Virus record (IMG/VR): IMGVR_UViG_3300033273_000011
Span: 1-42,712 of that record
Direction: 5' to 3' (one strand)
Source of the DNA: a virus
Length of the DNA: 42,712 nucleotides
Program-made: the position numbers and the translations under genes
Notes under the pieces: generated by a model
The model's input: the letters and a program-made list of their open reading frames with translations, nothing else
The model's database searches: none
What the model was told of the DNA's origin: nothing
Part shown: piece by piece, positions 1-42,712 of the stretch
Layout of the letters: every line of letters starts with the position of its first letter
Numbering within the stretch: the stretch's first letter is position 1

Positions 1-1
1 G

Positions 2-397
2 GTAGTCATCAAACTCAAAGCACCACCGCTAAAATTATATGAAGGAGAAATCAAAGACCGTATTGTCATGCGCTTACAGCCTAATCCTCATCTCGATATC
101 CGTATGGATATTAAGTCACCTGGGCTCAATGACGACTTGGAAGTGGCAACACTCACCCACTCCTATCCACAGGACAGGGCAATAGATGGTTACGAAAAAC
201 TTCTTTACGATGCTATTAATGGCGACCAGTCACACTTCGTCCATGCCGATGAAGTTATGGAATCATGGAGAATCGTTGATGACCTTCTCTGTACTGGTGA
301 CAGCTGTCCCATTCGTACTGTTCCTTACATCTATACTGGTGGATGGGGACCACAGTACAAAGTAGATCGTATCACTGATTGGGATTATCCAGCATGA
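2..397 (+). CDS. zwf: Glucose-6-phosphate dehydrogenase, C-terminal part (5' end outside window)
   Basis: The frame is open from base 2 to the TGA at 395-397, so only the last 131 residues are present. The sequence matches the C-terminal domain of glucose-6-phosphate dehydrogenase: an RLQPNP strand, the GDQSHFVHADEVMESW helix with WRIVDDLL, and a GGWGP segment close to the end. The enzyme oxidises glucose-6-phosphate to 6-phosphogluconolactone and makes NADPH. In cyanophages zwf is a known auxiliary metabolic gene, thought to push host carbon through the pentose phosphate pathway for nucleotide synthesis. The catalytic and NADP-binding parts lie upstream and cannot be checked. The stop overlaps the next start (ATGA). 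Confidence 0.88.
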   Translation, partial: VVIKLKAPPLKLYEGEIKDRIVMRLQPNPHLDIRMDIKSPGLNDDLEVATLTHSYPQDRAIDGYEKLLYDAINGDQSHFVHADEVMESWRIVDDLLCTGDSCPIRTVPYIYTGGWGPQYKVDRITDWDYPA

Positions 398-633
398 AAA
401 AAGAAGACGAAGAAAAGAAAAAGCGAATAGAACAGATCAGTAAGCATCTTCATCCTCACGATGATGAACCTGATCCGACTGCTCATATGGGGAACTATAA
501 CTTTCCTCAAATGCTTTTTGCTTTCTGCCTCGGATTCTGTACCATGTTTGTCTTGGTAGTAGATGAAATAAATGATTTCAAAGGTTGTCCTTTCCCCGAG
601 TATTTCGATGAACCACGTTCAACTGTTCGTTAG
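394..633 (+). CDS. Small membrane protein, unknown function (79 aa)
   Basis: I chose ATG 394, which overlaps the zwf stop as ATGA. A TTG at 379 would add five residues but has no better ribosome site. The first 35 residues are very charged (MKKEDEEKKKR, then a His/Asp-rich stretch), followed by one hydrophobic segment near residues 44-58 (LFAFCLGFCTMFVLVV) and a short polar tail. This looks like a single-pass inner-membrane protein. I recognise no family. It starts a run of five small overlapping ORFs between zwf and the packaging genes. Confidence 0.6.
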   Translation: MKKEDEEKKKRIEQISKHLHPHDDEPDPTAHMGNYNFPQMLFAFCLGFCTMFVLVVDEINDFKGCPFPEYFDEPRSTVR

Positions 634-640
634 ACACGTT

Positions 641-766
641 ATGAATACCCCATGGTGCTTAGGTGTCATGGGGTTTTGTCTTGTATTTGTTCCTATCATA
701 GGTATGCACCTTGTACATAAATATGGATGGGAACACTGGGAACCTTTCGATAGGAGTCACAAATGA
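641..766 (+). CDS. Tiny membrane protein, unknown function (41 aa)
   Basis: The frame is open from further upstream, with ATGs at 572, 608 and 641. I favour 641, just after the previous stop at 633, because it gives a clean N-terminal membrane segment (CLGVMGFCLVFVPIIGMHLV). None of the three starts has a strong Shine-Dalgarno; starts 608 or 572 would overlap the upstream gene. The C-terminal part (KYGWEHWEPFDRSHK) is polar and aromatic. The stop overlaps the next gene as ATGA. Function unknown. Confidence 0.45.
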   Translation: MNTPWCLGVMGFCLVFVPIIGMHLVHKYGWEHWEPFDRSHK

Positions 767-972
767 ACCCTGTAATTTTAATTGGGTGCTTCACACCCCT
801 CATCATCATCTTCATTGTGATGAAACTTGCTGTTTGGATTGAAGCCGTAAATGCTGAACAGGATTATGTTAGACGAGAACCTTTACGAAAACGAGGACCC
901 TTCGTGGAGAATCCATATGCTGACGTTGATGAAGAGGAAGAGGAATATGGAGATCGAACAGATTATAGATGA
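763..972 (+). CDS. Small membrane protein with acidic tail (69 aa)
   Basis: ATG 763 overlaps the previous stop and has a TAGGAG ribosome site 7 bases upstream (751-756). Residues 3-25 are hydrophobic (VILIGCF...IIIFIVMKLAV) and should span the membrane. The remainder is soluble and ends in a run of acidic residues (DVDEEEEEYGD). The last 26 bases are shared with the next ORF, whose ribosome site is the GAAGAGGAAG that encodes the acidic run. No family recognised. Confidence 0.55.
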   Translation: MNPVILIGCFTPLIIIFIVMKLAVWIEAVNAEQDYVRREPLRKRGPFVENPYADVDEEEEEYGDRTDYR

Positions 973-1090
973 GGCACTTGAAGAATACTACAATGAAAAA
1001 GGTCGTCCCGTCCCTCGCTGGAAGAAAGAAAAATATTCCTGGTGGCGTGAATATCTAGAGTCACTAGGAATGGATCCCAACAACCCATGA
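947..1090 (+). CDS. Small acidic/basic protein, unknown function (47 aa)
   Basis: The frame is open from 851, but ATG 947 is preferred because it is preceded by a purine-rich GAAGAGGAAGAGG at normal spacing. The product is short and highly charged, with an acidic N-terminal half (MEIEQIIDEALEEYYNEKG) and a basic aromatic middle (RWKKEKYSWWREYLESLG). It overlaps the upstream gene by 26 bases and the downstream one by ATGA. Probably an early small protein; function unknown. Confidence 0.5.
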   Translation: MEIEQIIDEALEEYYNEKGRPVPRWKKEKYSWWREYLESLGMDPNNP

Positions 1091-1284
1091 ACGAAGAACC
1101 AGATTACGACTATAGTGTTAATTTGACCATAGAAGACATCCATCTTCTACATCACTGTGTGCTGAAAAGAATTGAGAACTGGGAAGGGTCTCCCTCACGA
1201 CATCCCAGTGAGCAGGAGCATTTGTGGTACTTGAGAGATTCATTATATCGTATGGTATTAGAATATAAATTCGAAAACATGTAG
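1087..1284 (+). CDS. Hypothetical protein (65 aa)
   Basis: It starts at the ATGA overlap with the previous gene and ends at a TAG at 1282-1284, followed by an 81-base gap. The product is soluble and mostly helical in appearance, with His-Leu-Leu-His-His near residue 20 and a HPSEQEHLWYLRDSLYRM segment. I do not recognise a domain. It is the last gene of the run of overlapping small ORFs that follows zwf. Confidence 0.55.
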   Translation: MNEEPDYDYSVNLTIEDIHLLHHCVLKRIENWEGSPSRHPSEQEHLWYLRDSLYRMVLEYKFENM

Positions 1285-1333
1285 TTTCCTTATCAAATTG
1301 TAATCATTCTTCACACTATTTTTTCCTAGATAC

Positions 1334-1348
1334 AGTATACTAACGTTA
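1334..1348 (+). promoter_or_regulatory. Possible host-type promoter with two palindromes
   Basis: In the gap before the 93-aa ORF there is a TATACT at 1336-1341 that could be a -10 box. It lies in the palindrome AGTATACT, which abuts a second palindrome, TAACGTTA (1341-1348). No convincing -35 lies 16-18 bases upstream. The TCCTAGAT-type sequence just upstream resembles that before the -10 of the gene 55 promoter. Weak call. Confidence 0.3.
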
Positions 1349-1365
1349 CATTACGGACAACTACC

Positions 1366-1647
1366 ATGGAATCAGACCGAGAATTTTCAGACCTTACTAT
1401 GAGTAGGGTCGAATGTGAAAAGTGTGGTGCAACATGGATTAACGGGCAACACATTTGGTCAGGTACAGGAGCAAAAGGAAACGATGTTGATCTTGCTGGG
1501 TTGGTCTGTAATAATCTTGGTGATGACCGTTGTATCAATCCAAGCAGAGGGGTGGACGGTGGTGACACATGGGAGAAGAGAATGGAAGACCTCGACAAGT
1601 TTGGTGAGAAGTATGACGAGGGAGAATCCCAGTGGTGGAATAAATAG
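1366..1647 (+). CDS. Small Cys-rich protein upstream of terminase (93 aa)
   Basis: ATG 1366 is the first start after the preceding gap. The product has four cysteines in a CEKCG ... VCNN ... RCIN arrangement between residues 19 and 57, which could bind zinc, and an acidic C-terminal half. Its position directly before gene 17 is that of the small terminase subunit gene 16 in T4. However, it is too short, and I see no helix-turn-helix or gp16-like coiled core, so I do not call it gp16. The stop codon TAG lies inside the late promoter of gene 17. Confidence 0.6.
   Translation: MESDREFSDLTMSRVECEKCGATWINGQHIWSGTGAKGNDVDLAGLVCNNLGDDRCINPSRGVDGGDTWEKRMEDLDKFGEKYDEGESQWWNK
1639..1646 (+). promoter_or_regulatory. 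T4-type late promoter of gene 17 (AATAAATA)
   Basis: AATAAATA differs from the T4 late consensus TATAAATA at one base and lies 22 bases before the gene 17 ATG. It overlaps the upstream stop codon. With T4 spacing, the transcript should start near 1652. Confidence 0.55.
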
Positions 1648-1668
1648 TTACATATGAATAGTATGTAA
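1648..1668 (+). promoter_or_regulatory. Start-codon-sequestering hairpin before gene 17
   Basis: TTACATA (1648-1654) and TATGTAA (1662-1668) are perfect inverted repeats with a 7-base loop. The 3' arm ends on the A of the gene 17 ATG. The predicted late start near 1652 falls within the 5' arm, so only read-through RNA could form the hairpin. The stem is short and AT-rich, so stability is uncertain. Confidence 0.45.
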
Positions 1669-3320
1669 TGGGTGCTGGAGACGACATTTATCTTGGTAAT
1701 CCGCTTCTAAAAAAAGCGAATGTAAAGATTGATTTTACCAAGGAACAAGTTGAAGAATATGTTAAGTGTGCTAATGATCCAGTATACTTTACCAAGAACT
1801 ATGTACAGATCGTTTCACTTGACGAAGGTCTAGTACCATTTAAAATGTGGGACTTCCAAGAAGAACTGATTAGGAAGTTCCACCACAACAGATTTAACAT
1901 TGCTAAACTACCTCGACAGACTGGTAAGTCTACTACGGTTGTTTCTTATCTGTTGCACTATATTCTGTTCAACGACAACGTTAATATCGGCATCCTAGCG
2001 AACAAAGCATCCACTGCTAGGGACCTTTTGGCAAGACTTGCAACAGCATATGAAAACTTACCTAAGTGGATCCAGCAAGGCGTGGTAGTATGGAACAAAG
2101 GAAACATCGAATTAGAAAATGGCAGTAAGATATTGGCAGCTTCTACGTCTGCAAGTGCTGTCCGAGGTATGTCGTTTAACATCATCTTTCTCGACGAGTT
2201 CGCGTTCGTCCCGAATCACATTGCTGACTCGTTCTTTGCCTCTGTTTATCCTACTATTACTTCTGGTAAAAGCACGAAAGTAATTATTATCTCTACCCCA
2301 CAGGGTATGAACCACTTCTATAAAATGTGGATGGATGCTGTTAACGGCAGAAACGGATACACATACCACGAAGTACATTGGTCTCAGGTTCCTGGTAGGG
2401 ATGCTGAGTGGAAAGAACAAACAATTAAAAACACATCCCAACGACAGTTCACACAGGAATTTGAGTGTGAATTCTTAGGATCGGTTGATACATTAATCTC
2501 TGCCGCCAAACTCAAGGCACTAGTGTTTGAAGAACCTATTACTAGGAACAAGGGATTAGATGTATATGAAAAACCAAAAGAAAAAGCAGAATACTTAATG
2601 ACAGTTGACGTTAGTCGTGGCATCGGTGGCGACTACTCTGCTTTCATTGTGTATGATATTACTACTGTTCCTTATCGTATTGTAGCCAAGTACAGGAACA
2701 ATGAAATCAAACCCATGCTATTCCCTAGCGTCATCAATGATGTTGCCAGGGGATATAATAATGCCTGGGTATTGTGTGAAGTGAACGATATTGGTGATCA
2801 AGTAGCATCTATTCTAAATTTTGATCTAGAGTATCCTAACGTTCTCATGTGTGCTATGAGAGGACGTGCTGGTCAGATTGTTGGACAGGGATTCTCTGGT
2901 AACAAAACACAACTTGGCGTCAAGATGAGTATTACTGTTAAAAAAGTTGGTTGTGCTAACCTCAAACAGATTATTGAAGATGACAAACTTATCTTTAATG
3001 ACTACGATATTATCAATGAGTTGACTACATTCATTCAGAAAAAGCAATCATTTGAAGCTGACGAAGGATTCCACGATGACCTTGTAATGTGTATGGTTAT
3101 CTTCGCTTGGTTGGTTCAACAAGATTACTTCAAAGAGATGACTGACAATGATATTCGTCAGCGTATCTACGATGAGCAAAAGAATCAGATTGAGCAGGAC
3201 ATGGCACCATTCGGATTTATTACTACGGGTCTAGAAGGTGACGAAGGGTTTGTCACTGATGGTACAGTGTGGTATGGAGATACTCAAGAAGATGTTGGAT
3301 ATATGTGGGACTATAGGTAA
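1668..3320 (+). CDS. 17: Terminase large subunit gp17
   Basis: This is the packaging motor ATPase and headful nuclease, which docks on the portal and pumps DNA into the prohead. At 550 aa it is a little shorter than T4 gp17 (610). The N-terminal ATPase domain has a Walker A (PRQTGKST, 82-89), a Walker B with catalytic Glu (IIFLDE, 172-177) and a motif III-like IIISTPQG (206-213). The C-terminal RNase H-fold nuclease has acidic residues at D314 (TVDVSRG), E371 (CEVND) and D470/D471 (HDDL). No intein or frameshift is visible. The late promoter and hairpin just upstream suggest that only late transcripts are well translated. Confidence 0.97.
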   Translation: MGAGDDIYLGNPLLKKANVKIDFTKEQVEEYVKCANDPVYFTKNYVQIVSLDEGLVPFKMWDFQEELIRKFHHNRFNIAKLPRQTGKSTTVVSYLLHYILFNDNVNIGILANKASTARDLLARLATAYENLPKWIQQGVVVWNKGNIELENGSKILAASTSASAVRGMSFNIIFLDEFAFVPNHIADSFFASVYPTITSGKSTKVIIISTPQGMNHFYKMWMDAVNGRNGYTYHEVHWSQVPGRDAEWKEQTIKNTSQRQFTQEFECEFLGSVDTLISAAKLKALVFEEPITRNKGLDVYEKPKEKAEYLMTVDVSRGIGGDYSAFIVYDITTVPYRIVAKYRNNEIKPMLFPSVINDVARGYNNAWVLCEVNDIGDQVASILNFDLEYPNVLMCAMRGRAGQIVGQGFSGNKTQLGVKMSITVKKVGCANLKQIIEDDKLIFNDYDIINELTTFIQKKQSFEADEGFHDDLVMCMVIFAWLVQQDYFKEMTDNDIRQRIYDEQKNQIEQDMAPFGFITTGLEGDEGFVTDGTVWYGDTQEDVGYMWDYR

Positions 3321-3550
3321 TGGACTTAAGCGATCAGTTTTCTCTAGATCATTTAATATTCAAGGAAAGAACTTGCCGTACATGTGGTAAGACTAAGAGT
3401 TTGATGGATGACTTTTACTTAACAAGAAAAGATAGAGCAACTGTAGCATCGGCATACTCCTATGAATGTAAAGTATGTACTGTAAAGAGAGTTTTAGAAA
3501 CTAGAAAAAATAGAGATACCACTACCATGTGGGACTATCCAGACTGGTAA
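3320..3550 (+). CDS. Small Cys4 zinc-ribbon-like protein between 17 and 18 (76 aa)
   Basis: It overlaps the gene 17 stop by one base. Residues 19-22 (CRTC) and about 50-53 (CKVC) form a CxxC...CxxC pair with basic residues between and after, typical of a small zinc-binding or HNH-like nucleic-acid-binding fold, but I see no His-Asn-His catalytic motif. The protein ends in TTMWDYPDW, close to the gp17 end (GYMWDYR). The gene sits at a constant-looking spot between terminase and sheath, so a packaging or regulatory role is possible. Function not known. Confidence 0.65.
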   Translation: MDLSDQFSLDHLIFKERTCRTCGKTKSLMDDFYLTRKDRATVASAYSYECKVCTVKRVLETRKNRDTTTMWDYPDW

Positions 3551-3588
3551 TGTTCACGTTTTGTTTCCCCACTCAAGGAGTCCAAAAT

Positions 3589-3596
3589 AATAAATA
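3589..3596 (+). promoter_or_regulatory. Late promoter of gene 18 (AATAAATA)
   Basis: AATAAATA lies in the 86-base gap before the sheath gene, 40 bases before its ATG. The ribosome site CAGGAG (3624-3629) is not in an obvious hairpin. Expected start is near 3602. Confidence 0.65.
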
Positions 3597-3636
3597 ATTT
3601 TAGATTAATATCTGGATACCTACAGGAGAAAAACAC

Positions 3637-5598
3637 ATGGCAAGTCTTATCTCGCCTGGTATTGTAATTAAAGAACGTGATCTAACTGCTGGTGTAGTTG
3701 GTAACAGTCAAGCAATCACTGCTGCTTTTGCCTCGACATTTGCTAAAGGTCCCGTTGGAGAAATTACAACTATCAGCAGTCAAGCCGAACTAGTTGAAAT
3801 GTTTGGCAAGCCCAGTGCTGCCAACGCCGAAGATTATTTCGTTGCTTCCGAATTTCTAGGTTACGGCGGTAGACTCGCTGTAATCCGTGCCGAAACTGGC
3901 ACAAACTCCGCCAACTCTGGCGCTAACGCTTCACTCAATGTCAAGAACTCTGTTGATTGGATGAGCGGTCTTGGCACTGGCGAATCGTATGTTGCTAAGA
4001 CTCCTGGTGAGTGGGGCAACTCTCTACGTGTTATCGTTGCTGACCGTGGTGCTGACCAAATCATCACCCTCGCCACAGTTCCTACTTCTGTTCCAACAGC
4101 AGGCGGCGCTGTAACATTTAACCTCGATGGTGGCGGCACTGCTACTGCTGAAGTTATCTCGTATGCCGACAAAGTTCTAACCGTTGTACTCGACGATCCT
4201 TCTCGTTTGATCACAACTGCTGATAACCTAGAAGACGGTCCTACCGACATTGTTATCAGTTCTGTTGCTGACTGGTGGTCCTCCACTAGCGTTGGTGGCG
4301 TTTCTCTTTCTGCCATCGGTCCTCGTCCTGGCACGTCTGCTTATGCTGCTGCTCGTAACATCAAGTATGACGAAGTTCACGTTGCTGTTGTAGATAGAGA
4401 CGGTGGTATCTCTGGTACTGCTGGAACAGTTATCGAGCGTCTCCTTTATCTCTCCAAACTATCTGATGGTAAGGGCGCTGAGAACCAAGCAACTTACTAC
4501 AAGGATGCTATCAATAATGGTTCTGAGTACATCTATCACGGCACTACAGTTGTTGGTGCTTATGCTCCTGCTTCTGATAACGCTGGTGATACCTGGGGTC
4601 AAGCATCTGGTACTGCTGGTTTAGATGCCTTCACCCTTGCTCTTGCTACCTCTACTGATCTCAGTGCTGGCGACAGCGACTACGACTACACCTCTGGTGA
4701 AATCGTCGATGCTTACAACCTCTTCACTGAAGCAGACACCACGGACCTAGCATTCGTCATCATGGGTGGCGGCATGGGTATTGAGAATGACACCAAACTC
4801 AAAGCTGGTGCTGTCATGGGTGTTGCTCAAAGTAGAAAAGATTGTATCGCTTTCGTTTCTCCTCATAGAGAAAATCAGATTGCTGCTACTGGTGGTGCTC
4901 TCAGCAGATCTCTCCAGAAGACTCAGACAATCAACTTCTTCAATACTCTAGCATCTACTTCTTACGCTGTATTCGACAGTGGTTATAAGTACATGTACGA
5001 CCGTTTCAACGATGTCTATCGTTGGATTCCATGTAACGGCGACGTTGCTGGTCTCTGTGTTTCCACTTCTGCTTCTACCGAAGATTGGTACTCCCCTGCT
5101 GGAACTAACCGTGGTGGTCTAAGAAATGCTGTGAAACTAGCATTCAACCCAACTCAAGCTGATAGAGACGAACTGTATCAGGCAAGAATCAATCCTATTG
5201 TTTCTCTCCCTGGTTCTGGAACCGTTCTATTCGGTGACAAGACTGCTCTTGCTTCTCCTTCTGCCTTCGACAGAATTAACGTTCGTCGTTTGTTCCTTGC
5301 TATTCAGAAGAGAGCAGAAGGTCTTGCTAAAGGTGTACTGTTTGAGCAAAACGATGCTACAACCAGAGTTGGTTTTGCTTCTGCCTTGAATTCCTTCCTG
5401 GCTGAAGTCCAAGCAAGAAGAGGAGTCACCGACTTCCTCGTAGTTTGTAATGAAACGAATAACACCGCTTCTGTTATTGACCGTAACGAATTTGTTGCTG
5501 AGATTTACGTCAAGCCAACCCGTTCGATCAACTACGTCACGGTTACCCTCACGGCAACCAAGACTGGTGTTTCCTTCAGTGAAGTAATCGGTGGTTGA
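3637..5598 (+). CDS. 18: Tail sheath protein gp18
   Basis: This is the contractile tail sheath subunit, 653 aa, almost the length of T4 gp18 (659). The N-terminus (LISPGIVIKERD) and C-terminus (TRSINYVTVTLTATKTG) are the conserved parts that form the inner sheath layer and the inter-subunit strand exchange. The middle (about residues 80-330) is Gly/Ala/Thr-rich and variable, as expected for the outer domains. AGGAG stands 8 bases before the ATG. It heads the late 18-19 unit behind its own late promoter. Confidence 0.96.
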   Translation: MASLISPGIVIKERDLTAGVVGNSQAITAAFASTFAKGPVGEITTISSQAELVEMFGKPSAANAEDYFVASEFLGYGGRLAVIRAETGTNSANSGANASLNVKNSVDWMSGLGTGESYVAKTPGEWGNSLRVIVADRGADQIITLATVPTSVPTAGGAVTFNLDGGGTATAEVISYADKVLTVVLDDPSRLITTADNLEDGPTDIVISSVADWWSSTSVGGVSLSAIGPRPGTSAYAAARNIKYDEVHVAVVDRDGGISGTAGTVIERLLYLSKLSDGKGAENQATYYKDAINNGSEYIYHGTTVVGAYAPASDNAGDTWGQASGTAGLDAFTLALATSTDLSAGDSDYDYTSGEIVDAYNLFTEADTTDLAFVIMGGGMGIENDTKLKAGAVMGVAQSRKDCIAFVSPHRENQIAATGGALSRSLQKTQTINFFNTLASTSYAVFDSGYKYMYDRFNDVYRWIPCNGDVAGLCVSTSASTEDWYSPAGTNRGGLRNAVKLAFNPTQADRDELYQARINPIVSLPGSGTVLFGDKTALASPSAFDRINVRRLFLAIQKRAEGLAKGVLFEQNDATTRVGFASALNSFLAEVQARRGVTDFLVVCNETNNTASVIDRNEFVAEIYVKPTRSINYVTVTLTATKTGVSFSEVIGG

Positions 5599-5639
5599 TT
5601 AATTTATTCACTTCACAAACGTATTAGAGGAAAACAACA

Positions 5640-6269
5640 ATGGCAACACGTATTAATCAATTCATTACCCAAATTGGGCAGGGCGTTAAGCCCAATATGT
5701 TCTCGGTTGATATTCAATTCCCTGGATCGAACCTATCTTCTGGAACAGTTTCTGACGCTGACCGTGAGTTGGTCAACGTACTTTGTAAGTCCGCTGCTCT
5801 ACCCGCTTCGAACCTAGGTGTTATCGAAGTTCCTTTCCGTGGTAGAACAGTTAAGATCGCTGGTGATCGTACCTTCGATACTTGGACCGCTACGTTCTTC
5901 AACGACAAGGACATGAAGATTCGTTCCTTCTTCGAATCTTGGTTGGAATCCATGAACACCCATGAGGGTAACTACTCTCCTAACTTCGTTCCTACGAGCG
6001 AAGATGGTGGTTACATGGCAACTCTCGATGTTAAGCAACTTGAGAAGCATGGTGTTGAGGGTGGTCAAATCCTCAGACAGTACCAACTTCAACATTGCTT
6101 CCCAACCAATGTCTCCCAGATTGATCTTGCTTATGATAGCAATGATCAGGTTGAAGAGTTCTCGGTTGAATTCCAGTATTCTTACTGGAAGGTTGTCAGT
6201 CCAACTGACAGCAACCTAGAGGGTGGCGACTCTGGTAGAGATGGCACCACGAATCTGATCGAACTTTGA
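5640..6269 (+). CDS. 19: Tail tube protein gp19
   Basis: This is the inner tail tube subunit, which stacks in hexamer rings inside the sheath. It has 209 aa against 163 in T4; the extra length is mainly at the C-terminus, which ends in a Gly/Asp-rich segment. The recognisable features are INQFITQIGQGVKPNMFSV at the start, FRGRTVKIAGDRTF near residue 65 and the late EEFSVEFQYSYWKV strand pair. It follows gene 18 after 41 bases with an AGAGGAAAA ribosome site and no late promoter of its own. Confidence 0.94.
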   Translation: MATRINQFITQIGQGVKPNMFSVDIQFPGSNLSSGTVSDADRELVNVLCKSAALPASNLGVIEVPFRGRTVKIAGDRTFDTWTATFFNDKDMKIRSFFESWLESMNTHEGNYSPNFVPTSEDGGYMATLDVKQLEKHGVEGGQILRQYQLQHCFPTNVSQIDLAYDSNDQVEEFSVEFQYSYWKVVSPTDSNLEGGDSGRDGTTNLIEL

Positions 6270-6272
6270 TCT

Positions 6273-6280
6273 AATAAATA
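6273..6280 (+). promoter_or_regulatory. Late promoter of gene 20 (AATAAATA), flanked by GATC sites
   Basis: AATAAATA lies between genes 19 and 20, with the expected start near 6286. GATC tetranucleotides occur at 6257, 6268, 6281 and 6297, two of them flanking the octamer closely. The phage encodes a Dam-like methylase. Confidence 0.6.
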
Positions 6281-6304
6281 GATCTATAGGAACATAGATC
6301 TATT
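6277..6304 (+). promoter_or_regulatory. 11-bp hairpin with AGGAAC loop before gene 20
   Basis: Two copies of the palindrome ATAGATCTAT (6278-6287 and 6294-6303) can pair as an 11-bp stem (6277-6287 with 6294-6304) around the loop AGGAAC. The only Shine-Dalgarno-like sequence before the ATG at 6308 is this AGGA. RNA starting at the late promoter (near 6286) lacks nearly all of the 5' arm; read-through RNA from 18-19 would contain the whole hairpin. Confidence 0.6.
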
Positions 6305-6307
6305 GAG

Positions 6308-7987
6308 ATGAGTCAACTCTTCGGTTTTATTATTAATAAAGGCGGTGAGGATAGGGGTCAATCCCCTATCCCACCAAATCAGGATGACTCCGTAGCGGTA
6401 GCCGCTGGGGGTCATTTTGGTACTTATGTGGATGTCGATGGCTCACAGGGTCGGAATGAATACGAACTGATCAAGCGTTATAGAGATATGGCGCTTCATC
6501 CAGAGTGTGACTCTGCTATTGACGAGATTGTAAATGAGTTTGTTGTCAGTGATGCTGATGATTCTCCTGTTGAGATTGAACTTTCTAACCTAGATGTCAG
6601 TGCTGGGGTGAAGAAAAAGATTCGTGATGAATTTAATTACATCAAAAAACTTTTAAATTTCGACAAAAATGCTCACCAAATCATTAGGACTTGGTACATC
6701 GATGGTCGTACATATTACCACAAAGTTATCGACTTGGACAAACCCAAGCGTGGTATCCTAGAACTTCGTTATATCGATCCTCTAAAATTACGTAAAGTTA
6801 GACAGAAGATCAAGAGTCCAGAAGCAGCATCTCAAGGAGCAAAAGGAACTGCTCTTGAGTATGACTGGGGTGACTACATCGATTATTATATCTACAATCC
6901 CAAGGGTTATGCTAATGCCATGACCGTCAATGCCACATTTGATTTTGCTTCTGCTAATGGAATCAAAATGGCAGCTGACTCTATTGCTAAGTGTAACTCA
7001 GGTCTAATGGATCTGAACAAAAAGCAACCATTAAGTTTCCTACACAAAGCAATCAAGTCACTCAATCAACTCCGTATGATTGAGGATTCCCTTGTTATCT
7101 ACAGATTGTCACGTGCTCCCGAGCGTAGAATTTTCTACATTGACGTTGGCAATCTACCTAAGGTCAAAGCGGAACAATATCTTCGTGACGTGATGGCACG
7201 TTATCGTAACAAACTTGTTTACGATGCCAGCACTGGCGAGATCCGTGATGACAAAAAGCATATGAGTATGCTAGAAGATTTTTGGTTACCTCGTAGAGAG
7301 GGTGGTCGTGGAACTGAGATTTCTACACTACCTGGCGGACAGAACCTTGGCGAACTTAAGGACGTTGAGTATTTTAAGAAGAAACTCTATAACTCTCTCA
7401 ATCTTCCTCCTTCTAGACTCACAGACGATAACAAAGGATTTAACCTCGGTAAAACCACTGAAGTCCTCCGTGACGAACTCAAGTTTAGTAAGTTTATCGG
7501 AAGACTACGTAAGAGATTTAGCGAACTCTTCCACGATATTCTCAAGACCCAACTCATCCTCAAGGGAGTAATTGCTCCCGAAGATTGGGATGAAATGGAA
7601 GAGCATATTCAATATGACTTCCTGTTTGACAATCATTTCAATGAGTTAAAAGAACAGGAGATGATGTTACAGAGAATGAATCTTGTCACCCAGATGGATC
7701 CATTCCTCGGTAAGTATTTCTCCGTTGATTACATCCGTCGCCAGATCCTTCAGCAGACTGAAAAGGAAATGAAGGAAATGGATAAGCAGATTAAGGGAGA
7801 CATTGATTCTGGTCTTGCTATGAATCCTGCTGATATTAATACGTTTGATATGATGGATCGTCAAAATGATGCTTTTGCTCCAGAACTAGAAGCACAAGCA
7901 GCTGATGATGCTCATGCTAGAGAGATTGAAAAGATGAAGGCAATGCCGAAACCCTCTCCAGCGCCAAGTAAAAAAACTGATAAATAA
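6308..7987 (+). CDS. 20: Portal vertex protein gp20
   Basis: The portal forms the dodecameric ring at the special head vertex, nucleates head assembly and binds the terminase and the neck. It has 559 aa (T4 gp20 is 524). Features include the YRDMALHPECDSAIDEIVNE region near residue 58, the YYHKVID/RGILELRYIDPLKLRK stretch and the long LPPSRLTDD...FNLGKTTEVLRDELKF segment typical of T4-like portals. The C-terminus is Ala/Asp/Lys-rich. The ATG at 6308 lies four bases after a hairpin and lacks a close Shine-Dalgarno, which is unusual here. Confidence 0.96.
   Translation: MSQLFGFIINKGGEDRGQSPIPPNQDDSVAVAAGGHFGTYVDVDGSQGRNEYELIKRYRDMALHPECDSAIDEIVNEFVVSDADDSPVEIELSNLDVSAGVKKKIRDEFNYIKKLLNFDKNAHQIIRTWYIDGRTYYHKVIDLDKPKRGILELRYIDPLKLRKVRQKIKSPEAASQGAKGTALEYDWGDYIDYYIYNPKGYANAMTVNATFDFASANGIKMAADSIAKCNSGLMDLNKKQPLSFLHKAIKSLNQLRMIEDSLVIYRLSRAPERRIFYIDVGNLPKVKAEQYLRDVMARYRNKLVYDASTGEIRDDKKHMSMLEDFWLPRREGGRGTEISTLPGGQNLGELKDVEYFKKKLYNSLNLPPSRLTDDNKGFNLGKTTEVLRDELKFSKFIGRLRKRFSELFHDILKTQLILKGVIAPEDWDEMEEHIQYDFLFDNHFNELKEQEMMLQRMNLVTQMDPFLGKYFSVDYIRRQILQQTEKEMKEMDKQIKGDIDSGLAMNPADINTFDMMDRQNDAFAPELEAQAADDAHAREIEKMKAMPKPSPAPSKKTDK
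7979..7986 (+). promoter_or_regulatory. Possible late promoter at end of gene 20 (GATAAATA)
   Basis: GATAAATA overlaps the gene 20 stop codon and lies 23 bases before the core-protein ATG. A weak inverted repeat, ATAAC (7991-7995) and GTTAT (8006-8010), covers that ATG. The call rests on position and motif only. Confidence 0.4.
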
Positions 7988-8008
7988 CTAATAACCCGTT
8001 TTTATGTT

Positions 8009-8203
8009 ATGTCTGATCAACCATTAGATTCTGAAGTGCTCAATGTTGTTAACTTAATTGCTGACAAGAAACGAGCGGATGCCCTCGATGCCATTGAGGA
8101 TATCTTATTTGCTAAAGCATCAGAAACAATTGATACATATAAGAAGACCGTAGCTAATACGTTCTTTGATGAACCAACAGGAGATACTCCAGAAGAACAA
8201 TGA
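8009..8203 (+). CDS. Small prohead core protein (gp67/gp68 position, 64 aa)
   Basis: T4 has genes 67 and 68 between portal and protease, encoding small proteins of the prohead core that are cut by gp21. This 64-aa acidic, helical protein (NVVNLIADKKRADALDAIEDILFAKASETIDTY..., split by no obvious break) occupies that place and resembles gp68 more than gp67 in its DAI...L...A...I pattern. The C-terminus is acidic (DEPTGDTPEEQ). It overlaps gene 21 as ATGA, so the two are probably translated together. No close Shine-Dalgarno is visible. Confidence 0.6.
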   Translation: MSDQPLDSEVLNVVNLIADKKRADALDAIEDILFAKASETIDTYKKTVANTFFDEPTGDTPEEQ

Positions 8204-8844
8204 AACTAATTACTGAAAGCATCGAAGACATCCGTATCCTCACTGAGGAAAAGGATGGTGAGAAGCACCTTTACATCGAAGGTGTATTCCTCCAATCGGA
8301 AATTAAGAACCGTAACGGAAGAATCTATCCTTTCGATGTTCTCAATAAAGAAGTTGAAAGGTATTCTGAAGAGTATGTCAAAGCTGGTCGTGCCCTAGGT
8401 GAACTAGGTCACCCTGACGGTCCCACTGTCAATCTTGATCGAGTGTCACACAAGATCACATCACTAAAGGCAGAGGGTAACAACTTTATGGGTAAAGCAA
8501 GAATCCTTGATACTCCCATGGGTAAAATTGCCAAGAGTCTCCTCGGTGAAGGTGTAAAACTTGGTGTTTCTTCTAGAGGAATGGGTTCTCTCAAAGAAGA
8601 AAATGGCGTGAAGTATGTTAGTGATGACTTCATGCTCGCCACTGCTGCTGATATTGTAGCGGATCCTTCTGCTCCTGACGCTTTCGTCAACGGAATTATG
8701 GAAGGTAAAGAGTGGGTTTGGGAAGGCGGATTACTCCGTGAAAAACAAATCCAAGAGATAAAAAAGGAAATCGATAACGCTTCCAAGGTAGAACTTGAGG
8801 AGAAAATGCTACAAGCATTCGATAAGTTCCTTTCAAATCTTTGA
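8200..8844 (+). CDS. 21: Prohead core protease gp21
   Basis: This is the serine protease (peptidase family S77) that matures the prohead by cutting scaffold, core and capsid proteins. At 214 aa it is nearly the same as T4 gp21 (212). The likely catalytic His is H71 in GELGHPDG and the Ser is S124 or S125 in GVSSRGMG, both at the family positions. An N-terminal strand region (EKHLYIEGVFLQSEIKNRNGR) is also typical. It follows the core gene with an ATGA overlap and precedes the scaffold gene. Confidence 0.94.
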   Translation: MKLITESIEDIRILTEEKDGEKHLYIEGVFLQSEIKNRNGRIYPFDVLNKEVERYSEEYVKAGRALGELGHPDGPTVNLDRVSHKITSLKAEGNNFMGKARILDTPMGKIAKSLLGEGVKLGVSSRGMGSLKEENGVKYVSDDFMLATAADIVADPSAPDAFVNGIMEGKEWVWEGGLLREKQIQEIKKEIDNASKVELEEKMLQAFDKFLSNL

Positions 8845-8847
8845 ATT

Positions 8848-8855
8848 CATAAATA
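8848..8855 (+). promoter_or_regulatory. Late promoter of gene 22 (CATAAATA)
   Basis: CATAAATA lies just after the gene 21 stop, 42 bases before the gene 22 ATG. Expected start is near 8861. The leader contains a clean CGAGGAAAA ribosome site with no strong hairpin. Confidence 0.6.
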
Positions 8856-8896
8856 ATCTTAGAATAATCATTTAGATACTTACGAGGAAAACTCAA

Positions 8897-10069
8897 ATGT
8901 CAGATATGCTTAACGAAAAGTTTGAGGAGTTTGCCAGTGAGCACGCTGCTGTTCTTGCTGAGGCTGGAGATCCAATGCCAACAGTAACCGCCGCTGTTCT
9001 CCCTGGTGATGCTGCTGCCTCAGGTCAGTCCAATACTGCCGTAAATGCTAAAGCTTCCAGTGGCGAAAGTGCTACAGGACATGCTGCTCCACTTCAGCCT
9101 GGTATCGCTATCGGTCAAAAGGCACCTCAAGAAGTTAACAGCGTAACCACTACTCCTCATGAGCATGATGAGGATGGCGATGAGAATCCTGGTGCTAAGG
9201 CTGCTGCTCCTATCTCGGGTGGTATTACTGGCGAACCAAACCGTGGTGGTTCTAACACCGATCTTCCTAATGGAACTGCTCCTAAGTTCGGTGCTGAAAT
9301 TGCCTACGGAACCAAGGAAGGCGGTAGCGTAACCTACCCCATCAAACCTAAGTTTGAAGACCTCGACGTATCTGCTGATGTTTCTGCTCTCACCGAGGGT
9401 ACTGAACTCAGCGAAGAGTTTGCTGAAAAAGCAAAAACAATTTTTGAAGCTGCTGTTAAGTCTAAGTTGTCTGAAGAGTGGACCAAACTCGAAGAGCACT
9501 ACAAGACACAACTCACCGAGCAAGTCGAAGCTGTTAAGAAAGAACTTGCTGAAGAAGTTAACGGCACCGTCAACTACGCTGTCACCAAGTGGCTTGAGGA
9601 AAACCAAGTTGCTGTTGACCGCGGAATCAGAAATGAGATCACTGAAGACTTCATTAGCGGTCTGAAGAATCTCTTTGAAGAACACTACATTAATATCCCC
9701 GACGAAAAAGTTGATGTCGTCGAAGGTATGACTGAAGATCTTTGTAAGATGGAAGAACGCCTCAACGAACAGGTTAAGGCAAATATTGAACTTCAAAATC
9801 GTCTCAATGAGTCTGCTAAGCAGATCATCGTCAAGCAAATTGCCGAAGATCTAGTAGACACACAAAAGGACAAACTAGCATCCCTCGCTGAGGGAGTTGA
9901 GTTTACTTCTGAGGAGGAATTCTCTAAGAAACTCACCACTATCAAAGAGTCATACTTCCCTAAGGAAGGTGCTCCTAAAGTAGTTGCTGACGAAACCCCA
10001 GTGGAAGCAGAAGAGGTATCACCAGCAATGGCAATGTACCTTCAGGCAATGAACCGCTGGAATCAGTGA
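8897..10069 (+). CDS. 22: Prohead core scaffolding protein gp22
   Basis: This is the major scaffold of the prohead, filling the shell during assembly and then degraded by gp21. It has 390 aa against 269 in T4. The N-terminal 140 residues are Ala/Gly/Pro-rich and low in complexity. Residues about 150-330 are acidic and Lys/Glu-rich with heptad-like spacing (coiled coil), as expected for a core protein, and the C-terminus (MAMYLQAMNRWNQ) resembles the conserved gp22 end. It lies between protease and capsid genes with its own late promoter. Confidence 0.88.
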   Translation: MSDMLNEKFEEFASEHAAVLAEAGDPMPTVTAAVLPGDAAASGQSNTAVNAKASSGESATGHAAPLQPGIAIGQKAPQEVNSVTTTPHEHDEDGDENPGAKAAAPISGGITGEPNRGGSNTDLPNGTAPKFGAEIAYGTKEGGSVTYPIKPKFEDLDVSADVSALTEGTELSEEFAEKAKTIFEAAVKSKLSEEWTKLEEHYKTQLTEQVEAVKKELAEEVNGTVNYAVTKWLEENQVAVDRGIRNEITEDFISGLKNLFEEHYINIPDEKVDVVEGMTEDLCKMEERLNEQVKANIELQNRLNESAKQIIVKQIAEDLVDTQKDKLASLAEGVEFTSEEEFSKKLTTIKESYFPKEGAPKVVADETPVEAEEVSPAMAMYLQAMNRWNQ

Positions 10070-10072
10070 TTT

Positions 10073-10080
10073 CCTAAATA
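10073..10080 (+). promoter_or_regulatory. Late promoter of gene 23 (CCTAAATA)
   Basis: CCTAAATA lies 39 bases before the capsid ATG, with the expected start near 10086. The leader has a CGGAGAAA ribosome site and no sequestering repeat, which fits strong expression. Confidence 0.6.
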
Positions 10081-10118
10081 ATTCTATCCACATTTCCTAA
10101 CAAACATCGGAGAAACTA

Positions 10119-11525
10119 ATGTTTAACGCACAACATCTCCAGGAAAAGTGGTCCCCTGTTCTTAACCATGGCGAAGCTCCTGAAATCCAGGATCGCTACA
10201 AGAGAGCAGTGACCTCTGTACTCCTGGAAAACCAAGAAAGAGCTCTTCGTGAAGAGCGCGGTATGATCAATGAGGTCGCCGTAAACTCACTAGGCGCTAG
10301 CACCGTCACCCCTCCTGGTTCGGCACTCGCTTCCAACAATACCGCTGGTCTTGCTGGTTTCGATCCCGTACTAATCAGCCTCGTTCGTCGTGCTATGCCT
10401 AACCTTATGGCATATGACGTATGTGGTGTCCAGCCTATGTCTGGTCCCTCTGGTCTTATCTTCGCCATGAGATCCCGCTACGAGAACCAAGGCGGCGAAG
10501 AGGCACTCTTCAACGAGCCTGATGCTGGCTTCACTGCTGGTCTCGACGCTAACGCTGGTGACTACACCCCACGTACTGGCGCTGGTGTCGGTGGCGACGC
10601 AGAAGGTAACAACCCTGCTCTCCTCAACGACGCTTCCCCTGGCACCTACGAGGTTCCCCGTGGTTTCTCTAGAGAAGATCTTGAGCAAGCTGGCGATGCT
10701 GGTAAGCTGTTCCGTGAGATGTCCTTCAGCATCGAGAAGACCTCTGTGACCGCTAAGTCCAGAGCACTCAAAGCTGAGTACACCTTGGAACTCGCTCAAG
10801 ACCTCAAGGCGATCCATGGTCTAGATGCTGAGCAAGAGCTCGCTAACATCCTGTCTAGCGAAGTCCTTGCTGAGATCAACCGTGAAGTCGTCCGTCGTGT
10901 CTACAGCGTTGCTAAGCCTGGTGCTCAGAACAACGTTGCTAACGCTGGCATCTTCGACCTTGACGTTGACAGCAACGGTCGTTGGTCCGTTGAGAAATTC
11001 AAGGGTCTTCTCTTCCAGATTGAGCGTGACGCTAACGCTATCGCCCAAGAGACTCGTAGAGGAAAGGGCAACTTCCTCATCTGCTCTGCTGATGTTGCTT
11101 CCGCCCTCGCCATGGCTGGCGTCCTCGACTACTCCTCTGGTCTCACTGGCGCTGGTGGTCCTGCCATCGGTACTGTTGATGACACTGGCAACCTCGCTGT
11201 TGGTACTATCAATGGTAGAATCAAGGTCTATGTCGATCCTTACTCCGCTAACCTAAGCGACAAGCACTACTACGTAATGGGTTATAAGGGCACCTCGCCT
11301 TATGACGCTGGTCTCTTCTATTGCCCATACGTACCCCTCCAAATGGTTCGTTCCATCGATCCTAACAACTTCCAGCCCAAGATTGGCTTCAAGACTCGTT
11401 ACGGCATGGTTTCCAACCCATTTGTTACCACTAACGGTCTGTACAATGGTACTCCTGACGGTGAGACCCTCACCGCCAACGCCAACATGTACTACCGTCG
11501 TGTTCAGGTCACCAACCTCATGTGA
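10119..11525 (+). CDS. 23: Major capsid protein gp23
   Basis: This is the main shell protein, assembled as hexamers and cut at the N-terminus by gp21 during maturation. It has 468 aa (T4 gp23 is 521). The conserved core features are the FDPVLISLVRRAMPNLMAYD region near residue 80, the GLIFAMRSRYE strand near 110, the VTAKSRALKAEYTLELAQDLK segment near 210 and the C-terminal KIGFKTRYGMVSNPF. Codon use is strongly biased to C- and G-ending codons compared with neighbours, consistent with very high expression. A terminator follows directly. Confidence 0.97.
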   Translation: MFNAQHLQEKWSPVLNHGEAPEIQDRYKRAVTSVLLENQERALREERGMINEVAVNSLGASTVTPPGSALASNNTAGLAGFDPVLISLVRRAMPNLMAYDVCGVQPMSGPSGLIFAMRSRYENQGGEEALFNEPDAGFTAGLDANAGDYTPRTGAGVGGDAEGNNPALLNDASPGTYEVPRGFSREDLEQAGDAGKLFREMSFSIEKTSVTAKSRALKAEYTLELAQDLKAIHGLDAEQELANILSSEVLAEINREVVRRVYSVAKPGAQNNVANAGIFDLDVDSNGRWSVEKFKGLLFQIERDANAIAQETRRGKGNFLICSADVASALAMAGVLDYSSGLTGAGGPAIGTVDDTGNLAVGTINGRIKVYVDPYSANLSDKHYYVMGYKGTSPYDAGLFYCPYVPLQMVRSIDPNNFQPKIGFKTRYGMVSNPFVTTNGLYNGTPDGETLTANANMYYRRVQVTNLM

Positions 11526-11545
11526 TCTAAACCCCACGGATTGTC

Positions 11546-11573
11546 AGGGACCTCTCACAGGGGTCCCTTTTTT
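11546..11573 (+). terminator. Intrinsic terminator after gene 23
   Basis: AGGGACC (11546-11552) and GGTCCCT (11562-11568) form a 7-bp stem followed by a run of T residues (11568-11573). It ends the capsid transcript. A late promoter starts within the same T-rich end. Confidence 0.85.
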
Positions 11574-11581
11574 ATTAAATA
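11574..11581 (+). promoter_or_regulatory. Late promoter joined to the gene 23 terminator (ATTAAATA)
   Basis: ATTAAATA begins right after the terminator T run, with the expected start near 11587. A short repeat, TACCT (11580-11584) and AGGTA (11596-11600), would cover part of the GGAGG ribosome site in longer RNA only. This is a weaker form of the pattern described in the findings. Confidence 0.5.
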
Positions 11582-11602
11582 CCTATAGAATATGGAGGTA
11601 CT

Positions 11603-11767
11603 ATGTCCACAGGTTCCGTGACCAAGACAGACCTACTCGCTAGAGTGTACAAATTGAAGACCGCCCTTTACAACGGTTCAAGACAAGACAAGAATGGTGA
11701 CTGGCACGATGGTGCTCATCATGCCTATAATGAAATCCTAAACATGTTGAACGAATACGTCCGATGA
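11603..11767 (+). CDS. Small conserved cyanophage-type protein (54 aa)
   Basis: ATG 11603 has a strong GGAGG five to nine bases upstream. The product has the pattern VTKTDLLARVYKLKTALY...DGAHHAYNEILNMLNEY, which I recall as a small ORF found in many cyanomyoviruses, often several per genome. It appears all helical. Function is unknown. It lies between the gene 23 terminator and gene 3, and its stop overlaps the next gene as ATGA. Confidence 0.65.
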   Translation: MSTGSVTKTDLLARVYKLKTALYNGSRQDKNGDWHDGAHHAYNEILNMLNEYVR

Positions 11768-11934
11768 GAAAAGACCTGGACAACACAGACGGTATGCTAC
11801 CTGACACAGACGAAAAGGTTCTTCGAGAGCGTTGTGCTAAGATGAAGAACGAAATCCTTATGGAGGAACCATGCCCGATTTACGAAGCAACAGAGGAGGA
11901 CTGGAATGACTTCTGGTACAACTACGATGAATGA
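11764..11934 (+). CDS. Small acidic protein (56 aa)
   Basis: It starts at the ATGA overlap with the previous gene. The product is acidic with two cysteines (ERCAKMK, EEPCPIYE) and an aromatic tail (DDFWYNYDE-like, ending NDFWYNYDE). No family is recognised. Its last 29 bases overlap the start of the next ORF, and the AGGAGG that serves that ORF lies inside this gene. Confidence 0.5.
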   Translation: MRKDLDNTDGMLPDTDEKVLRERCAKMKNEILMEEPCPIYEATEEDWNDFWYNYDE

Positions 11935-12142
11935 AGACTGGCGTTATAGTGACTCTCGTATGAAACTTCGCCAAGAAGTTTATAACATTCTTCTCAAAAA
12001 ATTTGGTTCTGAACTAAACGAAGACGGATCTCCAGTACATAGTATGGAGAGTATTACTGAGTGTTGTCATGACTGGGTAAGTCAGGGACATGCTATCTCC
12101 TCAGGTATCGTCGCTTACTACCAGGCATATTACGCTAAATAG
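11906..12142 (+). CDS. Hypothetical protein upstream of gene 3 (78 aa)
   Basis: ATG 11906 is chosen over ATG 11927 because a perfect AGGAGG (11894-11899) lies six bases before it. The product looks helical, with a SMESITECCHDWVSQGH segment and a C-terminus rich in Tyr and Ala (YYQAYYAK). I do not recognise a domain. The stop codon TAG lies in the late promoter of gene 3. Confidence 0.55.
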   Translation: MTSGTTTMNEDWRYSDSRMKLRQEVYNILLKKFGSELNEDGSPVHSMESITECCHDWVSQGHAISSGIVAYYQAYYAK

Positions 12143-12170
12143 TAATGCTTGGGAAGTTGACATATGCCTG
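12122..12170 (+). promoter_or_regulatory. Inverted repeat covering the gene 3 start codon, with late promoter in the loop
   Basis: CAGGCATAT (12122-12130) and ATATGCCTG (12162-12170) are perfect 9-base inverted repeats. The gene 3 ATG (12164-12166) lies within the 3' arm. The GCTAAATA late promoter is in the 31-base loop; its transcript, starting near 12147, would lack the 5' arm altogether. An inner repeat, ATTAC/GTAAT (12129-12133 and 12142-12146), is an alternative fold. Confidence 0.5.
12134..12141 (+). promoter_or_regulatory. Late promoter of gene 3 (GCTAAATA)
   Basis: GCTAAATA overlaps the TAG of the upstream ORF and lies 22 bases before the gene 3 ATG. It fits the late motif at six of eight bases. 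A start near 12147 would give an 17-base leader. Confidence 0.45.
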
Positions 12171-12682
12171 CTGAATGGTATAAGGAACAAATTGGAAATC
12201 GTAACTACCTCTCTCCTGTTGGATTCAAACTCCAACTGGAAAAATTTAGAGGGGTAGATTTCTTTTGTCAGCGAGCTAACCTTCCTGATGTTTCTGTGCC
12301 TTTCACCGAAGTCCCCACTAGGTTCCGTCAATTTCCTATCGTAGCTGGTGGCGGGGTTACATACGGGGACTTGTCGGTGACATTTATTGTTGATGAAGAG
12401 TTAATCAATTGGAGATCAATCTACGATTGGATCCGCCAGAACGGTGTGTCCGAAGAACACATGCCAACAGTGGATCCAGAGTACAGTGCTGGTCAACTGT
12501 TGATCTACACTTCATCATACAATGTCAATCACGTCATTGACTTTGAAAATCTTTTTCCAATCAGTATATCTGAAATGAGTTTCGATGCTACATCTAATGA
12601 CATCGAATACTTTACAGCGCAAGTAACTTTCAAGTATACTGGGTACACAATACGAGATGAGGCATTCGCCATTTCTACATGA
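12164..12682 (+). CDS. 3: Tail completion and sheath stabiliser gp3
   Basis: gp3 caps the tail tube and helps hold the sheath. The 172-aa length is close to T4 gp3 (176). The protein has the tube-like fold seen in gp19 and gp54 relatives: an LQLEKFRGVDFFCQRANLPD region near residue 25, a GGVTYGDLSVTFIVDE strand pair near 75 and a late YFTAQVTFKYTGY strand. Position before uvsY and uvsW is the usual one in cyanophages. It overlaps uvsY by ATGA. Identification as gp3 rather than another tube homologue relies partly on that context. Confidence 0.8.
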   Translation: MPAEWYKEQIGNRNYLSPVGFKLQLEKFRGVDFFCQRANLPDVSVPFTEVPTRFRQFPIVAGGGVTYGDLSVTFIVDEELINWRSIYDWIRQNGVSEEHMPTVDPEYSAGQLLIYTSSYNVNHVIDFENLFPISISEMSFDATSNDIEYFTAQVTFKYTGYTIRDEAFAIST

Positions 12683-13152
12683 ACTTTGACAAACTACATC
12701 ATAAATTTGAACAAATTAAATCTGAATGGGCAGAAGACAGTCACGTAGAGTTTGAGTTTAAGAACAAGAACTACAGTGCTGATCTCGGCAAGATCTCAAT
12801 GGAGATCCCTTTCCAGCATAATAAATACTTAAACCATTACACCGATCTTTCACAGATTAAAACTAGTCTGGAATTTGAAGTCCGTAAGTTGATCCGAGAA
12901 AAGAGAGAGTATTACAGCGGGGAGGCAGAAGCAAAAGTATACGCTGAGAAACCTTTCGGATCAAGTATCAAAACCGCCGACAAGATGAGAGTCTATCTTG
13001 AGTCGGACGAAGACATCATTAACCAAGAAGCAAAGATTAAATACATTGATCAAATGCTATATTTTTTAGACAATGTTTTGAAGATGATTTCACAACGAAA
13101 TTATCATGTGAGGAACGCTATCGAATGGGAGAAGTTTATTAATGGAAACTAA
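12679..13152 (+). CDS. uvsY: Recombination mediator UvsY
   Basis: UvsY loads the UvsX recombinase on gp32-covered single-stranded DNA. The product has 157 aa (T4 UvsY 137), is rich in Lys and Glu, and contains the LEFEVRKLIREKREYYSGEA region with the KPFG...TADKMRVYLESDE segment that matches the UvsY pattern. It lies next to uvsW, as in T4, and shares one base with it. The upstream ATGA overlap with gene 3 couples it to a late gene, although the protein acts in replication and recombination. Confidence 0.85.
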   Translation: MNFDKLHHKFEQIKSEWAEDSHVEFEFKNKNYSADLGKISMEIPFQHNKYLNHYTDLSQIKTSLEFEVRKLIREKREYYSGEAEAKVYAEKPFGSSIKTADKMRVYLESDEDIINQEAKIKYIDQMLYFLDNVLKMISQRNYHVRNAIEWEKFINGN

Positions 13153-14612
13153 TGTCCCTGATTACCGTCAAGAAAAAGAACGAGGTTTACCTCACTCTCA
13201 ATTCTGAGCAACACGTTCATCAAGAACTAGCGGATTACTTTTCTTTTGAATTACCAGAGGCAAAGTTCCTAAAGCGGCAACCTAGGTTTAGATACTGGGA
13301 TGGTATGATTCACCTGTACTCTCCTGCTACGGGTGAATTGTATGGCGGATTACTTCCCCATCTAAAAGAATGGTGTGCTGAACGAAAGTATAGATTAAGT
13401 TACGAACCCAACGACTGGTACGGAGATGTGGAGGAACCTAATGGGTTCGTTTCCCCCAAGGGTGTAGCAGATTTTATGAATAGTATCTCTAAGTACAAAC
13501 CTAGAGACTACCAATACATGACAGTGTATAAAGCACTGAAGAACAACAGAGGGTTGTTTTTGTCACCGACAGGATCGGGAAAGTCTCTTATGATCTACAG
13601 TATCGTGAGGTATTATGCTCAGGCAGGTAAGAAGATTCTGCTTGTGGTTCCTACCACCTCACTGGTAGAGCAGATGATAAAAGATTTTAAGGACTATGGA
13701 TGGAAAGCCGAAGAGTATTGTCATACCATTTATTCGGGCAAAGATAAGAATACTGATAAACCAGTTATCATCTCAACCTGGCAATCAATCTATAAGTTTC
13801 CCAAAAGATACTTCGATGACATTGACTGTGTTATCGGTGATGAGGCACATCTATTTAAGTCGAAGAGTCTGACTGGTATCATGACCAAACTCCATAACGC
13901 TAAGTATCGTTTTGGATTTACTGGTACGCTAGATGGTAGCAAGACACACAAGTGGGTCCTGGAGGGTCTGTTTGGTGCCTGTGAGAAGGTGACTAGGACA
14001 GATGATCTAATCAAGCAAGGACACCTCTCCAAGTTCCGTATCAAGGTGCTGGTGTGTAAGCATGAATACAAATATTTTGAGGACTATCATGCTGAGATGG
14101 AATACATCGTTGAGCATGAGAAACGTAACAACCTAATCAAGAATCTGGTTAGAGACATTAAGGGTAACACCTTGGTGTTGTTCAACTATGTGGAGAAGCA
14201 TGGTGAACCACTTTATGATTTGATAAATAACAATATATCAGACCGTGAAATCTTTTTTGTTCATGGTGGTACGGATGTAGAAGATAGAGAAGAGGTTCGT
14301 AAACTTACCGAAACCCAAGACAATGCTATCATCATTGCTTCTTACGGAACGTTCTCTACTGGCATCAACATTAAACGTTTACATAACATTATTTTTGCTT
14401 CCCCGAGTAAGTCACGGGTACGTAATCTCCAAAGCATTGGACGCGTCCTCAGGAAAGGCGATGGCAAGGACATAGCAACACTATATGATATCGCTGACGA
14501 TATCTCTTCTAAGAGTAGAACTAACTATACTCTCAATCACTTGACAGAAAGAATTAAGATCTACCAAGAGGAAAATTTTAAGTATGAAGTAATACCTATC
14601 AAACTGAAATAA
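13152..14612 (+). CDS. uvsW: DNA helicase UvsW
   Basis: This SF2 helicase unwinds R-loops and branched DNA and shifts replication from origin to recombination mode. It has 486 aa (T4 about 500). An N-terminal DNA-binding region (residues 1-110) is followed by Walker A SPTGSGKS (138-145), DEAH (230-233), the FGFTGTL motif III and a late QSIGRVLRKG motif VI. It has a one-base overlap with uvsY and is followed after one base by an Sm-like ORF. Confidence 0.95.
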   Translation: MSLITVKKKNEVYLTLNSEQHVHQELADYFSFELPEAKFLKRQPRFRYWDGMIHLYSPATGELYGGLLPHLKEWCAERKYRLSYEPNDWYGDVEEPNGFVSPKGVADFMNSISKYKPRDYQYMTVYKALKNNRGLFLSPTGSGKSLMIYSIVRYYAQAGKKILLVVPTTSLVEQMIKDFKDYGWKAEEYCHTIYSGKDKNTDKPVIISTWQSIYKFPKRYFDDIDCVIGDEAHLFKSKSLTGIMTKLHNAKYRFGFTGTLDGSKTHKWVLEGLFGACEKVTRTDDLIKQGHLSKFRIKVLVCKHEYKYFEDYHAEMEYIVEHEKRNNLIKNLVRDIKGNTLVLFNYVEKHGEPLYDLINNNISDREIFFVHGGTDVEDREEVRKLTETQDNAIIIASYGTFSTGINIKRLHNIIFASPSKSRVRNLQSIGRVLRKGDGKDIATLYDIADDISSKSRTNYTLNHLTERIKIYQEENFKYEVIPIKLK

Positions 14613-14613
14613 T

Positions 14614-15012
14614 ATGGAAGACGAATTTTATTCAACAATCAAATTAGTAACAGGTGAAGAAATAGTTGCCAAAGTTTGTTACATGGAAGAGGAGCACTCG
14701 CTCCTCCTAGAAAATCCTAAGAAAGTAACAGAAATAAAGCAACGTAAGAATGGCGAGATAGTAGAAGGATTTGTTCTAGTAGACTGGATTCATTCAACAT
14801 ATGAAAATATGTTTGTTCTACCAATGGAACGAGTTCTCACTATGTCTGAACTAGACAAACGAATTGAAATATACTATCTGTCTATTGTAGATGGTAATGA
14901 TGCAGAAGACATTGGTAAAGTACAACCTTCTAAACTCAATCAAAGAATGGGTTATCTAGGTTCTGTGAAAGAGATGAAAAAAACACTAGAAAAGATCTAT
15001 AAAATAAGCTAA
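14614..15012 (+). CDS. Sm-like small protein (132 aa)
   Basis: The N-terminus has the pattern STIKLVTGEEIVAKV, then LLLENPKKV and later MFVLPMERVLTMS and IYYLSIVDG. The order strand, x-G-E, I/V-A-K-V, N-P, then Ile/Val-rich strands resembles the Sm/Lsm or SH3-like beta barrel. Three other ORFs in this window (27361, 27702, 28163) share it. I infer the fold from this pattern; function is unknown, with RNA binding one possibility. It follows uvsW after one base and precedes the gene 55 promoter region. Confidence 0.6.
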   Translation: MEDEFYSTIKLVTGEEIVAKVCYMEEEHSLLLENPKKVTEIKQRKNGEIVEGFVLVDWIHSTYENMFVLPMERVLTMSELDKRIEIYYLSIVDGNDAEDIGKVQPSKLNQRMGYLGSVKEMKKTLEKIYKIS

Positions 15013-15033
15013 AAGCTATATCTCTCTTGAACC

Positions 15034-15075
15034 CTTGACAGAGTTATTGTACTGAGTTTCTGAGGATCTGTCAAG
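15034..15075 (+). repeat. Inverted repeat upstream of gene 55
   Basis: CTTGACAGA (15034-15042) and TCTGTCAAG (15067-15075) are perfect 9-base inverted repeats. Each contains the TTGACA/TGTCAA core that is repeated in the -35 box at 15080. There is no T tract, so it is not a terminator of the usual type. An operator role is possible. Confidence 0.55.
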
Positions 15076-15079
15076 CTGG

Positions 15080-15108
15080 TTGACAACAACCCAGTCCTAG
15101 ATTATACT
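15080..15108 (+). promoter_or_regulatory. Strong sigma70-type promoter of gene 55
   Basis: A consensus TTGACA (15080-15085) is followed by exactly 17 bases and TATACT (15103-15108). This is the best host-type promoter in the window. An imperfect dyad (CTGGTTG, 15076-15082, and CAACCCAG, 15087-15094) is centred on the -35 box. A transcript would start near 15115 and read gene 55, then probably 47 and 46. Confidence 0.85.
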
Positions 15109-15140
15109 GTACACAAGGTAAGCAAATCCAAACATGTCTT

Positions 15141-15623
15141 ATGTCGAAGAAGAACACAGAGTATTATGTAAATAACAAAGACTTTCTGGAGGCGATCACC
15201 GTTTTCAAGAACAAGGTTCGTGAAGCAGAAGAACAAGGAAAGACACGTCCGAGGATTTCTCCCTACATTGGCCACTGCTTTCTGAAAATTGCTACCCATC
15301 TGTCTTACAAACCTAACTTTGTTAACTACACCTTCCGTGAAGACATGATCTCCGATGGTGTGGAAAACTGTGTTCAATATATTAACAACTTTGATCCTGA
15401 AAAATCAAAGAACCCCTTTGCTTACTTCACTCAAATCATCTACTACGCCTTTCTTCGTAGGATCCAGAAAGAGAAACGTCAGAACGACATCAAACAAAAG
15501 ATTTTGGAGAAGACTGGTTTTGATCATGTGATGCACACAGATGACTACGGGAACGATATGAACTCTAGTTATGCTGATATGGGCAGTATTAAAGAAAACG
15601 TTGAAATTAGAATGAACCGATGA
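15141..15623 (+). CDS. 55: Late transcription sigma factor gp55
   Basis: gp55 is the small sigma-family protein that lets host RNA polymerase recognise TATAAATA late promoters, working with the sliding clamp gp45. It has 160 aa (T4 185). Typical region 2 residues include YTFREDMISDGVENCVQYINNFDPEKSKNPFAYFT (residues about 68-102), with aromatic positions used in promoter opening. It is transcribed from a strong host-type promoter and overlaps the next gene as ATGA. gp33, the co-activator, is not in this window. Confidence 0.93.
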   Translation: MSKKNTEYYVNNKDFLEAITVFKNKVREAEEQGKTRPRISPYIGHCFLKIATHLSYKPNFVNYTFREDMISDGVENCVQYINNFDPEKSKNPFAYFTQIIYYAFLRRIQKEKRQNDIKQKILEKTGFDHVMHTDDYGNDMNSSYADMGSIKENVEIRMNR

Positions 15624-15856
15624 GTGAACATCCAGAAATTGCCGAACACGAATGGATCGATGACTGCTTTCGTGTTTATGAAACAAAGTATGGTTTGTGG
15701 CACAGTGCCATGAAAGATGGTCGTGAACTTATTACTGCTATGACAAAAGATGTATGTATTGATATGACACGTTTCCACCTTAAAGGAGAACAAGAGGGGT
15801 GGGAAGATGAAAACAGTCGAGTTCTTAATGATGGTGTTGTTGGTGGTAAACTATGA
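15620..15856 (+). CDS. Hypothetical protein between 55 and 47 (78 aa)
   Basis: Overlaps gene 55 and gene 47 by ATGA at both ends, so it is part of the 55-47-46 unit. The product is acidic with His and Trp (HEWIDDCFRVYETKYGLWHS) and a RELITAMTKD helix in the middle. I recognise no domain. Translational coupling suggests it is made with the sigma factor and the nuclease, but nothing in the sequence shows a function. Confidence 0.6.
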   Translation: MSEHPEIAEHEWIDDCFRVYETKYGLWHSAMKDGRELITAMTKDVCIDMTRFHLKGEQEGWEDENSRVLNDGVVGGKL

Positions 15857-16902
15857 CCATTGCTTTAATTACAGACCAGCATCTAGACGGGCGTAAAGGT
15901 TCTCTGGCATTTTGGAATTATTTCGAGAAGTTCTATGAAGAAATCTTTTTCCCAACGCTTGAAAGAAAGGGAATTAAAACAATCATTGATCTTGGCGATA
16001 CGTTTGACAACAGGAAAAGCATTGACTTTAATGTTTGGAATCGGATTCGTCGGTCTTATTTTGATCGCCTGGCTAGCATGGACATCACTGTCCACATGAT
16101 TCTAGGCAATCATTGTGTGTACTACAAGAACACCAATGAGATTAACTCCCCTGAACTGCTGCTAAAAGATTATGAGAATATTCAGGTATACGATGGAGTT
16201 ACTACTACTTACATTGAGGATACTCCAATTTGTTTCGTTCCCTGGATCAACAAAGAAAACCAAGAAGAGACCTTATCGCATCTTGAAAGCACAAATGCCG
16301 AGATCGTCATGGGGCACCTCGAACTCGATGGGTTTGAAGTAACTCCTGGTCTTAAGATGGAACATGGTATGGACCCTAAGATCTACAAGCGATTTAAGCA
16401 AGTGTTCTCTGGTCACTTCCATCATAAATCCAAGAAGGGTAACATCACATACCTAGGCAATCCTTACCAGATGTTCTGGAATGATTACAAGGATGAGCGT
16501 GGGTTCCATCTATATGATCCACCCACAAACAAACTGACTAGGGTCAAGAATCCCTATGAGATCTTTGAGAAGATCTTTTACAACGATAAGATTGACAACT
16601 ACGATAAACTAGATGTCAATGAATATACTGACAAGTATATCAAGATTGTTGTTGAGGAAAAGACTGACTACCACATGTTCGAAGATCTAGTAGATCGTTT
16701 GTATGATGTTGGTGTCCATGACATTAAGATTGTAGAAACTTTTGTCAACGAGGATGACAACGACAACGAAGTCAATCTCGAAGTCAAAGATACGATGACA
16801 CTTCTCAATGAATATGTTGACGAAGCAGATCTTTCAGTAGATAAAACCGAACTCAAAAAACTGATGAGGTCCCTATATATTGAAAGTTGTGAAGTTGCCT
16901 GA
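15853..16902 (+). CDS. 47: Recombination nuclease subunit gp47 (SbcD/Mre11 type)
   Basis: gp47 is the phosphodiesterase subunit of the gp46/47 complex, which resects double-strand ends for recombination-dependent replication. It has 349 aa (T4 339). The metal-binding motifs are in order: DQHLDG (8-13), GDTFDN (49-54), GNHC (85-88), GHLELDG and GHFHH (about 187-191). The start overlaps the previous stop as ATGA. The stop shares one base with the 87-aa ORF that separates it from gene 46. Confidence 0.95.
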   Translation: MTIALITDQHLDGRKGSLAFWNYFEKFYEEIFFPTLERKGIKTIIDLGDTFDNRKSIDFNVWNRIRRSYFDRLASMDITVHMILGNHCVYYKNTNEINSPELLLKDYENIQVYDGVTTTYIEDTPICFVPWINKENQEETLSHLESTNAEIVMGHLELDGFEVTPGLKMEHGMDPKIYKRFKQVFSGHFHHKSKKGNITYLGNPYQMFWNDYKDERGFHLYDPPTNKLTRVKNPYEIFEKIFYNDKIDNYDKLDVNEYTDKYIKIVVEEKTDYHMFEDLVDRLYDVGVHDIKIVETFVNEDDNDNEVNLEVKDTMTLLNEYVDEADLSVDKTELKKLMRSLYIESCEVA

Positions 16903-17165
16903 TGTACATTCTCACGTTAGCTGATAAAATAGAAGGAGTGTTCTCTGTCATCTCCGAAGAGGGTGATCAGATCATTCCTATCTTTGAGGATGCTGACGAT
17001 GCTGAAAGATACAATGGCATGATGGTTATGGATTCCACTAATCCTAAACTCCAAGTTGTTGAGATTGATGAAGAATTGATCGTCGGTGCTTGTGAAGAAA
17101 GATACCATAAATATGCTATAATAACCAAAGATGATTTCCTGATTCCCCCGAAAGATTTAGAATGA
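16902..17165 (+). CDS. DUF3110-like protein between 47 and 46 (87 aa)
   Basis: The pattern MYILTLADKIEGVFSV, DQIIPIFEDADDAERY and LQVVEIDEE resembles DUF3110, a small domain known from cyanobacteria and cyanophages. The assignment is from memory of the pattern, not a search. Genes 47 and 46 are adjacent in T4 apart from small ORFs, and this one is coupled to both (one-base overlap and ATGA). It may be of host origin. Function unknown. Confidence 0.6.
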   Translation: MYILTLADKIEGVFSVISEEGDQIIPIFEDADDAERYNGMMVMDSTNPKLQVVEIDEELIVGACEERYHKYAIITKDDFLIPPKDLE

Positions 17166-18892
17166 TCGTATTTGAAAAGATCCGCTGGAAAAACTTCCTG
17201 TCTACGGGGAACGTGTTCACCGAGGTAGATCTAACCTCACACAAAACAAACTTAATCATCGGATCTAATGGTGCTGGTAAAAGCACCGTTCTTGACGCAT
17301 TGACCTTTTCCTTGTTTGGTAAACCATTTAGGAAGATCAACAAACCGATGCTAGTTAACAGCATCAATGAGAAAGGTTGTGTGGTTGAAGTTGAGTTTAG
17401 TATTGGTAAGAACGAATTCAAAATCATTCGTGGAATCAAACCTAATACGTTTGAGATCTATCAAAATGGTCAGATGATTGATCAGTCATCGACAGCAGTT
17501 GACTATCAAAAGCAACTGGAACAAAACATTTTGAAGATGAACTATAAGTCTTTTACTCAAATTGTAGTTCTTGGATCATCTACGTTTGTTCCTTTCATGA
17601 AGTTGCCTGTAGCATCACGTAGGGAAATCATTGAAGACATTCTAGATATTCAGATCTTTTCAGTCATGAATACTCTGTTGAAAGACAAAGTACGTGACAA
17701 CAACGAAGAGATCAAGGAACTAGAATATCAACTCAAGTTGTCTACTGACAAGATCGAACTTCAGAAAAATTATATGCTGGAGTTGGAAAAGAAAACAAAG
17801 TCTGAGATTGAAAAGAAAGAAGCAATTATCGAGACTTTGAAAGTAGATAAAACGACAGCAATGAAAAATGTTGCTGATCAAACGGTAGTTCTTGCTGACT
17901 ACAATACTGAGTTGAAAACTCTTGCCGATAACAAGAAGAAACTCAAGCAACTCAATACCTTCCGTGTGAAGATCCAACAAAAGATCAACACCTGTAAGAA
18001 AGAGACTGAGTTCTTTATTAACAATCACGTGTGTCCCACTTGTACACAGGAGATTGGACAGGACTTTCGAGATCAGAAGATCAATGAGGGTGACAAAGAA
18101 CTAATGACCTTAGAGAAAGGCTTCGGTGATCTTGAGAAGTCTATCGAGCAAGAGGAGAAGCGTGAATCAAAGTTCATGGAGTTGTCTGAACAAATTGTTG
18201 AGATTAACTCTATCATTAATCAACTGAACTACGAGATTACATCTTTGGATCAGCAGATTGGCAATAGAGAAAAAGAGATCGAAGATCTCAATGCTCCCAC
18301 CAGCAGTAAGAAAGCAGAGTTTGAAAAACTAACTGCTTATGTTGATGAAAAGAAAGCGATTAAAGATCGATTCGTATCTTCCAAAAAAGATAAAGATACA
18401 TTAAGTGTTGCTGGTCAATTGTTAAAAGATAATGGAATTAAGAGTAGAATTATAAGACGATATCTTCCAGCGATGAATAAACTCATTGGAGATTATCTTA
18501 GGAGGATGGATTTTTACGTTAACTTTACTCTCGATGAAAACTTTGAGGAAACTATTAAGTCTAGATACAGAGACATCTTTACTTACGAATCTTTCAGTGA
18601 GGGAGAAAAGGCTCGTATTGATCTTGCTCTTCTGCTTACTTGGAGGAGTATTGCTAAACTTAAGAATAGTGTGGATACTAACCTCCTTATTCTAGACGAG
18701 ATCTTTGATGGTTCTCTAGATCAGAATGGTAGTAGTGAACTAGGATGGATCCTTAGAAACTTCGATGATAATACAAACGTATTTGTCATCAGTCATAAGG
18801 AGAGTTTAGAAGGGAAGTTTGATCGAACACTTAAGTTTGAAAAGGTGAAGAACTTTAGTGTTGTGAACCTATCGCTTGCCGAAACGGACTGA
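17162..18892 (+). CDS. 46: Recombination nuclease subunit gp46 (SbcC/Rad50 type)
   Basis: gp46 is the ABC-type ATPase partner of gp47. It has 576 aa (T4 560). Walker A is GSNGAGKS (34-41). Long coiled-coil arms run from about residue 180 to 400, with the zinc hook CPTC at 291-294 at the apex. The ABC signature FSEGEKAR and Walker B LLILDEIFDG (D512) are near the C-terminus. All family landmarks are present. It ends the 55-47-46 unit. Confidence 0.96.
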   Translation: MIVFEKIRWKNFLSTGNVFTEVDLTSHKTNLIIGSNGAGKSTVLDALTFSLFGKPFRKINKPMLVNSINEKGCVVEVEFSIGKNEFKIIRGIKPNTFEIYQNGQMIDQSSTAVDYQKQLEQNILKMNYKSFTQIVVLGSSTFVPFMKLPVASRREIIEDILDIQIFSVMNTLLKDKVRDNNEEIKELEYQLKLSTDKIELQKNYMLELEKKTKSEIEKKEAIIETLKVDKTTAMKNVADQTVVLADYNTELKTLADNKKKLKQLNTFRVKIQQKINTCKKETEFFINNHVCPTCTQEIGQDFRDQKINEGDKELMTLEKGFGDLEKSIEQEEKRESKFMELSEQIVEINSIINQLNYEITSLDQQIGNREKEIEDLNAPTSSKKAEFEKLTAYVDEKKAIKDRFVSSKKDKDTLSVAGQLLKDNGIKSRIIRRYLPAMNKLIGDYLRRMDFYVNFTLDENFEETIKSRYRDIFTYESFSEGEKARIDLALLLTWRSIAKLKNSVDTNLLILDEIFDGSLDQNGSSELGWILRNFDDNTNVFVISHKESLEGKFDRTLKFEKVKNFSVVNLSLAETD

Positions 18893-18904
18893 GTGTGCTA
18901 TAGA
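18876..18904 (+). promoter_or_regulatory. Possible host-type promoter before the basic ORF
   Basis: TTGCCG (18876-18881), 17 bases, then TATAGA (18899-18904), overlapping the end of gene 46. It would serve the 53-aa basic ORF and the VWA gene. The boxes match the consensus at four and five of six bases, so this is moderate evidence. Confidence 0.4.
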
Positions 18905-18927
18905 TAGTATGTACCCGCTTCAGGACA

Positions 18928-19089
18928 ATGAACACGCCAAACTGGCAGCACCACTCTAAAAAAGATCAGAAGCGCCGTCTGAAGCCACAAGCGATGAGAG
19001 CAAGGCGAGCGGCACTCAGACACTTGAAGAACCGTCTACTGACCTCCGACAAGAAACGTCGGGGGTCTTATAGTATGTTCATCAACTGA
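18928..19089 (+). CDS. Very basic small protein (53 aa)
   Basis: An ATG at 18928 with an AGGA upstream opens a 53-codon frame ending at TGA 19087-19089, eight bases before the VWA gene. The product is dominated by Arg and Lys (KKDQKRRLKP, MRARRAALRHLKNRL, SDKKRRG), suggesting nucleic-acid or polyanion binding. Its 3' third contains a strong hairpin (19041-19067). No family is recognised, and codon bias is hard to judge in so short a frame. Confidence 0.5.
   Translation: MNTPNWQHHSKKDQKRRLKPQAMRARRAALRHLKNRLLTSDKKRRGSYSMFIN
19041..19067 (+). other. Strong hairpin inside the 53-aa ORF, 30 bases before the VWA gene
   Basis: GACCTCCGAC (19041-19050) pairs with GTCGGGGGTC (19058-19067) as a 10-bp stem with one T-G wobble and the loop AAGAAAC. 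TTATAGTATG follows rather than a T run. It could be a weak terminator, RNA-processing site or attenuator ahead of the VWA gene. Confidence 0.6.
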
Positions 19090-19096
19090 GAGACCT

Positions 19097-21217
19097 ATGT
19101 TCAACCAAGAAATTCGAGGAAACCTGGCACGACTGCTCGCTACTGAGAACCTTGTCGTCGAACACCGTAAGGTCAGCACTGCTTCCTTCGATGTCATCCG
19201 TCGTGTGTTGACCCTACCTTTGTGGGACAAGGCATCTAAAGTTGTCTATGACCTGCTGGTGGGTCACGAAGTCGGTCATGCCCTGTTCACACCTAACGAT
19301 GTCTGGGACTTCGATGTTCCTAAAGACTTCATTAATGTTGTAGAGGATGCTCGTATCGAGAAGTTGATGAAGCGTAAGTATGCTGGTCTCAACAAAGATT
19401 TTTACAATGGATACCAGGAACTTAACGAGCAAGACTTCTTTGATATCGCTGATCATGATCTAAATAAGTTCAATTTGATCGACCGTATCAATCTTCATTT
19501 CAAGATTGGTGCCTACGCTTGTATCCCTTTTAACAAACAGGAACAAGTATTTGTTGATAAAGTAGCAGGTGTAGAAACTTTCCAGGAAGTTATCGACCTG
19601 TGCCGTGAGATCAAAGATTTCCTTGATCAACAGAAAGAAGACACTCCCCCCGCCGAGTTGCCTCAGTCTTCTCAGGAAGGACAAGAGTCTACTTCTGTTG
19701 AACCACAAGCACAGAAAGAGTCCCAAACCGAAACCGAGGTAGAAGATGATTCCAACGACAGCAATGATCACGGCAAACGTGATGAAGCCGATCTCGACAC
19801 TCCTTTATACAACAACCAGGGCGGTGAAGACTATGAGTCACAAACTCAGAAAGCTTTTGACGAAGCAGCAGAAGAACTGACTAACCAACGTTCTTATGCT
19901 CAAGAACCTGTATACGTTGAGGTTCCCAAGGTCAATCTCGATAAAGTTATCGCTGATTATGATAAACTTCAGGATTACATGAGTAAATACTGGAAAGAAC
20001 TTGCTGAGCAACGTGCTGAGCAGTGGGGCAACATCTTCGAAGGAGTTGATTCTGATTTCAACGACTTTAAGAAATCTTCTCAGAAGGAGGTAAACTACCT
20101 TGTTAAGGAGTTTGAGTGTCGTAAGTCTGCTGACGCTTACGCTCGTGCTGGTCAATCTAAGACTGGTGTTCTTAATACTTCTAAGCTTCATACTTATAAG
20201 TATAATGATGACATCTTTAAGAAAGTGACTGTTCTGCCTGATGGTAAGAACCACGGCATGATCTTTATTCTTGACTGGTCTGGATCGATGGGCACCGTAC
20301 TCATGGATACTGTCAAGCAACTACTCAACCTCTGCTGGTTTTGCCGTAAGGTTCAGATTCCTTTTGAGGTTTATGCTTTCACCTACGAATGGAACGACTC
20401 TATTTTTGAGGGTGGTGAAGAAACTGAATACGTAAAAGAGTATGCTTACGAACGTAAGAACAACATGCTCTCACTCCACAAACGGTTCTCTTTGTTGAAC
20501 CTTGCCACCTCTCGTAGCAACAGCAAGAGTTTTGATACCAGCATTAAGCATCTGTATCGTCTTGCTTACTACTACAGCAGGAATGCTATTTACTATCACA
20601 ACCCTATGGGTCTTGATTTGTCTGGCACTCCTCTTAATGAAAGCCTGATTACTCTCAAGACTCTTATCCCTGAGTTCCAGAGCAAGAACAATCTCCAGAA
20701 GGTCAACGTTTGTATCTTGACCGATGGTGAAGGCAACAATCTGAGCTATGATGTTGACTTGGATGGTTACATGGGTAACCGTAGTGTTGCTCACAACTGT
20801 TTTCTTCGTGACCCTAAGATTGGTCGAACTTATCGTCACTTTGATTATGAACAGAAAAACGGTTTGACCACTATTCTTCTAGAGAATCTGAAAGATACTT
20901 TTTCACAAGTAAACTTCATTGGTTTTCGAATTGGTAATGGCAATGACTTCAGTCAACTGTACAAAGGTATTCATGGTTGGAAGCACGATCATGATGCTAT
21001 TATGAAGCAGTGGAGGAAGCAGAAGTCTTGGGAACTCAATGGTCTAGGATATGATTCTCTCTACGTTCTTGGACAAACTACCTTGTCATCTGATGTTGAG
21101 TTTGATGTTGAGGTTGGTGCTAAGAAGAAAGAGATTAGTAAGTCATTCCGTTCCATGCTCAAGGCAAAGACCACCAACAAAAAGATTCTCTCGTCTTTCG
21201 CCACGGTCATTTCTTGA
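19097..21217 (+). CDS. VWA-domain protein with HExxH motif, partner of the CobS/MoxR ATPase (706 aa)
   Basis: The N-terminal part has HEVGHALF at residues 57-64 with VVEDARIEKL about 20 residues later, a zinc-metallopeptidase-like HExxH...E arrangement. Residues about 190-260 are acidic, Gln/Ser-rich and low in complexity. The C-terminal half is a von Willebrand A domain with a complete-looking MIDAS: DWSGS (393-397) and a later LTDGEG (D543). This layout, next to a MoxR-type ATPase, resembles CobT of the cobaltochelatase but also the general MoxR-VWA pairs. The start has only a weak GAGAG site. I think it is a remodelling or protease partner; a cobalamin role is not shown. Confidence 0.8.
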   Translation: MFNQEIRGNLARLLATENLVVEHRKVSTASFDVIRRVLTLPLWDKASKVVYDLLVGHEVGHALFTPNDVWDFDVPKDFINVVEDARIEKLMKRKYAGLNKDFYNGYQELNEQDFFDIADHDLNKFNLIDRINLHFKIGAYACIPFNKQEQVFVDKVAGVETFQEVIDLCREIKDFLDQQKEDTPPAELPQSSQEGQESTSVEPQAQKESQTETEVEDDSNDSNDHGKRDEADLDTPLYNNQGGEDYESQTQKAFDEAAEELTNQRSYAQEPVYVEVPKVNLDKVIADYDKLQDYMSKYWKELAEQRAEQWGNIFEGVDSDFNDFKKSSQKEVNYLVKEFECRKSADAYARAGQSKTGVLNTSKLHTYKYNDDIFKKVTVLPDGKNHGMIFILDWSGSMGTVLMDTVKQLLNLCWFCRKVQIPFEVYAFTYEWNDSIFEGGEETEYVKEYAYERKNNMLSLHKRFSLLNLATSRSNSKSFDTSIKHLYRLAYYYSRNAIYYHNPMGLDLSGTPLNESLITLKTLIPEFQSKNNLQKVNVCILTDGEGNNLSYDVDLDGYMGNRSVAHNCFLRDPKIGRTYRHFDYEQKNGLTTILLENLKDTFSQVNFIGFRIGNGNDFSQLYKGIHGWKHDHDAIMKQWRKQKSWELNGLGYDSLYVLGQTTLSSDVEFDVEVGAKKKEISKSFRSMLKAKTTNKKILSSFATVIS

Positions 21218-21224
21218 ACTGTCC

Positions 21225-21255
21225 ACTCTGCCCCTGACTCTGCCCCACTCTGCCC
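21225..21255 (+). repeat. Three direct repeats ACTCTGCCC before cobS
   Basis: ACTCTGCCC occurs at 21225-21233, 21237-21245 and 21247-21255, starts 12 and 10 bases apart, in the 68-base gap between the VWA gene and cobS. The spacing is near one helical turn. It overlaps a possible promoter. Confidence 0.6.
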
Positions 21256-21261
21256 TATACT
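21234..21261 (+). promoter_or_regulatory. Possible host-type promoter of cobS
   Basis: CTGACT (21234-21239), 16 bases, then TATACT (21256-21261). The -10 box is identical to that of gene 55; the -35 is weaker. The direct repeats lie across the spacer. The expected start is near 21268, close to the ATG at 21286. Confidence 0.45.
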
Positions 21262-21285
21262 TATTTCATCAACAAACAAAGCACA

Positions 21286-22347
21286 ATGCCTCGTCTCGCT
21301 CACATCGACATGATTCAACTCTTCTCTTACATTGAGAAGAACTTTGGCACTGAGGTTGGCACCGCTGCTCTCAAAGCAGGTGCTGATCACATGGGTTATT
21401 CTTATGCTACTATTGTTAACCGTATGGAACCCTACAAGACTGGTCGTGGTAAGTGGAACCTGACCATCGAAGAAGCACGTGAACAACTGGAAGAAATGGT
21501 TGCTCCCGAACGGGAAGATCGTAACCTTGTTCCTCAGAAAGATGACGGTTTTGTCCCGTTCGGGAACTTTACTGACCTCAAGAAAATCCTTGGATCTGGC
21601 ATCTTCTACCCTGTGTTCATCACTGGTATGTCTGGTAATGGTAAAACGTTCTCTGTTGAACAAGCATGTGCCGCTCTAAATAAAGAGTTGATTCGTGTGA
21701 ATATTACCATTGAAACTGACGAGGATGATCTTATTGGTGGTTTCCGTCTTGTTGATGGCAACACTGTTTGGCATAACGGACCCGTGGTGGAAGCTCTTGA
21801 GAGGGGAGCTGTGCTGCTTCTAGATGAAGTGGATCTCGCCTCTAACAAAATCCTGTGTCTTCAGTCTATCCTTGAGGGCAAGGGTGTTTACTTGAAGAAG
21901 ACTGGTAAGTACATCACTCCTGCTCCTGGTTTCACCGTTGTTGCTACTGCCAACACCAAAGGTAAGGGTTCTGATGACGGTCGCTTTATCGGCACCAATG
22001 TGCTCAACGAAGCATTCCTTGAGCGTTTCGCTTTGACCTTCGAGCAGGAGTATCCCACTCCTTCTGTTGAAGCAAAGATTCTTAGCAAGATGTGTGATGA
22101 TGATGAGTTCGTCACCCGCTTGGTTGACTGGGCAGACATCATCCGTAAGACCTTTAATGACGGTGGTATTGATGAGATCATCAGCACTCGTCGCCTGGTT
22201 CACATTATCAACGCTTATAAAATCTTTGGCAAACGTATGAAAGCAATCCAGTCTTGTGTCAATCGTTTTGATGACGAGACCAAGGAATCTTTCCTTTCCC
22301 TTTATGAAAAAATTGATGACCACGTAGAAACCACGGAGGAAGCATGA
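21286..22347 (+). CDS. cobS: CobS-type AAA+ ATPase (MoxR family)
   Basis: The 353-aa product has a Walker A GMSGNGKT (114-121), a Walker B LLLDEVD (177-183), a VATANT sensor 1 and a FLERFALTF arginine-finger region. These are typical of the MoxR/CobS clade of AAA+ proteins. Cyanophage copies are named cobS after the cobaltochelatase subunit. Here the neighbour is a VWA/HExxH protein rather than a clear CobT, and no CobN is seen, so the substrate may be something else. It overlaps the next ORF as ATGA. The N-terminal 90 residues look helical and are not assigned. Confidence 0.85.
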   Translation: MPRLAHIDMIQLFSYIEKNFGTEVGTAALKAGADHMGYSYATIVNRMEPYKTGRGKWNLTIEEAREQLEEMVAPEREDRNLVPQKDDGFVPFGNFTDLKKILGSGIFYPVFITGMSGNGKTFSVEQACAALNKELIRVNITIETDEDDLIGGFRLVDGNTVWHNGPVVEALERGAVLLLDEVDLASNKILCLQSILEGKGVYLKKTGKYITPAPGFTVVATANTKGKGSDDGRFIGTNVLNEAFLERFALTFEQEYPTPSVEAKILSKMCDDDEFVTRLVDWADIIRKTFNDGGIDEIISTRRLVHIINAYKIFGKRMKAIQSCVNRFDDETKESFLSLYEKIDDHVETTEEA

Positions 22348-22580
22348 GAGACGAATTTAAGGACAATCGATTTCTAGATGAGATGATTCAAGACGCTGAA
22401 GCATACATTCAATACCAGGAAGAAGAGTTCCATGGTTATCGTGGATCGATTGCCCATCTCAAAGATGGGCGGTCTGGTAAAATCCTAGATGGTAAAGGTC
22501 TTAAACTGTATCTCCAAGATATTGACGGCGGCGTCTTTGAATGCTATCATGATGAACTGGATCACATCTTTACCCCTTGA
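22344..22580 (+). CDS. Hypothetical protein after cobS (78 aa)
   Basis: Starts at the ATGA overlap with cobS. The product is acidic in its first third (DEFKDNRFLDEMIQDAEAY) and then has a beta-like region with GKGLKLYLQDIDGGVFECYHDELDHI. No family is recognised. It is followed after one base by the DUF3310-like gene and belongs to the unit leading to the clamp gene. Confidence 0.55.
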   Translation: MRDEFKDNRFLDEMIQDAEAYIQYQEEEFHGYRGSIAHLKDGRSGKILDGKGLKLYLQDIDGGVFECYHDELDHIFTP

Positions 22581-22581
22581 T

Positions 22582-22872
22582 ATGAGTTTTAAATATAATG
22601 AAGAGGAGCTTCTGAAGGAGCTCCGTGATTACGTTATGAGTACGTACAACCAGCACTACTCCGCTGGCAACAACAAAATCCAAACACTAGATCTTATCGA
22701 AGCATGTGGTGATGCTGAAGCATTCTGTCGATCTAACATTCTGAAGTACGCTTCACGCTATGATAAGAAGGGCACTGCTCGTCGTGACATTATCAAGATT
22801 CTTCACTACGCTTTGCTCCTACTACATTTTTCTGACAAAACCAACGTTACTGAGGAGTATCCTAATCGATGA
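22582..22872 (+). CDS. DUF3310-like protein (96 aa)
   Basis: I chose ATG 22582, one base after the previous stop, since earlier starts would overlap the upstream gene by 90 bases. The pattern QHYSAG...LDLIEACGDAEAFCRSNILKYASRY (kept here in pieces), then DKKGTARRDIIKILHYALLLL resembles DUF3310, a small domain common in phages and often beside nucleotide-metabolism genes. Its biochemical role is not known to me. The stop overlaps gene 45 as ATGA. Confidence 0.7.
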   Translation: MSFKYNEEELLKELRDYVMSTYNQHYSAGNNKIQTLDLIEACGDAEAFCRSNILKYASRYDKKGTARRDIIKILHYALLLLHFSDKTNVTEEYPNR

Positions 22873-23537
22873 GTCAACTTTCACTTACGCCCCAAACTAC
22901 ATCTGTCCTGAAGAACTTCTCGACAATCAATGGATCTATTATGATCCGTGAGGGTAATGTGTTGAAGACAATCAGTGTTGGTGAAAACATGATTGCCCAG
23001 TATACTTCTCCAGAAACATTCCCTAAGACTTGTGGTATCTATGACCTTGGTCAGTTCCTTATGGGTCTGAGTTTGTTTCAAGATCCTGGTCTGAACTTTG
23101 ATAACGATGAATATGTTACTATTCGTGGTGGTCGTCGTTCTGCTAAGTATTACTTCTCCGATCCTGAGATCACCCTGAAGTCTGCTCCAGAACGTGACGT
23201 TAAGTTCCCTGGTGCTGACATGGAGTTCTCTCTTTCTTCTGAAGATCTTGTACAACTTCAGAAGGCATCTGGTGTATACAATCTCCCAGATCTCTCTTTT
23301 GTTTCTACCGAGGACGGCACTATCAGCTTGAATTTGTGTGACAAAGAGAACGATACTGCTAATGCTTATACTCAGGAGATTCAAGGCACTGCTACTGGTG
23401 CTTATGAACTGTTCCTGAAAGTTGAGAACCTGAAACTGTATCCTGGTGATTACAATGTGAAGATCTCCAGCAAACTGATTACCGAGTGGCGTCATGCCAA
23501 TCTCGATCTTGTATACTATATTGCTCTTGAGCCTTGA
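22869..23537 (+). CDS. 45: Sliding clamp gp45
   Basis: gp45 forms the trimeric ring that tethers the polymerase and also activates late transcription with gp55. It has 222 aa (T4 228). The sequence shows the expected alternation of clamp strands, with QYTSPETFPKTCGIYDLGQFL near residue 45 and a C-terminal LDLVYYIALEP where the clamp loader region ends. It overlaps the upstream ORF by ATGA and is followed directly by gene 44. Confidence 0.93.
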   Translation: MSQLSLTPQTTSVLKNFSTINGSIMIREGNVLKTISVGENMIAQYTSPETFPKTCGIYDLGQFLMGLSLFQDPGLNFDNDEYVTIRGGRRSAKYYFSDPEITLKSAPERDVKFPGADMEFSLSSEDLVQLQKASGVYNLPDLSFVSTEDGTISLNLCDKENDTANAYTQEIQGTATGAYELFLKVENLKLYPGDYNVKISSKLITEWRHANLDLVYYIALEP

Positions 23538-23539
23538 TT

Positions 23540-24481
23540 ATGAAAAAATTTCTTTGGGTTGAACAGTATCGTCCCAGCAAAATTGCTGACTGTATTCTTC
23601 CCGAGAATATTAAAAAGTCGTTCCACGGGTTTGTAGAACAGGGAGAAATCCCTAACCTACTGCTCGCTGGAACTGCTGGCATCGGTAAGACTACCGTTGC
23701 CAAGGCACTGTGTGACGAGATCGGTGCTTCTTACATTGTCATCAACGGGTCTGACGAGGGTCGTTTCCTTGACACTGTGAGGAATCGGGTCAGGCAGTTC
23801 GCTACAACGGTCTCCCTGACCTCTGGGGGCGCTCACAAGGTCGTTATTATCGATGAGGCAGACAACACCACTAACGACGTTCAGCTGTCCCTCAGGACCG
23901 CCGTAGAGGAGTTCCACAACAACTGTCGTTTCATCTTCACCTGTAACTTCCCTAACAAGATCATTGAACCTCTTCACAGTCGTTGTACTGTTGTGGACTT
24001 TAAGATTAATACAGATCAAGCAGTTGAGCTACAAGGAGCATTCTTTGTTAGACTGAAGGAAATTCTGGGTGAGCAAGGTGTCGAGTACCAAGATAAAGTT
24101 CTGGCAAAGGTTGTTAAGCGGTATTATCCTGATTGGCGTCGTCTTATTAATGAGTGTCAGCGATTCGCCGCTAGTGGCAGCATTGATTCTGCTATCCTTG
24201 CTGATGTTGCTGACATTAATCTAGACTCCCTGGTCCGTTCTCTTAAGAACAAAGAGTTTACTATCGTTCGTAAGTGGGTAGTTGATAACATCAACAATGA
24301 TCCTACTACTGTGATGAGGAAACTCTATGATGTCTTGTATGACAACCTCAAGGGAGCATCTGTTCCCGAAGCAGTTTTGATCATTGCCAAATATTCTAGG
24401 GACATTCACATTGTTCCTGACCAAGAGATCAATCTCTTGGCATGTTTAATTGAAATTATGATGAGTTGTGAATTCAAATGA
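23540..24481 (+). CDS. 44: Clamp loader large subunit gp44
   Basis: gp44 is the AAA+ ATPase of the clamp loader, four copies with one gp62. I start it at ATG 23540, two bases after gene 45; a TTG at 23534 would add two residues only. The 313-aa product (T4 319) has the N-terminal VEQYRP motif, Walker A GTAGIGKT (44-51), a VVIIDEADN Walker B and LHSRC, the SRC arginine-finger motif. Gene 62 does not follow at once: five ORFs, including dam, lie between. Confidence 0.94.
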   Translation: MKKFLWVEQYRPSKIADCILPENIKKSFHGFVEQGEIPNLLLAGTAGIGKTTVAKALCDEIGASYIVINGSDEGRFLDTVRNRVRQFATTVSLTSGGAHKVVIIDEADNTTNDVQLSLRTAVEEFHNNCRFIFTCNFPNKIIEPLHSRCTVVDFKINTDQAVELQGAFFVRLKEILGEQGVEYQDKVLAKVVKRYYPDWRRLINECQRFAASGSIDSAILADVADINLDSLVRSLKNKEFTIVRKWVVDNINNDPTTVMRKLYDVLYDNLKGASVPEAVLIIAKYSRDIHIVPDQEINLLACLIEIMMSCEFK

Positions 24482-24660
24482 TTAGCAAAAAAGAACTGAT
24501 GCACCACCGACTCCAAGCGTGGTTGAGGGAAAATCAAAGTGATGATGTTGAGTATCTTGGAGAACGTCCCGACATCTATGGTGTAATGAATCACTGGTAT
24601 CGTTTTGGTGAACACGAAGTAACTGTTGATTGTGTGGAGGACATTGAACTTGTCGGTTAA
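24478..24660 (+). CDS. Small protein after gene 44 (60 aa)
   Basis: Starts at the ATGA overlap with gene 44. The product has a basic N-terminus (SKKELMHHRLQAWLREN), an acidic middle and an HWYRFGEHEVTVDCVEDIELV end that looks like two beta strands. It ends within the ribosome site and start of the next ORF. No family is recognised. Confidence 0.55.
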   Translation: MISKKELMHHRLQAWLRENQSDDVEYLGERPDIYGVMNHWYRFGEHEVTVDCVEDIELVG

Positions 24661-24865
24661 AACTACACCAGAAAACGTGAAAGAAGCGCATGAGGCACTG
24701 TTTCATGCTACAATGAATCTACCTGCTGCTGCCGCTCATTGTGGTATGACACAGAAAGAAATGAAAATGACCTTTTGGGAATACCTTAAATATCATGCCC
24801 CAGACTTTGAAATCCTTGAAGACTCCCCTCAGGTATCCAGGCGGGAAGAGTCGTGCCCTGAGTAA
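24650..24865 (+). CDS. Conserved cyanophage-type small protein, TTG start (71 aa)
   Basis: No ATG is available near the expected N-terminus. TTG 24650 is nine bases after a GGAGG (24636-24640) and gives the familiar start MSVKTTPENVKEAHEALF. The segment MNLPAAAAHCGMTQKEMK looks like a helix-turn-helix, so a DNA-binding role is possible. I recall related short ORFs in cyanophages. The last 71 bases overlap dam in another frame, and the tail encoded there (SPQVSRREESCPE) is probably not conserved. Confidence 0.6.
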   Translation: MSVKTTPENVKEAHEALFHATMNLPAAAAHCGMTQKEMKMTFWEYLKYHAPDFEILEDSPQVSRREESCPE

Positions 24866-25658
24866 ACTCTTTCAGTACATTCCTGATCTGAAAGACTACG
24901 ATGAATATCGTGAACCATTCTTAGGTGGTGGTTCTGTAGCACTGGAAGTATCTAAACGATATCCTCATTTGGACATATGGGTTAACGATCTGTATGAACC
25001 ACTGTATAATTTTTGGAGAGAACTTCAGGACCACGGCCGTGAAATTAAAGACATACTCCTCCAGCTTAAACAAAGGCACCCTGACCCCACTTCCGCCAAG
25101 AACCTATTCTTGGATGCCAAGGATTATCTATCAGGGTCTCACACAACTGTCAAGTTCCCCCCGTACAATGAGAACATCTGGCGTGCTGTTTCTTTTTATA
25201 TTGTCAATAAGTGTTCTTTCTCTGGTCTCACTGAGTCGTCATCTTTCTCCAAACAAGCCAGTGACAGTAACTTCTCCCTCAATGGAATTGAAAAATTGAC
25301 TGACTACCAAGCATTGATTGGCAACTGGAAATTTACTAACCTACATTATGAAGAGTTATTTACAGACTCCAAACGAGTATTCGTCTACTCAGACCCACCC
25401 TACGACATTAAAGATAACCTTTATGGGCGAAGGGGCAGTATGCACAAGCGGTTTTCCCACGATGGTTTTGCTGCTGCTAGCGATCGGTACATCGCTCCTC
25501 ACCTCGTATCTTACAATTCGTCTCAACTGGTCAAGGAGAGATTCAAAGGGTGGACAGTAGCAGAATTTGCACACACCTACACCATGAGATCCGTAGGGTC
25601 CTATAATACAGATCAAGCAAGCAGGACCGAACTGGTCCTTATGAACTATGAAGTGTGA
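24795..25658 (+). CDS. dam: DNA adenine methylase, Dam/D12 type
   Basis: The 287-aa product has the D12-class order: LRYPGGKSR near the N-terminus (12-20), the SAM-binding PFLGGGSVAL (41-50) and the catalytic DPPY (200-203). These place it with the alpha-class N6-adenine methylases such as T4 and E. coli Dam, usually acting on GATC. The target is inferred, not proved. It may protect phage DNA from restriction or affect expression. Dam lies between genes 44 and 62, overlapping its upstream neighbour by 71 bases, which suggests a later insertion. Confidence 0.9.
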   Translation: MPQTLKSLKTPLRYPGGKSRALSKLFQYIPDLKDYDEYREPFLGGGSVALEVSKRYPHLDIWVNDLYEPLYNFWRELQDHGREIKDILLQLKQRHPDPTSAKNLFLDAKDYLSGSHTTVKFPPYNENIWRAVSFYIVNKCSFSGLTESSSFSKQASDSNFSLNGIEKLTDYQALIGNWKFTNLHYEELFTDSKRVFVYSDPPYDIKDNLYGRRGSMHKRFSHDGFAAASDRYIAPHLVSYNSSQLVKERFKGWTVAEFAHTYTMRSVGSYNTDQASRTELVLMNYEV

Positions 25659-25788
25659 AGTCAAACTCTTTGTTGCTGGCAAGGTCTTCACAGAAGAAGT
25701 CTATGCTCGTAACTACCAGGAAGCACGTGAAGTTGCCCTGGCACGTAATCCCAATGCTAAAGTTATTGGAGTCAATGCTAAGTTCTAA
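25648..25788 (+). CDS. Tiny conserved cyanophage-type protein (46 aa)
   Basis: ATG 25648 overlaps the end of dam by 11 bases; the stop is TAA 25786-25788. The product follows the pattern CEVKLFVAGKVFTEEVYA, then NYQEAREVALARNP and a C-terminal KVIGVNAKF. It looks like a single beta-beta-alpha-beta unit. I recall closely similar ORFs in many cyanomyoviruses. Function unknown. Its end overlaps the next small ORF by 14 bases. Confidence 0.65.
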   Translation: MKCEVKLFVAGKVFTEEVYARNYQEAREVALARNPNAKVIGVNAKF

Positions 25789-25981
25789 GTTCTGGAGACT
25801 GTGGGCAAAAGCATTAGGTGAGAAAGATGGACGAACAGACCGAGAGGCAGATATTATTGCTGGCATACGCACCCTTATATTTGTTTCTTACATGGTCACT
25901 AACCTTTTTATTATTAGTGGAGTAATCAGACACTGGAATGGCGGAACTCAAAGACTACCTGTACAGCATCAATCAATCTAA
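25775..25981 (+). CDS. Small membrane protein before gene 62 (68 aa)
   Basis: ATG 25775 gives MLSSKFWRLWAKALGEK, an amphipathic basic N-terminus, then an acidic DREAD piece and one membrane helix (IAGIRTLIFVSYMVTNLFIISGV, about residues 28-50, shown in part). I recall related cyanophage membrane ORFs. The end overlaps gene 62 by 44 bases in a different frame. Membrane position is inferred from hydrophobicity; no function is known. Confidence 0.6.
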   Translation: MLSSKFWRLWAKALGEKDGRTDREADIIAGIRTLIFVSYMVTNLFIISGVIRHWNGGTQRLPVQHQSI

Positions 25982-26321
25982 GAAGAACATCCTGAAGGAT
26001 GACCCTGAGGCGGAGGGAAAGTATCCTCCTTTTATCATTAACAAGTGTCTGTCGTCATTTACCGATAGCGTCTTGTATGCTAACGAGATGAACAAGAATC
26101 CTCATCTTGACAAGCGTCTTCAATATGACTTTTTTATAAATAGTTTGAAGCCGAGGAAACGTTTCACTCCCTGGTTACGCAAGGAAACTCTTGAAGAGTT
26201 AGAACTTGTAAAGCAATATTATGGTTACAGTCATAATAAAGCATTAGAAGCTTTAAACATTCTCACTAAAGAGGAACTTGATTTTATAAGAAAGACATTG
26301 AATAAAGGTGGCATGAAATGA
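25938..26321 (+). CDS. 62: Clamp loader small subunit gp62
   Basis: gp62 joins gp44 in the clamp loader. It has 127 aa, shorter than T4 gp62 (187), as usual in cyanophages. The recognisable parts are LKDYLYSINQSKKNI, YPPFIINKCLSSF and the KRLQYDFFINSLKPRKRF segment. The gene overlaps regA by ATGA, as in T4, but is separated from gene 44 by about 1.46 kb. An exact TATAAATA inside the gene is treated as coincidence. Confidence 0.88.
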   Translation: MAELKDYLYSINQSKKNILKDDPEAEGKYPPFIINKCLSSFTDSVLYANEMNKNPHLDKRLQYDFFINSLKPRKRFTPWLRKETLEELELVKQYYGYSHNKALEALNILTKEELDFIRKTLNKGGMK

Positions 26322-26740
26322 GTACAGACATTGAAGTAACTTGGCAACCTGCCGATATGGTAGAGGTTACCTTGGGACAACCTGACGACTTCCTCAAGGT
26401 TAGAGAAACCCTCACACGTATTGGTGTAGCATCCAGGAAAGAAAGGAAACTATATCAGTCGTGTCATATCCTTCATAAGCAAGGGAAGTATTATATCGTT
26501 CACTTTAAAGAGTTGTTCGCTCTCGATGGTAAGAGCACAAATCTCTCACTGAATGATGTACAAAGACGTAACAGAATCATTCAACTTCTTTCTGACTGGG
26601 GTCTTGTTTCTGTAGTGGACAGCGAAAAAATTTCTGACGTTGCTCCACTCAACCAAATCAAAGTTCTCGCTTTCAAAGAGAAAGACGAGTGGACTTTGGA
26701 AAGTAAATATAACATCGGTCGTAAGAAGACTGAGGTATAA
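26318..26740 (+). CDS. regA: Translational repressor RegA
   Basis: RegA binds the ribosome sites of many early mRNAs, including those for clamp and clamp loader, and blocks translation. It has 140 aa (T4 122). The pattern IEVTWQPADMVEVTLGQPDDFLKVRETLTRIG (given here as two pieces: VEVTLGQPDDFLKVRETL and TRIGVASRKER) and the SCHILHKQGKYYIVHFKELF core match the family. It follows gene 62 as in T4 and is followed by a strong terminator. Confidence 0.92.
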   Translation: MSTDIEVTWQPADMVEVTLGQPDDFLKVRETLTRIGVASRKERKLYQSCHILHKQGKYYIVHFKELFALDGKSTNLSLNDVQRRNRIIQLLSDWGLVSVVDSEKISDVAPLNQIKVLAFKEKDEWTLESKYNIGRKKTEV

Positions 26741-26748
26741 TCCGAACA

Positions 26749-26781
26749 AACCGTTACGGTTACTACCGTAGCGGTTTTTTT
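26749..26781 (+). terminator. Intrinsic terminator after regA
   Basis: AACCGTTACGG (26749-26759) pairs with CCGTAGCGGTT (26766-26776) with one wobble and a 6-base loop, followed by a run of seven T (26775-26781). It ends the cobS-45-44-62-regA unit. Confidence 0.9.
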
Positions 26782-26789
26782 GTGTCTTG

Positions 26790-26797
26790 GTTAAATA
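26790..26797 (+). promoter_or_regulatory. Possible late promoter of hsp20 (GTTAAATA)
   Basis: GTTAAATA lies nine bases after the regA terminator. The expected start, near 26803, would fall at the foot of the UUCG hairpin. A second match, CTTAAATA at 26838-26845, would begin transcription within the ribosome site and is less likely. Confidence 0.4.
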
Positions 26798-26800
26798 ATA

Positions 26801-26821
26801 TTGGATGCCTTCGGGGTCCAA
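26801..26821 (+). other. UUCG-tetraloop hairpin in the hsp20 leader
   Basis: TTGGA (26801-26805) pairs with TCCAA (26817-26821) and CC (26808-26809) with GG (26814-26815), closing a TTCG tetraloop. The inner part has a bulge. No T tract follows, so it is more likely an mRNA-stabilising or regulatory leader than a terminator. Confidence 0.45.
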
Positions 26822-26858
26822 TTCAACTAAACTCTCGCTTAAATAAAGGAGAACAACC

Positions 26859-27299
26859 ATGACAAATACTTGGGACATTTACTTACCCCACGCTGTAGGT
26901 CTGAGTGATGTGTTTCATCGATTGGATTCGATGACTCAACATGATAAGAACTATCCTCCCTACAACCTAATCAAGTATGACAACAGTAATTACGAAGTTC
27001 AAATCGCTCTGGCAGGATTTAAACCAGAGGAGATCGAAGTATCTACTGAATCAAACATTCTCAGAATTGCCACAACACATGCGAAACAAGATCCTAAAAT
27101 CGAGTATGTCCACAAAGGCGTCTCAAAGAGATCTTTTATTAGAACATGGCAACTGGGAGATGATGTAAGAGTAACTGATGTAGATTTTACGGACGGTTTA
27201 CTACGTGTTTCACTGGAGAAGATCATTCCAGAACACCAGAAGAAAACTGTATATGAGATTGGACAAAGAACGTCAAACAAACAATTGCTGACAGAATAA
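26859..27299 (+). CDS. hsp20: Small heat-shock protein Hsp20
   Basis: This is an alpha-crystallin type chaperone that holds unfolded proteins. The 146-aa product has the NYEVQIALAGFKPEEIEVS strand region (residues about 47-65), an ILRIATTH strand, SFIRTWQLGDDV and the DGLLRVSLEK signature near residue 108. Cyanophages commonly carry one Hsp20. AGGAG lies eight bases upstream of the ATG. It is a single-gene unit, bounded by terminators on both sides, and its stop codon lies in an AATAAATA that leads only into the next terminator. Confidence 0.93.
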   Translation: MTNTWDIYLPHAVGLSDVFHRLDSMTQHDKNYPPYNLIKYDNSNYEVQIALAGFKPEEIEVSTESNILRIATTHAKQDPKIEYVHKGVSKRSFIRTWQLGDDVRVTDVDFTDGLLRVSLEKIIPEHQKKTVYEIGQRTSNKQLLTE

Positions 27300-27307
27300 A
27301 TATTGGC

Positions 27308-27338
27308 ACAGGACCGCTTGTCGGTCCTGTCTTTTTTT
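27308..27338 (+). terminator. Intrinsic terminator after hsp20
   Basis: ACAGGACCG (27308-27316) and CGGTCCTGT (27322-27330) form a perfect 9-bp stem with the loop CTTGT, followed by a C and seven T (27332-27338). The -35 box of the next promoter lies in its loop and 3' arm. Confidence 0.92.
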
Positions 27339-27346
27339 AGTATAAT
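27318..27346 (+). promoter_or_regulatory. Host-type promoter overlapping the hsp20 terminator
   Basis: TTGTCG (27318-27323), 17 bases, then a perfect TATAAT (27341-27346). The -35 lies in the terminator loop and stem and the -10 just after its T run. The start near 27353 leaves only about eight bases before ATG 27361, so the mRNA would be almost leaderless. It would drive the Sm-like ORFs and DNA polymerase. Confidence 0.6.
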
Positions 27347-27360
27347 AATAGAAACCAACT

Positions 27361-27705
27361 ATGGTTATGAAGTCTATCAACATTATTCATTTGGTTTCAG
27401 GTGAGCAAGTCATTGCTAAGGTTACCGAGTTGAGAGATAAGGAAGGTGAACCCTTCTGCTTCTTGCTCTCGATGCCTATGGCATTAAACTTGGTTCCTAG
27501 TGAGGAGGGAGAAAAAGAAATTAGTTTGTTCCCTTGGAGTCCTTTCAGCGGCACCAGGGAATTTCGGATTGGTTTCGAAAAGATCATTAGTATAGGTGAT
27601 CCCCTCCCCAATGTTCTCTCGGCATACGTTGAGATCAACCAACCTGTATATCCTGTACTAACACCAGAAGAGTTTGAGGTATTTAAAAAGGAGTTAAAAC
27701 GATGA
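27361..27705 (+). CDS. Sm-like protein 1 of the tandem (114 aa)
   Basis: The N-terminus, INIIHLVSGEQVIAKVTEL, is very like that of the 132-aa ORF at 14614 (LVTGEEIVAKV). LLSMPMALNLVP, an FPWSPFSG turn and FEKIISIGDP complete the same strand pattern, suggesting a small Sm/Lsm or SH3-like barrel. ATG 27361 has no Shine-Dalgarno, and ATG 27367 is equally possible. It overlaps the next ORF as ATGA. RNA binding is an inference from fold only. Confidence 0.6.
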   Translation: MVMKSINIIHLVSGEQVIAKVTELRDKEGEPFCFLLSMPMALNLVPSEEGEKEISLFPWSPFSGTREFRIGFEKIISIGDPLPNVLSAYVEINQPVYPVLTPEEFEVFKKELKR

Positions 27706-28166
27706 GTGAAGAAGCAGCAACATTGAATCCGTCTGTCGTAGTTCTTAAGACAGGCGAAAAATTGATCACTATCCTACAAGAAGTTTATGAAGGTGAAGGA
27801 GAAGAGCGTAAAGGTATTTGTCTTTTGATGAATTATCCTTATGAACTTTCTCTATTTTCTTCTCCGAATGAAGAGAATCCCGAAGCGGATCTTCAAGTTA
27901 AGTTTAGTAAGTGGTGTCCATATGCTATCGAGAGTGGATATAGAATTCCTTATGATGGTATCTTGACCATTGGTACACCAGATCCTGGTCTTTCTAAAGC
28001 TTATATGGCAAAGGTAGAATATGCTAAGAGCAGGGAAGCAGATGTTCCAGAACCACAACCAGCATCTGGATCTGAAGACAGTCCTAATTGGCAGCAACAG
28101 CAACAACTAGTTCAAAATGCAATTGCTGAGGCGAGTGTTCCTACTGTAACTCCTGAGGTAGTATGA
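27702..28166 (+). CDS. Sm-like protein 2 of the tandem (154 aa)
   Basis: Residues about 10-100 repeat the pattern of its neighbour: VVVLKTGEKLITILQEV, LLMNYPYELSLF, KWCPYAIESGYRIPYDGILTIGTP and YMAKVEYA. The C-terminal 45 residues are Pro, Glu and Gln-rich (QQQQQLVQNA) and probably disordered. It overlaps both neighbours by ATGA. The pair probably arose by tandem duplication, although divergence is large. Confidence 0.58.
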   Translation: MSEEAATLNPSVVVLKTGEKLITILQEVYEGEGEERKGICLLMNYPYELSLFSSPNEENPEADLQVKFSKWCPYAIESGYRIPYDGILTIGTPDPGLSKAYMAKVEYAKSREADVPEPQPASGSEDSPNWQQQQQLVQNAIAEASVPTVTPEVV

Positions 28167-28417
28167 TCAAACTCCTCAAGTTTGACGGGCACTGGCTCGT
28201 AGCAGAGATTGAGGAACTGGGTGGCGTTGAGTTCGGTGACCCCGATTGTGTGCTAAAATACCCATGTGAGGTATCTCGGGATGGGGCAGTGCCCTTTCCT
28301 GAGTTCAGCGATGACCGAGAACTAGTCGTTAGATCATCCGACATTACTTTGATCTGTGATCCTAGCGCCATGTTCTCGGCACTTTACTATGACCTGAAAG
28401 ACAAAGAGACGGAATGA
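28163..28417 (+). CDS. Sm-like protein 3, directly before DNA polymerase (84 aa)
   Basis: This is shorter and more divergent. IKLLKFDGHWLVAEIEEL corresponds to the first strands of the two upstream proteins, VLKYPCEVSR to the N-P/Y-P strand and ELVVRSSDITLICDP to the late strand pair. The end, [12 protein letters not shown], resembles the Y-containing tails of the others. It overlaps gene 43 as ATGA, so it is probably translated together with the polymerase. No function is assigned. Confidence 0.5.
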   Translation: MIKLLKFDGHWLVAEIEELGGVEFGDPDCVLKYPCEVSRDGAVPFPEFSDDRELVVRSSDITLICDPSAMFSALYYDLKDKETE

Positions 28418-30906
28418 AGTTTTACACCAGTGTTCAGCAAGCAGGGAACACTATCCTGGTTCGTGGTTATGATCATGGTCGGCAGTTCAGTGATAGGGTA
28501 AAGTTCAACCCGACACTGTTCTTGCCTACCGAGAAACCCTCCGAGTGGAAGACACTCGATGGCAGACGTGTACGTCCTGTGAAGCAGGGCACGATCAAAG
28601 ATGCACGTCAGTTTGTTGACACTCACAAGGAAATGGAAGACTTTCCTGTGTATGGTCAGACCCGATACAACAATCAGTATATCCTTGAGGAGTATCCTTG
28701 GGATGAGATGAAGTTTGATATGAACCAGATTCGTATCTTCACGCTTGACATCGAGACTGGTGCTGAGAATGGTTTCCCTGATATTGAGACTGCCGACCAG
28801 GAGATCCTGCTGATCTCCCTGAAGGACTCTCACACTGGTCGTATCACTGTGTTTGGTTCTCGTCCTTATGAGGCGACAGACCCCGATGTGGACTACCTTG
28901 AGTTCCAGACTGAGGTAGGTCTGCTGAAGGCATTCCTCCACTTCTGGATCTCTAACTTCCCCGATGTGATCACTGGTTGGAACGTACAACTGTTCGATAT
29001 CCCATACATCATCAAACGTATTGAGCGTGTGATTGGGGAGAAAGAATCTAAGATGATCTCACCTTGGAAGAGTATTCTCTACCGTGAGATCTACATCAAA
29101 GGTCGTAAACAGATTGCTTATGATATCAGTGGTATCTCCTGCCTTGATTATCTGGAACTGTATAAGAAGTTTACTTACACCAACCAAGAGTCCTATCGTC
29201 TGGATCATATCTGTTCGGTAGAACTTGGTGCCAAGAAACTAGACCACAGTGAGTATGATACCTTCAAGGAGTTCTATACCAAGAACTGGAAGAAGTTCGT
29301 AGACTACAACATCATTGACGTTCGCCTGGTTGACCAGCTGGATGACAAGATGAAGTTGATTGAACTTGCCATCACCATGGCATATGATGCTAAGGTCAAC
29401 TTTGAAGATGTGTACTCACAGGTACGTATGTGGGACAACATCATCTATGTCTATCTGTCCAAACGTAATCTAGTAATCCCCCCCAAACATGAAAGCAGGA
29501 AAGATAACAAGTATGCTGGAGCGTATGTTAAGGAACCGACTCCAGGCATTTATGACTGGGTGGTCTCTTTTGACCTCAACTCCCTATACCCTCACCTCAT
29601 TATGCAGTACAACCTCTCGCCAGAGACGCTTAAGGAGCATAGACATCCGACTGCCACGGTAGACCGTCTTCTGAACAAAGAGCTTGAACTGTTTGATCTG
29701 TGTGGTCAGACTCTGTGTGCTAACGGTACGTTCTACGATACCAATAAGCGTGGGTTCCTGCCTGAACTGATGGACAAGATCTATCAGGAACGTACCATTT
29801 ACAAGAAGCGTATGCTCAAGGCAAAGCAAGAGTATGAGAAGAATCCCAGCACCGAACTGAAAAAAGAGATCGCTCGCTGTAACAACATTCAGATGGCACG
29901 TAAGATCCAACTGAACTCTGCTTATGGTGCCATCGGCAATGAACACTTCCGTTACTATCGACTGGAGATTGCTGAAGCAATCACTATGTCTGGTCAACTC
30001 TCGATCCGATGGATTGAGAACAAGATGAACGGATATCTAAATAAACTGTTACAAACAGACGGAGAGGATTATGTTATCGCATCCGACACTGACTCAATCT
30101 ATCTTAACCTTGGACCTCTTGTTAGTAAATTTTTTGCTAATAAGTCTAGCGATAAAGCAAAGATTGTTGGAATACTTGACAAGATCTGTGAAGACAAGCT
30201 GGAACCATTCATCGAATCCAGTTATCAGGAACTTGCGAATTACATTTCGGCATATGAACAAAAGATGAAGATGAAGCGTGAGAACATCGCTGACCGTGCT
30301 ATCTGGACTGCCAAGAAGCGATATATTCTCAACGTGTGGGACAGCGAAGGTGTCCGCTATGCTGAACCTAAGATGAAGATCTGTGGTATGGAGACTGCTA
30401 GGTCATCCACTCCAGCATTCTTCCGAGATAAATTACTCAAAGCTTATGAGATCATTATCAACGAAGACAATGACGTGTTGATTGACTACATTGATAGGGT
30501 CAAGGAAGACACAAAGAAAGAAGATTGTGTAAACATTGCTTTTCCCCGAGGTGTAAATGGTCTCAAGAAATACAAGTCTGTGGCGGACATCTATTCAAAG
30601 GGTACACCTATTCATGTCCGAGGTGCATTACTGTACAATCACTACATTAGCTGTAATAAACTTACTCATAAGTACCCTCTTATCCAAGAAGGAGAGAAGA
30701 TCAAATTTCTCTACCTCAAGACACCCAACCCCATCCAAGAAAACGTAATCTCATTCTTCCAGAATCTCCCACCTGAGTTCAACGTTGAAAAATATGTGGA
30801 CTACAACAAACAATTTGAGAAGTCGTTCTTTGAACCGCTAAAGAACGTGCTAGAATGTATCGGTTGGGACTACGAGCGGTCTGTTTCACTTCTATCATTT
30901 TTCTAA
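28414..30906 (+). CDS. 43: DNA polymerase gp43 (family B)
   Basis: This is the replicative polymerase with proofreading. It has 830 aa (T4 898). Exonuclease motif I is LDIETG (111-116, with D112 and E114). Polymerase motif A is DLNSLYP (387-393), motif [10 protein letters not shown] (497-505) and motif C DTDS (558-561). The C-terminus (SVSLLSFF) is the likely clamp-binding end. The gene is whole and not split as in some cyanophages. It is coupled to the third Sm-like ORF. Confidence 0.97.
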
Positions 30907-30908
30907 TT

Positions 30909-31931
30909 ATGGGTTTCCTAGATACTGTTATTAAGGACAGCAAAAATGAGTACGCTAGCTTCGTTAGCGACGGGATTGCTGCTGGTGATATCGAATCTTT
31001 CATTGATACTGGCAGCTATATGGTTAATGCCCTCGTTAGTGGTTCGATTTACGGAGGTTTTCCTTCCAATAAGATTACTGCCTTGGCAGGAGAATCGGGC
31101 ACGGGCAAGACTTTCTTTTGTCTCAGCGTGGTTCGTTCTTTCCTTGATTCTAATCCTGATGCTGGAGTCATTTATTTTGAAACTGAGTCTGCCATTTCTA
31201 AGGACATGATTGAGAGTCGTGGGATTGATTCTCAACGTATGATCATCATGCCTGTAGACACTATTGAAGAATTCAGGACTCAAGCAATCCGTATCGTAGA
31301 CAAATACTTAGAACAACCTAAAGATGAACGCCAACCACTGATGTTCGTGTTAGACTCTCTTGGGATGCTTTCGTCTTCTAAGGAGATGGAAGACATCACC
31401 AATGATAAGCAGGTTCGTGACATGACGAAATCACAGCTTATTAAGGGTGCCTTCCGAGTCTTGACACTCAAACTTGGTAAGGCTAACATTCCAATGCTAG
31501 TCACCAATCACACTTATGATGTTATCGGATCTTACGTCCCGACTAAAGAAATGGGAGGAGGAGTTGGTCTCAAATATTCCGCTTCTACCATCGTTTTCCT
31601 TTCTAAGAAAAAAGAAAAAGAAGGAACCGATCTGGTCGGAAACATTATTAAATGTGAGGCGAAAAAGTCCCGTCTGACACGTGAAGGGTCTAAAGTGGAG
31701 ACACGATTATTCTTTGATGCTAGAGGACTTGAACGATACTATGGACTACTTGAGATGGGCGAGCGAGCGGGGATGTGGAAAAATGTTGCTGGACGTTATG
31801 AGATTGATGGAAAGAAAATCTATGCCAAAGCAATTCTCAAAGATCCAGAACAATACTTCACGCCAGAAATCCTCGACCAACTAGATAAACAAGCACAAAA
31901 AGAATTCCTTTATGGCACAGAAGATGAGTGA
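30909..31931 (+). CDS. uvsX: RecA-like recombinase UvsX
   Basis: UvsX forms filaments on single-stranded DNA and drives strand exchange. I start it at ATG 30909, two bases after the polymerase stop; the longer in-frame version would read into gene 43. It has 340 aa (T4 391). Walker A is GESGTGKT (61-68), [12 protein letters not shown] is the Walker B region and [21 protein letters not shown] contains loop 2-type residues (split: [18 protein letters not shown]). It works with UvsY, UvsW and gp46/47 encoded upstream. Confidence 0.95.
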
Positions 31932-33315
31932 GAAAATTGAACTATCGATCCTCAGGAATCTTCTGTTCAATGAGGCGTACTACCGTAAGGTGGTGCCTTT
32001 TGTAAAACCTGAATACTTTGAAGATCATCATGAACGTATCATCTATGAAGAAGTTTGGAACTTCGCTAGTTCGTATGATACTGTCCCGACTTCGGAGGTT
32101 CTTATCATCAACCTTCAGGATCGTAAGGATATTACGGAGGAAGCGTACAACTTGGCAGTACAAACGCTCAAGTCGTTTGAAGACACGCCAGTTGAACACC
32201 AATGGTTACTTGACACCACAGAAAAGTGGTGTAAAGACCGAGCAATCTATCTCGCTCTACTTGAATCGATCAAGATTGCTGACGGAGGTGAATCGAAAGT
32301 ATCAAAGGATGCGATCCCCTCGATACTACAAGAAGCCTTGGCAGTATCGTTCGACGAACATGTAGGACACGACTACGTTGAAAACGTACAAGAACGATAC
32401 GAGTTCTATCATATGGAGGAGCACAAAACTCCATTTGATATCGAGAAGTTCAACATTGTCACTAAGGGTGGACTGTCTAACAAGACACTGAACGTTGCCC
32501 TTGCTGGTACTGGTGTCGGTAAGTCTTTGTTCATGTGCCACATGGCAGCAGCATGTCTGTCACAAGGCAAGAACGTTCTCTACATCACTATGGAGATGTC
32601 TGAGGAGAAGATTGCTGAACGTATTGATGCTAACCTGTTGAATGTTAACATCAAAGACATCGGTACTATTCCTGAGCAGATCTTTACCTCTAGGGTTGCT
32701 GAGATTGGTAGGAAGACTCAAGGTCGCTTGATCATTAAGGAATATCCTACTGCTTCTGCTCATGCTGGTCACTTCAAAGGACTGTTGAATGAACTGTCTT
32801 TGAAGAAATATTTCAAACCAGACATCGTGTTTGTGGACTATCTAAATATCTGTGCTTCGTCCAGGTATAAAGGACACATTGTTAACTCTTACACATACGT
32901 TAAAGCGATTGCTGAGGAACTCAGGGGTCTTGCTGTTGAGAACGACGTACCAGTCGTATCAGCAACTCAAACTACTAGGAGTGGTTTTGGTAATAGTGAC
33001 GTTGATCTCACCGACACTTCTGAATCCTTTGGTCTACCTGCCACAGCAGATTTTATGTTTGCTCTCATTAGTACCGAGGAGCTTGAACAGTCTGGCAGAA
33101 TCATGGTTAAACAACTTAAGAATCGATACAACGATCTTACCTACTATCGACGTTTCACAGTGGGTATTGACAGAGCAAAGATGAAGCTCTATAATGTTGA
33201 AGATTCAGACGCTGATAACATCCTCGATACTGAAGATGGAGATACGTTTGAAACATTCGGAGATGCTTCTTCTAAACAAAACCGCCTCGATAAATTCTCT
33301 CAATTTGTAATATGA
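31912..33315 (+). CDS. 41: Replicative DNA helicase gp41 (DnaB type)
   Basis: This hexameric 5'-3' helicase forms the primosome with gp61. It has 467 aa (T4 475). Walker A is AGTGVGKS (198-205), the Walker B strand is VFVDYLN (305-311), and [11 protein letters not shown] contains the usual glutamine and arginine. Start ATG 31912 overlaps uvsX by 20 bases; ATG 31924 is a possible alternative and would shorten it by four residues. It is followed by mazG with an ATGA overlap. Confidence 0.94.
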
Positions 33316-33716
33316 CTATCAATTTTTCTCGTTATGAAAAGTTCGTTGATGCTGTAACGAGTGATGCTTCAAAAGATTTTGTATATCTTTCTGACCGTCT
33401 CGTTGAGCTTGATCGAAAGGGTGCCAATATTGAGCGTCTTCTTACTGCTGGCGTTGGGATCAATGCTGAAGGTGGGGAGTTTCTTGAGATTGTTAAGAAG
33501 ATGGTCTTTCAAGGTAAACCTTGGGATGACCACAATCGAGAGCATCTTATTATTGAGTTGGGCGATCTTCTTTGGTACGTAGCACAGGCAACCCAAGCAC
33601 TGGGTGTGTCCTTTGAAGAGGTTATCGAACGTAATGTCAGCAAGCTTGAGAAGAGGTATCCAGGTGGACAATTTGACATTTACTATTCCGAAAACCGTCA
33701 GGAGGGTGATCTGTGA
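33312..33716 (+). CDS. mazG: MazG-type nucleotide pyrophosphohydrolase
   Basis: The ExxE(12-28)ExxD metal site of the family is visible: EGGE (53-56) and ELGD (82-85), with W71 and K62 between. MazG enzymes hydrolyse NTPs or dNTPs to monophosphates. In cyanophages the protein was proposed to lower ppGpp, but later work suggests it acts on dNTPs such as dGTP and dCTP; I state this from general knowledge. It has 134 aa and is coupled to gene 41 and to the thioredoxin-like gene. Confidence 0.88.
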   Translation: MTINFSRYEKFVDAVTSDASKDFVYLSDRLVELDRKGANIERLLTAGVGINAEGGEFLEIVKKMVFQGKPWDDHNREHLIIELGDLLWYVAQATQALGVSFEEVIERNVSKLEKRYPGGQFDIYYSENRQEGDL

Positions 33717-34012
33717 CCGTTAGATTTATTCTATTCACTAAGGATTCTTGTGGTCCTTGTGGTCTGGTAAAGCGTTACTTTAACGCTATGAAAGACGAAC
33801 GTACTGGTATCATCGAGGAAGTCCAACTTGAAGACTTCAGTGATGAACCAATTCCAGAAGAGAACCTTGCTCTTGCTAAGAAGTATGGTGTAACTGCTAC
33901 TCCTGTTCTCGTTATCATTGATAAAGAGGATGAAAAACCGCTCGAAACTTTTATCGGCGGCACTTCAATCACTCAGAACATCCGTACACTATTTAAGTTG
34001 TATGATATGTAG
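33713..34012 (+). CDS. Thioredoxin/glutaredoxin-like protein
   Basis: GTG 33713 overlaps the mazG stop as GTGA and has a GGAGGG ribosome site. Residues 13-16 are CGPC in the DSCGPCGLVKRYF context, and a cis-Pro lies in GVTATPVLVII. The short 99-aa length fits a minimal thioredoxin fold. It may reduce the phage ribonucleotide reductase encoded downstream (nrdA at 41907). It is more like thioredoxin by its active site, but the overall size is glutaredoxin-like. Confidence 0.85.
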   Translation: MTVRFILFTKDSCGPCGLVKRYFNAMKDERTGIIEEVQLEDFSDEPIPEENLALAKKYGVTATPVLVIIDKEDEKPLETFIGGTSITQNIRTLFKLYDM

Positions 34013-34037
34013 TTTATGAAAAGGATTACTTAAATTC

Positions 34038-34068
34038 CCTCCCCTAAATACTAGGGGAGGATTTTTTT
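34038..34068 (+). terminator. Terminator hairpin that also holds a late promoter and ribosome site
   Basis: CCTCCCCTA (34038-34046) and TAGGGGAGG (34052-34060) form a perfect 9-bp stem with the loop AATAC, followed by A and seven T (34062-34068). The ATG of the next gene follows the T run at once. The GGGGAGG of the 3' arm is the ribosome site. RNA from upstream would terminate here or have the site masked. Confidence 0.8.
34043..34050 (+). promoter_or_regulatory. Late promoter inside a terminator hairpin (CCTAAATA)
   Basis: CCTAAATA is identical to the gene 23 late promoter octamer. It spans the 5' arm and loop of the hairpin. A start near 34056 would make a leader of about 13 bases that begins with GGAGG. 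Confidence 0.6.
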
Positions 34069-35502
34069 ATGGCAAAACAACCTGCTAATATATCTCAGAT
34101 AGTATCTCCAGTGCCCAATCCTGCTAAGGCAGCACTGAAAGCTATCTTAGAAGAGGTTGCTACATCTGGTTGGTTGAGACCAGAGAAAGCAGATAGTGGA
34201 TTTAAGTGGCCTACTAATAGACAAGGCACTTACAAAATCTATCTGAACAAATCTATGTTGCTTGATGTCATTGCTAAAAATCCTGGTGGTATATCTGGTA
34301 GAGACAAGTATCAAATTGATCTCGATAACAAGAAGATAGTCTTTGAAATTACAGGAAAGACTGGTGCTGGTGGAGCACCAGATGCTAAGACTACTGCTGC
34401 TCAAGAACGTGGATCTGCTTATATCTTACAACGTGTTCTCAAGAATAACAAAAAGTATAATTCTTCCGAAGATATTAGAAAAGACACTCAAGCATACCGA
34501 GCACTAAAAGGTATCTGGAAACTGTCTCAGTTGGAGTTTGATGATTCCTGGTTAGATGATTATTACAAGCAGCAAAAGACTATGCTGATTGAATATTCGA
34601 GTCCTAGATTCACTGAGTTTATTCGTGATGGTGGGTTTATGAAATGGGTCACAGACTTGGTTAGGAATAAGTATCAAATTTCCCAGAAAGATAACTGGAA
34701 CCCTGCTGATATCTGGTTGATTAAAGATCAGAATAAAACAATCAGAATGATTGAAGATTTGATTGATGGTGGTAAAAGTCAGACACTTCAAGAATTAAAT
34801 GCTATTTTAAGAACTTTGTTTAGAGATGACATTGTAGTTGGTGTATCTCTCAAAAAAGTTTCTGGTAAAGAAGCAAGATATGAGAGAGTCAATCTTAGTG
34901 AGGCAGACTTTGCTTCGTATAAAGAGATGTATTTTGAGGTAGAGAAAATTAAGATTGATCTATCTCTGGGTAAAAATAAGAAAGGTGTCACCTCATTTGG
35001 TACACAGGATACAAGAGTTTTTGTTAAATCTCCTAAGTACACATATAATTTCCAGATTAAAGGTAATGATAGTTCTGGGTTCTCTAACTTGAAGTGGGAA
35101 CCTACTCAAGAAGGAGCTGCCTCTGCTCGCCTAGGCAAAGCACCTGTTGATATGGTACAAAAATTGATGATCGACTATGGTGTCCGCTTTGATAACAAGC
35201 ATGGACAGTACCCAAAGAGTCTGACGGACTTCACCAAAGACCAGGATGCCTATGCTAAGATAATCAAGTCACTGAGGCAGAAGGGGGTTGATACGGTTGT
35301 CGATGAAGACACAGCGATCAACAATTTCCAGGTCGTCCTTGCTACCGAAACTCATGTTGCTACGTCAAAGATGATGCAACTGTACTTCCTCGACATGCTC
35401 ATGGGCATGAAAGAAAAGGAACGTAACAAGTTCATGACTGACATGACGTTCCTCGCCCAGAAGAAGGGCGACCGCTTTGGACCTTTCGGGAAACTGTACT
35501 GA
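34069..35502 (+). CDS. Hypothetical protein with nuclease-like motifs (477 aa)
   Basis: I do not recognise this as a named family. The section around residues 216-275 has WNPADIWLIKD followed by a helical stretch and DIVVGVSLKKVSGKEARY. That order (P-x-D-I-W, then a strand ending in S-L-K-K) is like the PD-(D/E)xK nuclease core seen in many restriction enzymes, but the third acidic residue is not clear. Residues 90-150 have an AAQERGSAYILQRVLKN segment. It shares one base with the ligase-like gene. A structural or virion-associated role is also possible given the late promoter. Confidence 0.7.
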   Translation: MAKQPANISQIVSPVPNPAKAALKAILEEVATSGWLRPEKADSGFKWPTNRQGTYKIYLNKSMLLDVIAKNPGGISGRDKYQIDLDNKKIVFEITGKTGAGGAPDAKTTAAQERGSAYILQRVLKNNKKYNSSEDIRKDTQAYRALKGIWKLSQLEFDDSWLDDYYKQQKTMLIEYSSPRFTEFIRDGGFMKWVTDLVRNKYQISQKDNWNPADIWLIKDQNKTIRMIEDLIDGGKSQTLQELNAILRTLFRDDIVVGVSLKKVSGKEARYERVNLSEADFASYKEMYFEVEKIKIDLSLGKNKKGVTSFGTQDTRVFVKSPKYTYNFQIKGNDSSGFSNLKWEPTQEGAASARLGKAPVDMVQKLMIDYGVRFDNKHGQYPKSLTDFTKDQDAYAKIIKSLRQKGVDTVVDEDTAINNFQVVLATETHVATSKMMQLYFLDMLMGMKEKERNKFMTDMTFLAQKKGDRFGPFGKLY

Positions 35503-36713
35503 TGTCTAAGAACACCCACCTAGAACACTTGGAAGACAGCATCCTCTTTGACGGCAGTCAAGGAGCAAGAGATGCTTTTATGTTCTTGGATGAACTTGCC
35601 CAGACATTCAGTGGCAAACAAAAGAATACATTTAAAATTACTACGAAGTGGGATGGTGCTCCTGCTATTTTCTGTGGCACCTATCCTGGTTCGACCAGAT
35701 TTTTTGTAGGCACCAAGTCGGTGTTCAACAAAAATGCTAAGATTAATTTTAGAGACACTGACGTTGATGTAAATCATGGTCATGCTCCTGGTCTTGTTTC
35801 TAAACTGAAAGATGCCCTTAAGTATTTTCCTGCCCTAGGTATTAAAGGGGTGGCACAAGGGGATCTTCTGTTCACAGACGACAAGAAGTATGAAACAATC
35901 AACGGAGAACGATGTATCACGTTCACTCCTAACACAATTACATATTGCATACCAGAAACCTCCGCTCTCTACGAGAAAGCAAAGAGGGCCAAAATCGGAG
36001 TTGTCTTTCACACAACGTATACAGGGCGCAGTGTTGATAGCCTTAACGCTACTTTTGGTTACGATATAACCAGACTCAATCAATCTGATGATGTGCTTGT
36101 ACTCAGTGCTGAGACTGGCCAATTGGGTAAAGATGTGCTGTTGACACAGCAAGAAGTCAATAAGTTAAAGAGTATGAAGAGAGCATCTACTACTCTACTA
36201 AATCAATCAGCATCATTTTTAGATAGTGTAGCAGAACAGATCGAAGCAAACGATCAGTTAACTGTAGGACCCCGACTCAAGATCTATTTCAACACGTATG
36301 TCAGACAGGGACGACGAGTTAGTAGTGCTTCTAACTTTGTACGTGATTTTAAGCAGTATTTTGGGGGAGAAGTAAAGAAGGCAGCAGACAAAGTTAAGAC
36401 CCCAAAAGCAAAGGCAGGTAAACTGAAGAAACTATACGATGGTCTAGACTTTATTGAAGCAAACGAGAATGCTCTTCTCAAAACAGTGGGTCTATATACT
36501 ACATTACAGCAAGCTAAACTACTCTTCATTCGTAAACTAGAGAAGGGTGAGAAGATTCGTACCTATCTGAGAAGTGAGAATGGTTACAAGATAACCTCTC
36601 CAGAAGGATATGTTGCTATCCAAGAGGATGCTACGGCAGTCAAACTGGTGGACCGCTTACAGTTCAGTGTTGCTAACTTCAACGTATCAAAGGATTGGGT
36701 TGACGGGAAATGA
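35502..36713 (+). CDS. Ligase-like (nucleotidyltransferase-fold) protein, DUF6267-like (403 aa)
   Basis: ITTKWDGAPAIFCG (residues 47-60) contains K-W-D-G, which matches motif I (KxDG) of the DNA/RNA ligase and capping-enzyme superfamily, where the Lys becomes adenylated. IKGVAQGDLLF may be motif III, IGVVFHTTYTG another core strand and SPEGYVAI (E368-G369) motif IV (EGxV). I think this is the family named DUF6267, from memory. No OB-fold domain is evident. Ligase activity is not shown; the residues simply allow it. It overlaps the following nucleotidyltransferase gene as ATGA. Confidence 0.7.
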   Translation: MSKNTHLEHLEDSILFDGSQGARDAFMFLDELAQTFSGKQKNTFKITTKWDGAPAIFCGTYPGSTRFFVGTKSVFNKNAKINFRDTDVDVNHGHAPGLVSKLKDALKYFPALGIKGVAQGDLLFTDDKKYETINGERCITFTPNTITYCIPETSALYEKAKRAKIGVVFHTTYTGRSVDSLNATFGYDITRLNQSDDVLVLSAETGQLGKDVLLTQQEVNKLKSMKRASTTLLNQSASFLDSVAEQIEANDQLTVGPRLKIYFNTYVRQGRRVSSASNFVRDFKQYFGGEVKKAADKVKTPKAKAGKLKKLYDGLDFIEANENALLKTVGLYTTLQQAKLLFIRKLEKGEKIRTYLRSENGYKITSPEGYVAIQEDATAVKLVDRLQFSVANFNVSKDWVDGK

Positions 36714-37261
36714 GTAGAGCAGTCTTCACTTTTGGTAGGTTTAATCCACCTACTATCGGACATGAGAAGTTGATCCAAGCAGTTGCTAAGCAAGCTGGTA
36801 CGGATGACTATCTTATTTTCACCAGTCACTCGCTGGATAAGAAAAAGAACCCTCTAAAGTCTGATATAAAGGTGAAGTATATGAAACTCATGTTCCCTAA
36901 ACATGCCAAGAGTATTCAATATAACACAGATATTAAGACACCGATCCATGTGCTCCAGCATTTACAAGGAACTTATGAAGATATCACCATGGTAGTGGGC
37001 AGTGACCGTGTTGCTTCCTTTACAGGCATGTTGACAAAGTATAATGGTATTGAGTATACTTTCCGAAACATTGATGTAGTCTCTGCTGGTGATCGTGATC
37101 CCGATGCTGATGGTGCCGCTGGTATGTCAGCAAGTAAGATGAGAAAAGCAGCAGCAGAAGCAGACTTTGTTTCTTTCCAAACTGGTATTCCAGATACATT
37201 GAACATCGAAAAGAAGATGGAACTGTTTATGGAAGTCCGAAAAGCAATGGGCATCAAATGA
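36710..37261 (+). CDS. HxGH-type nucleotidyltransferase (NMNAT/cytidylyltransferase-like, 183 aa)
   Basis: The N-terminus FTFGRFNPPTIGHEKLI has the TxGH form (15-18) of the HxGH motif with the usual preceding GRFxPP. MSASKMRKAA (139-148) is the ISxTxxR-type motif that binds the triphosphate. VVGSDRV is another typical strand. Such enzymes transfer a nucleotidyl group, for example from ATP to NMN. The substrate cannot be told from sequence. It is coupled to the ligase-like gene upstream and to a small SH3-like ORF downstream. Confidence 0.82.
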   Translation: MSRAVFTFGRFNPPTIGHEKLIQAVAKQAGTDDYLIFTSHSLDKKKNPLKSDIKVKYMKLMFPKHAKSIQYNTDIKTPIHVLQHLQGTYEDITMVVGSDRVASFTGMLTKYNGIEYTFRNIDVVSAGDRDPDADGAAGMSASKMRKAAAEADFVSFQTGIPDTLNIEKKMELFMEVRKAMGIK

Positions 37262-37530
37262 GAGATTTTAGGGACATTAAGAAGACGGCAGACCAACAAA
37301 GGTTCCGCCTGAAAGAAGTTTATCAACCAGGAGACTTGGTGTTTAATACCAATACAGGAGAGAAAGGGAGGGTGCATCGTGCTGGTCCTAACTATGTTAT
37401 CGCTATTACTGAGAGTGGTGATATGTTCCGTGCTTGGGTATCTGATATACGTGAAGTACAAGAGACTATAAATAAAGAAAGGAAAAGTAGTATTTTTACA
37501 AATAATGGAACGTCAAAAACCAACGACTGA
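37258..37530 (+). CDS. Small KOW/SH3-like protein (90 aa)
   Basis: It starts at the ATGA overlap. Residues about 20-62 (YQPGDLVFNTNTGEKGRV, HRAGPNYVIAITESGDMFRAW) have the G-D-x-V...G-x-x-G-x-V pattern of KOW or SH3-like barrels. The last 25 residues are polar and Lys/Thr-rich, and the exact late promoter TATAAATA lies within this end. It overlaps the following gene by 26 bases. Function unknown. Confidence 0.6.
   Translation: MRDFRDIKKTADQQRFRLKEVYQPGDLVFNTNTGEKGRVHRAGPNYVIAITESGDMFRAWVSDIREVQETINKERKSSIFTNNGTSKTND
37467..37474 (+). promoter_or_regulatory. Exact late promoter TATAAATA
   Basis: This is a perfect match to the T4 late consensus, within the end of the SH3-like ORF and 31 bases before the ATG of the 269-aa gene. 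Expected start is near 37480. Confidence 0.65.
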
Positions 37531-38314
37531 TATTAAACATAATGATGACTTCTCGAAAGCTCTAATTGAATCTTATAGTCGCTGGATGAGCGGCGGTGGT
37601 TTCGGCCAGCATCTAGAAGAAGGTATCCCTGCTGAAATGAAGCAAGGACCTGAGACACCAACTAGAGAAGGTGGTGCTGATGCTTCCACTTCTATCCCTG
37701 ATCTCTCTGGCAAGGAGAATAAAGAAGATGATTTTTCTACAAAGGATCCCAAAGCAAATGCGGGTGCTCCTGATCCTGCTACCGATCTACGTGTCGGTGC
37801 AGGTGTCAAACAGTCTCATGGAGCAGAGATTAAAGACACCACGAAGGTGGTTGCGAGGGAATCCTGTGGGGACTGTTCTTACTGTGGAGGGAAAGGGTGC
37901 TCCAAGTGTGAGAAGGAAGATAAGAATACTATGAAGAAAGAAACTTTTGAGTTTGAACTTAATGGTGAGACATTCATCTTTGAGAAGAAGAATGCTGAAG
38001 GTAAAGAACAGGGTCTTGACGGCAAAGCTTGCTGGAAAGGTTATAAGAGAATGGGCACCAAGAAGAAGGGTGGTAAGACTGTTGACAACTGTGTCAAAGC
38101 AGGTTACGAACCCACTGGCGAGATGATTGACGAGAAAAAGAAACTCGATCCCGTTGGTAAGGAAGACAAGGACATCGACAACGATGGTGACCACGATAAG
38201 TCTGACAAGTATCTCCTAGCACGTCGTAAGAAGGTTTCTAAGATTATTGGTGCTAAGAAAAAGATGAAGGAAGAAGCAGAATTCCGTAAGGAGATCGACG
38301 AAGAAAAAAAGTGA
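37505..38314 (+). CDS. Late modular protein with zinc-ribbon and Ca-loop-like motif (269 aa)
   Basis: The protein looks modular. Residues 1-110 are low complexity with Pro/Gly/Asp. Then comes a DnaJ-like zinc cluster CGDCSYCGGKGCSKC (near residues 120-134), a FEFELNGETFIFEKK strand pair, a CWKGYKRMGTKKKGGKTVDNC segment (two Cys, basic), and DKDIDNDGDHDKSD, which resembles an EF-hand or dockerin Ca-binding loop. The C-terminus is Lys-rich and helical. I recall the last two modules in other marine myophage structural proteins. A virion or prohead role is likely but unproved. There is no strong ribosome site near the ATG. Confidence 0.65.
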   Translation: MERQKPTTDIKHNDDFSKALIESYSRWMSGGGFGQHLEEGIPAEMKQGPETPTREGGADASTSIPDLSGKENKEDDFSTKDPKANAGAPDPATDLRVGAGVKQSHGAEIKDTTKVVARESCGDCSYCGGKGCSKCEKEDKNTMKKETFEFELNGETFIFEKKNAEGKEQGLDGKACWKGYKRMGTKKKGGKTVDNCVKAGYEPTGEMIDEKKKLDPVGKEDKDIDNDGDHDKSDKYLLARRKKVSKIIGAKKKMKEEAEFRKEIDEEKK

Positions 38315-38568
38315 AGACGGCACACGTCGAAGTGATGCCTGACATCGAAGACGGTGTGCCAAACGATAAAGGTGATAAGAAGAAAACTAAAAAGTATATT
38401 CTTAAAGCCCTTAAATCTCAGCAAAAAGAATCCGTTGATCTAGAGGAGGTAGCACCTCCTGGAAAAAAGTATGAGAGGATGGTCAAGCATATAAAAAAGA
38501 ACTATCCTAAAGAAAAAGAGGGGATTGCTTATGCTACTGCTTGGAAGCATAAGAATAAGAATAAATAG
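38311..38568 (+). CDS. Small Lys-rich protein, GTG start (85 aa)
   Basis: GTG 38311 overlaps the previous stop as GTGA. The C-terminal half has APPGKKYERMVKHIKKNYPK and GIAYATAWKHKNK, a basic pattern I recall as a tail module on several marine phage proteins. It shares Lys-rich character with the preceding gene. Nucleic-acid or capsid-interior binding is possible. The TAG stop lies just after the AATAAATA of the next gene. Confidence 0.55.
   Translation: MKTAHVEVMPDIEDGVPNDKGDKKKTKKYILKALKSQQKESVDLEEVAPPGKKYERMVKHIKKNYPKEKEGIAYATAWKHKNKNK
38560..38567 (+). promoter_or_regulatory. Late promoter of the 71-aa ORF (AATAAATA)
   Basis: AATAAATA overlaps the upstream TAG stop and lies 25 bases before ATG 38592. 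Expected start is near 38573. Confidence 0.55.
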
Positions 38569-38589
38569 TTCATGCACTATGCCATGAAC
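38568..38589 (+). promoter_or_regulatory. Hairpin next to the start codon of the 71-aa ORF
   Basis: GTTCATG (38568-38574) and CATGAAC (38583-38589) form a perfect 7-bp stem with an 8-base loop, ending two bases before the ATG. A late transcript from near 38573 would lack most of the 5' arm. Confidence 0.5.
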
Positions 38590-38591
38590 CA

Positions 38592-38807
38592 ATGCTTGCC
38601 TTCCTACTCCCCCTAGCATCAAAGATTGTTGATGCCGCTATTGCTAAGATTCCCGATGATGAGGAACTTGGTGAGAAGTTGATTGAAATCTGCCTACACA
38701 TTCTTAGAAAAGCAGTATCACTAACCAAAACTGATGTTGATGATCAACTACTTGCTGTAGTTGAGAAAGCTCTTCTAGCTAGAAAAGAAGAACCAGCAGC
38801 AGAATAA
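38592..38807 (+). CDS. Small helical protein with hydrophobic N-terminus (71 aa)
   Basis: ATG 38592 follows a hairpin and has no Shine-Dalgarno. The first 18 residues are hydrophobic (MLAFLLPLASKIVDAAIA), then acidic and helical (DDEELGEKLIEICLHILRKAV). It could be an amphipathic membrane-associated protein; a holin would usually have a second or longer helix, so I do not call it one. A terminator follows ten bases after the stop. Confidence 0.55.
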   Translation: MLAFLLPLASKIVDAAIAKIPDDEELGEKLIEICLHILRKAVSLTKTDVDDQLLAVVEKALLARKEEPAAE

Positions 38808-38816
38808 CCTCGTATT

Positions 38817-38841
38817 GGGGACCTTTAGGTCCCCTTTTTTT
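38817..38841 (+). terminator. Intrinsic terminator before the Ig-domain gene
   Basis: GGGGACC (38817-38823) and GGTCCCC (38828-38834) make a 7-bp stem with the loop TTTA, followed by seven T (38835-38841). The last T is the first base of the TATAAATA late promoter. Confidence 0.9.
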
Positions 38842-38848
38842 ATAAATA
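38841..38848 (+). promoter_or_regulatory. Exact late promoter TATAAATA joined to a terminator
   Basis: Perfect T4 consensus, beginning at the last T of the terminator tract. Expected start is near 38854, with a TGGAG ribosome site before ATG 38879. Confidence 0.8.
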
Positions 38849-38878
38849 CATAATAGAAAAGTAGTCCCTGGAGATACA

Positions 38879-39454
38879 ATGTCCTTATACGGTAGAACGG
38901 ACAGCAATGCTAACAAGACCAAAGCTGGTCGTGGAGTGTCTGCATCGTCCCAAGCAAAACAAATTCTTTTTATTGACGACACCGAAGCAGCACTTGCCGA
39001 GAACAAGGCACGTGGTCTAAATGCTCCTGGTTGGTGGTCCTATTTCACCTACACTGATAGTGAAGGTCACACTCGCCATAAGGCAGAGATGCTAGTAACG
39101 ATTGCTGGTCCTGATCTCAACGCTAATGAGACCCAGGCAGACGACGCTGCTGCTGCTGACGTTTCTGTTGTCATCACCATCAACGCTCAACCTATTACTC
39201 AAGCAGTTGCTGTTGGTGCTGTTCTCAGCTTGATTGCTGACGCTATCGCTACTCCTCCTGGTGACGCTTCTACCCTTCAATATCAGTGGCAGAAGAAATC
39301 TGGCAGACGTTGGATCAATGTTGGTGTTAATACTCCAACCTATGATGTTCCTGTCTACGCTGAAACTGATGCTGGTGACTACAGATGTAAACTCACCACC
39401 ACGTCTGGTGCTGCTGAAGTAATCACTGCTACTGCTACTGTAACTACTGCCTGA
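38879..39454 (+). CDS. Virion protein with Ig-like domain (191 aa)
   Basis: The N-terminal 75 residues (RTDSNANKTKAGRGVS, ILFIDDTEAAL, APGWWSYFTYTDSEG) are an unassigned structural-looking domain. The C-terminal part is Ig-like: LQYQWQKKSGRRWINV (Trp on strand c), then TPTYDVPV and AETDAGDYRCKLTT with the D-x-G-x-Y-x-C signature. Ig-like domains are common on phage surfaces, such as T4 Hoc, and may bind carbohydrates. A head decoration role is likely but inferred. Codon use is rich in C/T-ending codons as in the capsid gene. It stands alone behind a perfect late promoter. Confidence 0.78.
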   Translation: MSLYGRTDSNANKTKAGRGVSASSQAKQILFIDDTEAALAENKARGLNAPGWWSYFTYTDSEGHTRHKAEMLVTIAGPDLNANETQADDAAAADVSVVITINAQPITQAVAVGAVLSLIADAIATPPGDASTLQYQWQKKSGRRWINVGVNTPTYDVPVYAETDAGDYRCKLTTTSGAAEVITATATVTTA

Positions 39455-39460
39455 TGAGGG

Positions 39461-39817
39461 ATGCTATTTGATGAATTGACCCAAGATAATTGGGTAATGT
39501 TTGCTATTAAACATTATGATAATCCCACATCAGTCACATACAGTGACTTCGAAGAAGATCTAAATAGAATTAAGTATATCAAAAGATTACTTCGTCGTTA
39601 TGATACTACAGGTGAGTTGAAAACCCACCTTATATTAAATCATATTATTGTGATGTATAATGTGTTTGACGATGCTGCTACGCCTCTACTCTTTTATAAG
39701 ATAGAAGCGACGTATTGGTCGATTTTAAAAGCATTTATGCTTTTCTTAAACAGATTACCCGAAAGTTTAAACGTTGATGTTAACCAAGAATGTCTGAAGC
39801 AACTGAATCTAATTTGA
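39461..39817 (+). CDS. Hypothetical protein (118 aa)
   Basis: ATG 39461 follows the Ig gene by six bases. The product is helical and rich in Ile, Leu and Tyr, with FEEDLNRIKYIKRLLRRYDTTGEL in the middle (shown in part as RIKYIKRLLRRYD) and LILNHIIVMYNVFDDAA. I recall a similar conserved protein in marine myophages but no function. The last 28 bases overlap the next ORF. Confidence 0.65.
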   Translation: MLFDELTQDNWVMFAIKHYDNPTSVTYSDFEEDLNRIKYIKRLLRRYDTTGELKTHLILNHIIVMYNVFDDAATPLLFYKIEATYWSILKAFMLFLNRLPESLNVDVNQECLKQLNLI

Positions 39818-40497
39818 ATGAAATGATGGCAGGTGATGGCAGCGGTCTCGCTATGCCCCCTGCCTTTGTGTTCGTCAATACCAAGAAGCGTAGGACATAT
39901 AAGAACTCGGATAAGGTTGACGGTAGAACCAAGGGTGCTAAATCAATGCTCTCTCGTATTAACAAACGTAAGAAAATGAAAGAACAGGTAGAAGAAACTA
40001 TTATTTCTGAAGCTGTGCCCTCAGAAACTGAGAGAGCACAAAAGCAGATCGGTCAGATGAAAAAACTGAACCGTGCTAAGGATCTTCAGAAGAAGCGTGA
40101 TGACGCTAAGAAGAAGATGCAGAACAAGACGAAAGAAATGGACACACTTATGAAGGCACGTCTTTCTGATTTCAAAAAGAAAGCAAGTGACCAGACTAAG
40201 AAATTGAAGAAAGAAGAAATTACTATGGATGATACTATGATTACTGAAACTACTGATGCTCTTGAAGTTGCTTTGAATGTTGCTACTTCAGAACTAAATC
40301 CTAACGGCGAAACTTCCTTTGCCAAGATCACATTTGGTGATGGCACTCAACAGAACCTAGACACTTGGTCTGCTAAGCGTATCGCTGCTACCTATGCTCA
40401 ATTGGATGAGCCCAAGCAACAGCAGTTCCGCTACATGCTTAACAAAGATGCTGCCACTTATCAGTCCGCTTTAGATTTTGCTATCAGGAATAACTGA
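39790..40497 (+). CDS. Lys-rich coiled-coil structural-type protein (235 aa)
   Basis: The overlap with the previous gene is 28 bases. Residues 1-35 resemble a structural N-terminus (SGLAMPPAFVFVNTKKRR). Residues about 80-145 are extremely Lys/Asp/Gln-rich with heptad-like spacing (coiled coil). Residues about 155-235 form a second domain (LNVATSELNPNGETSFAK, FGDGTQQNLDTW, RIAATYAQLDEPK). The composition suggests an internal head or tail-assembly protein. No family is assigned. Confidence 0.6.
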   Translation: MSEATESNLNEMMAGDGSGLAMPPAFVFVNTKKRRTYKNSDKVDGRTKGAKSMLSRINKRKKMKEQVEETIISEAVPSETERAQKQIGQMKKLNRAKDLQKKRDDAKKKMQNKTKEMDTLMKARLSDFKKKASDQTKKLKKEEITMDDTMITETTDALEVALNVATSELNPNGETSFAKITFGDGTQQNLDTWSAKRIAATYAQLDEPKQQQFRYMLNKDAATYQSALDFAIRNN

Positions 40498-40499
40498 TC

Positions 40500-40934
40500 A
40501 TGGCATTCGGTCTTCAGAAGTTAGCTGTCCTTGAAAGCAAACTTGGTATATATGAAGATCTCTCCAAAGAGATGCTTGACAAACTTGAGAAAGCAGTCGG
40601 GACTATCTCGGATAATAGTAACAAGATTGCTATTATCTTGGAACGCCATGAAAACAGATTGGATGAAAGCGAACGTTCCGACCAGTTGATCCTCAAGATG
40701 CTTGAGGAGATGAAAGAACGTCATGATAAAGATAACGAAACCATCCACAATAGGGTGTCTACTCTCCAGAAGAAAGTAGACACCAATGCTAAGTTTGTGA
40801 TCGGTGCTGGTGCTGTTCTCGCTACCCTTGTGGCGGTGCTACAAGTGGTCCCACCGATCATAAAAGTATTGACCCCTGCTGGCAACACTGCTACAATGGA
40901 TCTAGTGAATCCAGTCGTCCGTGAGCTTTCTTGA
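40500..40934 (+). CDS. Coiled-coil protein with C-terminal membrane segment (144 aa)
   Basis: It follows the previous stop by two bases. Residues 1-95 are helical with many Glu and Lys (LESKLGIYEDLSKEML, ILERHENRLDES, RVSTLQKKVDT). Residues about 98-124 are hydrophobic (FVIGAGAVLATLVAVLQVV). The layout resembles XhlA-type haemolysin/holin-associated proteins or small lysis proteins. Position is not near known lysis genes, so this is only a hint. The end overlaps primase by 14 bases. Confidence 0.62.
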   Translation: MAFGLQKLAVLESKLGIYEDLSKEMLDKLEKAVGTISDNSNKIAIILERHENRLDESERSDQLILKMLEEMKERHDKDNETIHNRVSTLQKKVDTNAKFVIGAGAVLATLVAVLQVVPPIIKVLTPAGNTATMDLVNPVVRELS

Positions 40935-41910
40935 TACCAAATATATCCAATTGGTTTCTCCACAACTCAATAAGTTTGTAAGGAAAAATGATCGAACGTA
41001 CAATTTTCGTTGCCCTTATTGTGGAGACTCTAAGAAATACCAGAACAAAGCTCGTGGGTATCTTTTCAAGATCAAGAACGACTTCGTGTTCAAGTGCCAC
41101 AATTGTGGAGTAGGACGAACGTTCACTAATTTTCTAAAAGACCAAAGTCCTATGCTTCATGACCAGTATGTCATGGAGAGATACAAAGAAGGACTGACGG
41201 GAAAAAGTACACAGACAGCGAGTCCGAAGTTTGACTTCAAGACTCCTGTTTTTAAAACCTCAAATGTAGTAGATCTTACACCCGTTTCTGAACTAAATAA
41301 AGAACACCCCGCCCGAGACTATCTTGAGCGTCGAAAAATTGAAGACCTAGATTCATTCTATTACTGTCCAAAGTTCAAGGACTGGACTAATCGTCAGAAG
41401 AAAACATTTGATACTCTTCGCCAAGATAGTGCCAGAATTATCATCCCACTAAGGGATAAAGATGGAACCATGTTTGGTTTCCAGGGAAGATCTCTTGCCC
41501 CTAAAGCTAAGATCCGATACATTACTATTATGTTAGATGAATCCATGCCTAAAGTGTATGGATTAGATCGTATTGACCCCAGTCAAGAAGTATATGTCAC
41601 AGAAGGACCCTTCGACAGTCATTTCATTAGAAATGCTATTGCTATGTGTGGTAGCGATGTTGACCTCCGCTCTTTTGATTATTCATTTGTCTACACCTAC
41701 GACAACGAACCCAGAAGCAGAGAGATTGTTGCTAAAATTGAGGGAGCGATCAGGGGTGGAAATAAGGTAGTCATCTTCCCAAAATCTATTAAAGAGAAAG
41801 ACCTGAACGACATGGTTCTCGCTGGACATGACGTACAATCTCTGGTAGAATCAAACACTTACAGCGGACTAGAAGCACAACTTAAACTGAACGAATGGAA
41901 ACGAGTATGA
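40921..41910 (+). CDS. 61: DNA primase gp61
   Basis: gp61 makes RNA primers with helicase gp41. It has 329 aa (T4 342) and begins at GTG 40921, overlapping the previous gene. The zinc-binding domain has C31, C34, C59 and C62 (CPYCGD, KCHNCG). The TOPRIM catalytic Glu is E228 in VTEGPFDSHF, and YTYDNEPRSRE supplies the later acidic residues. The stop overlaps nrdA as ATGA. Confidence 0.94.
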   Translation: MSFLDTKYIQLVSPQLNKFVRKNDRTYNFRCPYCGDSKKYQNKARGYLFKIKNDFVFKCHNCGVGRTFTNFLKDQSPMLHDQYVMERYKEGLTGKSTQTASPKFDFKTPVFKTSNVVDLTPVSELNKEHPARDYLERRKIEDLDSFYYCPKFKDWTNRQKKTFDTLRQDSARIIIPLRDKDGTMFGFQGRSLAPKAKIRYITIMLDESMPKVYGLDRIDPSQEVYVTEGPFDSHFIRNAIAMCGSDVDLRSFDYSFVYTYDNEPRSREIVAKIEGAIRGGNKVVIFPKSIKEKDLNDMVLAGHDVQSLVESNTYSGLEAQLKLNEWKRV

Positions 41911-42712
41911 TCAACGTACAGAAGCGAGATGGTTCTGTAGAGCACCTGAACCTTGATAAGGTTCATAAGATGGTTGAGGAGGCATGTAGCGGTCTCTCAG
42001 GCGTCTCTGCTTCACAGGTAGAGATGAATAGTGGTATCCAGTTTGAAGATGGTATTACTACTGAGCAGATCCAAGAGATTCTTATTAGATCTGCTAGTGA
42101 TCTCATCACTTTGGACAATCCTAACTACCAATTTGTTGCTGCTCGCCTGCTGCTGTTTGGTCTTCGTAAGCAGGTGTTCAATAAGACTGTCTGGACTGAT
42201 GGTATGCCCAGTGTCTTTGATGTAGCATTGTATAATGCTACAGTTAACAAAGTATACGATGAAGATATCCTAGATAAGTATAGCGATGAAGAATGGGTCA
42301 AGGTCAATAGTTGGATTGATCATGATCGTGACTATCTATTCACTTATGCAGGTCTACGTCAAGTCACTGACAAGTACCTCGTGCAGGATAGAAGTAGTGG
42401 CGAAACATATGAGACGCCACAATATATGTACATGATGATTGCCCTGACTCTCTTCGCTGATTACCCACTCGCTACGAGACTCGATTATGTCAGACGATAC
42501 TACAACGCAATCAGCAAACACAAAATCAACATTCCCACACCTATCATGGCAGGAGTGCGAACTCCACTTCGACAATTTGCTAGCTGTGTGCTTGTTGATT
42601 CTGATGACACCCTCGATAGCATCTTTAGTTCTGATATGGCTATCGGCAGATATGTTGCACAAAGGGCGGGAATCGGTATCAACGCAGGCAGAATCCGTGG
42701 CATCAACAGTAA
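41907..42712 (+). CDS. nrdA: Ribonucleotide reductase large subunit NrdA, N-terminal part (3' end outside window)
   Basis: The frame is open from ATG 41907 to the window end (268 codons). The N-terminus INVQKRDGSVEHLNLDKVHKM is an ATP-cone-like beginning as in class Ia enzymes, followed by the TTEQIQEILIRSASDLI and NYQFVAARLLLFGLRKQVF regions. VRTPLRQFASCVLVDSDDTLDS includes the first active-site cysteine (here ASCVLVD). The enzyme makes dNDPs for phage DNA. Later catalytic residues are beyond the window. Confidence 0.92.
   Translation, partial: MINVQKRDGSVEHLNLDKVHKMVEEACSGLSGVSASQVEMNSGIQFEDGITTEQIQEILIRSASDLITLDNPNYQFVAARLLLFGLRKQVFNKTVWTDGMPSVFDVALYNATVNKVYDEDILDKYSDEEWVKVNSWIDHDRDYLFTYAGLRQVTDKYLVQDRSSGETYETPQYMYMMIALTLFADYPLATRLDYVRRYYNAISKHKINIPTPIMAGVRTPLRQFASCVLVDSDDTLDSIFSSDMAIGRYVAQRAGIGINAGRIRGINS

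Follow-up and report, generated by a model that had tools for sequence, protein, structure and literature searches.

We describe an operon in a viral sequence of 42,712 nucleotides (positions 1 to 42,712 of IMG/VR record IMGVR_UViG_3300033273_000011, hereafter the window) that we read, on balance, as an enzyme operon which marine T4-like phages express late in infection and whose products are associated with the head. Genes 1–3, all of them real, form a conserved late operon in these mainly cyanobacterial phages. The operon, its motifs, its late promoter, the fusion of two of its genes, the targeting peptides of its relatives and the virion presence of gene-3 orthologues come from sequence and from the literature; the enzyme chemistries, ejection into the next cell and an early role are what we infer.

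Results

The first-pass annotation had described four open reading frames, and these were found on the plus strand as it placed them, neighbours overlapping at their starts and stops (34069–35502, 35502–36713, 36710–37261 and 37258–37530). The motifs it quoted are likewise present: NPADIW (residues 211–216) and SLKK (260–263) in gene 1, KWDG (49–52) and EGYV (368–371) in gene 2, and PPTIGH in gene 3. Judged by sequence comparison, they are not chance occurrences, because genes 1–3 all match families and key residues are invariant in 67 gene-2 and 59 gene-1 relatives.

The operon start signal is an intrinsic terminator hairpin combined with a late promoter at 34038–34068 on the plus strand, which reads CCTCCCC-TAAATACTA-GGGGAGG-ATTTTTTT: a CCTCCCC/GGGGAGG stem followed by seven T (T7). 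The T4-type late promoter core TAAATA (34045–34050) lies in the hairpin loop, as the earlier description of a late promoter inside a terminator implied. An alignment shows the same hairpin-TAAATA element at the operon start in relatives, where 17 of the 22 promoter-in-terminator elements found among 1053 TAAATA sites have this position. TAAATA was found within 140 nt of the upstream-ORF start in 114/128 loci, against 11% at random. A predicted T4-type late promoter carried in a terminator loop and recurring at the start of the operon is reported here as new. Such an element should stop read-through from the replication genes while late transcription starts.

Gene 3 lies within 3.5 kb of gene 2 in 38 of 46 loci, and is immediately adjacent or fused to it in 20, so that the description of the genes as tightly coupled is upheld; these loci were fetched by gene 2 alone, each with at least 3.5 kb downstream. 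Fusions of the gene-2 family (Pfam DUF6267) with the gene-3 nucleotidyltransferase (NTase), also new here, were found in two of our loci (L085 and L089, 591 aa) and in S-PM2. An independent distribution of the genes, which the first-pass annotation had set against its own proposal, was found in part. Enterobacterial jumbo phages have a gene 3 with no gene 2 beside it (121Q-like coliphages, where its neighbour is a Dam-like methylase), and the gene-1 family is swapped for unrelated proteins in many relatives; in marine T4-like phages, on the other hand, genes 2 and 3 are found together and also as fusions. Phage records number 72 for the gene-1 family, 466 for DUF6267 and 552 for the NTase, and DUF6267 and NTase counts are near-equal in cyanomyoviruses (Cyanophage 61/61, Prochlorococcus 24/24, Methylophilales 4/4). 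PADLOC profiles of anti-phage defence gave no match to genes 1–5 up to E=1.

Gene 1 (34069–35502, plus strand, 477 aa) belongs to the phrog_1462/T4-GC 533-419 family (E=3e-107 against phrog_1462) and is, from its motifs, a probable PD-(D/E)xK nuclease. E113, P212, D214, S260, L261 and K262 are invariant in 59 sequences (codons of D214 in PxD, 34708–34710, and of K262 in SLK, 34852–34854) and provide the E ... PxD ... (E/S)xK signature of that superfamily. As in these nucleases, the E is in a helix, PxD precedes a strand and SxK lies on a later strand, and the occupant of the gene-1 slot in S-SM1 reads EPKTDILFVKGGKKYKCSMKWGDSFQL; gene 1 differs in the two helices between D and SxK and in the lack of a match in the fold search. 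The claim of a nuclease-like protein therefore holds for the motifs (E113, PxD214 and SxK262 invariant) but not for a fold at significant E-values: the model has a pLDDT of 90, no nuclease was among its fold matches, and neither gene 1 nor gene 2 had a non-self match at E<0.001 in the PDB, nor DUF6267 in the viral library. Identification of gene 1 as a CD-NTase, a class that appeared with others among its PDB fold matches, all insignificant, was rejected on the absence of that family's second catalytic acid. Profiles of gene 1 and DUF6267 run against PDB sequences returned nothing, or coiled-coil artefacts. The gene-1 slot is hypervariable across relatives. No significant homology was detected by hhalign among its unrelated occupants, and the one feature that they have in common is a short hSLK motif, present in 8/18 clusters against 2.2 expected, so that the slot proteins appear likely to share one nuclease fold.

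Gene 2 (35502–36713, plus strand, 403 aa; T4-GC 71) is a full-length member of Pfam DUF6267 (PF19782; E=3e-127, 425 bits against a cut-off of 27 bits, profile positions 1–376 of 376), a phage-only family without assigned function; our literature search found no paper naming it. We rejected DUF6267 as a bacterial gene, as its 37 matches in 84,980 species genomes are nearly all on MAG contigs, which we read as phage contigs binned with the MAGs. Invariant in 67 sequences are K49, D51 and G52, Q119, G120 and D121, E368, G369 and V371, and K381 (codons of K49 at 35646–35648, E368 at 36603–36605 and K381 at 36642–36644); 7 divergent sequences keep the same residues with the exception of G120. Gene 2 thus has the motif I KxDG and the motifs III, IV and V that define the covalent nucleotidyltransferase superfamily, and in the DUF6267 model (pLDDT 89, pTM 0.80) KxDG, QxD, HTxY, EGxV and K381 lie on, or adjacent to, the strands where that superfamily would have them. 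Its recurring non-self fold matches are the adenylation domains of NAD+ DNA ligases in the PDB (many entries, E 0.23–2.5) and RNA and DNA ligases in the viral library (E 0.027–1), with a few coiled-coil or membrane-protein matches at an equally weak level. On the invariant motifs and these weak fold matches, DUF6267 is a probable covalent nucleotidyltransferase of ligase fold; the ligase-like label stands by its motifs (K49xDG, QxD121, E368GxV, K381) and by recurrence of ligase folds, though not by significant fold E-values. It has in common with DNA and RNA ligases and capping enzymes these weak fold matches and the correct order on the strands of KxDG, a motif-III-like QxD, EGxV and the motif-V lysine. 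In contrast to them, its motif III has D for E, its EGxV is not followed by lysine and a helical insert of 130 residues (216–348) precedes motif IV; their sequences bear no detectable relation to it, and hhalign showed no similarity to T4 Rnl2 (as a profile of T4 and phage relatives) or gp30.

Gene 3 (36710–37261, plus strand, 183 aa) is the cyanophage core protein T4-GC190. The TxGH nucleotidyltransferase proposed from its sequence was confirmed as a HIGH-type nucleotidyl/adenylyltransferase by the GRFNPPTIGH and SASKMR motifs and by a match to CTP_transf_like above the Pfam cut-off (E=1e-6, 29.4 bits against 21); G9, R10, P13, G17, H18, S140 and R145 are invariant, matching in 13/13 family members. 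Its closest curated models and solved relatives include NMN adenylyltransferases (NMNATs; NadD model 6e-7 and NadR 1e-6, for family members; MJ0541 0.022, NadR 0.026), and PPAT, FAD synthetase and MJ0951/UPF0348 match about equally well. NMNAT as an established identity was rejected on the curated cut-offs (29.6 against 112 bits for TIGR00482, 15.9 against 341 for NadR).

Gene 4 (37258–37530, plus strand, 90 aa) is, by sequence comparison, the SH3-like tail of the gene-3 protein, split off in the window; the earlier SH3-like label is sustained by a single line, namely that fused gene-3 proteins have a homologous C-terminal domain. Genes 3 and 4 correspond in genome position, and as catalytic and SH3-like halves, to the T4-GC190 'cytidylyltransferase/NMNAT' virion protein of S-SM1, S-SZBM1, S-SCSM1, S-CBWM1 and S-CREM2, but differ in that the window version is split in two and its catalytic half has no targeting peptide. 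Gene 5 (37505–38314, plus strand, 269 aa) is a lysine-rich phrog_4359 protein with GLDGKACWKGYK and EF-hand-like KDIDNDGDHDKSD motifs; the S-SZBM1 protein at the same position with a related motif (_139) is a virion protein. Farther downstream, a phrog head protein is encoded at 38879–39454.

Many relatives of genes 2 and 3 bear a predicted N-terminal capsid-targeting peptide of T4 type in exact register (Y/F4, F/Y7, a hydrophobic residue at 8 and E10), a further feature that is new here; the register is that defined for T4 IPIII (PMC9026906). It was found in 16/79 DUF6267 and 15/80 NTase non-redundant N-termini, compared with 0/1612 minus-strand ORFs and a frequency of 0.0003 in shuffles. The N-termini of window genes 1–3 (MAKQPANIS, MSKNTHLEH and MSRAVFTFG) have no such peptide, and among genes 1–4 the loose likeness in gene 4 (MRDFRDIKKTA) is the only one. 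NTase orthologues have been detected by mass spectrometry in S-SM1 (PMC3037559), S-SZBM1 (PMC9146016), S-SCSM1 and S-CBWM1 (PMC9602691) and S-CREM2 (PMC10665884), where enzyme detection in CsCl-purified phage may reflect carry-over according to the authors of one study (PMC9602691). In the published virion lists DUF6267 is absent from S-SZBM1 and S-CREM2 and the gene-1-slot protein from S-SZBM1, all of them proteins without the peptide. The suggestion that the products are carried in the virion is supported for gene-3 orthologues (five phages) and by targeting N-termini in relatives, but not for the window gene 1 and 2 products, which have no signal and whose orthologues went undetected (in two phages for gene 2 and in one for the protein of the gene-1 slot).

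Discussion

Since many relatives bear a capsid-address tag, gene 2 and 3 products with such a tag probably enter the next cell together with the DNA. The operon resembles the ejected, targeting-peptide-bearing cargo of T4, the internal head proteins IPI–III and Alt, in the 10-residue register of gene 2 and 3 relatives, in late expression and in the virion presence of gene 3, but its folds and enzyme types are different and window genes 1–3 are without the peptide. In the reading we prefer, the late promoter would drive a variable probable PD-(D/E)xK nuclease, a DUF6267 protein that, as a probable covalent nucleotidyltransferase of the ligase/capping superfamily, would pass through an intermediate with the nucleotide on Lys49, and a HIGH-type adenylyltransferase with its SH3-like partner domain. 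Made late in infection, at least the adenylyltransferase would be packed into the prohead core and ejected together with the DNA when the next cell is infected; it may then have an early part in taking over the host, in repairing nucleic acids or in counter-defence. This course of late synthesis, packing and ejection is the most likely one because of the peptides on genes 2 and 3 in relatives and the presence of gene 3 in virions. A repair or counter-defence role, which the first-pass annotation had raised, would be one outcome of it. In the boldest form of this idea, to which we give a low probability, the hypervariable nuclease, the HIGH-type adenylyltransferase and DUF6267, the last as a new family of ligases, joined in some phages by a PNK/zeta-like kinase, would make up a capsid-delivered cut-adenylate-join machine for nucleic acids, with which the phage, in the first minutes of infection, repairs or overrides host defences that cleave nucleic acids or deplete NAD.

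Other readings were weighed against the same evidence. The fusion of DUF6267 with the NTase in some phages would suit a scheme in which gene 3 is an NMNAT rebuilding NAD+ early, DUF6267 uses NAD+ as nucleotide donor and gene 3 recycles the NMN so released, offsetting NAD-depleting defences or supporting ligation. NMNATs are indeed among the closest relatives of gene 3, published authors have put forward that role, and NAD+-dependent ligase adenylation domains are the best PDB fold matches of DUF6267. Yet gene 3 falls far under the NMNAT cut-off (29.6 against 112 bits), PPAT, FAD synthetase and MJ0951/UPF0348 fit about as well, and inspection of DUF6267 by eye shows nothing resembling motif Ia, the NMN-binding motif of NAD+ ligases; we consider NAD supply improbable. 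Healing and sealing of RNA (for example tRNA) or DNA cut by host defence, in the manner of T4 Pnkp/Rnl1 and with the nuclease trimming or cutting, is also unlikely. The top non-self viral fold matches of DUF6267 include RNA ligases and a polynucleotide kinase/ligase, the hypervariable nuclease slot is as expected for an arms race, and the cassette of pelagiphage relatives includes a zeta/PNK-like kinase (HTVC008M; 7718–8380 in locus L002; Pfam Zeta_toxin 3e-13, phrog polynucleotide kinase 9e-8). The window cassette, however, has no such kinase, DUF6267 resembles neither Rnl2 nor gp30 significantly in sequence or profile, and expression is late rather than early.

The late promoter, the neighbouring head-protein gene (38879–39454) and the lack of targeting peptides in window genes 1 and 2 would also be compatible with products acting within the same cell on concatemeric DNA or in prohead maturation, their virion presence being structural or residual, and T4 IPIII itself helps head assembly (PMC9026906). 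We find this doubtful, given that catalytic residues are fully conserved, that the relatives' targeting peptides end in E10, which is needed for cleavage in T4 cargo, and that the nuclease slot is much more variable than is usual for assembly proteins. Least probable is that the genes are unlinked and merely share a late transcription unit: the lower number of gene-1 records (72, against 466 and 552) and the NTases of 121Q-like coliphages without a neighbouring DUF6267 fit such a view, but the fusions, the proximity in 38/46 loci and the near-equal counts in cyanomyoviruses speak against it.

Few known viruses are as abundant as cyanomyoviruses. Nearly all of these have the operon, although no function has been assigned to two of the three enzymes. 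If the late-expressed, head-associated reading is true, DUF6267, a conserved domain without assigned function, would become a candidate for a new family of ligases in which the catalytic lysine is named, sequence would predict the phage enzymes that enter the head, and the recurrent NMNAT-like enzyme of cyanophage virions would gain its first mechanistic frame.

Results

The window is a 42.7-kb fragment of a T4-like marine phage, with terminase, sheath, portal, gp21, gp22, major capsid, polymerase, UvsX and gp41 genes in T4-like order. Its nearest relatives across the region are Synechococcus phage ACG-2014h (S-MbCM7; DUF6267 identity 74%) and Prochlorococcus phage P-HM2 (67%), in both of which mazG is followed by two hypothetical genes and a cytidyltransferase, the order as in the window. 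All four ORFs of the first-pass annotation were confirmed on the plus strand (gene 1, 34069-35502; gene 2, 35502-36713; gene 3, 36710-37261; gene 4, 37258-37530), with neighbouring ORFs overlapping or abutting. Elsewhere, 24795-25658 resembles by eye a Dam-type N6-adenine DNA methyltransferase (LRYPGGKSRA, SDPPY), and a methylase adjoins the gene 3-type nucleotidyltransferase (NTase) in 121Q-like coliphages and Xanthomonas phage XbC2 (L005, L006).

A late promoter inside a terminator had been proposed ahead of gene 1, and this holds: at 34045-34050 TAAATA, the T4 late promoter core, is found within the hairpin loop of a strong terminator. The window holds 37 copies of TAAATA where 24.0 would be expected (0 of 100 shuffles), including copies directly upstream of the terminase, sheath, portal, gp22 and capsid genes. 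Across all loci, only 22 of 1053 TAAATA sites are embedded in this way, 17 of these at the operon start, and the stem varies yet stays paired (for example, CCTCCCC/GGGGAGG becomes CCTTCCC/GGGAAGG in L101). The ORF in the slot upstream of DUF6267 has TAAATA close to its start in 114 of 128 loci, DUF6267 itself in 60 of 161 and the NTase in 30 of 117; the putative nuclease gene therefore usually opens the operon. A perfect sigma-70 consensus promoter (TTGACA-17-TATAAT) was also seen at 33167-33195, within the helicase gene and upstream of mazG and a thioredoxin-like gene.

Gene 1 encodes 477 amino acids and belongs to phrog_1462 (E 3e-107), while no Pfam or NCBIfam family matched. An alignment of 59 relatives left E113, W161, W210, P212, D214, I215, S260, L261, K262 and N275 invariant, a pattern of the PD-(D/E)xK nuclease type with the second acid replaced by serine. 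In a confident AlphaFold2 model (pLDDT 90, pTM 0.73), E113 is part of a helix, D214 sits ahead of a strand and SLK is on a different strand, with two helices intervening. The nuclease-like assignment is thus favoured by the invariant E113/PxD214/SLK pattern but not by fold matching, as Foldseek against the PDB returned no nuclease and no match under E 0.26; judged from its residues, gene 1 is a probable PD-(D/E)xK-type nuclease.

In other phages the slot is often occupied by families other than that of gene 1. The 131 loci with a complete slot ORF fell into 18 clusters without BLAST links between them, hhalign found no significant relation of gene 1 to the other clusters, and the gene 1 cluster accounted for 20 of the 57 loci from a DUF6267-only scan. 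Because 8 of the 18 clusters contain a hydrophobic-SLK motif (2.2 expected) and several occupants carry a D..SxK hairpin in textbook form (S-SM1_188, EPKTDILFVKGGKKYKCSMKWGDSFQL; L046, PKTDILIGNKRLSLKIG), the slot looks like a site of changing nucleases, whose common fold is putative.

Gene 2 is a full-length DUF6267 protein. Of the 466 phage records that contain the family, nearly all are cyanomyoviruses, the rest being pelagiphage, methylophage and a few others. It also occurs at 37 loci in cellular species genomes, nearly all on MAG contigs, which we read as phage DNA binned with MAGs. Among 67 sequences K49, W50, D51, G52, Q119, G120, D121, H170, Y173, E368, G369, V371, K381, R385, F388, N392 and F393 are invariant, and K49, D51, G52, D121, E368, G369 and K381 are kept also in much shorter homologues. 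Motif order and strand placement in the model (pLDDT 89, pTM 0.80; helical insert at 216-348) fit motifs I, III, IIIa, IV and V of covalent nucleotidyltransferases. Weak Foldseek matches in the PDB were recurrently NAD+ DNA ligase adenylation domains and T4 DNA ligase, with a few coiled-coil or membrane proteins; those in the viral library, beyond the protein's own family, included an iridovirus polynucleotide kinase/ligase (E 0.027), an Agrobacterium phage Atu_ph07 RNA ligase (E 0.031) and further ligases. The ligase-like character proposed for gene 2 is favoured by the invariant motifs, KWDG and EGxV among them, and by these consistent but weak fold matches, from which a ligase fold is predicted, but not by profile comparison, which found no similarity to T4 Rnl2 or gp30.

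Gene 3 is a nucleotidyltransferase, as had been suggested, of the HIGH type and in a branch that includes NMNAT, PPAT, FAD synthetase and UPF0348/MJ0951; it scores below the curated NMNAT cut-offs, so NMN is no more than a candidate substrate. Its orthologue T4-GC190 belongs to the cyanophage core and has been found in S-SM1 virions (PMC3037559). For S-SZBM1, S-SCSM1, S-CBWM1 and S-CREM2, too, the reported virion proteins include an NMNAT or cytidylyltransferase (PMC9146016, PMC9602691, PMC10665884). The three virion NTases compared (S-SM1, S-SZBM1, S-CREM2) consist of a T4-type capsid-targeting peptide (CTS), the NTase and an SH3-like end. Gene 4 is homologous to that end, which supports its SH3-like nature, and the window therefore carries the split form. 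DUF6267 and NTase are joined in one ORF in L085, L089 and S-PM2.

The original S-PM2 record (L007, from NC_006820.1; 4995-6774 of L007) splits this joint gene into p141 and p142, while the match is unbroken in LN828717.1. A protein of 591 aa is also known, and either an error in the sequence or divergence between lineages may explain the break. Gene 4 (phrog_4808) and some NTases are labelled 'ribonucleotide reductase alpha subunit / NrdB' in cyanophage records (L001, L007), a name for which we found no support in the sequence of the 90-aa SH3-like protein and which seems to have spread through annotation transfer. Many NTases (L023, L025, L031, L041, L055 and others) have an extra N-terminal domain of ~300 aa starting ESIIDIPRRTYAPGVFD. 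A zeta-toxin/polynucleotide-kinase-like P-loop protein (GIFKAFFLAGGPGSGKT) occurs in the cassette of pelagiphage-type genomes (HTVC008M, L002, 7718-8380; also L039, L043, L049, L055), its N-terminus sometimes targeting-like, and is fused to the NTase in L039. Cassette proteins with no other resemblance (37505-38314; most loci), including the virion protein S-SZBM1_139, repeatedly contain EF-hand-like D.DNDGD..D and GKACWKGYK/PSCWKGYK modules, perhaps common to proteins of the head interior. Another virion protein is S-CREM2 gp156 (L092, 7013-7726), a polymerase-beta-type nucleotidyltransferase.

Discussion

The T4 capsid-targeting peptide is MKTYQEFIAE. In T4 internal proteins the first 10 residues direct the protein to the prohead, positions 4 and 7 serving targeting and 8 and 10 cleavage (PMC9026906). 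NTases of S-SM1 (MKKFSAFLNEA), S-CREM2 (MKNFSSFLTEA), S-SSM5 (MKKFSAFLTEA) and, one residue shorter, S-SZBM1 (MRFRQFIIEA) begin similarly, as do many DUF6267 proteins (MYSFKQYLNEA or MKKFQDYLVED types). Among non-redundant N-termini, an exact-register CTS is present in 16 of 79 DUF6267 proteins and 15 of 80 NTases. By comparison, it heads 15 of 762 other ORFs on the plus strand and none of 1612 on the minus strand, and shuffling gives a rate of 0.0003. Prediction from the CTS agrees with published proteomes: NTases bearing it were detected in S-SM1, S-SZBM1 and S-CREM2 virions (PMC3037559, PMC9146016, PMC10665884), while DUF6267 proteins without it (S-SZBM1_141, S-CREM2 gp87) were not detected in the last two (PMC9146016, PMC10665884). 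The suggested carriage in the virion is thus favoured for gene 3 by its orthologues, but CTS-less DUF6267 orthologues went undetected, and genes 1-3 of the window, which lack the peptide, are by the same rule not predicted to be targeted by themselves. Gene 4 might carry gene 3 into the head.

Enzymes delivered from T4-like capsids, such as Alt and IPI, are already known, as are the virion NTase and DUF6267 as a bare family. In the literature searched we found no ligase-like assignment for DUF6267 or mention of its targeting peptides, and no report of the hypervariable nuclease slot or the promoter-in-terminator start signal. Sequence establishes a late operon whose residues of catalytic type are invariant. 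The chemistry we propose would be cleavage by the probable nuclease of gene 1 and covalent nucleotidyl transfer by gene 2. Operon products, at least that of gene 3, would be packed, then ejected to act early in the cell infected next; this role may be NAD supply, end repair or counter-defence, each of them, taken singly, rather unlikely.
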